This document shows, one piece after another, positions 1 to 64,000 of a stretch of DNA of 64,000 nt (position 1 is its first letter; every line of letters starts with the position of its first letter). A program made the position numbers and the translations under genes. The stretch is taken from NCBI GenBank assembly GCA_000151295.1, contig GG745347.1, forward strand, positions 56,038 through 120,037, given 5' to 3'. The notes beneath the pieces are model-generated. The model was not told the DNA's origin and made no database searches. It saw only the letters and a program-made list of their open reading frames with translations. Origin of the DNA: Allomyces macrogynus ATCC 38327 (lineage: Eukaryota; Blastocladiomycota; Blastocladiomycetes; Blastocladiales; Blastocladiaceae).

Positions 1-574
1 TTCCTCTAGCTCATCGCACATCTAACTCGTATCTTACTTCTATCGATCCCTATCACAGCCAGCTTATCTATTCATGCTCTGTCACGCCCTCTTGCCGCTT
101 CTCAACCACACCATGGCTAGATGACACATACCGCTCCTTGCGGTTTTCTCCTATCTCTTTGTGTTTTTCTTCCGAAGTTTTCTCTTTCTCCTATTGCCTA
201 AAACAAATGTCTCTCACGGACAGTGAGAAAGGGGCGGATAGGACAGGAGATTAAGATGGGGTGGGGGGAGTCGAGAAGGGGCAAACGTAATGGAAACGGA
301 ACGTTACGAAGCGAAGCGAAACGGAAGCGCAGACACACGACCGACACAGATAGGTGGGGGCCAAACAAAAAGCGGAAAGGAACGAGGACAGGAACGAGGA
401 CAGCACATCGGCACGGGACGGGGTATAAATGCAAGACTCCGTGCACGACGCGTCGCGGTAGGTCGGCCAGCGGGCGACCCGCTGGACAGCGAACCGCAGG
501 CGGCGTCGTGCCGGCGTCGTCGATGACACCGAGGCAACGACGGCGCGGCGACCGAGAGGCCGAAACAGACATGT
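1..574. other. 3' flank of the first gene, no gene seen
   Basis: No credible gene. The stretch is the 3' flank of the minus-strand gene ending at 575, with pyrimidine-rich sequence at 1-200. Open frames here are continuations of the unspliced upstream gene in GC-rich DNA. Confidence 0.5.
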
Positions 575-2884
575 TCATTGGCCTTGCAGGTCGGCGGCCA
601 CGTCCAAGCGCGGCTTCTTGGGCGACGAGGCAGCGCCTACAAAAACAAGCAACGGAAACGTCAGTCTCCTGCACCTTCGGAATCGGAAGCGGAGGAATGG
701 GTCGAAGCGTACCATCGTCCAACTCCAAGCCGCGCTTGCGCGACCCGTGCAGCGCATCCTCCACCGACGGGACTGCCGTGGGCGCGGCATCGCCCACCGT
801 CTCACTCGCGACCTCCTCGGTCTCTGCCCCCTCGGCCCGCATCGGTGCAAACAACGCCCCGCGGCTTGTTGCGGCCGCAACCGCACCCAGCGCCGCGCCC
901 ACGAGCGACGGCGACGCAGGCAATCCGGGCCTCGTCGGCGCCGCCACCGCCGCGCCCATCCGGGGACTCATTGGCGCCGACGCCGACATAGCGGCGACGG
1001 AAAACACCGACTGCTGCGGCGAGAGCGTGGGCGAGACCGTGCGCGACGCGCCGTACCGTGCCGGGAACACGTGGTCAGCCGTGGGCGACAGGACCGCCGG
1101 TGCCGCGGACCCCGACGAGGTGTTGTCGGTGACCGCGTCCTCCTCGTACGCGACGAGCCCGTCGTCGTCCTCGCCGTGCGCCTGCTGCGTTGACAGCACC
1201 GAAACGACCGGTGGTTGGTACCCGTTGGCCACGACCGCATCGACGGTCAAGGTCGGGTGCGCGACGGTCGCGTCGGCGGCGGGCACGGGCGAGACCGACG
1301 TCGGCGACGCCGGGAGCGAGGTGGTCGAGCAGGTGTGCGGCGGCGGGGTCGTCGTGGTGGTGGCCGGCGAGTGCGCCGGGGAAATCTGTGCGCTGGTCGG
1401 GGTCGTGGGGTGCGACTCACTGCTGGCCGGTGGTTGAACTTCTTGTGCGTCATTTGCGTCGGGAACGACCTCAGTTTGATGCTGCTGCGGTTGTGTGTCG
1501 ACGGGCCCGTCCAAGGCAAAGTCGTCGTGCTCAAATGAGACGTGCTCGTCGTCATTCCGGAGGCCGTCATGGTCGTCCTCGTCCTGCTCGAGCAATGCCT
1601 GCGCGCGACGCACCAGCTGGTCGAGTTTCCACTGTGCCGACTCGCCGAGGACCTGCAGCGTCATGGTGAGCGGCGTGTCCGAGTCGGGCTTGAGCGTGCG
1701 CAGTAGGTTGGCAAAGTTGACGAGGTGGTTCGAGTGGGCAATGTCAGTTTCCTGGCCGAGGGAAAGAAGAGAACAGAGGTCAGTGACTGTCCAAAGAGGG
1801 GCAGAGGGAGCACTTGAAAACGTACTTCGTGAATCGTAAGGCCTTCGAGATTGTCAAACCGCAAGGCAACCTCGGCCTGCGCGAGGCCAAAGTGCGCCTT
1901 GAGCTGGCGAATCAAGTCGTTGATGGGCTCGTCGTAGAACAGGTCAGTGGTGGCAAACAGCGCGGCGTCGGCGGCGTCTTGGTCGCTGAAGAGCGTGTAG
2001 ATGTGGTCGTCGTACTTAAGCAGCGCCGCTGCCTCGAGCTCTTCTTCGTCTTCTTCCTCACCGTCATGTTCTTGATGCTCCCCGGCGTCGCCATCCGACG
2101 ACGGCAACTTGCTAAACTCGAAGTCGTCGTCGTGGACGCCGTCGTGGTCGCTGTGAGACAGGTCAGACACGTGGGCCGCAGAATCAATGGAGCTGTCGGG
2201 AGCCTGCGAAGAAAGGAGAGAAGCAGCGGTCGCATCGGTCGGCGCAGCAGCCTCCACCGCGTCGTCCGTCTCAAACGACGGCAACGGCACCTCGGGCAAG
2301 TTGGTCGACGCGTGCTCGTTCATGGCCGAATCGGCCGAGTCCACGGTCGCCGCGACTGTGTCAGGCACGAGTGACTCCACCTCGGCTCTGGCCAGCGGCG
2401 GGACCGGTTCGGCGAGCACCGACGCGGCCGAGAGCGGGCTCACGGGCGTGGGGATCTGCGCGACGGGCGACTCGGACGACGACACCGCCGTCGACACCGA
2501 CTGCTGGTGCACGAGCGGGACCAGTGGCGCGAGCGGGTGCGCCGCAGCGTGCGGGCGAAACAAGGGCGAGACATGCGCGTCCGCGACCGGCGGGAGCTCG
2601 GCGCGCGCAACGGGCGTGGTCACGCCCATTTCCACGTCCGAGTCGTCAAACACATCGTCCATGACTGCCGATAGTGCGTCCTCGTCGTCGACGCCGGCGC
2701 CGTCGTTCATGATTGCGTCAACGTCATCGACGTGCACGTCAAGCTGCATGGCGTCGGCCGCGGTCAAGTAGGACGGCGAGTGCGCGGGGCTCGCGGCCAT
2801 GGGCGACGACGCGGGCGAGACGGCGGTCGCGGGCGACACACCGAGCGGCGGTGGCGCGAGAAGAGAGGCGGACAGCGACGACAT
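575..2884 (-). CDS. Unknown acidic, Ser/Pro-rich protein with a conserved-looking central module and C-terminal NLS-like tail
   Basis: Three exons inferred: 2884-1826, 1751-713 and 636-575, giving 719 aa. The introns (1752-1825, 637-712) begin GTACGT and GTACGC and end CAG and TAG. I do not recognise the family. Residues 1-270 are low-complexity and Asp/Ser/Val-rich. About 285-415 is a less biased module with LFYDEPINDLIRQLK, LEGLTIHEETDIAHS and LGESAQWKLDQLVRRAQ, probably alpha-helical. The rest is Pro/Thr/Ser/Ala-rich. The last exon supplies GAASSPKKPRL, a basic patch after RKRGLELDD that resembles a bipartite nuclear signal. The start is the ATG at 2884 (MSSLSASLL); the open frame extends further upstream but reads like leader. 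A nuclear regulatory role is only inferred from composition. Confidence 0.6.
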
Positions 2885-3631
2885 TTCAAGATATCGGCCG
2901 GAATGAAAAGGAGAAGGGGAAGCGGGCGGGTGGGAGGGACAAACGGGGCGGCGCAAGTCGAGCTTGCTTTGCGGGGAGGTGTTAGTGGGCGTACAGCGTT
3001 GTCGGGGCGGTACCGGGCTTGAGCTTGGGCAGGCTTGGAGGCAGGGTCGGCGGTCGCTTGGAGCGGGCAGACGGGAGCCAGAGCGCGCGGCGGCGGCAAT
3101 TATCAGTTGCAGAGCGTTTCGCGAGCGCGTTGCGGGCGGTTGCGGCAAGTGTGGAGAGCACGGTGGCGAGCGGTCGACGGCGTTGTTGACGGATCGGGAG
3201 CGAGGACGACACGAATGAAATGACGGTGTGGAAGTGCCGAGGACGGGAGCTCGAGCACGTTTTCAGGGTCAAAGCGCCAAACGAGAGCTACAACCAAGCC
3301 AAAAATTACGCTTTCCCCAAAGCATGCAGCCATTTTCGTCGGGCCGAGTGTGGACAACGTGCTCTCACGTGAACAAATGCTCAGTCAAAAGTGGAGCTTT
3401 TGCACGTCCAAGTCCCAGCCACCCGCAACTGCTGCTCGCGACAAGAAGTCCAAGAAACTGCCCCCGAAGCCGGCGCGATCGGGTGGAAAGGGTGGAGACA
3501 GACGTAAATATATCGAAATACAGACTCCAGTCACCGACTTGGACCCCCTTTTCATGGCAGGGCCCGGCCGGCGCGCCCCAAACCCATCTGCGCGCGCCGA
3601 ATGCCCTCCTCCTCGTGGTCGATCGGCAGCT
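2885..3631. other. Intergenic: promoter side of the first gene and 3' flank of the second
   Basis: Both neighbours are on the minus strand, so this 747-bp gap holds the promoter and leader of the gene starting at 2884 and the 3' flank of the gene ending at 3632. An isolated AT-rich patch lies near 3503-3525. No TATA box at the expected distance and no coding sequence recognised. Confidence 0.4.
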
Positions 3632-5300
3632 CTACTCGAGCATCTCGCCCGGCGCCGGCGCCGCGCTCGGAATACACTTGCGAATCGCGTCGAGTGCCGC
3701 CGTCTTTTCGCGCAACTGCAATTCGAGCACCTCGTTCTCGCGCTCGAGCCGCGCGACCTTGGCTTTCACGCGCTCCAATTCCTCGAGCACCATGGCCGGG
3801 TATCCCTCGCGCTTGAGCTGGTCGTTCTCGGCATGCAGCGCCGTGCACATGTGCTGCAAGTTGCGGAACTTGCCGTCCAAGTCGCCCATGGCCCGGTGCA
3901 ATGCGCCCTGGAACTCGTTGGCGACAACGGTCGTGTACTCGATGCTGAGCGACGGGGGCGGGACATAGACGGCCGGTTCCTACGCCGTCGATGATGGAAG
4001 TGAGAACCTAAACGCGATTGCGGGTGGAGAAGAGCTTGCATCAACACGCACAATAAACGGCCCCGCGTTCATGCGCATCGGCTGCGTCTGGTCGCGCCCG
4101 TCCTCATCGAACCGCCGCCGCTTGTACTGCAAGATCAGATCCGGCGTGGGCGACCGCGACCCGGCACGGACGCGGCGCCCGCTCGGACTCATCATGGCCT
4201 CGGGCGGCGCGGTCGTCGTTGTGCGGCGCGCCCTCTTGGACAAGTCGCGGCACTGCAATCCAAATCGACGCGACGTAGTGAGCAAACGAATCAAACACGC
4301 ACCCATCGCACCCTCAAATCCAACCCGTACCTTGACAATGTTGGCAATCTCCATGACCTTTTCCGGCACCGTGCCCTGCGCGACCGCTTCCTGCTCCAAC
4401 ACCTTGCGAAACTGCTGCGCCAAGAACACCTTCATCGGCTGCGTCAAATGATCAAACTCGGCATACACGCGTTGCCCATCAAACACGACCCAGACATGGT
4501 CACGGTCGTCCTTTTGAATCGACGAAATGTCGCCAGTCACGCGCTTTTTCAGGTTCTTCGAGGCCACTTCCATGAACCCGGCATGCACAAAGTACATGGG
4601 CGTCTGCGCGCCACAGACACTCGCCAAGTCGATTTCTGTGTGCCCGACACTCGGCGTATGCTGCTGCAGACCGAGCATCCCGGCGGAATTGCGCATCAGC
4701 GGCGTCGATGCGGCGCTTGAGAGATCGGCGGGCGAGTGCACGCGGCCGCCCGCGGGGGACATGTGCGGCAACCCGGCGAGCGCGGCCGCCGTCGTCGGGT
4801 CGGCGAGCGGGTGCATTGGCGGGTGCGGGATCGCGACGAGCGCGGCCAAGTTGTGCGCGGTCGTGACGGCGGGCAAGGTCGCGGCGGCCGCGGCGGCCGC
4901 GGCTGCCGCAGCCGCAGCCGCAGCTGCAGCCGAGGGCGTCGTCGGAGTCGCCGCCGCGCTCAGAAACTGCGAAATCGAGTCGAAGCGCTGCTGGTTCTGC
5001 GGAGAGGTCGTCAGCGCCGGTGGCGGGAGCGGATGTTGCTGGTGCTGGTGCGGTTGTTGTTGCTGCTGGTGCTGCTGGTGCTGCTGCTGCGCGAGTACGT
5101 GCGCCTGCGAGCCCGCCGTCGTGGCGGCAATATGCTGCACGGCTACATGATGCGAGGGACGATAAGGAATGGATGCGAGTCTGCGAAGATGGCGGGAAGA
5201 GAAGCGTACTTGGCACAGGAGCCATACTCAGGCCGGGGATTTGGCCCTCCATGGTCGCGGATAATTCTGGGTCATGGAGGACCATTTGCCGCAAACACAT
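3632..5300 (-). CDS. Unknown Gln/His- and poly-Ala-rich protein with C-terminal coiled coil
   Basis: Four exons inferred: 5300-5210, 5142-4331, 4252-4052 and 3979-3632, giving 483 aa. Introns begin GTACGC, GTACGG and GTGCGT; phases are 1, 0 and 0. The N-terminal third has a Gln/His tract (AQQQHQQHQQQQQ) and about 17 consecutive alanines. Residues ~195-300 look folded (PMYFVHAGFMEVASKNLKKR, DHVWVVFDGQRVYAEFDHL). A basic, Arg-rich linker (KRARR, YKRRRFDEDG) follows. The last ~85 residues form a heptad-like coiled coil (LEELERVKAKVARLERENEV). The layout suits a transcriptional regulator or chromatin-associated protein, but I cannot name a family. The first in-frame ATG is at 5300; an ATG at 5252 (MEGQIPG) is an equally possible start. 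The 78-nt second intron is stop-free, so retention cannot be excluded. Confidence 0.6.
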
Positions 5301-6006
5301 TAGCTTCCATTGGTAATTGATGTTGGTGCTGCCTGCTGCACGCCAATCGAGTGCGCTTCGCCCGACGCCGTTTCCGATGCTCTTGCTTCGCGACGCTGTT
5401 CAACGGTATTGAAACATCATTGGACGGTGGCGGCCATTATTGGTCGTCATCGGCAGCCAAACAAGAGCCCATCCAAACCGGGTGTCGTCGCGAAGCGATA
5501 GGAAGCGGAATAGCTGATCTCGATGGTGGCGGCATTGGACGCGCGCTCGCTCGCGCTCGTGCAGCAAGAGGGGAATGACCATGTTTACCGGCCGGATGTG
5601 TTATTATTGCAGCGCAAAGAGAGGATGGACTAACGCAGTTGGGTGGATGGAAGCGATGGATGCTTGGTTGCCTTGCCTTTGTTGCTGCGGCAGGCCACAA
5701 ACGTTGACCAAACAAGACTCCAAAAAGGTGGCGGACTGTGCATTCGAATACGTCACGTGTGAATGACCAGCGCGAACAGCCATCATCGAGCGTTGAGGGT
5801 GCCGTGCTCGCGAGGTTGACGATGTTTTCGCGCACTACTGCCGACGATGAGCGAACGGGCGTAGCCGGGCGTGGCCGACGGCGATGAGCGAGCGTGGCCA
5901 ACGATGTTGCTGACGGCGACAAAATCCTGACAAACGAGACACCCTAAATTGTCCTCCACGAAATAGATATCAACCATGCCGCACATCCGACCCACGTTCC
6001 CTCTCC
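5301..6006. other. Intergenic: promoter side of the Q/A-rich gene and PEX5 3' flank
   Basis: A 706-bp stretch without a recognisable gene. It lies upstream of the gene starting at 5300 and downstream of PEX5. Short GA/CG-rich near-repeats (gatgagcgagcg-like) occur at about 5845-5900. Confidence 0.4.
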
Positions 6007-8285
6007 TTACGCGCCATGCGACGCATCAAACGCGGCCCTCAGCGCGCCCAGGTCGCGCGTATCGCACAGCGCGGCCCAATCCGACTTGTTCATGAGCAGC
6101 GTCGCCATCTTGAGCGTTTCCCAGACATTGGCCGACATGAAGCCCGACGTCACATTATTCGCGGCCGCCTGGATCGACAGTGCCTCGAGCAAATGGTGCA
6201 CGGCCTCCGAGTGCTGGCCGAGGTTGATGCACGCAATCGCCAAGTTGTACCGCGCGCGAATATACGACGGGTTAATCGCCAGCGCGTGGAAGTAGGCGTC
6301 CATGGCGCGTGACGCCTCGTGCGAGTTGGCCAGCGTCGCGCCCAACTTGTTCCACAGCAGGTAATCGCCTGGCCGCTGGTTGAGCGCGGCCTGGAAACAG
6401 TCGACGGCCTTGGTGTACTCTTCGGAGACGTTGAAGAGCACGCCGAGCCCGGCCTGCACATCGGCGTCGATCTCGCCGTCGACCGAGTGCTGCACGGCTT
6501 CCAGGTAGAGGTTGAGCACGTCGCGCATCGAGTCGCCCGTCTTGACCACGTTCGACTCGAGATGCGCGTACTTAGGGTTGTTGTGGATCCATTGCCGCAG
6601 CGAGTCGAACGCTGGTTCCGGGCGCGACTCGTTCGTGTAGGAAACGGCCAGCGCGAGCCATCCGTCGAGCAACGTCGGGTTCTGCGACATGGCGCGCCGC
6701 AACGCCGCAATCGCCTGCTGCTCGCGCTCGTTTTCCTGCTGCTTGGTGCCTATCGTCGATCGCAAGGTGAACACGCGTATCCGGCCACAAGAAAAGGGAC
6801 AGGAGGAAAGCGTACCCAGCAACATCCACGAATGCGCATCGGCCGGGTTCTTGGCCACCCGGGCCTCGAGCAACAAAATCGCGTCCGACAGCGACAACCC
6901 CTCGATCGGGACCGCGTCGAGCGCCTGCGGCGACTCCGACAAGAAATGATTCGCCGGCTCAAACTGGTACTCTTCGTACTCAGGCACTTGCGCGTCCCAC
7001 GAGTTGTAGAGTTCCATCTCGGCCTGCGCCTTTTGAAACTCCTGGAACCAGTCGCCGTCCGACATACCCGCGCCGAAATCGGGCATATCAAACTGCTCGG
7101 CCCAGTCAGCCTCGATGCCCTGCGCGGTGCCCGCACCTTGCTCAAACTCCTTGGTCCACATCGAATCGACAAACCCGTCGGCGTGCGCCTGGAACTGGTC
7201 GGCCCAATCGGCGGTGCCCGCCGGCTTGCCTTTCCCCTCGACGACCTTATCCCCTTCGATCGTGAGTTCCTCGTCGCGCAGCTTTTGCATGAACTTGACA
7301 AACTCGGAGTTGGCAAACTTCGGGTCGTCGGTCTCGACCGAGTTGAGCAGTTCGGCCGCGGTCTTGGCCAGGTCCGATTTCGTCGCATCGGCCGGCTGCG
7401 CGGCCTGGAACTCGTCAATCCACTGCGCGGCCTGCGCCTCCTGCTGCTGCGCAAACTCGGCCTCCCACGTCGCCGGCGGCGTGGGGGCCGCACGCGCTTC
7501 CTGGAACGCGCGGTCGAGCGCGGCGTGGTCTTCGGCCGAGAGAACGACGGGCCGCTGGTGGTGCTGGAACTGCTCAAACTCTTGCGCCCAGGCTACGCAA
7601 ACCAAACCTGCACGTCAGTCGCAATCTCTCCCTCGTCCGGCAACCGCGGACGAACGTGGCGTACCTGCCGGCGGCGCAAACGCAGCCGCGCGGTGCGCGT
7701 CGCGTGCCGTCTGGAACGCCGCATCAAACTTGGTCATATCGTCGCGCGACAGACCGGGCGCGGGCCCCTGGAACTGCACGAATTCCGCGTGCCAGTCGGC
7801 GGGTCCGGGCCGCTGCATCTGCATCTGTGCGCCCGGTGGCGGTGGTGGCGGCGCGTGGATCGCGTCCAAGTCGCGGTGCATGTCGCGGAACCCAAACAGG
7901 TCGTCTTGCGGCATGCGTGCCGCGGCGACGCGCGACGACGACGGGCCGGCCGACGCGCGCAGGAATTCCTCGGCGAGCTATGTGGGTTGCTAAGGTCAGG
8001 GGGGGGGGGGGGGGGCGGAACCAGCCGGAGCAGGGTGGAGACCGCGAACGTGAGGCGTACCTCTTGCTGGCGGATGGCATCTTGCGTCTGCTGCTGTTGC
8101 CGGAGCTGCAAGTAACGAGCGCAAACGCGGTGTCGTCAGCAGTCCGCTCGTGGTGGTCGCAGAAGCGGAGCACGGGCGACGCGGAGGCGTACATGGCGCG
8201 AGGCCTGGCCAAACGAGTCCTGGAACGTGTCCTGGTCGAGCTGCTGCTTGAGCGAGGCCAGCGGGTTGACGGGGCCGCAGTCCAT
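6007..8285 (-). CDS. PEX5: Peroxisomal targeting signal 1 receptor PEX5
   Basis: Cytosolic shuttle receptor that binds C-terminal SKL-type signals through TPRs and docks at the peroxisomal importomer. Five exons inferred: 8285-8193, 8105-8061, 7977-7665, 7592-6816 and 6749-6007, giving 656 aa. The start is fixed by MDCGPVNPLASLKQQ, which has the conserved near-N-terminal Cys (C3, the recycling ubiquitination site in this family) before an NPL motif. The N-terminal half carries eight WxxxF motifs (WHAEF, WAQEF, WEAEF, WIDEF, WADQF, WTKEF, WAEQF, WFQEF), the PEX14/PEX13-binding elements. The C-terminal half has TPRs, e.g. WMLLGTKQQENEREQQAI, LAVSYTNE and LWNKLGATLANSHEASRAM. All introns start GTACGC; intron 2 holds a 17-nt homopolymer. 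Exon phases (0,0,1,1) restore a continuous family-like protein. Confidence 0.93.
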
Positions 8286-8885
8286 GGTGGTGGTCGCGGT
8301 TTGGTTGGTGTGTTGGAAGGTTGTTTCTTGGTTGTTGCAGCGATGCAGCGCCTGGTCGGTAGCGTGGGCGGGCGCGAGTGGTCAGACTGCAGCAAGTCGC
8401 GGGCGCTGGGCGGGTCGGGAGCGCGCGCTGGGTCGTGGTCGTGGCGCAGCGTCTTAGGAGAGAGCGTCGGCGTCGTCGGCGATGACCTGTCGCGACGGAG
8501 GTGGATTGGAAGACTTAAGAGAGTGGCCAAAGGTGACAAAACCGTTCCGGGCAATGGTCGTCTGCCGAGCTGTTCGGGCCGAGCCAAAAACAAAATGAAT
8601 GGTGATCATTTCAGACCACGGTCACGCTGTGCCAAAGAACCGCGCGCCGGTTGAGCCGAGCCGGCATCTCCATCACCTCCAACCTCCAACTCTGTAGGGT
8701 CGGCCGCCAATCTCCATGCTCTGCTCGGTCAGGACACGACGGTGGTGCAAGAGAACGAACGGACAGCACGCGGCGCCCCAATCTATTCGGTGCGCGTCCA
8801 GCACGGACGCGCGGAGCAAAGTACATGCCACAGCGCGAGGAAATACAGACCAACCTTTGCAAAGTTTACCCCACAAACCCGCGCG
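8286..8885. other. PEX5 promoter region and homeobox gene 3' flank
   Basis: A 600-bp gap between the PEX5 start and the stop of the next minus-strand gene. It is the PEX5 upstream region; no TATA box or other site stands out, and no coding sequence is recognised. Confidence 0.4.
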
Positions 8886-11105
8886 CTACATCGCCAACCG
8901 TGCCCCAGAGTCGACCCGGTCGCTCGTGCCGCCAGGTGTGCCCAGAGCAAGCCCGAGCGTTCCGCCCGCCATCCACACTGGCCGCACCGCCGCGTCGGCG
9001 CCCTTGCCCGCGACAACCGGGTCCGGCTCCGCCTCGGCCCACCGCTCCAGCGCCACGTCCACCTCGAGCGGTTCCGGGACACTCGCGTCGGCCCACGCGT
9101 CGCGCACAGCGTCGGTCGGCACGGATCCGAGTGGCGTAACGGCCTCGAGTCGCGCGCCGAGCAGCGCGTCAGGCGATTCGTAGCCAACCGCGCCGGCAGA
9201 CCCAAACAACACCGACGGCGACGCGGCCGCGTCGCGGAACGGTGTCTCGGCGGTCACATCAAGCATCGAGTCGGCGTCGGCCTTAATCCACCGCGTGCGG
9301 TCGGGTGGGGGCTGGAACGGCGGCGGCGCCAGAACGTGGGCCGCGGTGTCGTTATGGAACGGGAGCGGCGAAGCGTCAGTGGGAAGCGGCACGGCGGCGT
9401 CGGTAGGGAACGGGAGCAGCACGGGATCGGGGACCACCATGTCGAAGTCCATGGTCAGTGCCGCGTCGACCATATCGCTGAAGACGGGGAAGCCACCAGC
9501 GGCACCGGGCTGTGCGGAGAGTGCGTCCGGGAGGACCACCGCACTCAAAGACGCCGTGCCCACCGTTGCGTCGGGCAGAACTAACGCGGGCGCGGGCACA
9601 GCAGACGGGACCGAGTCCGCTCGACTCGCCGCAAGCCCAAGTGCCGACAATTGCGCGACCAAAGTGTGCGCTTGACTGGCCGCCGCATCGTCGCGCTTGG
9701 TGCGCTTGGTCGGCGAGCTTGGCGGATCCCCGCCTCCACGGCGTTTGGTCAGCGAACTTGGCGCGTCCCCACCTCCACGGCGTTTGATCGGCGAGCCGCG
9801 GGACCAGCCCAGATTCTTGCTCAACGCCGCCGCCGCGCCGCCACTGGGCATCGCGTCCCCATCAGAGAGAAGCAGGAACGGCAGCGGTGGAGGAGTCGGG
9901 ATCGCCGCCGCGAGCGAGGCATGGGCACTCGTGGAGCTCGATTGCGACACGGACGAAACGTGCCTGGCCTTGTCGCGCGCGTGACGCGAAACTGGCGATG
10001 CCGGAAGTGACCCGTCGGGGAAGGACAGCGGCCGGTCTGCGAGTTGCACCATGCGCAGAGCCGAATCGGTCATCGTCGGAATCGCGGCAAAGGGCGATGA
10101 CGACGGAGCGCGTGCACGCGACCCGACTTGACAAGCCGGCGAAGAAGGGCCCATCTCCAGCATCGCTGGGTACTCGGGCGCAAGCGGCGCCGCAATCCAC
10201 GCGTACCCCAGCACCGGCGCCGGCGCTGACCCCATGTCCCCCGGCGGCACGACAAATTCGACCCCATTCGGCCCAGCAGGTGCCGCGCCAGCCGGAATCA
10301 AAACGGGCGCGTACCCCGCGCCGACCAGTGCCGCACAATACGCGCCGCCCCCCTCGGCACCCGTACTGCCGTGCTTGACGTCGCGCTGCACCTTGGCGCG
10401 GTAATTTTGGAACCACACGCGCACCGTCTGGTCGTCGGTGCCGACGAGCTTGATCAAGTGCTTTCGCTGGTCCTTAGTCGGGTGGTCCGTGACCGTTTCA
10501 AAGTAGTGCACGAGCACGTCGCGCTGCTGCGGCGTGTACATGTTGCGCTTCTTGCGCGGGCGCAGCTCGTGCACCATGGGGTCGGGCGAGTGCGAGCGCG
10601 GTTCCGATGTGCCGCGGGTCCGGGATTCGGGAGGGTCGTGCGCGTGTTCCTTGGGCGGGTGGATGGGTGGAGGTGCCTGGTGATGAGGAGAAAGAAGGCG
10701 GGGTCAGATCTTCGGCGTGAAGATGCGGGATCGGCAGAGGCATCATTTTGAGCAACGTACAGGACCCGACGACGGCAAGATCGCCCGGTACTTGCGCGGG
10801 GGCGACGGCGGCTGGCTCGTCCCATTGCCGTGGCCATCGTGCCGACGCTCTTCGTCGGTCATTGGTCCGTGATGCGGAAAGAACGGAGCGGCAGGACTGA
10901 GAGTACTGGTCAAGAATTGGCCAGCGTATGGCGCCGCAGGAACGGGATTGGCCCCGGGATGAGAAGACGAGCTTGATGAAGCGAGGACAGGAGCCACGGA
11001 GGGACCGAGAGAGCGTGGCGGGAAGACTGAGCAGTCGAGCCGCCCATTCGTCAGGTCAAGGTGCGGATCCTTGCCCGCGCAGCCTGCGGGGGACGTGGAC
11101 GTCAT
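8886..11105 (-). CDS. Homeodomain transcription factor
   Basis: Two exons inferred (11105-10761, 10676-8886; intron GTACGT...CAG, phase 0), giving 711 aa. The homeodomain lies at about residues 152-212. It starts PRKKRNMYTPQQRDVLVHYF, and its recognition helix contains VRVWFQNYRAKVQR with the invariant W, F, N and R positions. Spacing looks like a typical 60-residue domain rather than an obvious three-residue-insertion (TALE) type. C-terminal to it, at the middle of the protein, a KRRGGGD-PSS unit is repeated twice and followed by PTKRTKRDD, a likely nuclear signal. The remainder is long Ala/Pro/Asp/Val-rich sequence suited to activation. The first ATG of exon 1 is used; a later in-frame ATG (MTDEERRHDG) is possible. 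DNA targets cannot be told from sequence. Low-complexity flanks make orthology with other fungal homeobox genes uncertain. Confidence 0.85.
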
Positions 11106-11560
11106 GGCCGACGCAACAGCCCCGGCGAGTCGGCAAAATGAAGGCGCATGCCCGCGGTGGGGAGAGAAATCGAGGATGTTGCGAGCCGAGGTAGATCAGG
11201 GTCAGAGATCCGAGATTGTCACTTGGAAAACGTGGTCGACGGGTGGCAGGCAGCGCCTAGCAATGATTTTGTGCGGACGAGCAGCGGATCGGCAGCAGAG
11301 CGCCAGTGCCGAATCGAGAGAGTGTCGAAGAGGCGGCTGCAGCAAGTTGGGCGTCGAATCGGTGAGGGAGACGAGAGGAGTGTGGTTGGTGTGCGTGCAG
11401 AGAAGGCGGTGACAGATCACAGAAGTGTGTGCATCCTCTGTTGCGTCAAGGTTGCCCCTACACGATCTTACTCGGCGCGATTCCACACTCGTCGTCTTGG
11501 AGAAACTGAAGAGATGCAACAGAAACATGAATTAAGTTTCTTGGCGCTTGCTCTGGAGGT
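11106..11560. other. Homeobox gene upstream region
   Basis: GC-rich intergenic DNA upstream of the homeobox gene, ending where composition changes sharply to the CpG-poor block. No gene recognised. Confidence 0.35.
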
Positions 11561-13430
11561 GTATTGATGAGCAGCAATGGCCACAGGAAGCACTGAAGCA
11601 ATCATCAACCTGACAGTCCAGTTCCATGCACTTGTCAAAGCGGCCCCTAAACAAAAGACAAAAACGGAAATATGAGGCGACTCGGGTTTCTGTGTTGAAA
11701 GAGGTTTGACCCTTGAGCACCTGACCCTGGCAGACTCAGAGCCATCTTGACATGCCAAGGCAGCAATGATCACACACAGCCAACTGCATTGCCCCTCCTC
11801 CCATCATAGATCCCATTGAATTACCGACATCCACTAACTGCAGCCCACTGCAACCACACTGGCAACCATGGCGCTTTTCCACACGCAGGGCTGGGTGCCT
11901 GTCAAGCTCAAATCTCTGGTCATCAGCAACCCACTCAGTGAAGCAGCCCATGATTGGGTGAAAGTGCAGAAGTGGGCACACAGTGATGGCAATCCTGTGT
12001 GCATGTATGGTTACAATGCTGTAAAGGGTGCACTCCACATTGCACCACCCAAGGTGAAAATCTTCAAGGAGCATAAAGTATGGATTTGACTTGCCAACTT
12101 CAATTGTGATTTGGATGAGGATCCATGACATTTCCCTGACACACCAGGTTGTCAAACAGCTATGTTGCAAGTACCCTGTGGAACAAGGCTGACTGCCTCA
12201 AGTACTCATTCTATGTTACAGCCAGGTGCTTTGCACTCTTGAACATGATGCACAACTTCTTGGTGCTCTCTGATATGAAGAGCTGGTGGAGATTGATACC
12301 ATGAGCAAGGTTGCTCATGCATGTGTTCTTGCTGAAGCATGCCCAAAACCAATGTGATTTCTGAATTGTGACTTTTGTGTGTAGCTGAATGTGCAGCAAC
12401 TGATATTTGCCAAAGAACATCACAAGAAGGAGCTCTTGCTCACACACCAGCATGTGGTCTTCTTCCATCACCTGGTCCCATTGTTTCATTTCTGCATTGC
12501 ACTGTGCAAACTCATGGGCGTGTTTCATGACAGCTATGGTGAGGGCACCCTTGAGGTGCAGTTGGAGACCTGGCTCACACTTGAGGGCATTCACTTCATG
12601 ATGTTGCAACTGCTAATGGCAATTCATGCATGCCAAGATGTTTTGTTCTGTTGTTTTCCATTCTTGGGTGCTCAGGAAACTGATTGGTTGCTGTTTGGCC
12701 ACTTTGTAGCAACTTGACAAGCACAATTTTATCCACTGGCATGCAAATTTGTGCTTGTTTCTGGTCGCCAGTCCATGGATCAATAAGTTCCCTCCCTCAT
12801 CTCGTCTTGTCATGGCTCAATGCAGCCATCAGGGCGACCAAAATGGAGCAAGTGATCCCACTGTACATGGTGGTGCTGGTGTTGATATTGTTGGTTTGGT
12901 TCCTGATATAGCATGTCTGCTCACTTGTTGTGTCTAGTGGTACACTTGATAAAGAGTACACAGATTTGGCACCACAGGTGAATGCTGGATCATGGCATGG
13001 TCTGCTCATGGATGTGTTTGCCATTGGTGTGTATCTATTTTGTCACACTCTACCCTGTCCACCACCAGGTGTGCCAACTTGATTGACCATGGCAATTGGA
13101 TTCTTAGGAGCTGCCATGTACCATCGCCTGACCAGCCCCACACCCTCACACCTCTTCAACAAGATTAAGGTCAAGTCCACCTTTCAGCACAACAGCATGA
13201 AACTGTGCCCACAGCTCTCCTTCAAGCGTGAGCGCTTTTCTTGGCACAATCCCCCAAAACCAGTCAAGGACAGGCTACCACATGCAGGCAAGAGCAGGTG
13301 CAGCTCAAGCATTTCGACCAACTCGCCTTGAGATGCACAGGTCGAAGACAGGTCAAATAGTCGAGACAAGCGCCAGTGTGCAGCACACAGTGAGAACCAA
13401 GGTCAGCATGCTCTGATGACACATACTTGC
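11560..13430. repeat. CpG-depleted decayed element (block 1)
   Basis: Composition changes abruptly from the surrounding CpG-rich DNA. I count only seven CpG in 11761-13080 (1320 bp), and none between about 11886 and 12518, while TG and CA are abundant. Short degenerate frames exist on both strands but none matches a family I know; a fragment at 13083-13260 (FLGAAMYHR) is only vaguely reverse-transcriptase-like. The pattern fits an old repeat that was cytosine-methylated at CpG and decayed by deamination. Boundaries are approximate, and no terminal repeats or target-site duplications were found by eye. Confidence 0.6.
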
Positions 13431-13864
13431 TGGCCCAAGCAAACGACTGCTCTGCTCTTCAGCATGCGGTTTGTCGGAACCCGTTGCACTCATTCGAAGG
13501 CGATGCGTGACGCTTGCGCGACGCTGGAGTTGATGGTTGGTCATGGTGGATGGGTTGCAGGATGAAGGCATGAAGAGAGTAGTGTCCAGCGGCATCTGGC
13601 CGATCTGCTCTGTTGTGGCGGTTGCGGTGAGTGCGCCGCCACTGCACGCCACAGCCGGCGCACGAGCGACCACGCTCAACTGCCCACCGCACACAACCGG
13701 CCGTTGCCAATCAGTCGCCGCGGTCGTCCTCGTCGTCGCGCACGCCGAAATTCGCCTGTCCCGCAGTACCTGCTGCCGCCGCGACTTTGCGCCGATCCAA
13801 GCACTCGCGCGCCCGACGTCCTCGCCCCACCGATCGCCCCTTGTCGCCGCCCTGCACCTCCAAG

Positions 13865-15852
13865 ATGGGCACTCTCTCCAAGGAAGCGCGCCCGGCGGCG
13901 ACGCACGTGCGCCCATTCCTGCTGTCGCCGCGCGGCCTGGCGCTGCTCGGCGTGCAGACCTTCTTTGCGCTCGCGACGCCGCTGTTTGGTGCGACCGTCT
14001 GGACGCTCGGCAAGGCCGGCGCCGTGCTCAAGGCGCTCGCGAATGGCCGCATCACGGGCCCGCTGCTCGCGCCCTTCCTCGACCTGGCCGCCGACTTTGT
14101 CACCTACAACCGTGGCATCTTTGCGACCGTCTTTGTCGCGCCCGCGTCGATTGCCTGGGACGCCGTCGAGGCCCTGCGCGACTGGATGTTTGATCTGCAA
14201 ATGCCGCCCGTCGGCGATGCGACGCTGCGCAAGCAGATTCACGCGGCGCGTGTTGCCAACGTGCAGCGTCAGATCCGCGAGCTCGTCGCTGCGGGGGCCA
14301 CGCGTCTGTGCACGGCACGGCCCGGGTTCCTGGCCATGTCGATGAAGGCCGGTATCTACAAGAAGCACTGGGGTGGAGTCGAGGTGCATGCGCTGCGCGA
14401 TATCATTGAAATTGATGAGGAGCGCGAGGTGGTGCGCGTCGAGCCTGGGTACGTTTGCGCATTTTGGTTTCTTCAGCAGCTGCATCCGGACTTGAACTGA
14501 TGTGCTCCAAATTTCGGGATTCTGTAGCTGCAACATGGGCCGTCTCTCGCGCGAGCTCATCAAGAAGGGCTGGTCGCTTCAAGTTCTGCCGGAACTCGAC
14601 GACCTGACTGTCGGCGGCCTGATCAACGGGTTCGGCATCGAGACGTCGTCGCACAAGTACGGCCTCTTCCAGCACACGTGCACGGCCTTCGAGATCGTCT
14701 TGCCCAATGGCGACGTTGTTTACTGCGACAAGGACCACGAGCCCGACCTGTTTGCCACGATTCCGTGGTCGCACGGCACGATTGGGTTCCTCGTGGCCGC
14801 AGAGATCAAGCTGATTCGCGCCAAGCCCTACGTGCAGATCGAGTACATTCCGTGCCACACGCAGCAGGAGTGTGTCGAGGTGTTCGAGCGCGCATCGCGC
14901 GATAACGGCAACGACTTTGTCGAGGAGCTGATGTACTCGAAGGAGATGGGTGTCGTCATGATCGGCAAGCTCGCGAGTTCCGTGCCCAAGGGCGCGACGC
15001 TCAACGTGCTCTCGCGCTGGTACAAGCCGTGGGTACGTCTTGGAGATTTCCGGCGCCATTCCGCTCCTGAGAATCGGCACTCACGACCACATTCGCTTCC
15101 ACTAGTTCTTCACGCACGTCGCCTCGTTCCTCAAGCGCCCCGCCGGCGCGCCGCACGCCGTCGAGTACCTGCCGTTGCGCGACTACTACCACCGGCACAC
15201 GCGGTCGATCTTCTGGGAAATCCAAGACATTGTGCCGTCGGGCAACTCGTGGTGGTATCGGTACTTTATCGCGTGGATCGGCACACCCAAGATCTCGATC
15301 TTGAAGATGACGACGACGGGCAAGCTCAAGGTGCTTTGGGAGACCAAACACGTCGCGCAGGACTTGCTCGTGCCAATCTCGACGCTCAAGGAATCGCTCG
15401 ACCTGTTCCACGACGAACTCGAAGTCTACCCGCTCTGGCTGTGCCCGATGCGCATGCTCTCGCCGCCCAAGAACTTGCTCGCCGAGCGCGGCGAAGCGCC
15501 CGCGGTCGCGGTGTTGAACTCGGACGAGCCGGCCTACCCGCCGCAGGAAGTGACCACGCCCACCGGATCGCTCACTCCCCCGCCCCCGGCGGAGCAGCTT
15601 TTTGTTGACGTAGGAGCCTACGGCGTGCCAAAGTCGCAGAAATTCCATTACGAGCGCAGTTTGCAGGTCATCGAGAAGTTTGTGCGCGGGGTGCAGGGGT
15701 ACCAGGCGCTCTACGCCGACACGATGATGTCTCGCGGAGAGTTCCGCGAAATGTTTGACCACCAGCTCTACGACAAGGTGCGCGAGCGGTTCAACTGCGG
15801 CGAGCGTCTGCCGGAAATCTGGGACAAGGTGAACAAAAACGCTCGGGCGTGA
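13865..15852 (+). CDS. DHCR24: Delta(24)-sterol reductase-like FAD oxidoreductase (DHCR24 family)
   Basis: Reduces the C24 double bond of the sterol side chain with FAD (NADPH-dependent in animals) at the ER membrane. Three exons inferred (13865-14448, 14528-15032, 15106-15852; introns GTACGT...TAG), giving 611 aa against roughly 510-560 aa in animals and plants. A hydrophobic N-terminal segment (LALLGVQTFFALATPLFGA) is a likely membrane anchor. The FAD-binding type-4 domain follows: VEPGCNMGRLSRELIKKGW, LDDLTVGGLINGFGIETSS and FEIVLPNGDVVYCDKDHEPD. The C-terminal cap region (IFWEIQDIVPSGN, LYDKVRERFNC) is also family-like. Residues ~490-540 are a Pro/Thr-rich insertion. The start is the ATG at 13865. 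The neighbour at 16232 is convergent, so there is no shared promoter. Confidence 0.9.
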
Positions 15853-16231
15853 TCTCGGCCGTCGTCGCGTCGTGCTGCCGTCGGGGTCGAGCGGCCGTTG
15901 TCTTTGCTGTTGAAAGTTTGTAGAGATCCGCATTGCAGTTTTGTTGTCGTTTGTTGTGTCGCCGTTGGGCTTGGTTGCTTGTTTTCGTTGTTGGCCGTCG
16001 TTGGTCGTCATGTTCATCGTGACCAGAATGCACCAGTTTCCTTGCTGTCCACTCACTTCCTCGACCAAAATAAACTCGCTCACAGCAAAAGCTTTTCATT
16101 CCATCAGCCGGGCGACAGCCGGCCGCTCAAAACTGGCTCCGTCTCTATATACATATCGCAATCGCGCAAGGGGGGGTATCGCACACGCCCAAACTTTTCG
16201 TCCCAGTAAGGCAAAACCCAACGCAACGACT
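15853..16231. other. Shared 3' flank between convergent genes
   Basis: A 379-bp gap between the stops of the sterol reductase (+) and the small RVxF protein (-). It includes T-rich sequence at about 15898-16010 suited to 3' processing. No gene seen. Confidence 0.4.
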
Positions 16232-17068
16232 TCACACGCCGACCTCCATTTCGAGCAAACTCGGCACGGCACGCGCCATCATCGGCACCGCGTCGGCGTC
16301 CTTCACGACCGCGCCGCACCCGCACACCGAGTGATCACAGATCCCCGTCGCGGGCATCGGGTGTCCCGGCGCGTGTGCGCGCGCGTGCTGGGCGCGCAGG
16401 ACCGACCGTAGCGCCAGCAGCTCCGCCAAGTCGCGGAACGTGAGCCGCATCGCGCGCTGTCCGCGGCGGTGGTGCGTCTCCGGGTCGTCGTGCGTACGGT
16501 CAAAACAGGGGTCGACCAGGTGCACGGTCGGCGGCGACGTGGCGAACTGGACGCGGCGCGTCGGACGGGTCGCGGCGAGCTCGGGCGAGCTCGGGCAGGA
16601 TGACGGGGTCGGGGACGGTGGGGCGATGGCGGGTTTGGGAGCGGAGGTGCGAATCACGACGCCGCGCTCGGCAGACGCGTCGGGTGCCGCGGACGACGAG
16701 GATGGGGATTGCCAGTCGAAATCGGTGTGCAGCGACTGCAATGCCTTGGCGGGCTCAAACTCGGCGGACTTGGCGTTGCGCGACGGCTTGCGCGTGCCGG
16801 TGTGCTCGTGCTCCGAGTCGGACGCGTCCGAGTCGGGCGGCGACGGGATGGCGGCGGCGTGGTGCGCCGCGTCCTTGGACGTCGACCCGATCGCGGCCCA
16901 TTTCGGGAGGTGCAGACGCGGCAGGCCGCGACGCGCAGCAGCGAGCGCGCGCGCGCCGAAGTTCGGTGACGACGGGTGCTTGCTCGTCGGCGACTTGATG
17001 AGCGGCGACGCTACGCCGGCGACGGACCGCGTCGAGCCGGGGGATAGTGGGGCAGCAGCGGCGAGCAT
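16232..17068 (-). CDS. Unknown 278-aa protein with RVxF-type PP1-docking motif
   Basis: Single-exon frame of 278 aa starting at the ATG at 17068, with a TATATAA element about 135 bp upstream. The N-terminal two thirds are Ser/Pro/Ala-rich and probably disordered, with an acidic patch DSDASDSEHEH. TRRVQFATSP matches the [K/R]-x-V-x-F consensus used to bind protein phosphatase 1. The C-terminal ~75 residues look more ordered: MRLTFRDLAELLALRSVLRAQ is helical, and CDHSVCGCG is a small Cys cluster that could bind a metal. I do not recognise a family. A PP1-regulatory role is inferred only from the short motif, which arises by chance fairly often. Confidence 0.55.
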   Translation of the reverse strand: MLAAAAPLSPGSTRSVAGVASPLIKSPTSKHPSSPNFGARALAAARRGLPRLHLPKWAAIGSTSKDAAHHAAAIPSPPDSDASDSEHEHTGTRKPSRNAKSAEFEPAKALQSLHTDFDWQSPSSSSAAPDASAERGVVIRTSAPKPAIAPPSPTPSSCPSSPELAATRPTRRVQFATSPPTVHLVDPCFDRTHDDPETHHRRGQRAMRLTFRDLAELLALRSVLRAQHARAHAPGHPMPATGICDHSVCGCGAVVKDADAVPMMARAVPSLLEMEVGV

Positions 17069-17200
17069 GGTGGACTTGGTGGTGGTGATGGTGATGGGAC
17101 AAGCTGGGCGGCCTGAGCACTCGAGGGCAGGGCCGATTCCGTGGTTCGTACAGTCGCAGAATGGTGGCGAGTCGAGACGGTGAGCGGGTGTGCGTTGCGT

Positions 17201-17207
17201 TTATATA
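17201..17207 (-). promoter_or_regulatory. TATA-like element of the RVxF protein gene
   Basis: TATATAA read on the minus strand, about 135 bp upstream of the ATG at 17068. The distance allows a leader of roughly 100 nt. Confidence 0.4.
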
Positions 17208-18696
17208 CGGAGCGGATGGAGAGGATGTGGGTGCGCGGGGTGGGCGGTCCGCAGCAGCGGCGTCGCCGCTGGTCGGTTGGCGAGAACGCGGGGCCAATGC
17301 AAAGTAACTGCGGATTCCGCAGAGCGTCGATGGGTCACCAAGCGTCCCATCCAACCTTGTCCGTGGCCCCGGAGCGCGTCACGAGTGACGAGGGCGGCGG
17401 CGCGGGCAGGCAGTGAGGGGGCGCAGCGGTGGCAACCGCCGCCGCAGTCACACACGGAGACGCGTCGCGCGTTTTGTCCAAACCAACCCGGTCAGCTAGC
17501 GTTGGTTGTCCATCGTGATGCCGAATGGTACATCTCCCCATCGCACGCCGACTGCGGCAACTGCGGTCGCACGCAACTTGGTGGGCGTGGCAAATCGCGC
17601 TCGCTGAGCGGTAAATAAAGCGTCACGCGTCCGCGAATATTTTGTACTCACAAAAGCGTAATCTTCGCGCCCACGACCAAACGTCGCCCTCATCGCCAAT
17701 CCTCTCACGCGTCGGAATGTCGCGCGTCGGCACCCAGCGTGCAAGCGCCATTCGATTCCAGAGTCAGGGCAGGGCAGGCCGAAAGATGGAGGAGCGGCAG
17801 GGATGTGTATGCCGATAAAGTTCAGCGAGCCAAATCCGAGGCCAACCCCGACACGGGCAAATGATTCAAAATTGCCCCAGGACGTGTCACGGGTACACAT
17901 GGTGCAAGGGACAGAAAGGCGCACGGTCAGGGCCACGGTTGTACGTGACGGCACCCAACCAAGAAGGGCAGCGAGGGGCAGGCCAAGCACGGGCCCAGCA
18001 CGCACACAGGCCGCCGACACATTTGGGCGGCCTCGGACGCCGGAGCAGGGGCTGCCAGTAATATTGCGGCCGATTGCATCAAGTCGCGCCGCGGATGGCG
18101 CACAGATGGAGGCGGTGGCGGCAGCGGTGACGAGTGTCGTGCAGGAGCGACCCGCCTACCTTGGACAACGCGCAAATGAACGCGAATGAGAGCCAAATCA
18201 ACATCAAATGCACGCATTCAAGTCGGAAGTGGATCCACGTCACTCCAAGGCCTGGCTCACAGTCGCGGCTGAAACGTCGGCGCTTCTGTGATCAAGCTGA
18301 TACGTGCGGTGCGCCCGGGCGAAGGCCCGACCCACGTGGACGGACCGCGCGTGTGATCTGATTCTTTGCGGCAGGTGCCTGGTCGCATCCTTCTCGCTGT
18401 GGAAACGGGCCAACGAACGGCCGGTCCTTGCAGCCGCACTGCCTGCACGCAGCTTGACAGATCGTTGCTGTCAAACAGTGCCCGTTCTCTCCTCTCCGGC
18501 CCTCCACCGTCCGTCGAGCTCGATCCCGACGAGCTCGTTTGCTCAGGACGCCGAGCACGCGCGGGTGCCTTGCTGACAAGCGACGCAAGCACGCGACAAG
18601 CCAGCTCCGTTGACTTCGCTGCAAGCCCACGACCGATCCCAGCAGCAACCACTCGATTGGCACCAGCTCCTGCTCCTGCGCGACGCTGCTCCCGCC
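17208..18696. other. Intergenic between divergent genes
   Basis: About 1.5 kb between the divergent starts at 17068 (-) and 18697 (+); it must contain both promoters. Open frames are short, conflicting and Arg/Pro-rich, as expected for GC-rich non-coding DNA. Nothing else recognised. Confidence 0.4.
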
Positions 18697-21600
18697 ATGG
18701 TCCAGGCCGACTCGTGCCCTCTCGTCGAGTGGCCCGTGCGCGCCGTGGGGCCCAACGGCCACCTCGAGCCGTGCTTTGTCCAAGGGTTCGCTTGCCCCTT
18801 CAACCCTTGATTGACCTGGCAATCTGCCCGTCGTGATCATGACCGACCTTGGTCGCCGTTGCTGCTGCGCCGCTCCAACCTGTCTCCAGACTCGTCGGCA
18901 CCACGCTGCCCGCCGTCTACTTGGCCATTGCTGTCCCCGTTTACTTGCGCGCTCGCTTCCAAAAGCGCCACGGATATACGCCGATCGCCGACGATGCCAA
19001 CAACCTCGAACCCATTAATGTGCAATTTGCCGACGACTACCCGACCGACTCAGCATGGGTGCACTGGGCTAAGGTCGCGCTCATTTCCGGGGCCCTGGCC
19101 CTTCTGGCCGTGGAATGGCTGCAGTTGTCGGCGTGGACCGCCGCGAGTGATTTGCTGATTGTGCAGACGGCCATCTGGGTACGGGCGCATGCTCTTCTCC
19201 TTTCTCTGATCCCGCATTCTTCGTTCAGTTTCCGTGAATCGACCGAACAGGCTGCTCACGTCATGACCCCTCTTCTTTGCACCCGCGCCATCAGGTTGCC
19301 GTCTTCGCGTTTACGCTCGGCACGGCCAACATCGACTCGCACTTGTACACGCTGCCCGTCTTTATCCTGGTGTTTATCGTCAACGTGCTCAACCCGGGCG
19401 TCGGGCTCGTATGGTACCTGTGGACCGCCAATGTCGCGATTCTCGCGCTCCTCTCTGTCTGGGAGGCGCACATGATCCTGAACCGCTTCGAGGACTACTT
19501 TGACTCGCGGTTTGCCGGTCCGGGTGAGTACCTGCCGTCGCTCGAAGGCCAGGCCTCGTGGTTCTCGCGCTGGGTTACCTACAGCTGGCTGAACCCGCTG
19601 CTGCGCCGTGGCACCAAGAAGCATATTGAGGACGGGGACGTGTGGGAGCTGATCAAGGATGACCGAGCCCAGACGTACGTTGACGCCGTTATCTCGTCGT
19701 CACTTGCGAGTGCGGATGCTGACAACCCTGCGTTTCTAGCTCGTGGAGCAAGTTCCAGTACTACCGCGAGAAGGGCTGGTCGTTTGGCGCCTCGCTCGGG
19801 TTCACGATTGCACCGCTGGTGATCACGCAGGTCATTTGCGGCATTCTCGCGGCCTTCCTGTCGTTCACGGGGCCCTTCTTTTTGAACAAGATTGGTAGGT
19901 CCATCGCAGCCGCCGTGACGTTCCCGTGCGCCTGGGTCGCTGACAGTTTACTTGTCGGCTCACTCTAGTCTCGTACATTGAGCACCGCACCGACGAAACG
20001 ACCATGATCGAGGGCTATGTGCTCGTCTTTTCCATGTTCCTGTTCACCAACATCAACAACCTGTTCGAATCGCGCGGCGCCTTTTGCGGCACGCGTGCCG
20101 GGTTCCGCGCGCGTGGCGTGCTCATCACCGAGCTCTACTTGAAGGTCCTTACGCGCAAGGCTTCGTCGGCGGCGGGCAAGATTTCCAATCTGTTCTCGAC
20201 GGACGCGGGCCGCGTGCACATTTGGCTCTGCTGGTGCGACAGTCTGCTGACGACGCCGCTGCGCGTCGTGATTTCGGTCGTCTCGCTCTACCTGGTGCTC
20301 GGGTGGTCGGCGTTTGTCGGGATCGCGGTCCTGCTTACGCTTGTGCCCGTGCAGTCGTGGCTCACCAAGCAAATGTACACGCTGCAGCGCGCTGTCATGG
20401 AGGCGTCGGACCAGCGTATGGCGCGCATCAACGAGATGCTCGTGTCGATGCGCATGATCAAGTTTATGGCGTGGGAGGAAAAGTTCCACGAGCGCGTCGA
20501 AGCGTCGCGCGCGACCGAGTTGCAGCGGCTGCGCAAGTACTTCCTAATCCAGGCTGTGACCAACGCCATGTACACGTCGAGCCTGATCATTGTCTCGCTC
20601 GTCACGTTCCTGTCGTTCTCGAAGCTGCAGGGCGGCGAGCTCGATGCGACGCTCTGCTTCACGGCGATTGCCCTCTTCCGCGCCCTCTCGGGGCCCGTCG
20701 ACGACCTGGCGTTCCGCATCACGCAGTTCTTTGAAGTGCGCGTGTCGTACCGCCGTATCAAGGCGTTCCTCGACGACAATGTCGACCTCGACTACTTTAT
20801 CGAGCACCCGCTCCGCGACCAGATTCTCGAGTCGATTGGGCATGGCACGACGCCGGCCCCTGTGCGCACTGCCGTGACGACGCCCGAGTCGGACCAGACG
20901 CTCGCTGCCGCCTCGGCCGCATCGTCGGCCTACGGCACGTTCCGCGACGCGTCGGTCGCGCTCCCCAAGGCCATTGGTGCCGGCAAGCCCAGGGTTGTTG
21001 ACCACGCGCAGGTCGGGTTTACGAACGCGACGCTCTCGTGGGACGTGGAGCCCGACTCAAACAATGCCGACAATGCGCTCGCTGCTGGTCAGGCGCGCTC
21101 GGCCGCTCCGTCGTCGGGCGCGGCCTCGACGCTCGCTTCCTCGACGCTCGCGGCGCGTGAGCCCTTCTACCTGCGCGACCTCAACGTAACTTTCCCGCCG
21201 GGCAAGCTGTCGCTGATTGTCGGTCTGACGGCGTCGGGCAAGTCGTCGCTGCTGCACGGTCTTCTCGGTGAAATGCACCGCGAGTCGGGCCACGTGCACA
21301 TGCCGACCAACGGCGTCGCCTACGTCTCGCAGAACCCGTGGCTCATGAACGCAACGATTCGCAACAACATCACGTTCAACGCGCCCTACGACGAGGACTG
21401 GTACGCGCAGGTGATCGAGGCCTGCGCGCTCGCGCGCGACCTCGAGGTTCTGGCGGGCGGCGACAAGACGCAGGTCGGCGAGCGCGGGATTGTTCTCAGT
21501 GGCGGGCAAAAGCAGCGGCTCAACCTGGCGCGCGCGACGTACTCGGGCGCCGACGTGTACCTGTTTGACGACGTGCTCTCGGCGCTCGACGCGCCCACGG

Positions 21601-24092
21601 CGCGCAAGGTGTTTGACGAGAGCATTACGGGCTTGCTCGATGGCCACACGCGCATCTTGATCAGTCACTCGGTCGCGCTCGCGGCCGCCAAGGCCGATTT
21701 CATTGTCGTCGTGCGCGACGGGCGCATTGTCGCGCAGGGCGACCGCGCGTCGGTGCTCGAGCAACTCGGCGACTCGGAGGAGGCCAAACTGTTCAACGCC
21801 TTGCCCGAGGACGAGACAACGTCGATGACGGCGTCCACGGAAGGGTCCGCGGCCAATTCGACGGCCCCGAAGAAGGCACAGATCACGGATAAGCGTGGGA
21901 CGGCCGCGAACACGGTCGAGGCCAAGCGAAATGGCAGCGTCGACTTTGCCGTCTACAAGCTCTACTTTGTCGCGTCGGGCGGGTGGCCGTTCTGGACCAC
22001 GTTCCTCTCGCTGACGGTGCTCACGTACTTGCTGCAAATGGGGTCGGATAACTGGCTGCGTGTCTGGGCCAAGCAGTACTCGCTCACGCCCGCCGTCAAC
22101 GACGACGACGCGGACATGTCGGGCATCACGGCGTTTGCGGCCATGGCTGCGTCGGCGGTCGCTGCGTTTGTGGAAGTGCTCGAGAACGTGGTCGACGTCA
22201 ACTTTTACCTGTCGATCTACTCAGTCATTGGCCTCGTCTCGGTGCTCGTCCAGTTTGCGACCAGCTACTTCCGGTTCCACGGGTCGATGACGGCGTCGCG
22301 CACGATGCACGAGGGCCTGCTCGTGAGTGTTTTGCGCGCGCCCGTTTCGTGGTACGATGCGACGCCCAACGGCCGCATCACCAACCGCTTCTCGGCTGAT
22401 ATGGTACGGATTCATGTTGCATTGCCGAGAGTCATGGGATGTGAACTGACTTTGATTCCACCTATCAGGGCTCAATCGACAACGGTATCATGATGTCGCT
22501 GGCTGCATTCGTGCGCTCGGGCGTTGGCATGGCCATGGAGATTGCTCTCGTCGGGTTTGTCGTGCCGCCGTTCCTCGTCGCGATCCCGTTCCTGTTCTAC
22601 CTCTACTGGTGCATTGTTGTCCACCCGACTTGATTGCAATCGCCCTCGGATCCCCTCGCTCATTTTGTCCCGGCTCTCCATCAATAGGTCGATTGCCAAC
22701 TACTATCTGATCTCGACCCGCGAAATCAAGCGTGTCATGTCGACCCACCAATCGCCGCTCTTCTCGCACTTCCAAGAGTCGATTGCCGGAGCGTCCGCGA
22801 TCCGTGCCTACCGTTCCGAGGACCGGTTCGTCAAGGTCTTGTGGCGTCGCGCCGACAACACGTTCCGCATGCTCTACGCCCAGATCGGCCTGAACCGGTG
22901 GATGTCGCAGCGCACGGGCTTTGCCGATTCTCTGGTCATTTTGTGCACGGGGCTCGCGATCCTGATGTCGCTCGACCGGCTCGACGGCGGTCTTGCCGGG
23001 TTCACGCTCTCCTACGCCCTGATTTTCTCAAGTTCGGTCGTGTGGCTGATTCGCGGATGGTCGATGCTCGAAATCAACCTCAACGCCGTCGAGCGCATTG
23101 GCGAGTACCTGCACCTGCCGCACGAGCCCGGAGCACGGCTGCAGCACACGCCCGAGGTGCAGGAACTCGTGCAGGTCTCGGCCATGGTTGCACAGCCCGA
23201 GCAGCCCGCGACCGCCGCCACGGATATCGAGGCGCCCGCCGCGCCCGTCATTGAGCAGGCCTATGAACCCGCCGAGCTGCTGCCTGTCCCGCACAACTGG
23301 CCACAGCACGGCCAGATCGAGTTCCAGAACGTGTCGTGCCGGTATCGCCGCGACCTGCCGCCGATCTTGCAGGACGTGACGATCACGGTGCGCCCCGGGG
23401 AGCGCACCGCGATTCTCGGGCGGACCGGCGCGGGCAAGAGTTCGCTGACGCTGGCGCTTTTCCGGTTCCTGGCCTGCGAGGCCGGCCGGATCGTTATTGA
23501 CGGTGTCGACATTGGCCAAATCGCGCTGGCCGACTTGCGGTCGCGGCTGACGATTATTCCTCAAGAACCGGTCTGTTTCAAGGGCACGGTGCGGTCGAAC
23601 CTCGACATCTTTGACGAGTTCTCGGACGAGGTCGTGCAGCGCGCGCTCGACCGCGTGCAGTGCGGGACGACGCCGCTCACGCTCGACATGGAGGTGCAAG
23701 AAAACGCGTCGTCGTTGTCGGTCGGGCAGCGGCAGCTGCTCATGATTGCGCGCGCGCTGCTGCGCGGGTCCAAGATTATTGTGCTCGACGAAGCCACCGC
23801 GTCGATTGACGGCCAGTCGGACGCCAAGATCCAGGCCACGATTCGCGAGTCGCCCGAGTTTGGCCAGGCGACACTGCTGTGTATTGCGCACCGCACCAAG
23901 ACGATCATTGACTTTGACCGCGTCGTTGTGCTGGATCATGGCCGCGTTATCGAGGAGGGCGCGCCGCTCGAGTTGCTGCAACGCGGCGATGGCGCGTTCT
24001 ACCACATGTGCGCTGAGTCGGGTGAGCTCGACGTGCTCTACCGGATGGCCGCCGAGGCCGCGGCCAAGAAGCACCTTCAGCGCCGGTGGTAA
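18697..24092 (+). CDS. ABCC/MRP-type full-length ABC transporter (YCF1/MRP-like)
   Basis: ATP-driven exporter of conjugated organic anions, expected in the vacuolar or plasma membrane. Seven exons inferred: 18697-18785, 18890-19178, 19295-19674, 19740-19894, 19969-22403, 22469-22608 and 22688-24092, giving 1630 aa. An N-terminal hydrophobic TMD0-like region starts MVQADSCPLVEWPVRAVGPN and is followed by the L0-linker sequence WVTYSWLNPLLRRGTKKHIE, typical of ABCC. TMD1 follows. NBD1 has Walker A GLTASGKSS (~residue 723), signature LSGGQKQRLNLARA and Walker B VYLFDDVLSALD. After TMD2, NBD2 has GRTGAGKSS (~1406), a divergent signature LSVGQRQLLMIARA and IIVLDEATASID. The first intron starts GTTCGC, the weakest splice call here. 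The domain order TMD0-TMD1-NBD1-TMD2-NBD2 and length fit long ABCC members. The substrate is unknown. Confidence 0.93.
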
Positions 24093-25599
24093 AAGATTGC
24101 AAGGCATGCTTGCGTGATGCATAGTGCAGTTGGCGTGCATGCAAATTGCCATTTTATTGTTGCGTGATAGGATTTTGTACGATTTTGCTGTGACAAATGG
24201 ACTGTTGCGTCGATTTTTTATCCTGACCTCTCAGCTGCTTGCGTGTGCGCCCGGCATCATTAGTCTTGGCGGTTCGGTCAATCTCTCAGCGTGCGGAGGG
24301 ACCTCGTGTCGATGTGCGCGCCGTTCAGAGCGGCCCACGCTCGTGTTGGCCAGTGCGGTATCGCGGCATGACGCCAGACATGATGAACAAGGGACGCGCA
24401 GCACGGAAGCAAACATTCTCCAACGTGCAAGACCGTTTGCGCGCGACCATTGTCCACCAATTTTCGTCCGGCGTTCACGCCATCTGGCACGTCGGTTGCC
24501 CGGCGGAAACACGAGGGACCGGCGGAGCGCAACCGTGAGCACTGAACGCATGGCGTGGTCCGGCTTCACTGGCATGGCCCAACACCGCCTTCCATCCTCG
24601 TGGATGTCACCAAGCCGTGCCCAGCGGTGCCAAGCTCATCCGTGCTCATCTCCAGCAGTTATAGCGTGGTGAACATGAGTGGTCGCCCGCCTTGAGCGTT
24701 CTCCACCACCCGCGCGGGGCGGAGGAGGAGCGGCCGCGCTTCGGCGTGGTCCCAGGAGAACGGGTCGATATGAAGCTAATGAAGAGCGCAAACGTGACAC
24801 AAGAGCGCAACATTCGACTGGATCCGCTCTCGAAAAATGAAGCGTTGGCACAGTCGCCATGATCGCCTTGATCACAGATCACGCGGGGGGCAGAGCGACA
24901 CGCGAAATGGCGATGCAATCTGGGCTGAAGGAGTGGGCTGTGCTCGTGGCGGCGTCCCACGTGGGGAACGAGAAGGCGCAAGGCGGGTTGCGTACATTCT
25001 GACGACGAAATGGCGTGAAGTTGCGCAACGATGAGGAAACGTGTTTGGGTTTTCCCTTGCTTTTGTCGAAGTGGACCATTTGGCAGGCGGCGGGATAGGC
25101 ACCCACGCGGGGTCGGGGTCTTTTGGCGGGACGTGCGAACAATCGTTGTCAGCGTCGGCGTCGTTTTACACAAGGAAAGGCGCCACACCCCACGTTGGAC
25201 CACGCAGACGCGAGCTCCACAGCGCTCCACGCCGAACCAGGCGCGCGCCCGCTGGGGCCATCCATCCACCGATGCGCGTGCGAGCGCGCAAGAAGGCACC
25301 AAGGGGGCGATGCCAAGCGAGCGTGTGACTGCGCGTGCAAGGCGCACCGTGCCGGTGTGGTGCGCTCCGCCTGCCCAGCTTGTCGATGGCCGATGGCGCG
25401 CTGTTCTCCGTGACTCGCGCCGCATGCACAGCTGCGTTTCCCGGGAGGCACGCAACCACCATGACCAACCCACAACACACCGCCCCGCTTCCCTGCCCGC
25501 TGCGTGCGCTTGCATGCGCCGGCCAAGCGTCGATGCGTGTCCACACGTTGCCGCCGTCCCATCGACAAGGCGCCTCTCGCTGTCATCCGCCCCCCGCGA
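24093..25599. other. Intergenic upstream of the Ecl1-like gene
   Basis: About 1.5 kb with no recognised gene. It contains the ABC transporter 3' flank and the upstream region of the next plus-strand gene. Overlapping frames on both strands in 25.0-25.6 kb are composition artefacts. Confidence 0.4.
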
Positions 25600-25605
25600 T
25601 ATAAA
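25600..25605 (+). promoter_or_regulatory. TATA box of the Ecl1-like gene
   Basis: TATAAA about 160 bp before the ATG at 25767. The intervening leader is strongly C/A-rich (CCAACC-type repeats at about 25725-25766), so the start context is unstructured. Confidence 0.45.
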
Positions 25606-25766
25606 CCCCTGGCGCGCCCGCCGTCCCGCCTCTGATCCTTATCCACCAAGCCCTTCCATCGACCGACCGAGCAGCACCAGGCCTTTCGACCTGATCACAC
25701 CGGCCAGACCCCGCCCCATCCCAACCCGACCCCCACCAACCCACCCCACCAACCTACCAACCAACC

Positions 25767-26282
25767 ATGGACTCCAACTGGTGCCTCGTTTGCGACAAGG
25801 CCACGACGGGCGGTGCCTACTGCTCCGAGCTCTGCCGCCGCGTCGACCTCGCCAAGTCGCTGCGCGCTTCGCCCACCACGTCGCCGTCGCTGCCGCCGTT
25901 TGCCTCGTCAATGACCGCACTGTCTCCGTCGTCGTCGCCGCTCGCCCTGACCCCCACGTCGGTCTTCCCGGCTCTCTCGGCGCGCCGCCAAGTCGCGCCC
26001 GTGCCCGTGCTCTCGTCAGTCTGGGACATGGCCGCACCCACGTCGCCGACCGTCTTGTCGCCGCTCTCGCTGCTCTCACCGGCCTCCTCTACCGCATCGT
26101 CGACCTGGTCGCTCTCGCCGCGCTCGCCCGCATCCACGACGGCTCCGAGCTCCGTGGGATCCTGGACCGCCATGCCGCACCTGTCGCTCGGGTCGTCGGC
26201 GCTGCCCTTGACCGCATCCACGCAACCGCGCCAGTCGACCATGGCGCAAACCGCCTTTGTCGCCCCTCTGCGCCTGCGCTAG
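25767..26282 (+). CDS. Ecl1-family (life-span regulatory factor-like) zinc-binding protein
   Basis: Intron-free frame of 171 aa. The N-terminus MDSNWCLVCDKATTGGAYCS followed by ELCRRVDLAKS has the CxxC...CxxxC spacing and the YCSExCRxxD signature of the small Ecl1 family, which in yeasts promotes chronological lifespan under starvation or oxidative stress. The rest is a long Ser/Thr/Pro/Ala-rich tail with many SP sites, longer than the compact yeast proteins, which suggests phospho-regulation. A TATA box and C/A-rich leader precede it. Assignment rests on the ~28-residue N-terminal motif; another small treble-clef or FLZ-like zinc protein is the main alternative. Confidence 0.65.
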   Translation: MDSNWCLVCDKATTGGAYCSELCRRVDLAKSLRASPTTSPSLPPFASSMTALSPSSSPLALTPTSVFPALSARRQVAPVPVLSSVWDMAAPTSPTVLSPLSLLSPASSTASSTWSLSPRSPASTTAPSSVGSWTAMPHLSLGSSALPLTASTQPRQSTMAQTAFVAPLRLR

Positions 26283-27400
26283 ACACCAAGGTTCTCTCTC
26301 GTGTCCACCCGCCGGCGCTGCCCCGTGCGTCGTGTGTGGCAACCGCGCCGCGGCAGTGTCGTGCCGTTTTCGTGCGCCCGCCGCACGTTGTTGTCGGTCG
26401 TCGTCGTCTTTGATCGTCGTCGGCCAAGCAAAAGCCAAGTTCCAAAAAGTTCTCTGGGGGTCTCTTGACCGTTTCGTTTGCCCTTGTTCGATTTCTTTCT
26501 CGCGGTGTGTCCGTTGTTGGTCCTCTCTTCATTTCCTCTTCGTTATGGGTCGTGATCCACCGCTTCTGCGTGCCTGCGCTGCCGACTGCTTCCCACCGAC
26601 TCTCTCTCGGCCGCCCTCCCCCGTGGCCTGTATCATAGAAAAATCGTCCTCCTCCTCCACCTCTTCCTCAACTCACACCACCTCATTCGGTCCCGTGTAA
26701 ATACCTTTCTTTGACATGCCCGAGCAGCTGGATGCATGCCAAAGCAACAGCAATAATGAAAACGTCTGGATTATTCCTGAAGACATGATGTTCGCTCCTT
26801 TAAAGAAATTGGTCCACGACAGAGTTGTTGAGAACTTTGCGGCAGTGCCAAGCGGCTGTGTCTTCCATCGTCCCATCGCGCTCGTTGCTTGGCCCTGCCG
26901 CTCCGTCACTGTGACCCGCACCATGCCGCGGTTCACCGCAATTTGGCCCCGTTTGACACGACGCGCGCCCAAGAGGCGGTTTTTCCGGACGCTGGCTGGG
27001 CACCCTTGGCAGGGCCAGAGATTCAACCTCAAACAACCATCTCGCCAGAGTTTTTGAAAGCCTGTTCCTCGGTGGTTCTTGCCGGCCTTGCATCTCGGCC
27101 GCACTCAAACCGGCACAACCCCAGGACATCGGTCGCGGTGCCTCAGAAACGGATCGATGTTGAGCCGTTTCCGTCGCCGCCCCCCACCCCCTCCCCCCCA
27201 ACAGCGCTGATGCAACTTGATCCACGGTGGCGCACGACGACGTGGAGGTTCGTCACCGTGACCGCGACGGTGTGTAAGAATGAGTGCGAGTGTCGCGATT
27301 TTGGATGTGCATGGTCTTGGGAGACGGCGCGGCGCGCAACGGCTTCCCACCCACCCATGTCAAACTCGTGTCAATGGACTCTGCCGTGGTCGACAGATGA
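26283..27400. other. Intergenic, no gene recognised
   Basis: 3' flank of the Ecl1-like gene followed by mixed-composition sequence. Open frames at 26.7-27.3 kb are short, overlap on both strands and match nothing I recognise. Confidence 0.35.
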
Positions 27401-27439
27401 TGGGGGTGCGGACGATCAGTGCCGTGGACTTGCGGTTCG

Positions 27440-28900
27440 GGCACGTTCCCAGCCATGTTGTTGGTGATAATTGCTCGTGGTGATGGCGAGCGGGTCGCGC
27501 CTGTCCGATCAGACCATGCTTACCGCTGGGTGGATGGGCGGGCGGAGCTCCCGCTGTCGATGGCGACAATGCCTATCGTCGTCAAGTCGAGTGCAGCGCA
27601 GGTCAGACTGGGGCAGCGCTGTCAGACGAGCAAATGGGAAGCGTCGGCTTACGGCCATGTTGCGCGATGATCGAGAAGATTAGAAATCGCTGGGATCAAC
27701 AGCCTCCAGGCCGCGCGTCGACTGCGCTGATATCGGGTGGAGAAGGTGGGAACTGTCTTCGTCATCGTTGTCGCACCGTGAAGCACGCAAGGTTTGATCT
27801 GCTGGATGGGGACTGGCCGGAACCACGTTGAGATATTGACATGGACGCGCTACGGGTGGTGAAAACGACGCGACGGTGCGAAAGTCGTCCCTTCCCGCAG
27901 GCCCAATTTAAATCCAAGCCAATGAACTTCACCGTGGTCAACTATTGACGGATGTGCGGAGGGAATGCGCGCGGTGGTTTGTCAGTCGTAGTGGCATATC
28001 GCGTGGTTCTCAGTCTTTTCAGCGCCAGCCAGATCCGCGTTCGCGCGATTTACGGATGGGCCGAGTTTCTGGCGTCGATGACGACGATGCCGAACGTTGT
28101 CAACTGGAACACAGCACATTCCACTGCGGATTGAGCGCACGCGCCGCGCGTGGGCCGCGTGTGCGGGCCGCACGACCGTCAAGCCGATCACGGCCGACTT
28201 AGCATGATAACCTCTTCCAGGCGTCAACTGGACAAATTTCGGGTGGAGGAGGTGGAGACCGTTCTCGCGAACAATGTCTATTCGAACACCATGGACCTTG
28301 ATCTGTCGGAAAAGGACTGGTTGGAATTGCGTGAAGGAACGGGAAAGATGGACATGCTGACAATGCGCACGACCACTTTCAACAACCCACGCAAACATAA
28401 CGCCAACGAGCAACGAGGTTAGACGTCGGGCTACGGATGCGGCGGAATTGTAGCAGAGCGATTGCAGGTCAAATTGGGCGTTCATAGTCGTGCCGTGTTG
28501 CTGGGCCGTCAGCAATTGAATACATCTCCAGGGCAGCGGATCGCTTCTGCTTTGGCCATGCTTTCGTCAGACCGATGCCCCAGAATCCTGCGAAAGCGAC
28601 GATCCCGGCTGTTTCTAACTTGAACACAACGCGGTGCGCCGCATTTTTTGGACGAGAAAACGGGCGCGAGTGTGACCCGGCTACAGCGCTTGATGGTGGA
28701 GATCAAGTCAGATCAGAACGGTATTTACTTGTGGCAAAATCAACTTTGCCAAGCACTGCGACCGAACAAAATTTTGGGTGGAGGTGGAGACCGTTCTTTT
28801 CAGCGTTGTTTGGGCCCAGGCAGGATCACATAGAGCATGGCCAGCTGAGTGAGGGGGGCGAAGCATCGATTGGCATGCTGGAACTGCGCTGATATCCCGC
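27440..28900 (+). repeat. Three diverged tandem repeats of about 520 bp
   Basis: The same sequence recurs three times with spacings of about 505 and 535 bp. Anchors are GGGTGGAGAAGGTGGGAAC near 27735, GGGTGGAGGAGGTGGAGACC near 28241 and GGGTGGAGGTGGAGACCG near 28776. A second shared stretch (CGACGATGCCGAACGTTGTC at about 28081 and a diverged copy near 28600) precedes each anchor at similar distance. Copies are strongly diverged and none keeps an open frame, so this is an old tandem duplication of non-coding or dead sequence. It lies next to the expansin array, which has also expanded by duplication. Confidence 0.55.
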
Positions 28901-29034
28901 TAACATCTCGCCCTTGGTTCAGCAAAGCTCACGTCTAGAGATTTTGGCCATCAATCCGCTCCGCCGCCAGCGGCGCGTCATGTAATGCAATCGCCATCCG
29001 TCTACATCATGATATCTCTTCTCTCTCGCTCCAC

Positions 29035-30246
29035 TTACTGAACCGTGACCGTGACAGTGACCGTCGACGTGGTGCGCAGCTTGCACACACCGCCGGGCAG
29101 GCGCGTGAGCGTCGGCGTGCTCGTGGGCGCGGCCGTCGGCGCGACCGTAGGCACCGGCTGGGGAGCACCGCCAGTCGGAGCCGGACCAGGAGCACCACCC
29201 GTCGGCGCCGGCTGGGGAGCACCGCCCGTCGGAGCCGGACCAGGAGCACCACCCGTCGGCGCCGGCTGGGGCGCACCACCCGTCGGCGCGGCCGTGGGAG
29301 CGGCCGTGGGCTGCGGCTGCGGCTGCGGCTGCGGCTGCGACGACCCAGAGCCCTGCGACGCCGACCCCTGGACCTCGGCGCCCGAGCGCAACGGCACGTT
29401 GTAGTCGGTAATCGAAGTGCCGTCGCTGAAGGTAGTGACGACGGTAAATGGGCCAGCTGATCCAAACCCTGAGTCGGAGACGAAGTAGTTGACTGAAAGA
29501 AGCGGGAACATGGCCAGGTCAGCGAACGCGATCGGCGCGGGATCGGACGGCTGGACAGAGAAAACGCGACGTACACATCTTGCGCGTCCCCTTGATACCG
29601 TTGACCGTGACGCTCACGACGGGCTTCTTGTGGTTGCGGATCTCGATCCCGGCCCAGTACTGCGACGACCCATCCTTCCACTTGTAGGACAGCGGGCCCG
29701 AGACGTCGGGGCAGTCGACAACCTCCCACTTGATGTCGAACAGCTGGCCCGGCGGGATCGTCGTGAGCGCGCGCCAAACGGGGCCCGTCACGTCGAGATC
29801 GCCCGGACCACGGTCGGCGTCGGGCAGCTTGTTGATGACGTGCGCGACGACCGACTTGTCGCCGTTGTGGATACGAATGCAGACACCGCACATCGACGCG
29901 AGGTTCTATGGACACCAAATGCGGTGGAACGCGTCAGTTTTCGCGTGAACAATACCGACGTGCGCGTCGTGAACAGATCCGGGCACGGCGCGCGCACCTT
30001 GCCAAAGTTGTCGAGCCCATCGGTCGCGAGCGCGACCGCCATCTGGTTGGCCGGCGGGTCGAGCAGGCACTGGCCGTTCGAGTCGCCAGACTCGGTCCAG
30101 AACGTCATCTTGCCCAGGCCATTCTGGAGATAGTTGTAGGTCGACGTGTGGCGCTTAGCGAGCTGTGGGCGAGCCTCGGCGGCCGAGCAACCGAGCAGGA
30201 GCAGCACAGCAAAGAGCAGCGCGTGGACGGAGCGGACAGCGGCCAT
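29035..30246 (-). CDS. Expansin-like secreted protein with Pro/Thr/Gly repeat tail (copy A)
   Basis: Predicted wall-loosening protein of the expansin superfamily (six-stranded double-psi beta-barrel plus C-terminal beta-sandwich); non-hydrolytic on cellulose or chitin-like walls in known members. Three exons inferred (30246-29998, 29905-29575, 29492-29035), giving 345 aa. A signal peptide (HALLFAVLLLLGCSA) is followed by LAKR, a Kex2-like processing site. The barrel holds MTFWTESGDSNGQC, CGVCIRI and GDLDVTGPVWRAL. The second domain has WEVVDCPDVSGPLSYKWKDG, YWAGIEIRNHKKPV and GPFTVVTTFSDGTSITDYNV. Unlike its sisters it carries a ~100-residue tail with PTGGAPxPA decapeptides and a Cys-containing end, possibly a wall-anchoring linker. 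A TATA box lies 70 bp before the ATG. Confidence 0.88.
29157..29288. repeat. 30-bp coding minisatellite in the expansin A tail
   Basis: About four tandem 30-bp units encode the decapeptide APTGGAPxPx, with two alternating variants (PGPAPTGGAP and PQPAPTGGAP). The high identity between units suggests recent unit exchange, so copy number may be polymorphic. Confidence 0.8.
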
Positions 30247-30314
30247 GGTGGTGGTACAGGCGGAGAGAGTCGCAGTCTATGGTGGCAGACTCGGCGGCGG
30301 GCGGGTCGGGCCGT

Positions 30315-30322
30315 CTTTTATA
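30315..30322 (-). promoter_or_regulatory. TATA box of expansin copy A
   Basis: TATAAAAG on the minus strand, about 70 bp before the ATG at 30246. Equivalent elements lie 59-62 bp before copies B and D, so the core promoter is conserved in the array. Confidence 0.6.
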
Positions 30323-31072
30323 TCTCGCGGGCGACGGAGCCCATCGCACGCGCGGCGCGTGTCGTCGAGGGTGGCGATGGTCGATCAGAGCGTGCGTGCG
30401 ATGCTTTGGCGGTGGCGGTGGACGGGGAAGCAGGAAATCCCCTAGCCGTGCATTGGAATTTCCGGGCACAAACTGGCGCCGGACGGTCATGAACTTGACC
30501 AAGTTCAGGATGGCGAGCGCCCCTCGTCGCCTTCCTCGCATCTTCGCCATTGCAACAACGAGCATGCATTTGTCGTCTCCGTGCTCTTGTGTCGAAACCT
30601 GGAACAATCGTCGTGAAATGGTTCGTTTGAGGCGCAGCGCGCGCCAGCTGGTGCTCGGCATCCACGACGACGCGGACGGGAGTGGAGCTCGGGTGGAGAC
30701 GAGTGGGACGCAGGTCAAAAGTTTTCTGGTGCCTTGCACATCCGTGCGGCTGGTGGTGCGTGGTCGAGCGCGACAGCATCGCGCGATGGGGCACCGCGAT
30801 ACCTTAGAGGGATGGAGTTTGGCCGCAGAAACCCGCCAACGTCTGGGCGCGGTCATGCGTGAATGACGCTGAGAGATGTGGTTGGTCCTCGTGCTTCTCG
30901 AGGACGAGATGTCACTATCTCAGTCTTTCTTCTCCACCAAACTGCCCAACAACAATCAGTGCGCAAATCAAGTGTATATTTTGATTGTCTCAATCGAGAT
31001 ATTTCTTTGTCACCCCTCTCTCTGCGTCGTGGCGCGACGCCCTGCAAGCCGGTTGGCCAAAACCGGCCATTA
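30323..31072. other. Intergenic between expansin copies A and B
   Basis: Upstream region of copy A and 3' flank of copy B. From about 30590 it is clearly related to 32745-33140: both share the 20-mer AACAATCAGTGCGCAAATCA (30951 and 32994) and the flanking GCGCGGTCAT and CGTCGTGAAA stretches. Confidence 0.7.
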
Positions 31073-31947
31073 TTATTGCGACCGCGACCCGCGCACCTCG
31101 GCGCCCGCGCGCAGCGGGATGTTGTAGTCGGTAATCGAAGTGCCGTCGCTAAGCACGGTCTGAATTGTTACGGGCCCTGGTCCAAAGCCGGAATTGGCGA
31201 CAAAGTAGTTGTCTGTCAAAGTAAATATGATGGTCAGCCACCTGTTTATCAACGTCGTGATCCGCTGCCTTCACATCAACTACGTACACATCTGCCGCGT
31301 GGGACGCTGCCCGTTCACCGTGACGCTCAGCACGGGTTTGCGGTGGTTACGGATCTCGACGCCCGCCCACCACTGCGACGACCCGTCCTTCCACTTGTAG
31401 ACGAGCGGGCCCGACGCGTCGGGACAGTCGACGACCTCCCACGTCACGTCGTAGAGCTCGCCAGGCGCCTTATTGGTCAGCGCGTACCAGACGGCCGAAC
31501 TCACGTCCAGGTCGCCCGCACCGCGGCCGCCGTCCGGCAGCTTGTTGATGACACGAGCGACGGCCGATTTCGCGCCGTTGTGGATGCGGATGCACGCGCC
31601 TGGATCCGTGCGGGAACAATAACATGTCGTTTCAGCATCGGGACGCGTAATATGGCGCGGAGATATCCGTCATGGCACCGAAAACGCGTACCGCACATGC
31701 TTGCCGGGTTCGACCCCCAATTGTCCAGCCCATTTGTCGCGAGCGCGACCGCCATCCCGTTGGCCGGCGGGTCAAGCAAGCACTGGCCCCACGAGTCTGG
31801 ACGGTCCGTCCAGTAGGTTGTTTTACCGGCGCCCGACTTGAGAAAGTTGTAGTACGACGCGCCCCGTTTCGCGAGGACCGGGTTGGCGTTCGCGGCAGAG
31901 GCCAGGAGCGCAGCGAGGGCCAGGATCAGGACGACAGTAGCGTGCAT
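31073..31947 (-). CDS. Expansin-like secreted protein (copy B)
   Basis: Three exons inferred (31947-31692, 31599-31288, 31212-31073), giving 235 aa. A signal peptide (VVLILALAALLASAANA) and LAKR site precede TTYWTDRPDSWGQC. Then come ACIRIHNGAKSAVARVINKL, GDLDVSSAVWYAL, WEVVDCPDASGPLVYKWKDG and WWAGVEIRNHRKPVLSV, and the protein ends GAEVRGSRSQ. It is shorter than copy A because it lacks the repeat tail. Its first intron sits about 19 nt downstream of the position used in copies A and D (after SMC rather than before NLASMC), and the protein is the most diverged of the three. A TATA box lies 59 bp upstream. The start is the ATG at 31947; an upstream in-frame extension has no signal peptide. 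Confidence 0.85.
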
Positions 31948-32005
31948 TGCTGGATGGAGAGCGGAGCGAGGGCACGGGCGAGCATCGCGGCGCGGCAAAC
32001 GGGCC

Positions 32006-32013
32006 GTTTTATA
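32006..32013 (-). promoter_or_regulatory. TATA box of expansin copy B
   Basis: TATAAAAC on the minus strand, 59 bp before the ATG at 31947. Confidence 0.6.
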
Positions 32014-32696
32014 CCGCGGTACGACGGCCAGAGGGGCGCACGGGTCGGCGAGCGGCGCGCGGTCGCGATGCCTTGCATAGTGCGGTTGCAGCCGTCGACT
32101 GGTGCACGGTGGTGGATAGTCGGCGCGCCACGCGAGGGGATCGGGTTTCGTCCTGGAAGATGAGCACGGAAGGGTGGAGGTGCCGTCATTCGCTTGTTTT
32201 TACGCAGGGAGACGGTGCGATTGGGACTTCGGGATGAGCATTGCGCGCGCCTTGATTCCGCGGCATTGTTGTGCGGCGTGGGTGGCGGAAGGGGGCTCCC
32301 ACTTGTCACCGGCATGCATGCGGTGCACGCGCAAGATGCACACGCTCAGGTCGAGCCAATGTCCGGGCCGACGCACGAGCATCCCTGGTTGTTGTCATCC
32401 GGCGGAAGTCTGTGCTGTGCGTATTGGTTGAGAAGCGGGCGTGTTGGAAGTGGGCGTGCTCATCCTTTGATTCGCGGATCGGTGTGGTTGTCATGGCGTC
32501 CAGTCCAGTCTATTCGCGTCAAGATCCGGCCAAACATCAGCTCGAGCCCTGAAGAGCAATCCAAATAGAGGCAAGAGAGAGAAGCATCTACACAATCGTA
32601 TTGTATTGAAATATGTCATGTTCGCAAGGTAATCATTCAGTCGGTTCTGCAATCGACAGACACCCTGGTCATTGTGCAACGCATGCCATGCGCGAA
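32014..32696. other. Intergenic between expansin copy B and the first ghost
   Basis: Upstream region of copy B, then (about 32510-32696) a relative of the 3' flank of copy D at 33240-33400; both share GTCAAGATCCG, a TATT-rich stretch and a TTCAGTCGGT stretch. No gene. Confidence 0.6.
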
Positions 32697-32750
32697 TTAC
32701 TGCAACCGTGGCCCGCGCACCTCGGCGCCTGCTTGCAGCGGGACGCTGTA
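32697..32750 (-). pseudogene. Expansin 3'-end ghost (C1)
   Basis: Encodes YSVPLQAGAEVRGPRLQ and a TAA stop, matching the C-terminal 17 residues of the intact copies (YNIPLRAGAEV...Q). Upstream of it the sequence jumps directly into DNA related to the copy A promoter region, so the body of the gene has been deleted. Confidence 0.75.
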
Positions 32751-33140
32751 TCGTCGTGAAACGGTTCCTTTGAGGCACAGCGTGCGCTCTCGATGGCCAT
32801 CACGACGGCGGTCGCAGATTGCAGGTGGAGACGAGCGGCCTAGTACTATTTAATTCCTGCAGCTGGGTTTGCTCACCAAATCGGGCGCGGTCATATGTGA
32901 ATGATGCCGAGTGATACGGTTGGACCCTTCAGTCGTGCAGTGTGTTGCATGGCCAGGCTGCTGGTCGTTCAATTCCATCCCACACTCCCCAGCAACAATC
33001 AGTGCGCAAATCAAATGTATATTTCGGTTGTCTGGATTGAAAGCAATCTTCTCCACCCTTTCTCCCCGCTCCTTGTGTCTTGACGCGGCACCCTGCGTGC
33101 CGGTTGGGCTCGCGAACGCCCATCACTGGCCAATTTTTTC
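32751..33140. other. Duplicated intergenic segment between ghosts
   Basis: Diverged copy of about 30600-31072, the DNA between copies A and B, sharing the 20-mer at 32994-33013. No gene. Confidence 0.65.
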
Positions 33141-33194
33141 CTGCGACGTCGATCCGCGCACCACTTTGCCCGCGCGCAGCTGGACGTTGTAGTC
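33141..33194 (-). pseudogene. Expansin 3'-end ghost (C2)
   Basis: Encodes DYNVQLRAGKVVRGSTSQ, again the expansin C-terminus, but the stop after the terminal Gln is lost and the frame runs on. Immediately upstream it joins DNA related to the 3' flank of copy D, so the rest of the gene is missing. Confidence 0.75.
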
Positions 33195-33402
33195 GCTTCG
33201 AATAGGGCATTTTGCTGATCTGTGTTGTTGTTACGGCCTCCAGTTCATGCACGTCAAGATCCGACCTGACGACCGATACAAAAATAGACATGAGGCGCGT
33301 CTAGACAAATATTTATTAAAATATGCAATGATCGCAAGTTTTTATTCAGTCGGTGCTGCAATCGGCATCCTGGTCGTTGAGCAACGCGTGGCCGCGTGCG
33401 AA

Positions 33403-34270
33403 TTACTGTGACGTCTTGCCCTGGACCTCGGCGCCGGCGCGCAGCGGGATGTTCGTGTCGGTAATCGAAGAGCCGTCGCTGAAGGTAGTTTTAACGGTAA
33501 ATGGGCCTTTACCAAACCCTGAGTTGGACACGAAGTAGTTGTCTATCAAAACGGCACTCGTCAGTGTCCGGATCACATGCGTGAAGCCATCGCGACGGTC
33601 ATATAATCCACGTACACATCTGCCGCGCCGGCTTCTGGTTGTTGACCGTGACGCTCACAACGGGCTTCTTGTGGTTGCGGATCTCGATGCCCGCCCACCA
33701 CTGCGACGACCCATCCTTCCACTTGTAGGACAGCGGACCCGAAACGTCGGGGCAGTTGACGACCTCCCACTTGATATCATAGAGCTCGCCCGGCGGGATC
33801 GTCGTGAGCGCGCGCCAAACGGGGCCCGTCACGTCGAGATCGCCCGGACCACGGTCGGCGTCGGGCAGCTTGTTGATGACGTGCGCGACAACAGACTTGG
33901 CGCCGTTGTGGATGCGGATACAGACACCGCACATCGACGCGAGGTTCTATGCATAATATCGTTGCGATAACGAGTCAGGTATACTGAATAACGCGCTGCA
34001 AAGTATTCTGGGCACGGCGCTGCGGACCTTGCCAAAGTTGTCGAGCCCGTTGGTGCCGAGCGCAACGGCCATTTGGTTGGCGGGCGGGTCGAGCATGCAC
34101 TGGCCGCCAGAGTCACCGCGCTCGGTCCAGAACGTCATCTTGCCGACGCCATTCTTAAGGTAGTTGTAGGTCGACGTGTGGCGCTTGGCGAGCGGCGAGG
34201 CCGACGCGCCGTGCGCGACCGCGAGGAGCACGGCGATGAGAGCAAGAAGCAGAACGGGCGCGGAGTGCAT
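33403..34270 (-). CDS. Expansin-like secreted protein (copy D)
   Basis: Three exons inferred (34270-34028, 33946-33616, 33542-33403), giving 237 aa. It is the closest relative of copy A: the two share HTSTYNYLxNGxGKMTFWTE, CGVCIRIHNG, VINKLPDADRGPGDLDVTGP and the same intron positions. A signal peptide (PVLLLALIAVLLAVAHGASA) is followed by LAKR. The second domain contains WEVVNCPDVSGPLSYKWKDG, WWAGIEIRNHKKPVVSVTVN and GPFTVKTTFSDGSSIT, ending GAEVQGKTSQ with no repeat tail. A TATA box lies 62 bp upstream. Co-regulation with copies A and B is plausible from the matching core promoters. Confidence 0.88.
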
Positions 34271-34331
34271 AGTGGATAGAGGAGATGCGACAAGGGCACG
34301 GCACAGCAGAACCGCAAGGGGGCGGCACAGG

Positions 34332-34338
34332 CTTTATA
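34332..34338 (-). promoter_or_regulatory. TATA box of expansin copy D
   Basis: TATAAAG on the minus strand, 62 bp before the ATG at 34270. Confidence 0.55.
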
Positions 34339-35109
34339 GGAACGCATCGCGCAGATTGCGGACGTGGGATCCGTTTGCGCGCGCGTCCGGGAGCGCGCAT
34401 CGTCCGCGCACGCAGCTGGTTGGTGTCGAGGCGACTCCCCTCGCTCTCCAAGGCACGAGCCAGCAGCGTCCCCGTCACAATAGAGGGGGTGATTTGTGCT
34501 CACGAAAGCATGCATTTCCACCCGGCATAAATCAGGCTCGACGTTGGTGAGGAATGAAATGGCGTTCGAGGACCGGGCAGGCACACGCCGTGCACGAGGC
34601 ACGCATGTGCCGATACTGTTGCATTCCAGCGCCATGTCATGAAGCGGAACGGCGCAGTGGAGCGCCAGGGGTCTTTCGTGGGCGGTTGCGCGGGCAGGTT
34701 ATTGACAAGTATTGTTGGCATCTTGGTCCTTTCTTGGAAGGATTCGTGTGTGCGCCGCTGCTATGCAGGGGTCTCGCTCGAAGCACGGCACGAACATCCG
34801 AAACCATGCTCGCGCACGGTGTCCATCGTGTCCACCCGGTTGTGTGCGGGCTCTTTTGGCAGCAGCGGCAGCAGCGGCAGCAGCGGCAGCAGCAACATCA
34901 GCAGCGCCAGCAACAGCACACGAAGAGCACCCGCGCCCGCCGCAAGCAGGGCATCACGCGCAACCGCGTCACTGCAGCCTGTCGCGCTCCATCACGACGA
35001 CGGCGACGCGGCCGCGGACGACGATTCCAGACCGACCACCCTATCTCCACGCCGCGCGACCTGCTGCAGTCGCGCCCGACCATCGCGCCCTCGGCTGGGC
35101 TCCCACAAG
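34339..35109. other. Divergent intergenic region with (AGCAGCGGC)n tract
   Basis: Lies between divergent genes (34270 minus, 35110 plus). A GGCAGCAGC-type repeat at about 34857-34915 sits in the presumed 5' leader of the NPRL2 gene. The frame is open through here, so a longer N-terminus is formally possible but would be unlike the family. Confidence 0.45.
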
Positions 35110-37512
35110 ATGGGCCGCCGCGCATTCCATCCGCCGCTGCTCGCCATTTTCCTGTGCGAGTTTGATGCCAAGAACGGCAACCAGATTGTGCTTGCCCTCT
35201 CGTCGGCCTCGCCCCGTGCGCCCTCGCTCGACGACTTGCCATTGCACGTTGTCGCGCCGCATCAAGTCCCCGCGCTTGCTCCCGTGTCGACGAGTCTGGC
35301 ATCACCATCTGCCGCGACCCCAGTCCCGGCGCAAACGCCTACGGCGCCGTCGCACCCGACACTCTACTCGGCCTCGGCACCCTGTAGCCCTGCGCCGCAT
35401 GCGGCACTGCCCAATGACTCGCTCGCGGATGCACTGCGCCGTCGGTCCGACAGCCATGGGCCCGCGACGCTTGGCCGTCGCACGCTGTCACCGCGTGCTG
35501 CGTCGCTCGCGGGACGATCACGCAATGCCACGGCGCCTGGGCAACTGTCGGTGAGCCGGCAGGCGTCCGTGTCGAGTTTAGGGCCCAAGGACGACTTTGG
35601 ATCCACAGCTACCGCCACTGCTGATGATGAATTTCCTGTCGAGTCGTTGCCACCACTCCCGCCGTCCCCCATCGATGCAGAACGGCGGGATATTCCAGCA
35701 CCAGATCGGAACAACCGATCCGCGTCGGATCCCTCTCCCAGCGACAGTCCACCGAACTCGACCCACCCACCACCCGCAAAGACGGCCAGTCCGCGTCTGG
35801 GCAAGATGCCCTCGCTCGCCGCCCTTTCCGCATCGACATTGCCGCTCTCGTCCACTGACCTGGCCGGTGGCACGACCGCTGCGGCACTCTCGTCGCCCTC
35901 GCCGCGATCGCAGCGCCCGACGCTACGCTCGCTCTTCGACACGATCCCTGAATACCTGATCCCGAAACCCGAACTGTGCGGCCAAGTTGTGTCGATCGCC
36001 GTTGACCGATACCGGCTCGTAGGCCATCCCATCTACCTCAAGGACGAGTCGTACGAGCGCAACATGGCCATTTGGAACGCCGTCTTTGTCGTGCCGCGGG
36101 AAGCCGACGCGCGCGGGTGGCACCGCGTCGTGACCAAGCTCGCACGCACGCTCAAACAGCTCGAGGTCGAGTCGCGGTACATGACGACCGTGGCCAACCG
36201 CGCTGCACTCTACGCGTTGCTGCACCAGGTCCTGTACGACCTCAACACGCTCCGCGAAACGCGCGTCGTCGTGAACCCCGGCACGGTGCTGGAACTCTAC
36301 GCCCTGCCCGAACCCGCCGCCCGCCCACCGCCGATCCGGTTCTGGGACGTGCCCGTGGCGCGCATCGATTTCGCAACCGTGGCCATGGACGACTGGGACG
36401 TGACGGTGCGCCGGATCGTGCCGCACATTGACGGCGTGCGCACGGTCGCTGCTGTCGCCGATCGCGCTGACGCCGACTTGGATCTGGCCCGACTCGCGAT
36501 TGAACACCTCGTGCACCTCGGCGCCGTGCACGTCGTCGATCTGTTCCAGGGATCCAACACGTACGTCGTGACCCCGCGCCTCCGGCGGCTCGCACATGAC
36601 GCGCACGTGCAGGCCGAGTGCGTGCGCGCCGTAACCCGCGCGGATGCGGCGGTCGCGCCGACGCCCACGCGGGTTCTGACGGTCTATGCCATGTTCAAGC
36701 ATGGCGCGACCGTGCAGCAGGTCGCGTCCGACCGCGCGTTCCCGAGCCACTTGGTCGACATTCGACGGCTGGTCGTCGTCGGGGTGTTGCGCGGATGGTT
36801 GCGCCGCGTGCACCGGTTCCCGGTCTGGCACGGGCGCGCGCCGCCCGTGCACCTTGCCGTTCCGCTGGACCCGAACGATAAGCGGCGTATGGCAGAGGCT
36901 GCAGCGGCGGTAGCAGCAGCGACAGCAGCGGCAGCAGCGGCGGGGCCCACGTTCCCTCCGCCGCACCAGCAGCAGCCGGGTAGTGTGCACGGGCGGTCGG
37001 CACCAACGGCAACGCACGTCGGCGCACTCGCGTCCCCGGCATCGCCGACTTCCCCCGGCGCGATCGGCGGCGCACCGAGCGTACGCGCCGTGTCGCTTGC
37101 GGCTGCGGCGCCGCGTGGCCCATCGCCACCTCTGGTTCTTACCACGACCAACGCGCAACTGCCCTCCCTGTACCTTCCCGTCGCCGCTGCGGCCACTGCG
37201 GGCCACCACGCGGTCGGCTCCGCATCCGACGTGCCCGCCGCAATGGTCACGGCCGCATCGCCGCCACCGGGCGCCGCGGGGGCCGGGATGGTGACTCGAG
37301 CGCCGTCGGACGCGGCGTCGGCAGCGACGGGGGCCGCAATGACGGTGGGCAGGCGCGGTGCGCCAGCAACACCCGCGAGTATTGTGGCGAGCAAGGTCGA
37401 GGCCGGCGAGTTGGTCCCGCTCGACGCGTATTGTGTGGTGGTGCGGCGTCCGGCGCACATCGTGGCGGCTGCGCTGAGCGTGATGCCGGGGATGCAGTGG
37501 ATAGAGCAGTAG
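35110..37512 (+). CDS. NPRL2: NPRL2/NPR2 subunit of the GATOR1/SEACIT complex
   Basis: GATOR1 (SEACIT) is a GAP for Rag/Gtr GTPases that restrains TORC1 at the vacuole when amino acids are scarce. Single exon, 800 aa against about 380-620 in other species. The start at 35110 gives FHPPLLAIFLCEFDAKNGNQ, the expected longin-like N-terminus (IFxCEF). Residues ~40-270 are a Ser/Pro-rich insertion. The family core resumes at IPEYLIPKPELCGQVVSIAV and ERNMAIWNAVFVVP. It continues with KLARTLKQLEVESRY, WDVTVRRIVPHIDGVRTVAA, LAIEHLVHLGAVHVVDLFQG and SNTYVVTPRLR. The C-terminal ~230 residues are Ala/Pro/Gly-rich with a final helical stretch. The two low-complexity insertions explain the extra length. 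Confidence 0.88.
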   Translation: MGRRAFHPPLLAIFLCEFDAKNGNQIVLALSSASPRAPSLDDLPLHVVAPHQVPALAPVSTSLASPSAATPVPAQTPTAPSHPTLYSASAPCSPAPHAALPNDSLADALRRRSDSHGPATLGRRTLSPRAASLAGRSRNATAPGQLSVSRQASVSSLGPKDDFGSTATATADDEFPVESLPPLPPSPIDAERRDIPAPDRNNRSASDPSPSDSPPNSTHPPPAKTASPRLGKMPSLAALSASTLPLSSTDLAGGTTAAALSSPSPRSQRPTLRSLFDTIPEYLIPKPELCGQVVSIAVDRYRLVGHPIYLKDESYERNMAIWNAVFVVPREADARGWHRVVTKLARTLKQLEVESRYMTTVANRAALYALLHQVLYDLNTLRETRVVVNPGTVLELYALPEPAARPPPIRFWDVPVARIDFATVAMDDWDVTVRRIVPHIDGVRTVAAVADRADADLDLARLAIEHLVHLGAVHVVDLFQGSNTYVVTPRLRRLAHDAHVQAECVRAVTRADAAVAPTPTRVLTVYAMFKHGATVQQVASDRAFPSHLVDIRRLVVVGVLRGWLRRVHRFPVWHGRAPPVHLAVPLDPNDKRRMAEAAAAVAAATAAAAAAGPTFPPPHQQQPGSVHGRSAPTATHVGALASPASPTSPGAIGGAPSVRAVSLAAAAPRGPSPPLVLTTTNAQLPSLYLPVAAAATAGHHAVGSASDVPAAMVTAASPPPGAAGAGMVTRAPSDAASAATGAAMTVGRRGAPATPASIVASKVEAGELVPLDAYCVVVRRPAHIVAAALSVMPGMQWIEQ

Positions 37513-38047
37513 CGCCGTAGCGTAGCGCTGTCCCGTGTACATTTTGAATTGGTTTTGGGTCATGAACGTTCGCTTCGACGCGGATCATGGGCCGGATTGG
37601 ATTGGATTGCCGAGGGGAGGGTCATGAAGAATCGCGGTCACGCCGCGCGTTGCCCCGCCTGCAACGGCGACTTCGCCACGTCGCCCGCCACTGCTCCAGC
37701 GTTTCATCAACCGGCAACGTATTCCATGGCCGGCTGCTCCACCGCCGCCATCTCGCGCGACCACACGCTGCAACTGCCCGCATAGACGCCGGACGGCTCG
37801 ACGCCGCCCTGCTGCGCGCAATATAGACAAGTTCATAGACGAAGAGGGTCAGCACCTCGGGCACCCCCCGACCCGACCGTGTGTCTTCTCGACACGCCGT
37901 CCTGCACGCCCCCACTTGTGCGGCGACCGGCTATATTTTTCCACAGCGGCCAATCGCACGATCTCGCGCTCAAGTGGTGGCGACTGCACAACGAGATCAA
38001 GCGATATTCCAAGTGATCAACCTGGCGCCGCCCAACGCCCATTGCCG
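37513..38047. other. Intergenic between NPRL2 and the membrane protein gene
   Basis: 535 bp containing the NPRL2 3' flank and the upstream region of the next plus-strand gene. No clear TATA box; no gene seen. Confidence 0.4.
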
Positions 38048-40049
38048 ATGACCACGACGCCAACCAAACGCTCGGCTCTCGCCATGCCAATTCGGCGTGG
38101 GATCCGTGTGGCGGCCGCAGCCGTTCTGCCCGTGGCCCTGCTGCTGTGCTTGACGACGACAGTCGTTGCTCAGGCTGCCGGTCCGTACTCTCGGCTTGCC
38201 CAGCGACATCTTCGAGTCGGCACGGACGTTCTGTCCACTCTATCCCTTTTTGCTGACCGACAACCCGATTACCCACCTGATGCCGACGTTAGGCGCCCCG
38301 CAGTGCGCCTCTCTCACTACGCGCGACGCCTGCGAGGCTGTGCCGGCCTCCGACACGTTCCAATGTTACTGGGGCGGACTCGCGTGCTACCCCGGTACGG
38401 TTCTTTTCTCGTTCATCTCATTCCGTTCCCGACCTTCAAACTCACGTTTGTGTTTGACAGGTGACAAGTGCCCACCGGCGGCATCTTGCTCGTCGACCCC
38501 CGGATGCCACCGATGCGCCGACTCGCTGCCGGACCTGTGTTTCCCAACCGTCCTCCAGTGCCCGCTGCCGTGTAACAAGTACACGAACGAGATCCAGTGT
38601 GTCGGGTGGTCGTCAAAGCGTGCGGGTGCGGCCGCCTGTTCCTGGTCGAACGGCGCGTGCACGCTCGTCGGTGCATCGATTGAGAACGGCAACTCGTCCG
38701 TTGCCGCTGTCCCCAACGGGTCGAATAACGGCGATGCCACGTCCCCGTCGTCCTCGTCGAGTGCGGGCAAGACGGCCGGGATCGCCGTCGGCGCGATTGC
38801 CGCGGTCGCTGTGATTGCGGCCGTCGCGTTTGTCGTGTACCGCCGGCAGAAGCGCGGTCGTGCGTCAGCGGCCACGACTTCCCGCGGCATGCCGCCGCCC
38901 ACGACGGCGCTCCCGTTCCCGGCCTCGGCGCAACCGATCCCGGCAACCTCGGAACTCGCATACCCCGCGTCGGCGCAACCGATCCCGCCGCCTCCGCCGG
39001 CCGTCACGACCTCGGGCCCACCTGCGACCTCAACCACTCCCACGCCCTCGGGCGCATCCACTCCGGCATCCATGACCCTTGCGCGGTCCAACGCGACGCC
39101 CATTCCTGCCGAGCGAACTACCTCGCCCGTGCGCCCGCCGTCGCCCGTGATTCCGCGTGGTGGGGCCACGGCATCGACGCGGTCGCGGTCCGTGTCGCCG
39201 ACGCTCTACAAGGTCGCCGGTGTCGCACCCCCGTCGACGGTTGCGTCCGCGGTCGCAGCAAGCACGACGGTCGTGGACGTGCCGACGATTTCGGCGGTGC
39301 CCAAGGCGGCCTTGGCCGCGTCCCGCGCGAGTCGCGACACCCGCCCAAGTCGCGACACACGCCCAAGTCGTGACGCTGCGGTCCCGTGGCCCACTGCCGC
39401 CGCCGCCGTCGCTCCCGAGGTGAGTCCGATGGCCGCTGTCCTGAACAGTTCGACCGACGCGATTGTCGACGTGCCCGACAGCGACGCCGGGACCAACGGC
39501 GACGCGGGCACGAACGGTCCCGCGATCCCGCGCGCGCGTCGGCTCGACTCGGAGGGTTCCTTGTCCTCGAACGGGCGCCCAATCTCGCTCAACTCCACGA
39601 CCGTCGGCGAATACGAGACGCGCAAGGGGTACGTCTGGCCGCAAACCGCGCGGTTCACGATGATTTCGCTCGCCGACACGTCGTCCGACACGGCGGGCAC
39701 GCCGCGCGACGAAGAGTTCCCGCCGGCTGGCAGTTCACCGCCGCGCGATCATGGCGCCGCGGTGATTGCCGCGCGCGCGATTAACCCGCCGCCGCTCGAC
39801 CGCCGCTGGTCGCAGGGCGCGGCACTGTCGCCGTCGTCGCCGTACTCGATGTCGGATATCGGGTATTATTCCGAGGTCGGGGTGCGGTCGCCCGCCGAGG
39901 ATATTCCGGGGGTCATGCCCGACGGTGGATCTGGCGCGGTCGCGCGCGGGAGGTCCAGGTCGGGGTCGTCGGGCAAGGGCGCGCTGGCCGGGGCGCAGCG
40001 CAAGGCGTCGTTGCGGATGGCCGCAGCGGCGCGCGCGGCGCGGCATTGA
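38048..40049 (+). CDS. Single-pass membrane protein with Cys-rich ectodomain and Ser/Pro-rich cytoplasmic tail
   Basis: Signal peptide (RVAAAAVLPVALLLCLTTTV) from the ATG at 38048. The Cys-rich ectodomain (FCPLYPF, CYWGGLACYPG, CSSTPGCHRCADSLPDLCFP, NKYTNEIQCVGW) is followed by a TM helix (GIAVGAIAAVAVIAAVAFVV), a stop-transfer YRRQKRGR and a ~400-residue Ser/Pro/Thr tail. The tail has an SRDTRP repeat and SP-rich motifs. An ordinary intron is inferred at 38395-38460. The signal-peptide frame and the ectodomain frame differ by one base; they join only through a 19-nt GTACTC...CCCAG gap at 38185-38203, an improbably short intron, or a 1-bp indel. The architecture resembles wall-stress sensors (WSC/Mid2 type) in layout only; no known domain is recognised. 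Confidence 0.65.
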
Positions 40050-41125
40050 ACGCGAGGGTTATACAGCGGGAAGGAGTAGAGTGAGAGGTGGGAGGGATGA
40101 GTTTTGAGACTTTTGATTGTGTTTTTTTGGTTGGTGGATTGTTGGTTGTGGGTACACGCTGACAAGAGATACATTTATTACAGCCGACCCAGCGCCGAGA
40201 TAATCATGGCCGCTGCGTAGCTGTGCAAACTTTTTTCCTGGATAGCCAGCGAAAGGTATGGTTGGACCTGCATGGTGCTGAACCGCGGCAGTCACGTAAT
40301 TGTTCCTAACGGCTGCTGTGCCCACTATAGAATGGAGCAACGCATCATCAAGGTCCCTTGGCACTGAGAAGCGCGAATTGAGAATAGGTGGGCGAGTACA
40401 ACAAACGCACGCTGATGGTGAAGGCACCAATCATTTCGATGAAAGATGTCACAAGCCCATGACTGGGCCCAATCTCCGGAACCGCAAATACCTCAGCACT
40501 CTGGAGCATAGGGCCCCAAACAAGTTACTATCTTTGTGCAGCGTTGGGCGCTTTTCTTGCCCATGTTTTGGCCAAAATTTCACCGTCTTCGTGTCCATCC
40601 CCCGCAAAAAGACTCCGCGCCTGTATTTTGCGACAAGGGCCAACCCAATGACCGGCTTGCGCTGTAAACAAGTTTTCCAGGAGTCGAACCTCCAGACAAC
40701 TTGGTTTTGGCCCTTGTGCACCACGCATCGGTTCGACACAATATCTGATCTGTCGTTCTTACATAGCCCTGACAGTGAGGCTCAAATAAGAGTCAAACAA
40801 GGAACGCACGACAGTTGAAGAAATCACGAAGGGGAACTGGTTCTTGGTTCGCAACAAACGTGCGTGACAACAAGGATCTGTCTGCGGCAGATTCAACCTG
40901 TCTTTTTGTCTTTTCAGTGCACCATTGATTTTGGCATGTGAGTTGGCGTCTTGCTGGGACGAGCAAAAGGACTCTGAGCTGAAAAGTGCACAAGTAACTG
41001 ATGGCGTGCGGTGCGGGGTGATGGCTGTTTGATTTGTATCTCATTCCGCGGCACCCCAAAAAGCTATCGTTTTTCTGTCGCACATTCTTTGTTAACCCGT
41101 TCAAATCAATATCATCTCATTGTGT
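40050..41125. other. Intergenic between convergent genes, no gene recognised
   Basis: About 1.1 kb of lower-GC sequence between convergent stops at 40049 (+) and 41126 (-). A 172-codon frame at 40300-40818 has no recognisable motif, and a shorter antisense frame overlaps it, so I do not call a gene. Confidence 0.4.
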
Positions 41126-44100
41126 CTAGATGCTTGCCGCACTCATCCCGGCCAAAATCTCGCCCCAGGCCACGACTTTGAACGACGCATTAGGCTCGAC
41201 GCGCGCCAAATCCCACGGATCCGTTGTCGCATCGTCGTGCACGACCAGCACGCCGTGCTCGAACCCGGGACCCACAGCCGCGCTCGTCACAGCGAGCGAG
41301 TCGGTCTTGGTAACGGCATCACCTTTGGCTCCGCTCACGATCGACAACGACGCAACAAGCGGCGGAGGGTCCGCCGCACCGAGTTCGTATATGTTGAAAG
41401 AGTTGCTGCCCTGGCTGCTCACGACGAGCATGTGGCGCCCTTGGCCGCGAGGGTCGCGGTAGAGGCCAAGCCCTTCCACATCGCGGTGCAGCTGGCCGTG
41501 CGGGTTCACGAGTGGCGTCGAGTCGAGGAGAATGGGCGCCGCTGGTGCCTGGCCCGGACGACGGCCGAGCGGGAAAATGTACCGGCGCGAAACCGGATCC
41601 GGCTCGGGAACGGCGAGAGTCGGGACCGGTTCGGGTTCAGAGAGCAAGCCCAGCGGGTGCATCCACACGCCGACGGCCTCCTCACCGATGTACAGAGAGC
41701 CCGAGTCCGGATCGCCGACACAATTTTCGAGCTGCGTGCCAAATCCGACGGTCCAGTGGCGGACCCGCGTGAAACGAACACTGGGCTCCATGTCGGCGTC
41801 GGTGGGACCATCGAGCTCGACGCGGAACTGGTGGACGATTCCCGTCTTAGTTGTCATGAACAGGTAGTGCCGACGCGCCGAGGGCGGCGTGCCGCGTGGC
41901 TGATAGGAGAGCGTGCACGAGCCGTAGACGGCAATATCGGCCGGGTCAAGGTCGACGAGGTGGTTGCCGACGGGCGCGAGAATGCGTTTCAGCTCATGCG
42001 TCGACGTGAGATGGTCGACGTCCAGTTTCGCGTTGTGCAGGACCGCGTCAGGGTCGATGCGCCTGTGAACCGCGGAGCTGTGAGGAACCAAATCGGAAGC
42101 GAGCGATAAAGCAAGGAAGCGCACCAGGTCGCGATCGCATTCCGCTCGCCGCGGACCCCTGCAAGTACCAAATCCAACTTGCGACCTTTTCCGCTCCCTA
42201 CCGGGACGCCAGCCAATACGCTCACCGAGTTGAGCCCGGACCCTTTGGGCACGGGCGCAAACCACACTTCGCGTCCGTCCATGGTCCATACGTGCAATCC
42301 ACCGTCCCCGCCGCGGCTCTTGGTCGTGCCGAGTACGACCGAGCCTGCTGGGTCGCGCGGGTGGACGTAAATCTCGGCATCGTCATTATCAACAGCAACC
42401 CCATGAGACACGAGCATCGAAGGGCGGAGCGTGACGGCAGGCTCAACACCAATATCGCGGCACGACGGGCCCGTGTACGGGGCAATGCAGTTGCACGAAT
42501 TGGGTCCAAGACAGTGGCCACGTCCACGGCAATCGTCAACGCAAACAGGTTTGTCGCACATCTGGCCAGAAAAGCCGTCAAAGCATGCACACGACGCAGG
42601 TCCGGAAGCTGGGCAGAATGCGAGTGGGCCACATGACGTATTCAAACATGATGTGAGTAGACCTGGCGCTGCACCGTTGGAAATGGAACCAGACGAAATG
42701 CCCAGGTCGGACAGGATTGGATCGATCGCAATAAACAAAGTGCCGTCGTCAGTGGGGGGAACTTGACCACCATGAACGACAAGGGCGTTCCCCGCCGCCG
42801 CGAGGGCCAAATCAGGACGCGCCGGGACCACGACGAGCGATGTTACCTTGCCAACCAGCCCATCGAGCGAAAAGGTTCCCAACACACGCCACAGTCGCTT
42901 TGTGCTGTCCGATTTCAAGCCCGGCAGAGTCGGAGCAATGACTGAGAAGACGCCGCCCAAATGGTCGGGATGCGACGAATACGTGAGCAGATTCGGAACG
43001 GTCGAATTCATGAGGTAGAACACGGTCATGGCCGTGATCGGCCAATTGAGCCGGAAGTGAGCGTAGTCAGGACGAGAGTCGGCCGCAATGAGTGCGCGCT
43101 GGTCGCTTACGATCGCAATATCGACCGAGAGCAAGTTTCCAGCGGTCGTGGCGACAACGATGCGGTACGATGCGGTGCCATCAATCGCGCAGCTCGTCAT
43201 AACCTCGTTCAAGTGCGTGAGCACCGTCACAACCCGCATCTTCAATGGGAGGAACCGCGAGTGAATCAACTTGCTGCCAACTCGTCGCACGGAAGACAAA
43301 CAAATGCCAATCTGCGACATCTTCGTACCTTTTGCAGCACGACCGAGTCGGCCTGCGAAACTATGCGATAAATCTGAACCGCTCCGCCTTTTTGCAGGAG
43401 CGCGACAACCTGGTCACCCGCGCCCGACGTGCCCGCGCAAATACCGACCGCATCCTCGTCACCCTCCCATGCTGCCGCAACTTTTTTGAGCCGAGCCAGC
43501 GTGTCCACCTGGAAGAGCGTCAGCTCCGACCAAATCGAGGACCACGCGGCAATCCATGGCGTGCCCGGAATCGTGGTCAGCCACTTAACGCGCCCAAACG
43601 GAACCTGTGAACGCACATGACCTGTGGTCCAGTCAGAAATCTCGATCCCGCCGTCAACGCTGGAGTTGGCCCGGATCAAATGGGAGTCCACGACAGCGAC
43701 GCTCTTGCCGGCCTTGACCGGCAGATAATGAAGCGTCAATTGCTTCGGATCATAGAGGAGCGGTGCAAAGGAAGCGTGGTGCGTGCGATCCGTTTCCGAG
43801 AGCAGCGACGGGCCCGAAAACAAGAGGACGGCAAGTATGATCGCGTTGACGACAAGAACGAGGGTGATCGCAATTGCGGAGCCATGGTCAGGGCTAAGAA
43901 CCGCAGAAACAGGTGAAGACGACCCTCGTCGTCGTGGGTCAGGCGGTTCTGGGCCGCTAGGATCAACGTGGTCGTCGACACTCATGAGCGCTTGAGTCAC
44001 ATCGTCAGTCGTTGGTGCGGCTGTATTGGTGGTGGTCCAGCGCCGTCGGCTTGGGCTCGGTGATTGCTCGTTGCGAAGAGGAATGCGATCCTCGGCGTGT

Positions 44101-44243
44101 ATCTCGAGCATTTGGATGGAATCGTCTTTGGGTGCATGGGTCAACGGGAAATGACCATTGTCAGCTTGCCGCAAGGACGAACTTGAGCAAGGCTGCTGGT
44201 GCTTGCAATCATGGAAAAGCTGAAACAAACAGACCCTTGCCAT
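41126..44243 (-). CDS. Type II membrane protein with two EGF-like modules and a beta-propeller phytase-like domain
   Basis: Three exons inferred (44243-43329, 43269-42125, 42062-41126), giving 998 aa. A cytoplasmic N-terminus is followed by one TM helix (AIAITLVLVVNAIILAVLLF, ~residues 123-143) and an uncharacterised ectodomain. Two EGF-like units follow: CLNTSCGPLAFCPASG... at ~513 and CVDDCRGRGHCLGPNSCNC. The C-terminal ~400 residues match 3-phytases of the beta-propeller type: DNDDAEIYVHPRDPAGSVVL with GTTK, LENCVGDPDSGSLYIGEEAV, HRDVEGLGLYRDPRGQG, MLVVSSQGSNSFNIYEL and KTDSLAVTS. The family hydrolyses phytate with Ca2+; activity here is inferred. Intron 1 ends in AAG, an uncertain acceptor. 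An alternative start lies at 44111. Confidence 0.82.
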
Positions 44244-44527
44244 GATCCTCGTCCAGCTCTCGGTCGGGTCCGTTTGCACTTAGTTGCATTGTTGGTTGTT
44301 GGAGCCCGTCATTCGACATTGTCCATTGCAGCTTGCAGAAACGTTGCTCGGGGCTGCCCGACGGTCGGCCCTCGGCGTATGCATTTTTGAACGGTCACGA
44401 AGCGCGAGCATAACCGTACTCAACAACAGGCTCTTGGATTGAAACAAGAGTACCCGTGGGCCTGCCCAGTAGGTGGTATTTGGCCCGACTACTGCGGGCG
44501 TGGCACTCTGCTTCGCAGGTCGTGAGG
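44244..44527. other. Phytase-like gene upstream region
   Basis: Short upstream region between the membrane phytase-like gene and the Helitron relict. The left edge of the relict is not resolved; no hairpin plus CTRR Helitron end was identified with confidence. Confidence 0.35.
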
Positions 44528-45272
44528 TCATTCAGCAAAAACTCCAAGCATCATTTTAACTTCACTCGCGACTCTCGCCCAAAAATTCTCACCCAAGAAC
44601 GTTTTCCTTTGAGACTTGTTGATGGTCATGGCAAACGGAAGAGCGACTGGGAATTGGCGGCGACGCAAGCGAAAAAGCATTTGATCAGCATCGCCCGCCA
44701 GCAAATCGATGTGTGGAAGCACCACCTCTTCATTCCGACCCATGTTTTTGGCAACAATGACACGACGCAAGCATTGGGTCACGACCATGCGCGTTCCATT
44801 GCAGAGACCACGGGCAGGGTCGAGATTCCGTAGCAAAATAATCGGCACGCCAACTTTGAGCTTGCGACGATGCGGCGGTCATCCAAATGGGCATTGCGTG
44901 TAGAGGACTTCAAGTGGGATGAGGCCAAGCCCTCCACGCGCCCCCCTCGACTTCTAGCGAATCGGCAGAAAGATACTCGTGGAGGTCGCTTGTAGCAGCC
45001 TGCGCCATTTGGTTGTTGATTCCTGCAACGTCCGCAGTGAATGGAGACAGAATGCTTCGGCCCATGTAGTACTTGTTGCCCCGAGCATGATCCTGGTGCG
45101 GGTAGACAAACTCGAGCAAACTGGCGAGGGTGCGCTGCCCAACTGGTGGATTGGAAATCCCCCTCTTCAAATCGCGGGACTTTTGAAAGACAGGGGCTAA
45201 TTCAATAAAATTGAATAATGCGGCCGGAGCAACGGTGCACCAACTGCTTCTAGGTAGGGTGCCCGAGTTCAT
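44528..45272 (-). pseudogene. Helitron-type Pif1 helicase relict
   Basis: Minus-strand remains of the C-terminal Pif1-like helicase of a Helitron RepHel protein. The recognisable order is LLEFVYPHQDHARGNKYYMG, RSILSPFTADVAGINNQM and EYLSADSLEVEG. A frame change follows, then a nonsense codon replaces the residue before PPH, then come KVGVPIILLRNLDPARGLCN with GTRMVV and RRQFPVALPFAMTINKSQ. These match the conserved (V)YP, RaIL.p.N, YLSaDs, PxxLLRNLdP-GLCNGTR and RRQFPv...AmTINKSQ motifs. The usual SQGQT is degraded to SQRKT and the later YVALSR motif is missing, so the element is dead and truncated. No Rep/HUH part is visible within the window. Confidence 0.8.
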
Positions 45273-45643
45273 CGATGTTCACCAGCACTCAGATTCGAAC
45301 TGATCTAACCGAAGCTGAGCGGTTTCCCTACTTGCGCCAGTCGCTGGTGCTGGTGATTGGGACTGGCTGCTCCTTTAAGACAAGATGCCACTTGCTAGGA
45401 GCGCTTAAAAGTCACTTGGCAACACTTGATGAAGGCAGATCCACGATTGTTCGAAGCCAGTGGTTGTTACATCGCTGCGGCATCGAATGCCACGGTAAAA
45501 TCTCGAGCTGAGACTTTGAACGCGAGTGGCACAATGATTCTCGGCTCATCGACTTTCCAACGATTAACCCTGTATATACACGGCGACTACAATGCTGACC
45601 ATTCCAAGACCGCGCGCGCGACCGACGCAGACGCGCGCGCCAT
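45273..45643. other. 3' flank of the ligase gene
   Basis: Between the Helitron relict and the DNA ligase IV stop. A weak tRNA-like fold at 45281-45354 (-) was judged insufficient. Nothing else seen. Confidence 0.35.
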
Positions 45644-48600
45644 CTACATCTCAGGCAACCGCGTCTGCTCCTCGCAGCACCGCGCGACCCACTCGGGCGT
45701 GACAATGTGCTTGAACCCCTGCAGATCGCTACATCCCGTCGCCATCGACGCGTCAGTCCCCATCCCTCGTGCCCCTTCCCACCCACGTCAGATCAAATCC
45801 AACTACGTACGGCAACTTACTCGCCCGATCCTCGAGCAACACATGCGTGACCGCCCTCGACGCCGCGGGCGACAGCACATCACTCGCGACTTCCGCACCG
45901 TACATCGTCAGCCTCGCAATGGCCACGGCCAACTTGGCGCTCGGCACACCGCGCGCGCGCGTCGTCACGTCCCCGACGACCGCATACATGTGCGGGTAGA
46001 CGCGCATCCCATCAAACCATCGCCCGGGGAACCCGGTCGAATTAAAGTACCGCGCACGGAACCCCTCGAGCTGCGCGACTTTTTTTGCGCGGTCCGCGCG
46101 AATCACCGGTTCCCGGCCCATGACATTCGCGTCGTACCGCGCGAGCCAGGGCGTGTCGAGGTCGATGCCCGCAAACGACATGGCGAACCGCGGCGGCAAA
46201 TCGTCGTCGTCGTCGTCTGCGACGGCCGCGGCGGGCGCGCGGTCCATGTACTCGAGCAGCCGCGTGAACTGCTTGTCGTTGGCGATCGGTGCCATGTAGT
46301 GGTCGCCCCACTCGTCAAACTCGGCGCGCAATCGCACCTGCGTCATCGGGGTCATGAACAGGTATGCGTCGGGCGGCGGCGGGGTCCACTGCTTGGCGGC
46401 AACGCAGTCAAGAAGGTGGTCGGCGCGAATCATGTCGTACTTGGCGCGTTTCCGCAGCGACGAAGCCGAATAGGAATTGGGGTCCGTCACGAGCACGAAA
46501 TCGAGTCGTTGGGTCGGGTCCGGCTCGGCCGATGCGGCGGCTGCGGCCGCCTTTCCGCGTTTCTTGGGCTCCGACGGCGCCGCGGCCATGACTTTCCCGC
46601 CAAATTTCTGCACGACCTCGCACAGCGCCTCGGCCGACAACGGGTCGTCCTTGTTCCCGTCCCTCGCGCAAACCAGGAACGTCATGCCGTCAAACAAGGG
46701 CTTGGCCGAAGCGTCGCGGTCAAATCGGTGGAACGCCGACAAAATCGTGCGGTCCTTGGTGCGTTTGGCGGTCTTCTTACCGCTCCCCTTGCCCGCGCCG
46801 GCCTTGGCCGTGAAAATCTCGGCGGTTGGTGCGCGAACGAGCCGCCCCTGCGTCTTGGTCCACATATCGTTCATGTCGTCGAGCGACATGGCCTCGTTTG
46901 GGTCCTTTTCCTTGCGAATGCGGCGCACGCGCGGGAACCGCAACGTTGCGCCGGCCTTGAAGTCCTCGGCGGCCGCGAGTTCCGCGGCAATCACTTCGAG
47001 CACCATGCCGCGTACCGGGAAAATATACACGTCCGGCCGTTCCTTGGAGTTGCCCATGACGTCGGCCCACGGCGGCGGCGGCAAATTCGCGGGCGACGTC
47101 AGCGCCGACGATCCGGTCGCAGCGACCGCAGCGGCACTGCCATTGGCCAGGTTCGGGTACTCCTCGCAGATGGCCGCGTGCAAGTCGTCTAGCTGCTGGA
47201 TCGTGTACCCGGACCCGACGCGCGCAAACGAGACCCACGTATCCCCGCCGTTGTGTCCGGCGCCCGGGTTCCGCAGCCCCAACAGGAAATGACTGAACCG
47301 GTTCCCGCGCTTGCCTTCACCCCACGACGCGCCCATGATGGCCAAGTCCATTGGTTCCGCGAGCTCGTCGCTGTAGTCGGTCTTGACTTTCAGCCAGCAC
47401 GGCGGCCGCTCGCCGGGCAAGTACATCGACGCCGGGTCCTTGACGACGAGCCCTTCCCCTTTTGCCTCGTAAATGGCCTTGAGCTGCACGAGCACGTCAT
47501 TTGGCGTCGTGCACTCAATTACGGGCAAGATCTCGAACCAGCCGACGCGCGGGTGGAAAAACTGGCGCAGCGCGAGGTACCGGTCGGCGAGTGCGCGGTG
47601 CTGCAGCGACCCGCCCTGCGCAAAGAGCAGGTCAAAGCAGTAGTACCGCGGGTGCGTGGCAAGCGTGCTGGCATCCATGGCATTCGTCTGCTGCGCGGCG
47701 CGTAGCGTGCCAAACGGTAACACTTCCTGCGTGTGCGTGTCGACGGCGACCATTTCGCCGTCGAGAATAAACTCCTTGACGCCTGGATCGAAAAACGGGC
47801 CCACGTGCCGCAACCACGACTTCATGAAATCGCTTGTCCAGTCGACGGCGTTGCGCGTGTAGAACTTGTACTCGCCGTCCTTGTAGTGGATCATGAGCCG
47901 CTCGCCGTCCACCTTCTCCTGGCACCAGAAGGGCGACTGGAACCGCGCGAGTTTTTCGGGTAACAAATTGAGCCGGTCGGCCTTGAACCCGAGCATCGGG
48001 CGGAACGGGACCATGACCTGTAGCGCCGCATCGTGCGCTGTCAGCGTGGCCGCTCGGTCAATCAATCTCGTCGCGACCGCATGCAAGTCCGAGGACGTGG
48101 TAAATAGCTGGAGCGCCGAAGGGTGCCACTCTTTCAAGACGGTCCGTTCCGACATGCCGAGCTTCAAGTCCTTGAGCACGACGCGCAGCCACCACTTGAT
48201 TTCCTTGGGCGTCATGACCGACAACGCCCACTGCACGACCAAGTCCTTGCCGCGCACATCGCCCGTCGCGGCCGCGGCCGCGAGTGCATCGAGTTTGGCG
48301 TCCACTTCCGTGACGAGCACTGGGCTGGCCCCCGCGACGGCCGTGGGCATGCGCGGGGCCAGTACGTCATAGGCGACAGCGGCAAAGTCGCCGTGCGATC
48401 CGGCGCCCGCGTGGCCCGCGCGCGGCGCGCGCCAGTTTTTGAGCGCGCGCGCGTCGTCGCTGGCTTCGGGCAAGTGCAGCGCGTCCTTGATGCACTTTGC
48501 GAGTGCGGCCTCCTTGAGCTTGTAGGCGCCGCGCGCGCGGTCTTGTGCGGGCAAGAGTAGGCGGAGCACGGCACTGGCTTCGGCGGGGTCGCGGCGCATG

Positions 48601-48841
48601 TGCACGCGTTCGAGGAGACTGGTTGGCGACATGCGCGTCAGAGTCGGCCGGGACGAGACTCGGATTGGGCGCGCGGCGCGCAGGGGCGCGGGACGCACCC
48701 GCGGAGGAGAAGGTGCTTGCGGTCTTGCCGGCTCGTGTGCGCCTCTTCGAGCACGTCCGTGCAGAACTCGGTCCAGCGGAGCGGTTGCGGCGGCGGCACG
48801 GCGACGGGCGCGGCGCGAGCGTTATGCGCCGGGTAGGCCAT
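45644..48841 (-). CDS. LIG4: DNA ligase IV (ATP-dependent, non-homologous end joining)
   Basis: Seals double-strand breaks with XRCC4/Lif1 in the nucleus. Three exons inferred (48841-48699, 48618-45807, 45718-45644), giving 1009 aa, longer than the ~910 aa typical. The N-terminal DNA-binding domain starts WTEFCTDVLEEAHTSRQDRK and includes LRLLLPAQDRARGAYKLKEA. The nucleotidyltransferase motif I CQEKVDGER has the adenylated lysine at ~283. Others are FILDGEMVAVD, EGLVVKDPASMYLPGERPPC and WLKVKTDYSDELAEPMDLAI. The OB region holds FPRVRRIRKEKD. Two BRCT-like regions follow; the last residues come from a 75-nt exon encoding GFKHIVTPEWVARCCEEQTR, which completes the second BRCT. The Lys-rich inter-BRCT region should carry the XRCC4 contact. 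Intron 2 starts GTAGTT. Confidence 0.93.
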
Positions 48842-49360
48842 GGTCGATGCGGGTGCTGCTGGTCGAGTTCAGGGCCGACAGCAATGTCGTCGTCAAATGC
48901 AGTTGCGGACCGCAAAGATGATGGTGTGTCGTTGAGAAGTGAGAGAGTCGGCGAGGTTGATCACATTTCTCATGTCACAATCAGCATTGGACAGAAAACA
49001 GCAACAAAGGAGCAGCAACGCAGCTCTTGTTCAGATCCAATCGAACAGAACAGCATCAACGCGCTGTCAGAGAGAGCATCAGCGCACCCCTCAAGACAAG
49101 CGCAAGCGAGAACCAAAAGGATGTTGGTCTATTTAGAACCAGACGCGACCACTGAAAGAAGCAACGCAACACGAAAAATTACAACCCCCCAGGCAGCAAC
49201 CGACCTAGCCAAGAAACCCAGCCGCGGCCGCTCCCGACACGCGAAAAAACAGTGAAATGCTAATCAAAACCAACATGGTCCCCAAAAACGAAATGCAAAC
49301 GAGTTCTCAAACATCCTTCCATCTCCGCCGCGCACGCAGCGCGCTAGCAAGCAGCAAGAC
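48842..49360. other. Ligase promoter region and H+-ATPase 3' flank
   Basis: 519 bp, A-rich on the plus strand at 48990-49290. It serves as the ligase upstream region and the ATPase 3' flank. No gene. Confidence 0.4.
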
Positions 49361-52300
49361 TTACTCCATCTTCGAGCCAACGACATCGAGCGACCCGGCG
49401 GTCGTGCCCTTGAACGCCGTGATCACCTGGAACTGCGGCACAATCGCCTGCACCTTGGCCCAGTTGGCGGCCACACGCTTGTCGCGAATGTCCGACGCAT
49501 GGCGCTGCGCCAACTTGTTGCGGCGCGACGGGACCGGCCAGAGCTTGGCCGTGAGCTCAAACGACCAGATGCGGAAGATGAAGACCTTGACGACATCGAG
49601 GAACGCCATGTACCCGAGCGACACAGCCATGATGCCAATACCCCAGGCGGCGCCAATCGGCTTGGCCTCCATGGCCTCCCACCCGAAGATGCACATGAAC
49701 ATGGCAAAGACCTGAGTGCCGCCGACAGCGAGCGTGAACCACAGACCGGGCAGCGACTTCCAGAAGTAGGTGCCGACACGCGTCGAGAAAATGACGAAAT
49801 GCGGGCACGACGAAATCTGCAGGTACATAACCGAGTGCACGTGCGTGGCCACCGACGCGTCGGTCTCCGTGGGCCAGTGCGCGGTCGCAACCCAGTAGTG
49901 GCCAAACGACGCGATCGTGAGCAAGATGCCGAGCACCGTCGACATGAAAATCAGCTGGCCGATACGCCACTTGTCGGGACGGTACGAGATCTTGGCGTTG
50001 TCAATGGCAATCACGAGCGTCGCCGCGTCGTTGAGCACGGCAATCAAGATGATGAGACGGTTCGGGAGCGTGAAATCGTAGATGATGATCGACAGGAAGA
50101 AGAAGATCAGGAAGTGGATCGTCGACGTGATACGGTAGATGGCGTAGGAGCGCATGCGCTGGAAGATGGCACGCGACGTCTTGATCCCATCGACAATCGT
50201 CGAGAGACCGGGGGCGAGCAGCACAATATCGGCGGCCGAACGAGCAGCGTCCGTGCAGCCCTCGACAGCGATACCAACGTTGGCCTTCTTGAGCGCGGGC
50301 GCGTCGTTGACACCGTCACCAGTCATACCAACGAGATAGCCCTTGCGCTGAAGCAGCTCGACGACACGGTACTTGTGCTCGGGCGTGACCTGGCCGAAAC
50401 CGTCCGAGTGCTCGCAACGGCGAGTCAGCTCGTCCTCCGAGGCCTTGGGGTCAACGAGACGCGACGCGTTGAGAATGCAGCGCTGCATGCCGAGACGACG
50501 CGCGACTTCCTTGCCAATAATAACCTGGTCACCGGTGATCATCTTGACGTCGACACCGAGCTTCTTGCACTCGGCAATCGTGTGCGCCGAGTCCGGGCGC
50601 GGCGGGTCGAGCAGCGAAATCAGACCAACGAGCTCAAAGTTGCCATCGGCGCGCGTGCGAGCGACACCGAGCGCACGGAGACCGCGCTGCGCAAAGTCAA
50701 CGACGGCCTGTTCAGCCTCCTGGTGGCCACCGCACAGGCGGATGACGACCTGCGGGGCACCCTTGATGCACTCGAAAATCTCGCCCGTCTCGAGGTTCTG
50801 CACCTTGGCGCGCGTGTACTTGTCATTCGGGTTGAACGGCATGAACTTGAGCACCTTGAAGCCGGGAATCTTGTGCTCCTGGCCCTTGGGCAGGTTCTTG
50901 AGCAGCTCGACGCGCTCGAGAGCGGCGCCGCGAACGGCAAGTTCAATCGCATCCTTGGCTCCGGGCTCCGACGCAAAGTAGGACTGCAGCAGCAGGTCGT
51001 CCTCGGTGTAGCCGTTGGTCAGGTAGGGCTTGTCGAACGACAGCTCGTTGAGCGTGAGCGTGCCCGTCTTGTCGGAGCAGAGAATCGAGACCGAAGCAAA
51101 CTCCTCAATGGCCGGGAGACGCTTGACAATGACCTGCTTGGTCGCGAGCTGCTTGGCGCCGACAGCCATGGTCACCGACAGAACCGTGGGCAGACCGACG
51201 GGAATGGCGGCAATCGTGAGCACGACGACCTGGTCGAGCGTCTCGAGCCACGCCTTCTTCTGAATCGCCAGACGGACAATCAAAATGATCGCGACGAAGC
51301 CAATGGTCATGTAGATCAGGTAGTTGCCGATCTGTCCAATGATCTTCTGGAAATGGCCCTCCTCGTTGGTGATGGAGATCAGGTTCGCGGCACGGCCAAT
51401 GAACGTGTGGTCACCGGTCTTGGCGACAACGGCGAGCATCTGGCCCTGCTTGATGATCGACGACGAGTAGACGACCTGGCCCTTGCCGCGCGTCACAGGG
51501 AGCGACTCACCCGTCAGGGCAGCCTGGTCGACCTTGAGACCGTCATCAACCTCCTCGCCCGTCGCGCCAATACCGAGCAGACGGCAATCGGCGGGGACAA
51601 TGTCACCGAGACGCAGGACAATCACATCGCCGGGCACGAGCTCGCGAACGGGCACCTCAACGAGGTGAGCGTCACGCCAGACACGCGCGTTCGACGCCAG
51701 GTTCGACTTAAGCGCCTCGAGTGCCGACTCGGCCTTGGACTCTTCGGCGAAACCGACGAAGGCGTTGATGATGAGCAGCGCGAGCAGAATACCGAAATCG
51801 GGCTGGTGGTCGGAGCAAGGAGGGGTCAGTCATTGTTCGTCGAAAAAAAAACTCGGCTTTCAGGCACCATGAGCCACGGCCAACAAGCATCGCATTTTCC
51901 CCGCACAAGCACCCAGCCACCGGCAAGCCACCCTGAGGCAGCAGTAAGCCGTGCGTGCAGCAACATGCCCCGATGCGGCGCGATACTGTCGGCCAACACA
52001 CGCCGCCCCGGCCGTGCTCGAATCGAGCGCCGACCTGAGACAACAAACGAGCAAAATGCGTACCCAGTGACCGAGCACACCGGAGATGATGCAGGCAATC
52101 TCAATCAGGTAGGAAATCGAGCCGGTGAAGTAGAGCAGGAACTTGACGAGCGGCGACTGGCGCTGCTCGATAATCTCGTTGTAGCCCCACTGCGTGAGCC
52201 GCGCCTGGTACTCGGCGGCCGTCAGACCCGTCTTGTGGTCGGTGTGCAACTGCGCCTCGAGCTCGGGCGAAATCTCGTCGCCCTCCATGTTGACGTGCTC

Positions 52301-52596
52301 ATGGTCGCCGGCATCGGCCTTCTTGGTCAGCGGCTTGGCCTCCTCGCGCGCGTGCGGCTGGTCGCGCGCCGCGATGTCGACCACGGTGGAGTCTGGATGG
52401 GAAGAAAATGTGGTCGGGTCAGGCCAAGTTCACGGCGGACAGAGTTGTGAGGCGGAGTGGTCGCTCGTTGCACTGCGATGCGTCCAGCGTCAGGCCAATC
52501 GAGCTGAGCTCGCAGGCCGACGGCGTACGAGCGAGCGGGCGCATCGACCAGAATCGGTCAACGACGAACAAGTGGAAACGCACCGTTGTTGGTCAT
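49361..52596 (-). CDS. PMA1: Plasma-membrane H+-transporting P3A-type ATPase
   Basis: Pumps protons out of the cell with ATP, energising secondary transport. Three exons inferred: a 13-nt first exon 52596-52584 (MTNN plus one base), then 52392-52064 and 51802-49361, giving 927 aa. Introns are 191 nt and 261 nt, unusually long for this window. The cytosolic N-terminus precedes GLTAAEYQARLTQWGYNEI and the first TM pair (FLLYFTGSISYLIEIACIIS). DQAALTGESLPVTRG is the actuator TGES motif, IPVGLP sits in TM4, CSDKTGTLT is the phosphorylation site (D ~358), and GMTGDGVNDAPALKKANVGI is the hinge motif. It ends ...DVVGSKME, without an obvious long autoinhibitory tail such as that of plant pumps. The start codon depends on the tiny first exon; without it no ATG lies near the conserved N-terminus. 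Confidence 0.92.
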
Positions 52597-55320
52597 GGTG
52601 GACGGCCCCGACCCCACAGGTACTCGTGCAAGTTGGTGCAAAGCAGCGGAAGCTGGTTGGTCGACGGGTGGTCGGTTTGCGAAGCGCTCGACGGCAGCGG
52701 CGAACGGTAGCGAGCAACGGGGAGCGCAGGCGGCGATGTGCAGCAGCGAAAGCAGCAGCAACAGTCGCAGCGGGCGCTCTCGAAGATGCAGCAGTCGCAG
52801 CAGGCAAGTGCACTCGGGCGCTTGGTGAGGAGAGAGGGAGCGGCGGGCGGCGGGCGTGCGCCGGTTTTGTGGGGGCCGGCCGCCGGCTTGACTTGTTGTG
52901 GGGGTGCTCTCGCTGGGCCGCCCACTCGGACTGCTCAGCTGGCGCCAAACCGTGCAGCGCCGTGCAGCATCCACCCACCAGCGAGGCGAAAGCGCACAAG
53001 GGGTGCGCTGCCGCTGGCTTGACCTGTTGCCAGAACCCACCAGTGACCAGTCGCCTCGCGCGAGCCAAGCACATGCGCGCATCGCTTCCCGCGCGCGGAT
53101 AATCATTCCCAAATTCGCTCCTCCAGGGCATTGGCCAAGCAGAGGCACCACAGCGAATCCAGGCCAAAAGGGGACCGATGGAGGCAAAGCTTTCGGCTTC
53201 GCTTTTCCACGTGCAAACCAACAGGAAGCCACTCGGTCGGCCAGCTTTCCCGCGCAAAACCACATTGCAAACCACGCTGCGCAAATGAAACCATGAACTC
53301 CCACCCTCGCTTCCGGGTCCCATGAGCAGCTCAGTTCGTTCGGCGCACCCTTGTCAAAGTTGACTGGGCACGTTGTGCAAGCCAAGCAGTCATTTTCCGC
53401 CCAGTTTGCCTCGTCCGTCAAACCCCAAGACCACTTCATCGCCATCGTCGCACCGGCGCGTCAACATCCGTCGGTCGGTCGGCCAAGGTCCGCAGGTCAT
53501 TCCCGTTACCGCAATCGCAACGCCTCTCCAGGTGCCACCGCCCACGCCATCATGAAGCGCGCGTACATATCGCACCACATGATCCAATCGAGAACGGAGC
53601 ACATGACACCCTCTCCCCCCACGCTTCATTCTGAGTCCGCCTGAACCTGCGGCGCGTCGCCGGCACGCGTAACTTGGTCCCTCGCCACGGTGCGCAGCTT
53701 GGTCGAACCAGCCGTGCGCGACGGCCGGCCCAGCACCCAACCAGATGGGCACGCGCGCCAAACTGCCATCCCGCACGCGCGCTCGGTGACGAGAGCGGCG
53801 CACACGGTGCACGGGGGCGTCGTCCCCCCGCAAGCAACCGGCACATGAGCTTGACCCTTTTGGCCGTGGGTCGTGGCGCGTGTTTTTGGGGGCGAGACGC
53901 GTGCGCGCACGCGATGCTCGCGTGCACAAAACGCATCCAAAGACCCTGATCTAGTCTCTGCGGACGCCACTCTTCCAGACGTGTTCCATGACGCGTCCCG
54001 ACGCCAGGCGGTTGGGGATCAAAAATAGGGTAGGCACGCGCGTGCATAGGAATGGTCGCAGTCGGCATGCAAAGCGAGACCTAGAAACACGTCGAGGGGG
54101 CGTGTTCTGATCAACGCACATCCCTGTCCCCAGCCGTGGACACGCGTCGGTGTGCGTTTGTGGCCCGGATGTTCGGCGGCGCTGCACACGCGTTCCTTAT
54201 AGTTTGACTGCAGCCGCAACGGAGGTGTACGGAATGGAAAAATGGACTGCGGGTGGAAGCGCCGCAAGGGTGATAGGTACTAAGAACATGGCAAGACGCG
54301 TTGAATGGGTCCTGCACGCTGCATCGATACTGTGCGGCAAGTCCTGGGCCCAGTGCTTGCGCTTAGTCGACGAGCGCGTTTATTCGTGAAAAGAAATGGC
54401 GACCAACTGGGCGATGGGTGTGGACGGCGGACGCGAAACGGTGGGTGATCGTGGTCGTGATTGAGGGCGTGATAACTGTTCACCGACTCGTCGGGCCCTG
54501 GCAGTTCACCACCAACGCGAGCCCCATTTCCCAACACAACGGAGGTCTTTTTTGACCTACACCTGAAGCAACCGCACTTGCATTATGAAACCTGGAAATG
54601 GCCCCGATTGATTGGTGGTCGGCGCAGCACTTGCATGAGGAGATCATGGCCAAGCGGTGAACCAGTGCCGCGGAGTTGCAACGGGGCCTTTCTCGAACCT
54701 TGTTTCCCGGACCCCAGACGATTGGCAGAGGACCTAAATGAAGGTCGAAGCAGACGAAAGACGCGCGACTCGCGAGAAACCGATTCGAAAAGCTTGTGCG
54801 TGACCACGACCAAACAACCCACAGCAGCGCCGGCTCTGTGGTTGTCGGGTGTGCAAGAGTAGAGGACGGTGACGCGACGGGAGCGGATTGTGCGAACGAA
54901 GCGTCTGGGCGTGGCCAGGACTGATCATTCGAACGGGGGCGACAGTGACATTGCAAAACTAGCCTGGCCGTGTGAATGGGGTCGCTGTTGTCGAGAGTAG
55001 AGTTGCCAAGCATGGATCGACGCTGATGGGATGATGGTTGCACGCGCGTGCGCGTGGCATAGATGAACAAGAGCCGGTGGGAATCAACTTTATTTGGCTT
55101 GATTTGGTGGGGAGTGCAAGTCGTGCCGCCAAGGTGCAATGAAAGCGACCCCATCAGGAGCACGATTCAAACATGACCCTGTGCGTGAGAGCCGGCGCTG
55201 ACAAACAGAGCGTGCAAGATTCGGTGCTGACAGGCATGGTACGCGGGGATGATCCAAAACCGTCTTCATTTGCCGTGTCGGCAGCGAGGAACAATACACA
55301 GCGCGGTACCGGCTGCACCT
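52597..55320. other. Long intergenic region, no gene recognised
   Basis: About 2.7 kb upstream of the H+-ATPase and downstream of the CLYBL gene. CAG/GCAGC-rich sequence at 52735-52810 probably belongs to the ATPase leader or promoter. Frames at 53390-53929 and 54480-55163 (-) lack motifs and conflict with frames on the other strand. Confidence 0.4.
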
Positions 55321-56509
55321 CTACCCCATGGTCCACTGCGCTTTGGCAAGCAGCTTCTCGGCCTATCCACGATTGCAAGCACAAACGAAAGCGGTGAGAT
55401 GACGATCCGACACGAACCGGACGCACAATACACCCTCTCACGCCCAAGGACCAACAGCAACGCACCCATTTGACCACCGGCATATCAATCATCTTCCCGT
55501 CGAGCGTGAATGCGCCGACCCCCTGTGCGGCATGCGCGCGGTACCCCTCGACGATCCGCGTCGCAAAGTCGATTTCCTTGCTCGACGGCGAGAAGTGCTC
55601 GTGGATCAACTCAATCTGGCCCGGGTGAATCGCCTGCTTGCCCGTGAACCCCATTTCTCGCCCCTCGCGTGACTCTTCGGCAAGCGCCGCATGGTCCTTG
55701 TAGTCGATGCACACGAGGTCGATGGCCTGCAGGCCGTAGGCGACGGCGGCGGTCACGACGGCGGACCGCGCATAGAGCAGTTCGCGGCGGTGTGACGTGC
55801 GCACCATGCCCATATCGGCACACAAGTCCTCGGACGCGAAGATGAGGCCGTCGAGGCGCGGCGAGGAAGTGGCGATTTTACGCAAGTTCATGAGGCCGAG
55901 CGCCGACTCGATGCACGCGATGAGCCGGATGTTGGCGCGGCTGGAGGGAAGGAGGGGTGCGCGTCGTCGTTGTCAGTCGCACGGGCCGAGCGCAATCGAG
56001 CAGAACAATGGTGGAGAAAATCAGTACTTTGCTTCCGGCGCGACCGCATCAATCATCACGTCCACAAACTGCACATCCTTCGCGGCCTGAACTTTCGGGA
56101 TGACAATACACTGCAGCTGCGATGACGGCAGGACCGCCTGCAAGTCGGCGAGCTCGAGCCCGGACCCAATCGAGTTGATGCGCACAGCGCGCTCCGACCG
56201 GCCCAGGTCGACCGTTTCGAGCGCATCATAAACGAGCGACCGCGCCTTGTCCTTCTTGTCGAATGGCACGCCATCTTCGAGGTCGTAGACGAGCGAGTCG
56301 GCGTTGAGCTTGGGCGCCTTGGCAAGCTTGCGCTCATCGGATCCAGGCACGTTGAAGACGGAGCGGCGCACACGCTCGGGTCGCGGCAAGGTCGTGGTCT
56401 GGCCGCTGGCGAGCGTAACGGCCGGCGCGGCGGTGGTGAGGGCGCGCGCGAGGGCAAATGATCGTGCGGTTGCGTGCAGTACAGAGCATGACAGGAACGT
56501 TGCCATCAT
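55321..56509 (-). CDS. CLYBL: CLYBL-like mitochondrial citramalyl-CoA lyase (HpcH/HpaI aldolase, citrate lyase beta family)
   Basis: Family enzymes cleave (S)-citramalyl-CoA or malyl-CoA-type substrates with Mg2+ in mitochondria. Three exons inferred (56509-56028, 55940-55466, 55362-55321), giving 332 aa, the usual length. A basic, Ser/Ala-rich N-terminus (HATARSFALARALTTAA) suits a mitochondrial presequence. The TIM barrel shows RRSVFNVPGSDERKLAKAPK, VYDLEDGVPFDKKDKARS, AVRINSIGSGLELADL, CIESALGLMNLRKIA, FASEDLCADMG and GFTGKQAIHPGQIE with FTLDGKMIDMPVVK. The last exon encodes only AEKLLAKAQWTMG, the expected C-terminal helix. The second ATG (codon 2) is equally usable. Free-living paralogue identity is not resolved, so the symbol is by similarity. 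Confidence 0.9.
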
Positions 56510-56759
56510 CGTGGTGCAGCTGGTTGGTGCAATTGACTGCGAAAGAGTCTGAAACTGACAATGTTGATCAACGGTCGACAGACCGGCCAGATCCGGTATG
56601 CATCAACGAAGAGACGCGCCCCCAACGTGCGGTGGAAGGTGCCTGTCGCAACCATTGTGCGCCGCGTGATCGTTCTCTACCGCAATCCTACACAATCCAG
56701 TCCGGTCGTCGAACAACCATCAGCGCCAGCACGACAAGCGCACAAATTTTGATTCTTAT

Positions 56760-58800
56760 GGAGTGAGACTACTGACGTTTAAGGAGATCTCCTGGGCTTC
56801 TGGCAGCTAGTTCTGGTCGCATCACTTGGAATGATGCTCTTCTTAAGGCAAACACATCACATTTCTCATTATATTTCCAATTCAAGGTGGATTGATTTGC
56901 TCACCCACTCCCCGGTTCCGTGAAAAAGAGAAAAAATCGTGGTACTTGGTCAAATGGTAGCTTGAGCTTGCTTCTTCATGCATGATGCACCTGTGCACAG
57001 TGTCTTGTGTCAAGTTGAGTCAAAAGTTGGTCTGGTTGTCATCTTGACACAAAATGCACAATTGATGCAGCTGCATGGCCAAGGGAAGAAACTCCTCCAC
57101 ATGAGAAACGTTTTGGTGTGGCAGGTTCTTGAGCATTAAAACCAAGGAGCAAATTGTTGGCACAAGATGGTGGAGCAGGCTTGGGTGGATGGCACCAAGC
57201 CTGTCCAGCCACAAAGTCATGAGGCATGGGAATGGAGCCATCCAGAGCACGTCAAAATCAGACTGCTTGGCGCACACGCCCAGGCCCAAATCACATAGCT
57301 GGGCGTGTGGGATACTGGCAAATATGCATTCCTTGAGTGCAAAGCAGCTTAGACTGTCAATCATAAGCGTGAGATGCTCAAGCTGTTGCTGCAACTACAA
57401 GAATGACACCAAGTACATGTTGCTCTTGTTCAGGATTTGAACGTGAAGAAACAGGTGGTGGAGTGCAAATGTTGAGACAACATCAAAAATCCATAACCAT
57501 GCACTGTGCATGACAGTCACACAGTGCATTTGGTGGATGTAGAGTGAGGTGAGACACAGCAGAATGCACTAGTTGGTGAGCACGGTTTCATGGACAGCAA
57601 GACAGGGTGGGAGCATTGGTGGCAGGAATGGCGTCAAATTGCAGAAAGGGACCTCAGCATGGCATGGGTCATCAAGAAGTATTGTGGGTAAGCCTAACAA
57701 CAAGAATGGTCCCATGTGCATCAGTTCCCCATGCCATTGTGGTGTGATGATGGCCAGTGCAAAGTCACTGTCAAAGACAATGTGCTCACCATGAGCACTC
57801 TCTGGATTGAGCTGCATCAGGTTAGCAAGAATCGTGCTGGTTTGTCTGTGATTGACACTGGGAAAGAGCAGGTTGTTGGCTTCCAGTGGCAAGGGGTGGC
57901 ACAAGTTTGTCATTGCCATGAATTTCTGGGTCAAACAGATGCAAGCATCAGCTACAGTGACATAGAGATGCAGTGATATGTTGGCAAGCTGAACAAGCGT
58001 CCTGGGACTCTGAGTGTCAAGAGATGCAAGGCTGGAGCTTGTTGGGCAGGCGCTCAAGCATGGCACAAGATGAAATTTTGTTGGCAAGTGATGTTCAGCA
58101 ATCCTTCTTGATGCATTTGCAGGTAGAAGTTGTTATTCGCCTTCTTGTTGGTATCCATGGCTAAGGTAGATAATCAAGACACAAACCAAGCAACAAGGGT
58201 GGAGGGTTGACAATGTTGGTAAAGAGGGATGAAAGGCATCAACAGACAACAGCAATCATGACGGCTCTTCCTGGATATTAACAAGGGAGGCTTGGTTCAG
58301 ATGGCTTGTATCCACTGCTGTCCTTTTGGGCTTGGCTGTGGTGTTCTGGTCAAGCGCCAATGCTGTTGGTCTACCAAAAGGACGTCACCACAACTTGTTC
58401 ATGACAAGTCCCTCTCATTGGTGATCTTCTGCCACCTGCCTGTATCAATGCAATGACTGCATACTTGGCCATGTGGTTGCACTTTGCCAGTCTCACCACT
58501 ATTTTCCACCAGTTTATGTCATTATCTCTCATTCATCAAATGAGAATGATCATGGTCTTTACATCTGTTACCATGACCAGGCATACCAGGCACCATTCCC
58601 TGGTCCACACTCTCCCACATGATGCAGTCTCTGTTGATGCACCACAAGCAGTTGCCAATTTGGACTCCATGAGCCACCAGGTGGCCATAAAGCATCAGCA
58701 CAACAAGACCAAGCCAGGAGTGTGGAACACAGTGGAGTGAAGAATGATTCAAGCTCTGACATAAGTTGAACGCGTCAAGACATGGTCACTGTGCAAGAAA
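56760..58800. repeat. CpG-depleted decayed element (block 2)
   Basis: A second block poor in CpG and rich in TG/CA. I count about 21 CpG in 56761-58740, with none between about 58385 and 58770. Minus-strand frames (57020-57394, 57569-58087) are the longest; neither matches a family I know and both have Leu/His/Met-rich composition typical of decayed sequence. No clear similarity to block 1 could be established by eye beyond composition. It ends abruptly next to the palindrome and tandem repeats that open the virus-like segment. No terminal repeats were identified. Confidence 0.6.
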
Positions 58801-58836
58801 GCACCTGGCCTGTGGACTTTAGGGATAGGTGTTCAT

Positions 58837-58863
58837 GTGTCGTATACCGCCGGTATACGACAC
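58837..58863. repeat. 27-bp near-perfect palindrome
   Basis: Two 13-nt arms (GTGTCGTATACCG and CGGTATACGACAC) are exact inverted copies around a single central C. It lies at the junction between the CpG-poor block and the tandem repeats. A dimeric recognition site for a recombinase, replication initiator or repressor would look like this; function is not shown. Confidence 0.85.
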
Positions 58864-58867
58864 TTGT

Positions 58868-59055
58868 CCAGCCATACCCCCAACTGCCCGCGACAGTACT
58901 GTCGCGACAGTGCAGTACCAGCCATGCCTGGCACTGCCCGCGCCCCCACCTCGACAGTACAGTGCCAGCCATGCCAGACACTGCCCACGACACTGTAGCT
59001 ACGGCCGTGTCAGCCATGCCAGGAAGTGCCCGCGCCCAGGGGCGACAGCCCCGCC
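58868..59055. repeat. Four tandem ~47-bp repeats with embedded GACAGTACTGTC palindrome
   Basis: CCAGCCATRCC starts copies at 58868, 58918, 58965 and about 59010, each followed by an ACTGCCCRCG-like stretch and a GACAGTA/GACACTGTA element. Copy 1 contains the perfect 12-bp palindrome GACAGTACTGTC (58892-58903). GC-rich, unlike the genes that follow. Iteron-like layout. Confidence 0.75.
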
Positions 59056-59266
59056 CGCCCCCGCAGGTGGTAGCGTGACCCGGGTCAGTCTGGGAGCCTC
59101 CCAGCGACACCATCCATAACCTAATCGAGGAGCGCGTCACTGACGGCGCTGCGCACCCCGACCGGCGAGCTGGGGACTTGGAGATTATTCGGTGAAAATA
59201 GCAAGGAGCAGTTCGGGGAAACGTTCGAGAGCCCATTGGTCACGGGGACCCGTTCTTTGAAAATCG

Positions 59267-59330
59267 CCTAGTTGTAACAAATTTGGGGGTAGAGTATAGA
59301 TATTCTCTGTCCGTTTTTGTTACAACTAGG
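59267..59330. repeat. 15-bp inverted repeat with 34-nt loop
   Basis: CCTAGTTGTAACAAA (59267-59281) is repeated exactly inverted at 59316-59330. The loop contains the partly symmetric AGAGTATAGATATTCTCT. It lies about 190 bp beyond the stop of the minus-strand primase-helicase gene, so it may act as a transcription end signal, a replication structure or an element terminus. Confidence 0.8.
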
Positions 59331-59518
59331 GAATTTTGTTCTGTGTTGGGGGTTCAGAGTAGGGGGGGCACCCAAACGTGTTGCAAAAACGAATCGTGGG
59401 GATTTGTCGTTGTGGGGGCCATGAGGCTCCACGCAGCGCAGCGGAGTAGGAGAGATGGCCGTCGTGGAAAGGATTCGGTGTATTTTTTACGGAAATTCAA
59501 TGAAAACAAACAAGGGGA

Positions 59519-62479
59519 TTACTCTTCGTCCTCTTCCTCTGACAACTCCAAAACAAACGCGGTCTTTCCTTGCTTTTCTTCCTCAATGCCAGTGGTGTAA
59601 AGATGGTACAGGCGAAACAAGTCAGCACCTTCATCTGTCCACTTGATGTTCGGGTATGGCTTGCGCTCAATCCAGACTCGGTGCTTATTCGAATCCTGCT
59701 CCAGGACCCGCTTGCCAAAGTACACGTTGAACATCTTCATGATGGTGGTTGCATTGAGTGACTTGAGCAAAGCCACTTGCTTGAAATCACTCGACAAGGC
59801 CAAGCGCAAATGTTCAGGGACGTGAGAAGTGACAGGAAAATCCTCGTCTTCCCCAATCTTGATGGCGTTGTGAGCAATGACCTTGTGCAACACATGGTTC
59901 TTGTCAGACTTGTAAAATTTCGAACACTGGTCAAAGAAATCCTCGCCTCGATAGTTCCACAGTGCAGCCATGTCGTCTTCCCCAAGGTACTTGCCATAAT
60001 GACCCTTGAACATGAACTTGCGAATTCCAAGCCATGTTTCCCATGAAGGTTCGTCGTCATCCGTGTTGAAGTGGTGCTCCAACACATCTTCCTCGACTTC
60101 TTCAATGTTTTTCCAGAGACACGTGAGCGCGCCACATTCCTCGACCGCCTTGAGACCAGGATTCAGGTCATAAAAGTAGTCGGGGCCAGCGCGAATGTTG
60201 ATGCAAGCCATTTTTCGAAAGACTTCAAAAACGCTGGCACTCGATGCGCTCTCATTCATGTCCATTTCGAGCTGTGCATTCTTGATGATGGCCGCATGCA
60301 TTTCTCGGACCTCGCCAATGTCGATTGGCTTGAGTCGAGGCGTCAGCCCATTTTTCTGCCCCTGTGTCGACATGTACACGATTTCGTTATCCTTGGGGTG
60401 GCGAATCCTGTAAATGGCTTGGAAAAAATCACGAGGCGCCACCCAATCTTCGTATCGAGCGTAGACCTTGTCAAACACGTTGCGCAGTGAGAAGTTGACC
60501 CCAACCGTGATTTTTGTGTTGGCGACAACAACTCGAACCTCATCACTGGCCCACACGTTGTCCGGGTCAATGAGCTCCTTGAGTTCGTGCTGGGGTCGGT
60601 CGCCATGGTAGACCTTGATTTGTTTTCCAATTGTCCAATCAAACTGGCGTGCAAGATACTCACCAAACGACTGCACAGACCAAATCCCCTTGTTGTCGAC
60701 CTTGCGTGGAATAAAGACATACAGCTTCTTTCCCTGTGACAAGTCGTTCAGGATATTCATCTTGAAAAACGTTTCGTCAGTGACAGCCTCGCCATTTACA
60801 TGCCGACCCGTCAGCTTTGACATGACCCTGGGTTGGAAATCCTCGGGTAGTGTGTTGCGAACCACATTGACGTGACCAGCAAGATGCTCGTTGATTTTCG
60901 TCGGCTTGTAGACTGCTGAGATGAATTCCATGGTGAGTTGCGTGATGAATGCATCCATGAAAATGCACAGCTTGGATTCGGTAATCATTCTCTTGATTGC
61001 AAGGAGATTGCCAGCAAAATTGTTTTGCCGCTTTGTCACATGAAGCTTGTCCGTCAAATACATTTGCAAGACGGTCTCGCTTTCGTCAATGACAATGTAG
61101 TCGTATGGCTTGTTGAGGTAGTGCAAAGAGCATGGCGAGCAAATCAGATGCTGGAACGTGTCCAGTGTGGACTTGTCCTTGACTGTTTTGTAGTGCTGGA
61201 AATGGACAAGCCGACCTTGGGTGTTGTAGGCAAGCGTGATGCGGGGGGTAATCCAGAGAACGCGCGAATCGGGGTGGGCCTCGATGAATTCAGCCACGGC
61301 CCCTGTCTTGTTTGACCCCATCCCAGTGGCCAGCACGTTGAATTTCTTGGTCCCGTCAATGTCAGCCCCCTGCAAATACTGCCGAGGAACAGTCTTGGTT
61401 GCTTTCACACGAGTTGACGCGCGAAATTTGCGCAACGCCTTGGATTTGAGTGCGGATGGCCAGAACTTGGCATAGATTGCCTCGATGAAACGGGTTGTGA
61501 TGTTGTATGGCGATTTTTCCAGGTCCTTCCAGTATCCCCAGTAACGGGCGACTCGTGCAGAGTGTGGCTCATCCGACTTGCTCTTTTGACTGTTCCACGT
61601 CATGAAATCGTCAAAGGTGATTCCCTGCTTGTTTGCCCAGACCATGACTCGCCAAATCACACTGTGAGATAGCCGGTTCTCGTTTCCATCAAGCGGAATG
61701 TTGTTGAGGATTTCCAACGGCGTTGCGTCATAAAAGAAAAAGTCGAGGTCCCGCTTCTTGGGGGTGAGCACTTGAATGTCTGCAACAAAATCAGGAGCCT
61801 TGGACTTTGCGCCCTTGGGCTTGACTGGCTTTGGAAACGTCAACGTGTTGATGTCAATGCACTCTTCGTCAAAATCGTACTGAATAAGATGCTTGGACAA
61901 CTCCTTTGAGCCTTCAATGTAAATGCCTGTATCTGCACGTGGCTTCGACTGGTTGATGCACTTCATCAGGCGATTGCTTGAGTAGACCGACGCATCAAAC
62001 CCAAGGTCCTGCGTGTTTTCCTCTGCGAAATTCTTGAGCTTCCAAATGTCAGCAAATTGAACAGTGTAATTCGACAGCGTGATGTGATACGAGTGCTTGG
62101 TTTCGGTCTCGTATCCACAAATCTGCATGTTTGCACCTGGGAACTGTCGAAGAATACACGCCTTGACGTCTTCGAGTTGAAGCAATCCCAGCTTGTCATC
62201 AACGTCAAAATACACCTTGAACAATCGCGAATTTACAAGGAGTTCAAACAGATTGTGGTTCCGTTTCAGCAACCTGAGCAAATGCTCGGGAGTAGTGCTC
62301 GAATATGCATTCCAGTCTTGTCCAACTCCTTTGTTGATTATCTTGACAATGGGGATGTGGTCATCGGGCAGGTTTTGCAACACGTGGGCCTGGGGCCCGT
62401 CCTCTGAATTTTTCGTGCTCTTCTTTCCTGAAAACCACTGGAGGCCATGGTAGCGGGTCTTGACTTTGAAGACGGTCAT
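59519..62479 (-). CDS. AEP primase - UL9/origin-binding-type SF2 helicase fusion, virus-like
   Basis: Intron-free 986-aa frame with lower GC than host genes. An N-terminal archaeo-eukaryotic primase is indicated by KVYFDVDDK (DVD at 92-94), KHSYHITL (SYH at 130-132) and DASVYSSNRLMKCINQSK (162-179), the three AEP motifs in order. A C-terminal helicase of the herpes-type origin-binding family follows: ATGMGSNKT (Walker A, 384-392, with Asn where Gly is usual), RVLWITPRITLAYNTQGR, YIVIDESETVL (DExx, 461-471), ANTKITVGVNFSLRNVFD and DFFQAIYRIRHPKD (motif VI). The tail is acidic. AEP plus UL9-like helicase fusions are known from nucleocytoplasmic large DNA viruses, where they are thought to prime and unwind at replication. 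It is divergently paired with the zinc protein at 62615. No breaks or stops, so it may be intact. Confidence 0.85.
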   Translation of the reverse strand: MTVFKVKTRYHGLQWFSGKKSTKNSEDGPQAHVLQNLPDDHIPIVKIINKGVGQDWNAYSSTTPEHLLRLLKRNHNLFELLVNSRLFKVYFDVDDKLGLLQLEDVKACILRQFPGANMQICGYETETKHSYHITLSNYTVQFADIWKLKNFAEENTQDLGFDASVYSSNRLMKCINQSKPRADTGIYIEGSKELSKHLIQYDFDEECIDINTLTFPKPVKPKGAKSKAPDFVADIQVLTPKKRDLDFFFYDATPLEILNNIPLDGNENRLSHSVIWRVMVWANKQGITFDDFMTWNSQKSKSDEPHSARVARYWGYWKDLEKSPYNITTRFIEAIYAKFWPSALKSKALRKFRASTRVKATKTVPRQYLQGADIDGTKKFNVLATGMGSNKTGAVAEFIEAHPDSRVLWITPRITLAYNTQGRLVHFQHYKTVKDKSTLDTFQHLICSPCSLHYLNKPYDYIVIDESETVLQMYLTDKLHVTKRQNNFAGNLLAIKRMITESKLCIFMDAFITQLTMEFISAVYKPTKINEHLAGHVNVVRNTLPEDFQPRVMSKLTGRHVNGEAVTDETFFKMNILNDLSQGKKLYVFIPRKVDNKGIWSVQSFGEYLARQFDWTIGKQIKVYHGDRPQHELKELIDPDNVWASDEVRVVVANTKITVGVNFSLRNVFDKVYARYEDWVAPRDFFQAIYRIRHPKDNEIVYMSTQGQKNGLTPRLKPIDIGEVREMHAAIIKNAQLEMDMNESASSASVFEVFRKMACINIRAGPDYFYDLNPGLKAVEECGALTCLWKNIEEVEEDVLEHHFNTDDDEPSWETWLGIRKFMFKGHYGKYLGEDDMAALWNYRGEDFFDQCSKFYKSDKNHVLHKVIAHNAIKIGEDEDFPVTSHVPEHLRLALSSDFKQVALLKSLNATTIMKMFNVYFGKRVLEQDSNKHRVWIERKPYPNIKWTDEGADLFRLYHLYTTGIEEEKQGKTAFVLELSEEEDEE

Positions 62480-62614
62480 CTTTACAGGTTACCTAGAAAA
62501 AAAAGCTGGGGAGTCGTCCCTACTTATGCGTTTGCGTTTAGCGTTCAGACCCCCGTGTGTTTTTTTCGTTTTGCAAATTAAGTCCTGTAACCCACTAGTT
62601 GGTAATACACTAGG
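62480..62614. promoter_or_regulatory. Compact divergent promoter of the virus-like segment
   Basis: 135 bp separate the two divergent starts. It contains an A8 run (T8 on the minus strand) about 15-30 bp before the primase-helicase ATG, and a CACTAG motif twice within 35 bp of the zinc-protein ATG. Short, AT-rich, intron-free spacing is virus-like and unlike the host promoters in this window. Confidence 0.5.
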
Positions 62615-63358
62615 ATGAACGACATTCACATCAAGTCCAGCCCAGCATGCAGCTACTGGTGTGCAAAACCAGGAAACCAAAACCCAAAATTGTCAGTGCA
62701 GCGAATCCATATTCGACTTTCAGAGCTGCTTCAGATGCCATTGTACGAAATTGAAGAGGGAGCCAAACTTCGGACTTTGCTTGAAGGATTCAAACGCATT
62801 GGGCATGTCGAGAAATCGAATGCTGACGAGCCCCTCACATGCATTTGTGGAATCCATGTCAGCGAGGTCTGGATTATTGGGGACGAAAACACGAACGTTG
62901 GAATTGGGTCAAAATGCATTGAACGAATTGATGCAGCCATGGGGGACCAAATCAATGCTGAAATCAAGCAACGCAACCGGAAAACATTTGATTGTGCCCC
63001 ATGTGGAAAGCGACACCGAAAAGAGGATGGGTGCCCTTTGCAAAAAATGCAAATTGTGAAATCACCACCTCTTCCCACCCCAGAAATCCCGAGTACCCCA
63101 CCACCACCCTACACTGAAGCCCCCCCATCGAAAAAGTGTGTGAAATGTACAAAACCCAATACCACAAAATACGCCACATGTTTGTCATGTATTCAGCAAG
63201 CAAAACGCTGCACGGGAAATGGCTGCACAAAGCTCGTCTTCAACCCCAATCACAACGTTTGTTACAATTGCCATCTCAAACAATCAGGCGCAACAAGACA
63301 ATGTGCGTGTGGTCGATACATCAAGGGGAATTACACGCTGTGTTTTGGATGTAAATAA
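62615..63358 (+). CDS. Multi-zinc-ribbon protein of the virus-like segment
   Basis: Intron-free 247-aa frame. An N-terminal helical region (QRIHIRLSELLQMPLYEIEE) leads into LTCICGIHVSEVWIIGDENT followed by NVGIGSKCIERI. This CxCGxxI...iGSxCI pattern is one I associate with short Cys domains in large DNA virus proteins (recollection, not a search). A CAPCGKRHRKEDGC knuckle and a Pro-rich linker follow. The C-terminal ~75 residues hold at least three CxxC pairs (CVKC, CLSC, CYNC, CACG, CFGC) in treble-clef or ribbon spacing. Nucleic-acid or protein binding is inferred from the zinc sites. It shares the divergent promoter with the primase-helicase. No host homologue recognised. Confidence 0.7.
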   Translation: MNDIHIKSSPACSYWCAKPGNQNPKLSVQRIHIRLSELLQMPLYEIEEGAKLRTLLEGFKRIGHVEKSNADEPLTCICGIHVSEVWIIGDENTNVGIGSKCIERIDAAMGDQINAEIKQRNRKTFDCAPCGKRHRKEDGCPLQKMQIVKSPPLPTPEIPSTPPPPYTEAPPSKKCVKCTKPNTTKYATCLSCIQQAKRCTGNGCTKLVFNPNHNVCYNCHLKQSGATRQCACGRYIKGNYTLCFGCK

Positions 63359-63422
63359 TCGATGGTGCGTTTTCCATAAATATTCTCTCATCCCCTCAGT
63401 AAAAGCGACACTCATCAAAACA

Positions 63423-64000
63423 ATGTCGACATTCACCAGCCAGCAACTCGTTGAACAGCACTGGGGTGCTTTCCTTGAAAAGAAGAAGAACGACACTGGT
63501 TCAATTGGTGTCTATGACAAGCTGCTGCAATTCTTCAAAGACCGCAACATCAATTTGCTCGACCAAGAGGCAACACTGACCACCATTGATGGCCTTGAAG
63601 TGAATCGACAGTTCATGGCAAACTACACAGCGACATTCGTGAATTATCTGGCGACGGTCCACGACGAATTCAAGGAATTAGCCAGTGGCTATTCGCTCTT
63701 TGCAAAGACCATGGACATGTTGCGACAAGAGAAAAAGAAACAGCAATCACTCCCTTACCAGATGCACGAGGTTCAGGCAAAGTTGGACGAGTGGTCGCCC
63801 CAACTCCCAACATACAGAAAACGCAACAAGGAGTCAATTGTCGCGGCGTTGCTTCAAGGACACTTGGCTTTGCGATGTGATATTGCCATGATTGTCAATG
63901 ACGAGCCGCACACTGAGCTACCATATGTTCTTGCTGACGAGCCCTGTGTCATGGTACCGCAGCCAACAGGCAAGGTTTCAAACAAGGCTTATGACGGGCA
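63423..64000 (+). CDS. Unknown protein of the virus-like segment, cut by the window edge
   Basis: Open from the ATG at 63423 to the last base with no stop, at least 192 codons. It starts MSTFTSQQLVEQHWGAFLEK and continues with helical, charged sequence (TATFVNYLATVHDEFKELAS, MLRQEKKKQQSLPYQMHEVQ) and then more mixed sequence. The preceding 64-bp gap contains AATATTCTCT, also present (as GATATTCTCT) in the loop of the inverted repeat at 59267-59330. No family recognised; an N-terminal part of a larger structural or replication protein is possible. Confidence 0.6.
   Translation, partial: MSTFTSQQLVEQHWGAFLEKKKNDTGSIGVYDKLLQFFKDRNINLLDQEATLTTIDGLEVNRQFMANYTATFVNYLATVHDEFKELASGYSLFAKTMDMLRQEKKKQQSLPYQMHEVQAKLDEWSPQLPTYRKRNKESIVAALLQGHLALRCDIAMIVNDEPHTELPYVLADEPCVMVPQPTGKVSNKAYDG

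Follow-up and report, generated by a model that had tools for sequence, protein, structure and literature searches.

The right edge of a 64-kb stretch of an Allomyces macrogynus contig (hereafter, the window) raises the question of what kind of DNA begins there. An earlier note on this DNA had suggested a virus-derived element, either a fragment of an endogenous giant virus or a smaller element carrying a primase-helicase gene. As judged from layout and predicted genes, an integrated polinton-like virus (PLV) begins at the right edge of the window, and the second option, a virus-derived and potentially self-replicating smaller element, was the correct one. The element starts at position 58,838 and is visible over 14,949 bp (∼14.95 kb), its outer right end being masked. 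The following features were located in the window.

58838..58862, no strand: left terminal palindrome with 12-bp arms and 1 central base, beginning with TG (end comparison, fold)
58838..59499, no strand: left terminal inverted repeat (outer part common to other copies, 97% to the C65 termini)
58855..59034, no strand: four degenerate 38-nt direct repeats within the terminal repeat (61–100% to the reference copy)
59260..59337, no strand: internal inverted repeat with 22-nt arms in the inner terminal repeat, a possible cis-acting site (also in the C58 copy)
59519..62479, minus strand: replicase of 986 aa, N-terminal archaeo-eukaryotic primase (AEP) plus SF2 (UL9-like) helicase (ORF, Pfam, alignment)
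62480..62614, no strand: divergent intergenic region of 135 bp between the replicase and the rightward genes (ORF map)
62615..63358, plus strand: Cys-rich protein of 247 aa, zinc-ribbon-like by eye (ORF; no Pfam match)
63423..64000, plus strand: first part of a divergent tyrosine-recombinase-like protein of 416 aa, which ends at C56:120,710, outside the window (R...R...H...Y pattern, profile match)

Border, gene content and copies of the element

The border is real, because homology with several other copies begins at 58,837–58,838. Chimeric assembly at 58.8 kb is an unlikely source of this border, because the identical border sequence was found at other loci, with target duplications there. 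The sharp change described in the earlier note thus stands as an element border, but the fall in GC content is not at 58.8 kb. The decrease begins near 56.5–56.7 kb, from 0.60 down to about 0.47–0.50; the sequence at ∼56.7–58.8 kb is a separate low-GC sequence distinct from the element, part of which is 72% similar to a single other place in the genome; and the outermost stretch of the element is itself GC-rich (0.57–0.62). The compact ORFs, the unbroken 986-aa frame, the divergent 135-bp gap and the flanking palindromes and tandem repeats noted to the right of the border were confirmed, the last of these being the terminal palindrome, the direct repeats and the internal inverted pair listed above.

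The visible genes encode a double-jelly-roll capsid protein (MCP), an A32-type packaging ATPase, an RVE integrase, a divergent tyrosine-recombinase-like protein and the primase-helicase (AEP-S2H). Beyond 64 kb, where the earlier note had considered that ordinary spliced host genes might resume and had proposed a search for a capsid protein and an A32-type ATPase, we found both of the latter within 15 kb, together with the rve integrase and further conserved genes, a PLV gene set, and with the inner part of a right terminal repeat. In a Pfam scan, the ATPase matched Pox_A32 (4.1e-12) and the integrase matched rve (1.3e-9), with 31 residues separating the second D from the E. An AlphaFold2 model of the capsid protein built from 22 sequences (pLDDT 74), which superseded an unusable model built from 8 sequences (pLDDT 43.6), was matched by Foldseek to PBCV-1 (2.1e-16, the best match), the mavirus MCP (2.5e-11) and PRD1 P3 (1.9e-10); on the basis of this predicted structure, the MCP is a double-jelly-roll capsid protein. 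A gene for a 252-aa protein, a possible minor capsid (penton, single jelly-roll) protein, follows the MCP gene and is present in C58, C65 (part), C41, C48 and C73, and the sole match of the C48 homologue is DUF5901. The 247-aa Cys-rich protein is shared by all of the four lineage-A copies and has a counterpart in C48, a lineage-B element (55%). PolB, RNA polymerase, VLTF3 and similar giant-virus core genes were not detected in the Pfam scan of ten element ORFs (∼15 kb), and no PF03175-type gene is present among the visible ORFs; across the unmasked sequence of the genome, PF03175 gave no match above the cut-off and one below it, on a different contig.

The genome contains 27 capsid-gene loci, and elements laid out like that of the window, flanked by terminal repeats and 5-bp duplications, recur at other places in it. 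Exact 5-bp target duplications are present in eight of the nine elements with both ends readable. The exception is C55, the two ends of which may stem from different insertions; the target duplication of the window copy is unreadable owing to the masked right end. The C41 element is 16,471 bp long with 1,699-bp terminal repeats, and the C48 element is 15,008 bp long with 674-bp terminal repeats. In one element, the 1.7-kb terminal repeats are 100% identical, and its insertion was apparently recent.

The replicase and the origin of the locus

The fusion of an AEP primase to a UL9-like SF2 helicase, which had been proposed from the sequence, is borne out by a Pfam match and by AEP motifs. The C-terminal part is an SF2 helicase of the UL9/origin-binding type (Herpes_ori_bp, 7.7e-10), and the N-terminal part contains the AEP motifs KVYFDVD (from residue 88), S-x-H (130–132) and K173 in KCINQSK. 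In an alignment of the query with 17 relatives, D92 and D94 are invariant, and conservation reaches at least 90% at S130, H132 and K173. A solved-structure search with the 986-aa protein yielded no match. Among its 48 relatives, the 20 with an organism name are all Allomyces, Blastocladiella or chytrid proteins, including the S2H of 'Powellomyces chytrid fungus MELD virus 2', a virus-like element of a zoosporic fungus (30% identity over 66% of the query), and the other 28 are environmental proteins. One sister element carries an SF3-helicase replicase in place of AEP-S2H, yet its ATPase is 96% identical, and lineage B also has an SF3 helicase; replicases thus appear to have been swapped between the resident viruses of this genome. 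When environmental virus contigs were searched, the MCP queries found none, and the AEP-S2H query retrieved one contig in both orientations. This contig holds a perfect 6.4-kb palindrome, which is perhaps a real head-to-head junction and perhaps an assembly or amplification artefact, and we therefore left the contig out as evidence.

It is very improbable that the locus is a fragment of an endogenous giant virus (Nucleocytoviricota). An AEP combined with a UL9-like SF2 helicase is known from mimivirus, ASFV and some mriyaviruses (passages of PMC11253617), a D5 primase-helicase of A. macrogynus has been taken as a sign of giant-virus infection (passages of PMC5294986), and the 28 environmental relatives are compatible with such an origin. 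However, the unit spans only ∼15 kb, has its own terminal repeats, an rve integrase and PLV-type genes, and reaches its right terminal repeat within that distance; the sister elements C41 and C48 have the sizes given above; and the 20 named relatives are all fungal or PLV-like. That this is simply a host gene passed on vertically among fungi, which would agree with the relatives in Allomyces, Blastocladiella and chytrids, can practically be discounted, since the copies sit within terminal-repeat elements bearing capsid genes, the sister elements have target duplications and the relative P0040 is annotated as viral. Both readings were rejected.

Terminal palindromes and their orientation

Within the window element, 59,235–59,499 is repeated in inverted orientation at C56:129,386–129,651 (98.9% over 266 columns), the outer right arm being masked. 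The palindrome at 58,838–58,862 is the sole perfect palindrome in the 64 kb with 12-bp arms and a spacer of 0 or 1, its hairpin fold has −9.7 kcal/mol (z −5.2), and the identical 25 nt, with C or G as the central base, are found at four other lineage-A ends. A palindrome of 25–27 nt, the length being picked by best pairing, stands at the very start of all eight lineage-A ends and of 31 of the 35 lineage-B ends read and is absent from the other four. These 35 ends, all from this one genome, were read from at least 56 terminal-repeat matches, and the count leaves out C75:53,838 and C56:940,855 (match from query base 26–27) as well as inner repeats. In lineage A, the arms are perfect (12/12 pairs) in 7/7 ends and in the C58 right end, and two different arm sequences occur, each fully self-complementary. 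The arms vary from lineage to lineage and from copy to copy, and the changes compensate one another.

Covariation was analysed in the 24 of the 35 lineage-B ends that are 26 nt long, which excluded five ends of 27 nt, two of 25 nt with a one-base bulge and the four without the palindrome. Paired cells amounted to 94.0%, versus 28–46% when the structure was slid, a comparison in which the paired structure has an advantage because it was derived from the tested sequences themselves. Double changes numbered 23 against a shuffled mean of 8.7, and none of 500 shuffles, which ignore the relatedness of the ends, reached 23; this signal rests on three column pairs. In the same 24 ends, neither the number of pairs changed on both sides (3; 478/500 shuffles as high) nor that of further pair types (13; 79/500 as high) exceeded the shuffles.

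In three of the seven informative elements, the palindrome at one end has the opposite orientation to that at the other: C58b (0 mismatches inverted versus 3 direct), C48 (1 versus 3) and C65 (0 versus 1), each with only 0–1 mismatches in the adjacent 60 nt. C41b was not counted because its centre is identical both ways, C55 was not included, and C56, C58, C57 and C64 each have one unreadable end. In the remaining four pairs, both ends are oriented alike, which fits random orientation without proving inversion. At 24 ends, the central dinucleotide is TG in 12, CA in 8 and self-complementary in 4. CG centres are present in some ends, and CpG decay of CG to TG or CA could account for part of these counts; it cannot account for C58b, because this element has a TTG/CAA pair.

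Terminal sites with two-fold symmetry are common among recombinases. The palindrome of an integrated PLV might accordingly be a two-fold binding site for a dimer of the integrase, an origin-binding protein or a recombinase that forms no hairpin, with the orientation differences produced by point mutation or CpG decay. The CG centres, of which TG and CA are decay products, and the four pairs that are not inverted agree with this explanation. A binding site, however, should conserve its sequence, whereas the arms differ strongly between lineages and show compensating changes in lineage B. Moreover, the two ends of C58b (TTG versus CAA) and those of C48 differ at three adjacent positions beside 60 identical nt, and turning one palindrome round eliminates all three differences in C58b and two in C48. 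We therefore regard the dimer site as unlikely.

A proposed hairpin model and its relation to known viruses

What can be read directly from the DNA is a set of terminal inverted repeats, genes for capsid, packaging, integration and replication, many copies, 5-bp target duplications around sister copies, and terminal palindromes that compensating changes have maintained and that occur in two orientations. From these we infer an extrachromosomal genome that would be linear, with ends able to fold on the 25–27-nt palindrome into a hairpin. The element is probably an endogenous PLV of a blastocladialean fungus that replicated through hairpin ends and was then inserted by the RVE integrase. In such a cycle, each end of the linear genome would fold on its own palindrome, and a primase-helicase (AEP-S2H, or the SF3 helicase in the sister element and lineage B) would assist replication round the hairpin, with the AEP domain or the host supplying the copying polymerase. 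Two copies would become joined head to head via one palindrome, and resolution of the junction could leave either orientation at either end. The RVE integrase would then insert the opened, copied-out ends (TG...CA) at a 5-bp staggered cut. The palindromes do not point to AEP-S2H in particular, because the lineages bearing them use different replicases.

The best candidate in the element for the end-processing enzyme that cuts or resolves the palindrome is the 416-aa tyrosine-recombinase-like protein. In a comparison with a profile of 12 phage tyrosine integrases, its match (P 7.2e-5) scored higher than every one of 200 permuted controls; at a probability of 63%, the match is weak in absolute terms. 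The further controls were four other profiles, three of them capsid alignments, so that only two families are represented. R259, H285 and Y294 are invariant among six aligned proteins. The box-I Arg is present in six of seven proteins and is Gln in one, the box-II His is replaced, and a Lys lies nearby but is not aligned in one column. No Pfam or NCBIfam model of weight matches the protein, solved-structure searches with these proteins gave nothing or a single chance ribosomal match at 0.22, and no relation was detected in a comparison with the N15 telomere enzyme. There is a real possibility that this protein is instead a second integrase, e.g. into a giant-virus or circular genome, and unrelated to the ends. 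In some endogenous virophages, an rve integrase and a tyrosine recombinase occur together and have been taken as two integration enzymes (passages of PMC8547959), but eight of the nine readable insertions resemble rve products (5-bp duplications, TG...CA). The fuller proposal, in which a tyrosine-recombinase-family enzyme encoded by the element opens or resolves flip/flop hairpin telomeres before rve insertion, is tentative and rather doubtful as a whole; under it, replicase modules could be exchanged, since the mode of replication would be set by the ends and not by the replicase.

PLV genes of A. macrogynus (MCP, ATPase and DNA helicase) were reported as integrated viruses in 2021 (Bellas and Sommaruga, PMC7805220), in the same host species or a near relative; unlike the present analysis, the Allomyces passages of that paper do not give borders, terminal repeats, duplications, palindromes, replicase type or copy number. 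In passages of a preprint (PMC11071296), Meld19810 likewise combines a primase-S2H with a tyrosine recombinase and adintovirus-type virion proteins; its legend names the tyrosine recombinase only, whereas the Allomyces element has an rve integrase and a divergent tyrosine-recombinase-like protein. The mavirus-like EMALEs of Cafeteria share terminal repeats, an rve integrase and duplications of mostly 3–5 bp, and some types pair the rve integrase with a tyrosine recombinase, as here; they differ in belonging to the virophage lineage, and the string 'palindrom' is absent from that text (PMC8547959). Hairpin-ended linear genomes with flip/flop, self-complementary termini are described for asfarviruses, poxviruses and phycodnaviruses (PMC11788076, PMC8956199), and asfarviruses combine flip-flop ends (PMC11788076) with the same replicase type, the AEP-SF2 protein pF1055L (passages of PMC11253617). 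In a non-exhaustive literature search, no paper was found linking PLVs or polintons to terminal hairpins or protelomerase; the hairpins in the relevant passages of PMC6260650, PMC12747079, PMC11788076, PMC11172284 and PMC6723459 are those of giant viruses or polyadenylation signals.

In the Allomyces element, in contrast to the hairpin-ended viruses, the putative hairpins are palindromes of 25–27 nt at the tips of long terminal repeats, in an element of ∼15 kb that was integrated by rve. Parvoviruses and N15-type phages are also hairpin-ended. The kind of PLV is itself already known, both from the PLV genes of A. macrogynus and from primase-SF2 helicases in PLV-like viruses; what looks new are the terminal palindromes with compensating changes, in both orientations. 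These observations bear on two questions: how a linear genome is copied to its very ends in PLVs without a protein-primed PolB, and why some virophages and PLVs pair a tyrosine recombinase with an rve integrase. If the proposal of hairpin telomeres is true, the tyrosine-recombinase-family enzyme would be a eukaryotic analogue of a telomere resolvase. The hairpin-forming palindromes in two orientations may be the sign of a virus that copies its ends through hairpins, and flip/flop palindromes across lineages with different replicases would offer a concrete answer to the problem of end copying, one that is testable in a culturable fungus.

A polinton-like virus at the right of the window

A single compact element starts at position 58,838 of the window and runs rightward. 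On the contig of the window (C56, one of the 75 contigs of the 54.0-Mb assembly searched), it is visible over 14,949 bp (C56:114,875 to 129,823), and masked sequence follows; its final 172 visible bases show a 98.8% match to the subterminal region of a related element on contig C65. All ten frames of this copy are open.

Gene order of the window element, from left to right
Left end, first: terminal repeat
Window 59,519-62,479, leftward: AEP-S2H replicase (primase plus SF2 helicase), 986 aa
Next, rightward: Cys-rich protein, 247 aa
Next, rightward: tyrosine-recombinase-like protein, 416 aa
Next, rightward: rve integrase, 401 aa
C56:121,881-123,833 (381-2333 of sequence stretch L028), leftward: repeat protein, 650 aa, with short repeated motifs, fibre- or receptor-like by eye
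Next, rightward: 568-aa protein
Next, rightward: A32 ATPase, 267 aa
Next, rightward: capsid protein, 406 aa
Next, rightward: 85-aa protein
Next, rightward: 252-aa protein, in the position of the minor capsid protein
Last: inner right terminal repeat

The ATPase (Pox_A32, 4.1e-12) and the integrase (rve, 1.3e-9) exceed the Pfam cut-offs. Pfam gave no match of weight for the capsid protein; its model, built from 22 sequences (pLDDT 74, pTM 0.77), matches double-jelly-roll capsid proteins from PBCV-1 (2.1e-16), from mavirus (2.5e-11) and from PRD1 (1.9e-10), and 101 entries of BFVD match it with an E value no higher than 0.001. Extension of the contig to the right, as the earlier note had proposed, recovered a capsid protein and an A32 ATPase; protein-primed PolB was not found among the visible ORFs, and PF03175 yielded a single sub-threshold match genome-wide, on another contig. 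Therefore, the element is a polinton-like virus (PLV) rather than a strict-sense polinton. Of the two origins that the note had considered, an endogenous giant-virus fragment is rejected because the gene set is that of a PLV, and a smaller element carrying the AEP-S2H gene is what was found. Database searches with the 986-aa protein placed a protein of Allomyces macrogynus ATCC 38327 first (98% identity, 73% of the query), which points to A. macrogynus (Blastocladiomycota) or a very near relative as the host. Proteins resembling the 650-aa repeat protein are present in the elements on contigs C41, C48 and C61. A low-GC stretch (window 56,700-58,836) adjoins the element on its left, and approximately 760 nt of it are 72% similar to C53:123,763-124,522; this stretch probably represents an older repeat that the element entered or landed next to.

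For the 416-aa protein, Pfam and NCBIfam gave no match of weight, and PHROG gave a weak integrase match (0.046). Its family retains R151 of the LRCD motif (replaced by Gln in one of seven members), a Lys 1-2 residues ahead of a conserved Tyr (HKYPI, from 193), R259, H285 and Y294, which we take to be the tyrosine-recombinase order with the box II His replaced. Its profile brought R, H and Y into register with 12 phage tyrosine integrases and scored 39.3 (probability 62.7%, P 7.2e-5), compared with at most 25.6 for 200 column-permuted profiles, 12.3 for the reversed profile and at most 18.9 for four other profiles, including three capsid alignments. The protein is a probable, not proven, relative of tyrosine recombinases. 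Virophages containing both rve and a tyrosine recombinase have been interpreted as possessing two integration enzymes (PMC8547959).

Related elements and exchange of the replicase

Genome searches returned 30 capsid matches (27 loci, three being split in two), 32 ATPase matches, 40 integrase matches (the weakest possibly retrotransposons) and 20 AEP-S2H matches. Lineage A comprises the elements on C56, C58, C65 and C41, which all have the window element's terminal repeat; capsid proteins outside this lineage are 24-36% identical to that of the window element. Lineage B is defined by the terminal repeat of C48, its one element that was read nearly whole. Lineage A is a mosaic. The replicase, tyrosine-recombinase-like protein, ATPase and capsid protein of C58 are 97, 42, 96 and 73% identical to those of C56, and those of C65 are 98, 99, 84 and 73% identical; the C65 replicase (967 residues) adjoins a masked stretch and contains one stop.

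AEP-S2H is absent from C41, where an SF3-helicase replicase (L016:2395-4710, 771 aa) occupies its position and is 62% identical to the SF3-helicase replicase of C48 (L029:2558-4879, 773 aa). The latter matches DUF5906 (4.9e-18) and the P4-type primase C-terminus (1.3e-8, yet below the NCBI cut-off). Because the C41 ATPase is 96% identical to that of the window element, this arrangement indicates that the replication gene has been exchanged between resident viruses. The two 1,699-bp terminal repeats of C41 are 100% identical, as expected of recent insertion or recent conversion.

Three loci (C60:635-645k, C55:33-47k and C31:402-404k; L018, L021-L023) combine lineage-B-type terminal repeats with AEP-S2H pieces, mostly 67-84% similar to that of the window element and broken or in parts; C60 also contains a capsid gene of the 30%-identity type. 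These loci apparently represent replicase exchange in the direction opposite to that of C41. Lineage-A ends at C24:295,066 (L020; 2 kb from the contig end) and C51:13,838 (L019; masked sequence inside) have no nearby capsid or replicase match, and their plain reading is as solo or truncated elements. A further lineage at C73:2,050-2,066k (L024, L025) encodes an AEP-S2H (28% to that of the window element), a capsid protein (29%), an rve integrase and a tyrosine-recombinase-like protein split over two overlapping frames; no long terminal repeat was found within this stretch. Blastocladiella emersonii has capsid homologues (P0001-P0007), including one cluster with 26 member sequences, and is likely to harbour an extensive PLV family.

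Terminal palindromes and insertion marks

We read 42 ends, of which lineage A contributes 7 and lineage B 35, and, separately, the right end of C58. All seven lineage-A ends begin with a 25-nt palindrome (12 of 12 arm pairs); in the window, the terminal palindrome is the sole perfect one of its size. C56, C65 (both ends), C51 and C24 share one arm sequence. Both ends of C41 have another, in which 5 of the 12 arm positions are changed, all compensated on the opposite arm, and the right end of C58 carries C41-type arms with a central A instead of T. A palindrome of 25-27 nt is recognisable in 31 of the 35 lineage-B ends and in none of the other 4. Over 24 lineage-B ends of 26 nt (21 distinct), 94.0% of cells pair, versus 28-46% in slid controls, a comparison favoured by deriving the structure from the same sequences. 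Double-sided changes (23 cells; shuffled mean 8.7) and the covariation score (0.316 versus 0.131) were matched in 0 of 500 shuffles, which ignore relatedness; pairs with double-sided changes (3; 478 of 500 as high) and further pair types (13; 79 of 500) did not exceed shuffles. Six sampled ends fold as single-stranded DNA at -9.7 to -16.3 kcal/mol, with no shuffle as good for five and 1 of 200 for C41. One environmental contig (L064, IMGVR_UViG_3300010885_082318), which encodes AEP-S2H and has a gene that looks ATPase-like by eye, contains a perfect 6.4-kb palindrome (1-6434), either a real head-to-head junction or an artefact.

The central dinucleotide of 24 lineage-B ends is TG (12), CA (8), CG (2) or TA (2); TG and CA, the only non-self-complementary centres seen, are mutual reverse complements. 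TG or CA would likewise arise from a CG centre through CpG decay, which does not produce the TTG versus CAA at the two ends of C58b (C58:836,890-851,898). Between left and right ends, inversion fits better for C58b (0 mismatches versus 3 direct), C48 (1 versus 3) and C65 (0 versus 1), and direct alignment for C72 (0 versus 2), C74 (0 versus 2), C61c (2 versus 4) and C41 (0 versus 1); in the six pairs other than C41, the adjoining 60 nt differ at 0 or 1 position. Inversion in three of seven fits random orientation.

Beside the terminal TG...CA, an exact 5-bp target duplication is present in eight of the nine elements with both ends readable (C65 AAACG, C41 GTTCA, C48 GGTGG, C58b TCATT, C72 TAATA, C74 GTGAG, C61c GATGC and C41b GAGCG) and absent from C55. 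Such duplications are the expected product of the rve integrase; those of Cafeteria elements are mostly 3-5 bp (PMC8547959) and those of mavirus 5-6 bp (as cited there).

A model for the element ends

The presence of PLV genes in A. macrogynus has been on record since 2021 (PMC7805220), primase-SF2 helicases are known from a meldvirus, mriyaviruses, mimivirus and ASFV, and replication-protein replacement has been described among virophages and PLVs (PMC11071308). The portions of the literature surveyed did not describe PLVs with hairpin termini or flip/flop ends. The element type is therefore known, and its end structure is apparently unreported. Palindromes, compensating changes, both orientations and 5-bp insertion marks are established at the sequence level. 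In the mechanism that we propose, the ends would fold back and replication would copy round the terminal hairpin; a head-to-head junction of copies would arise and be resolved into either palindrome orientation, and the ends would be opened and filled in ahead of insertion. Asfarviruses, in which an AEP-SF2 protein (pF1055L) is described together with flip-flop hairpin ends, offer a possible analogy to the AEP-S2H elements, but here the palindromes also occur in elements with an SF3-type replicase.
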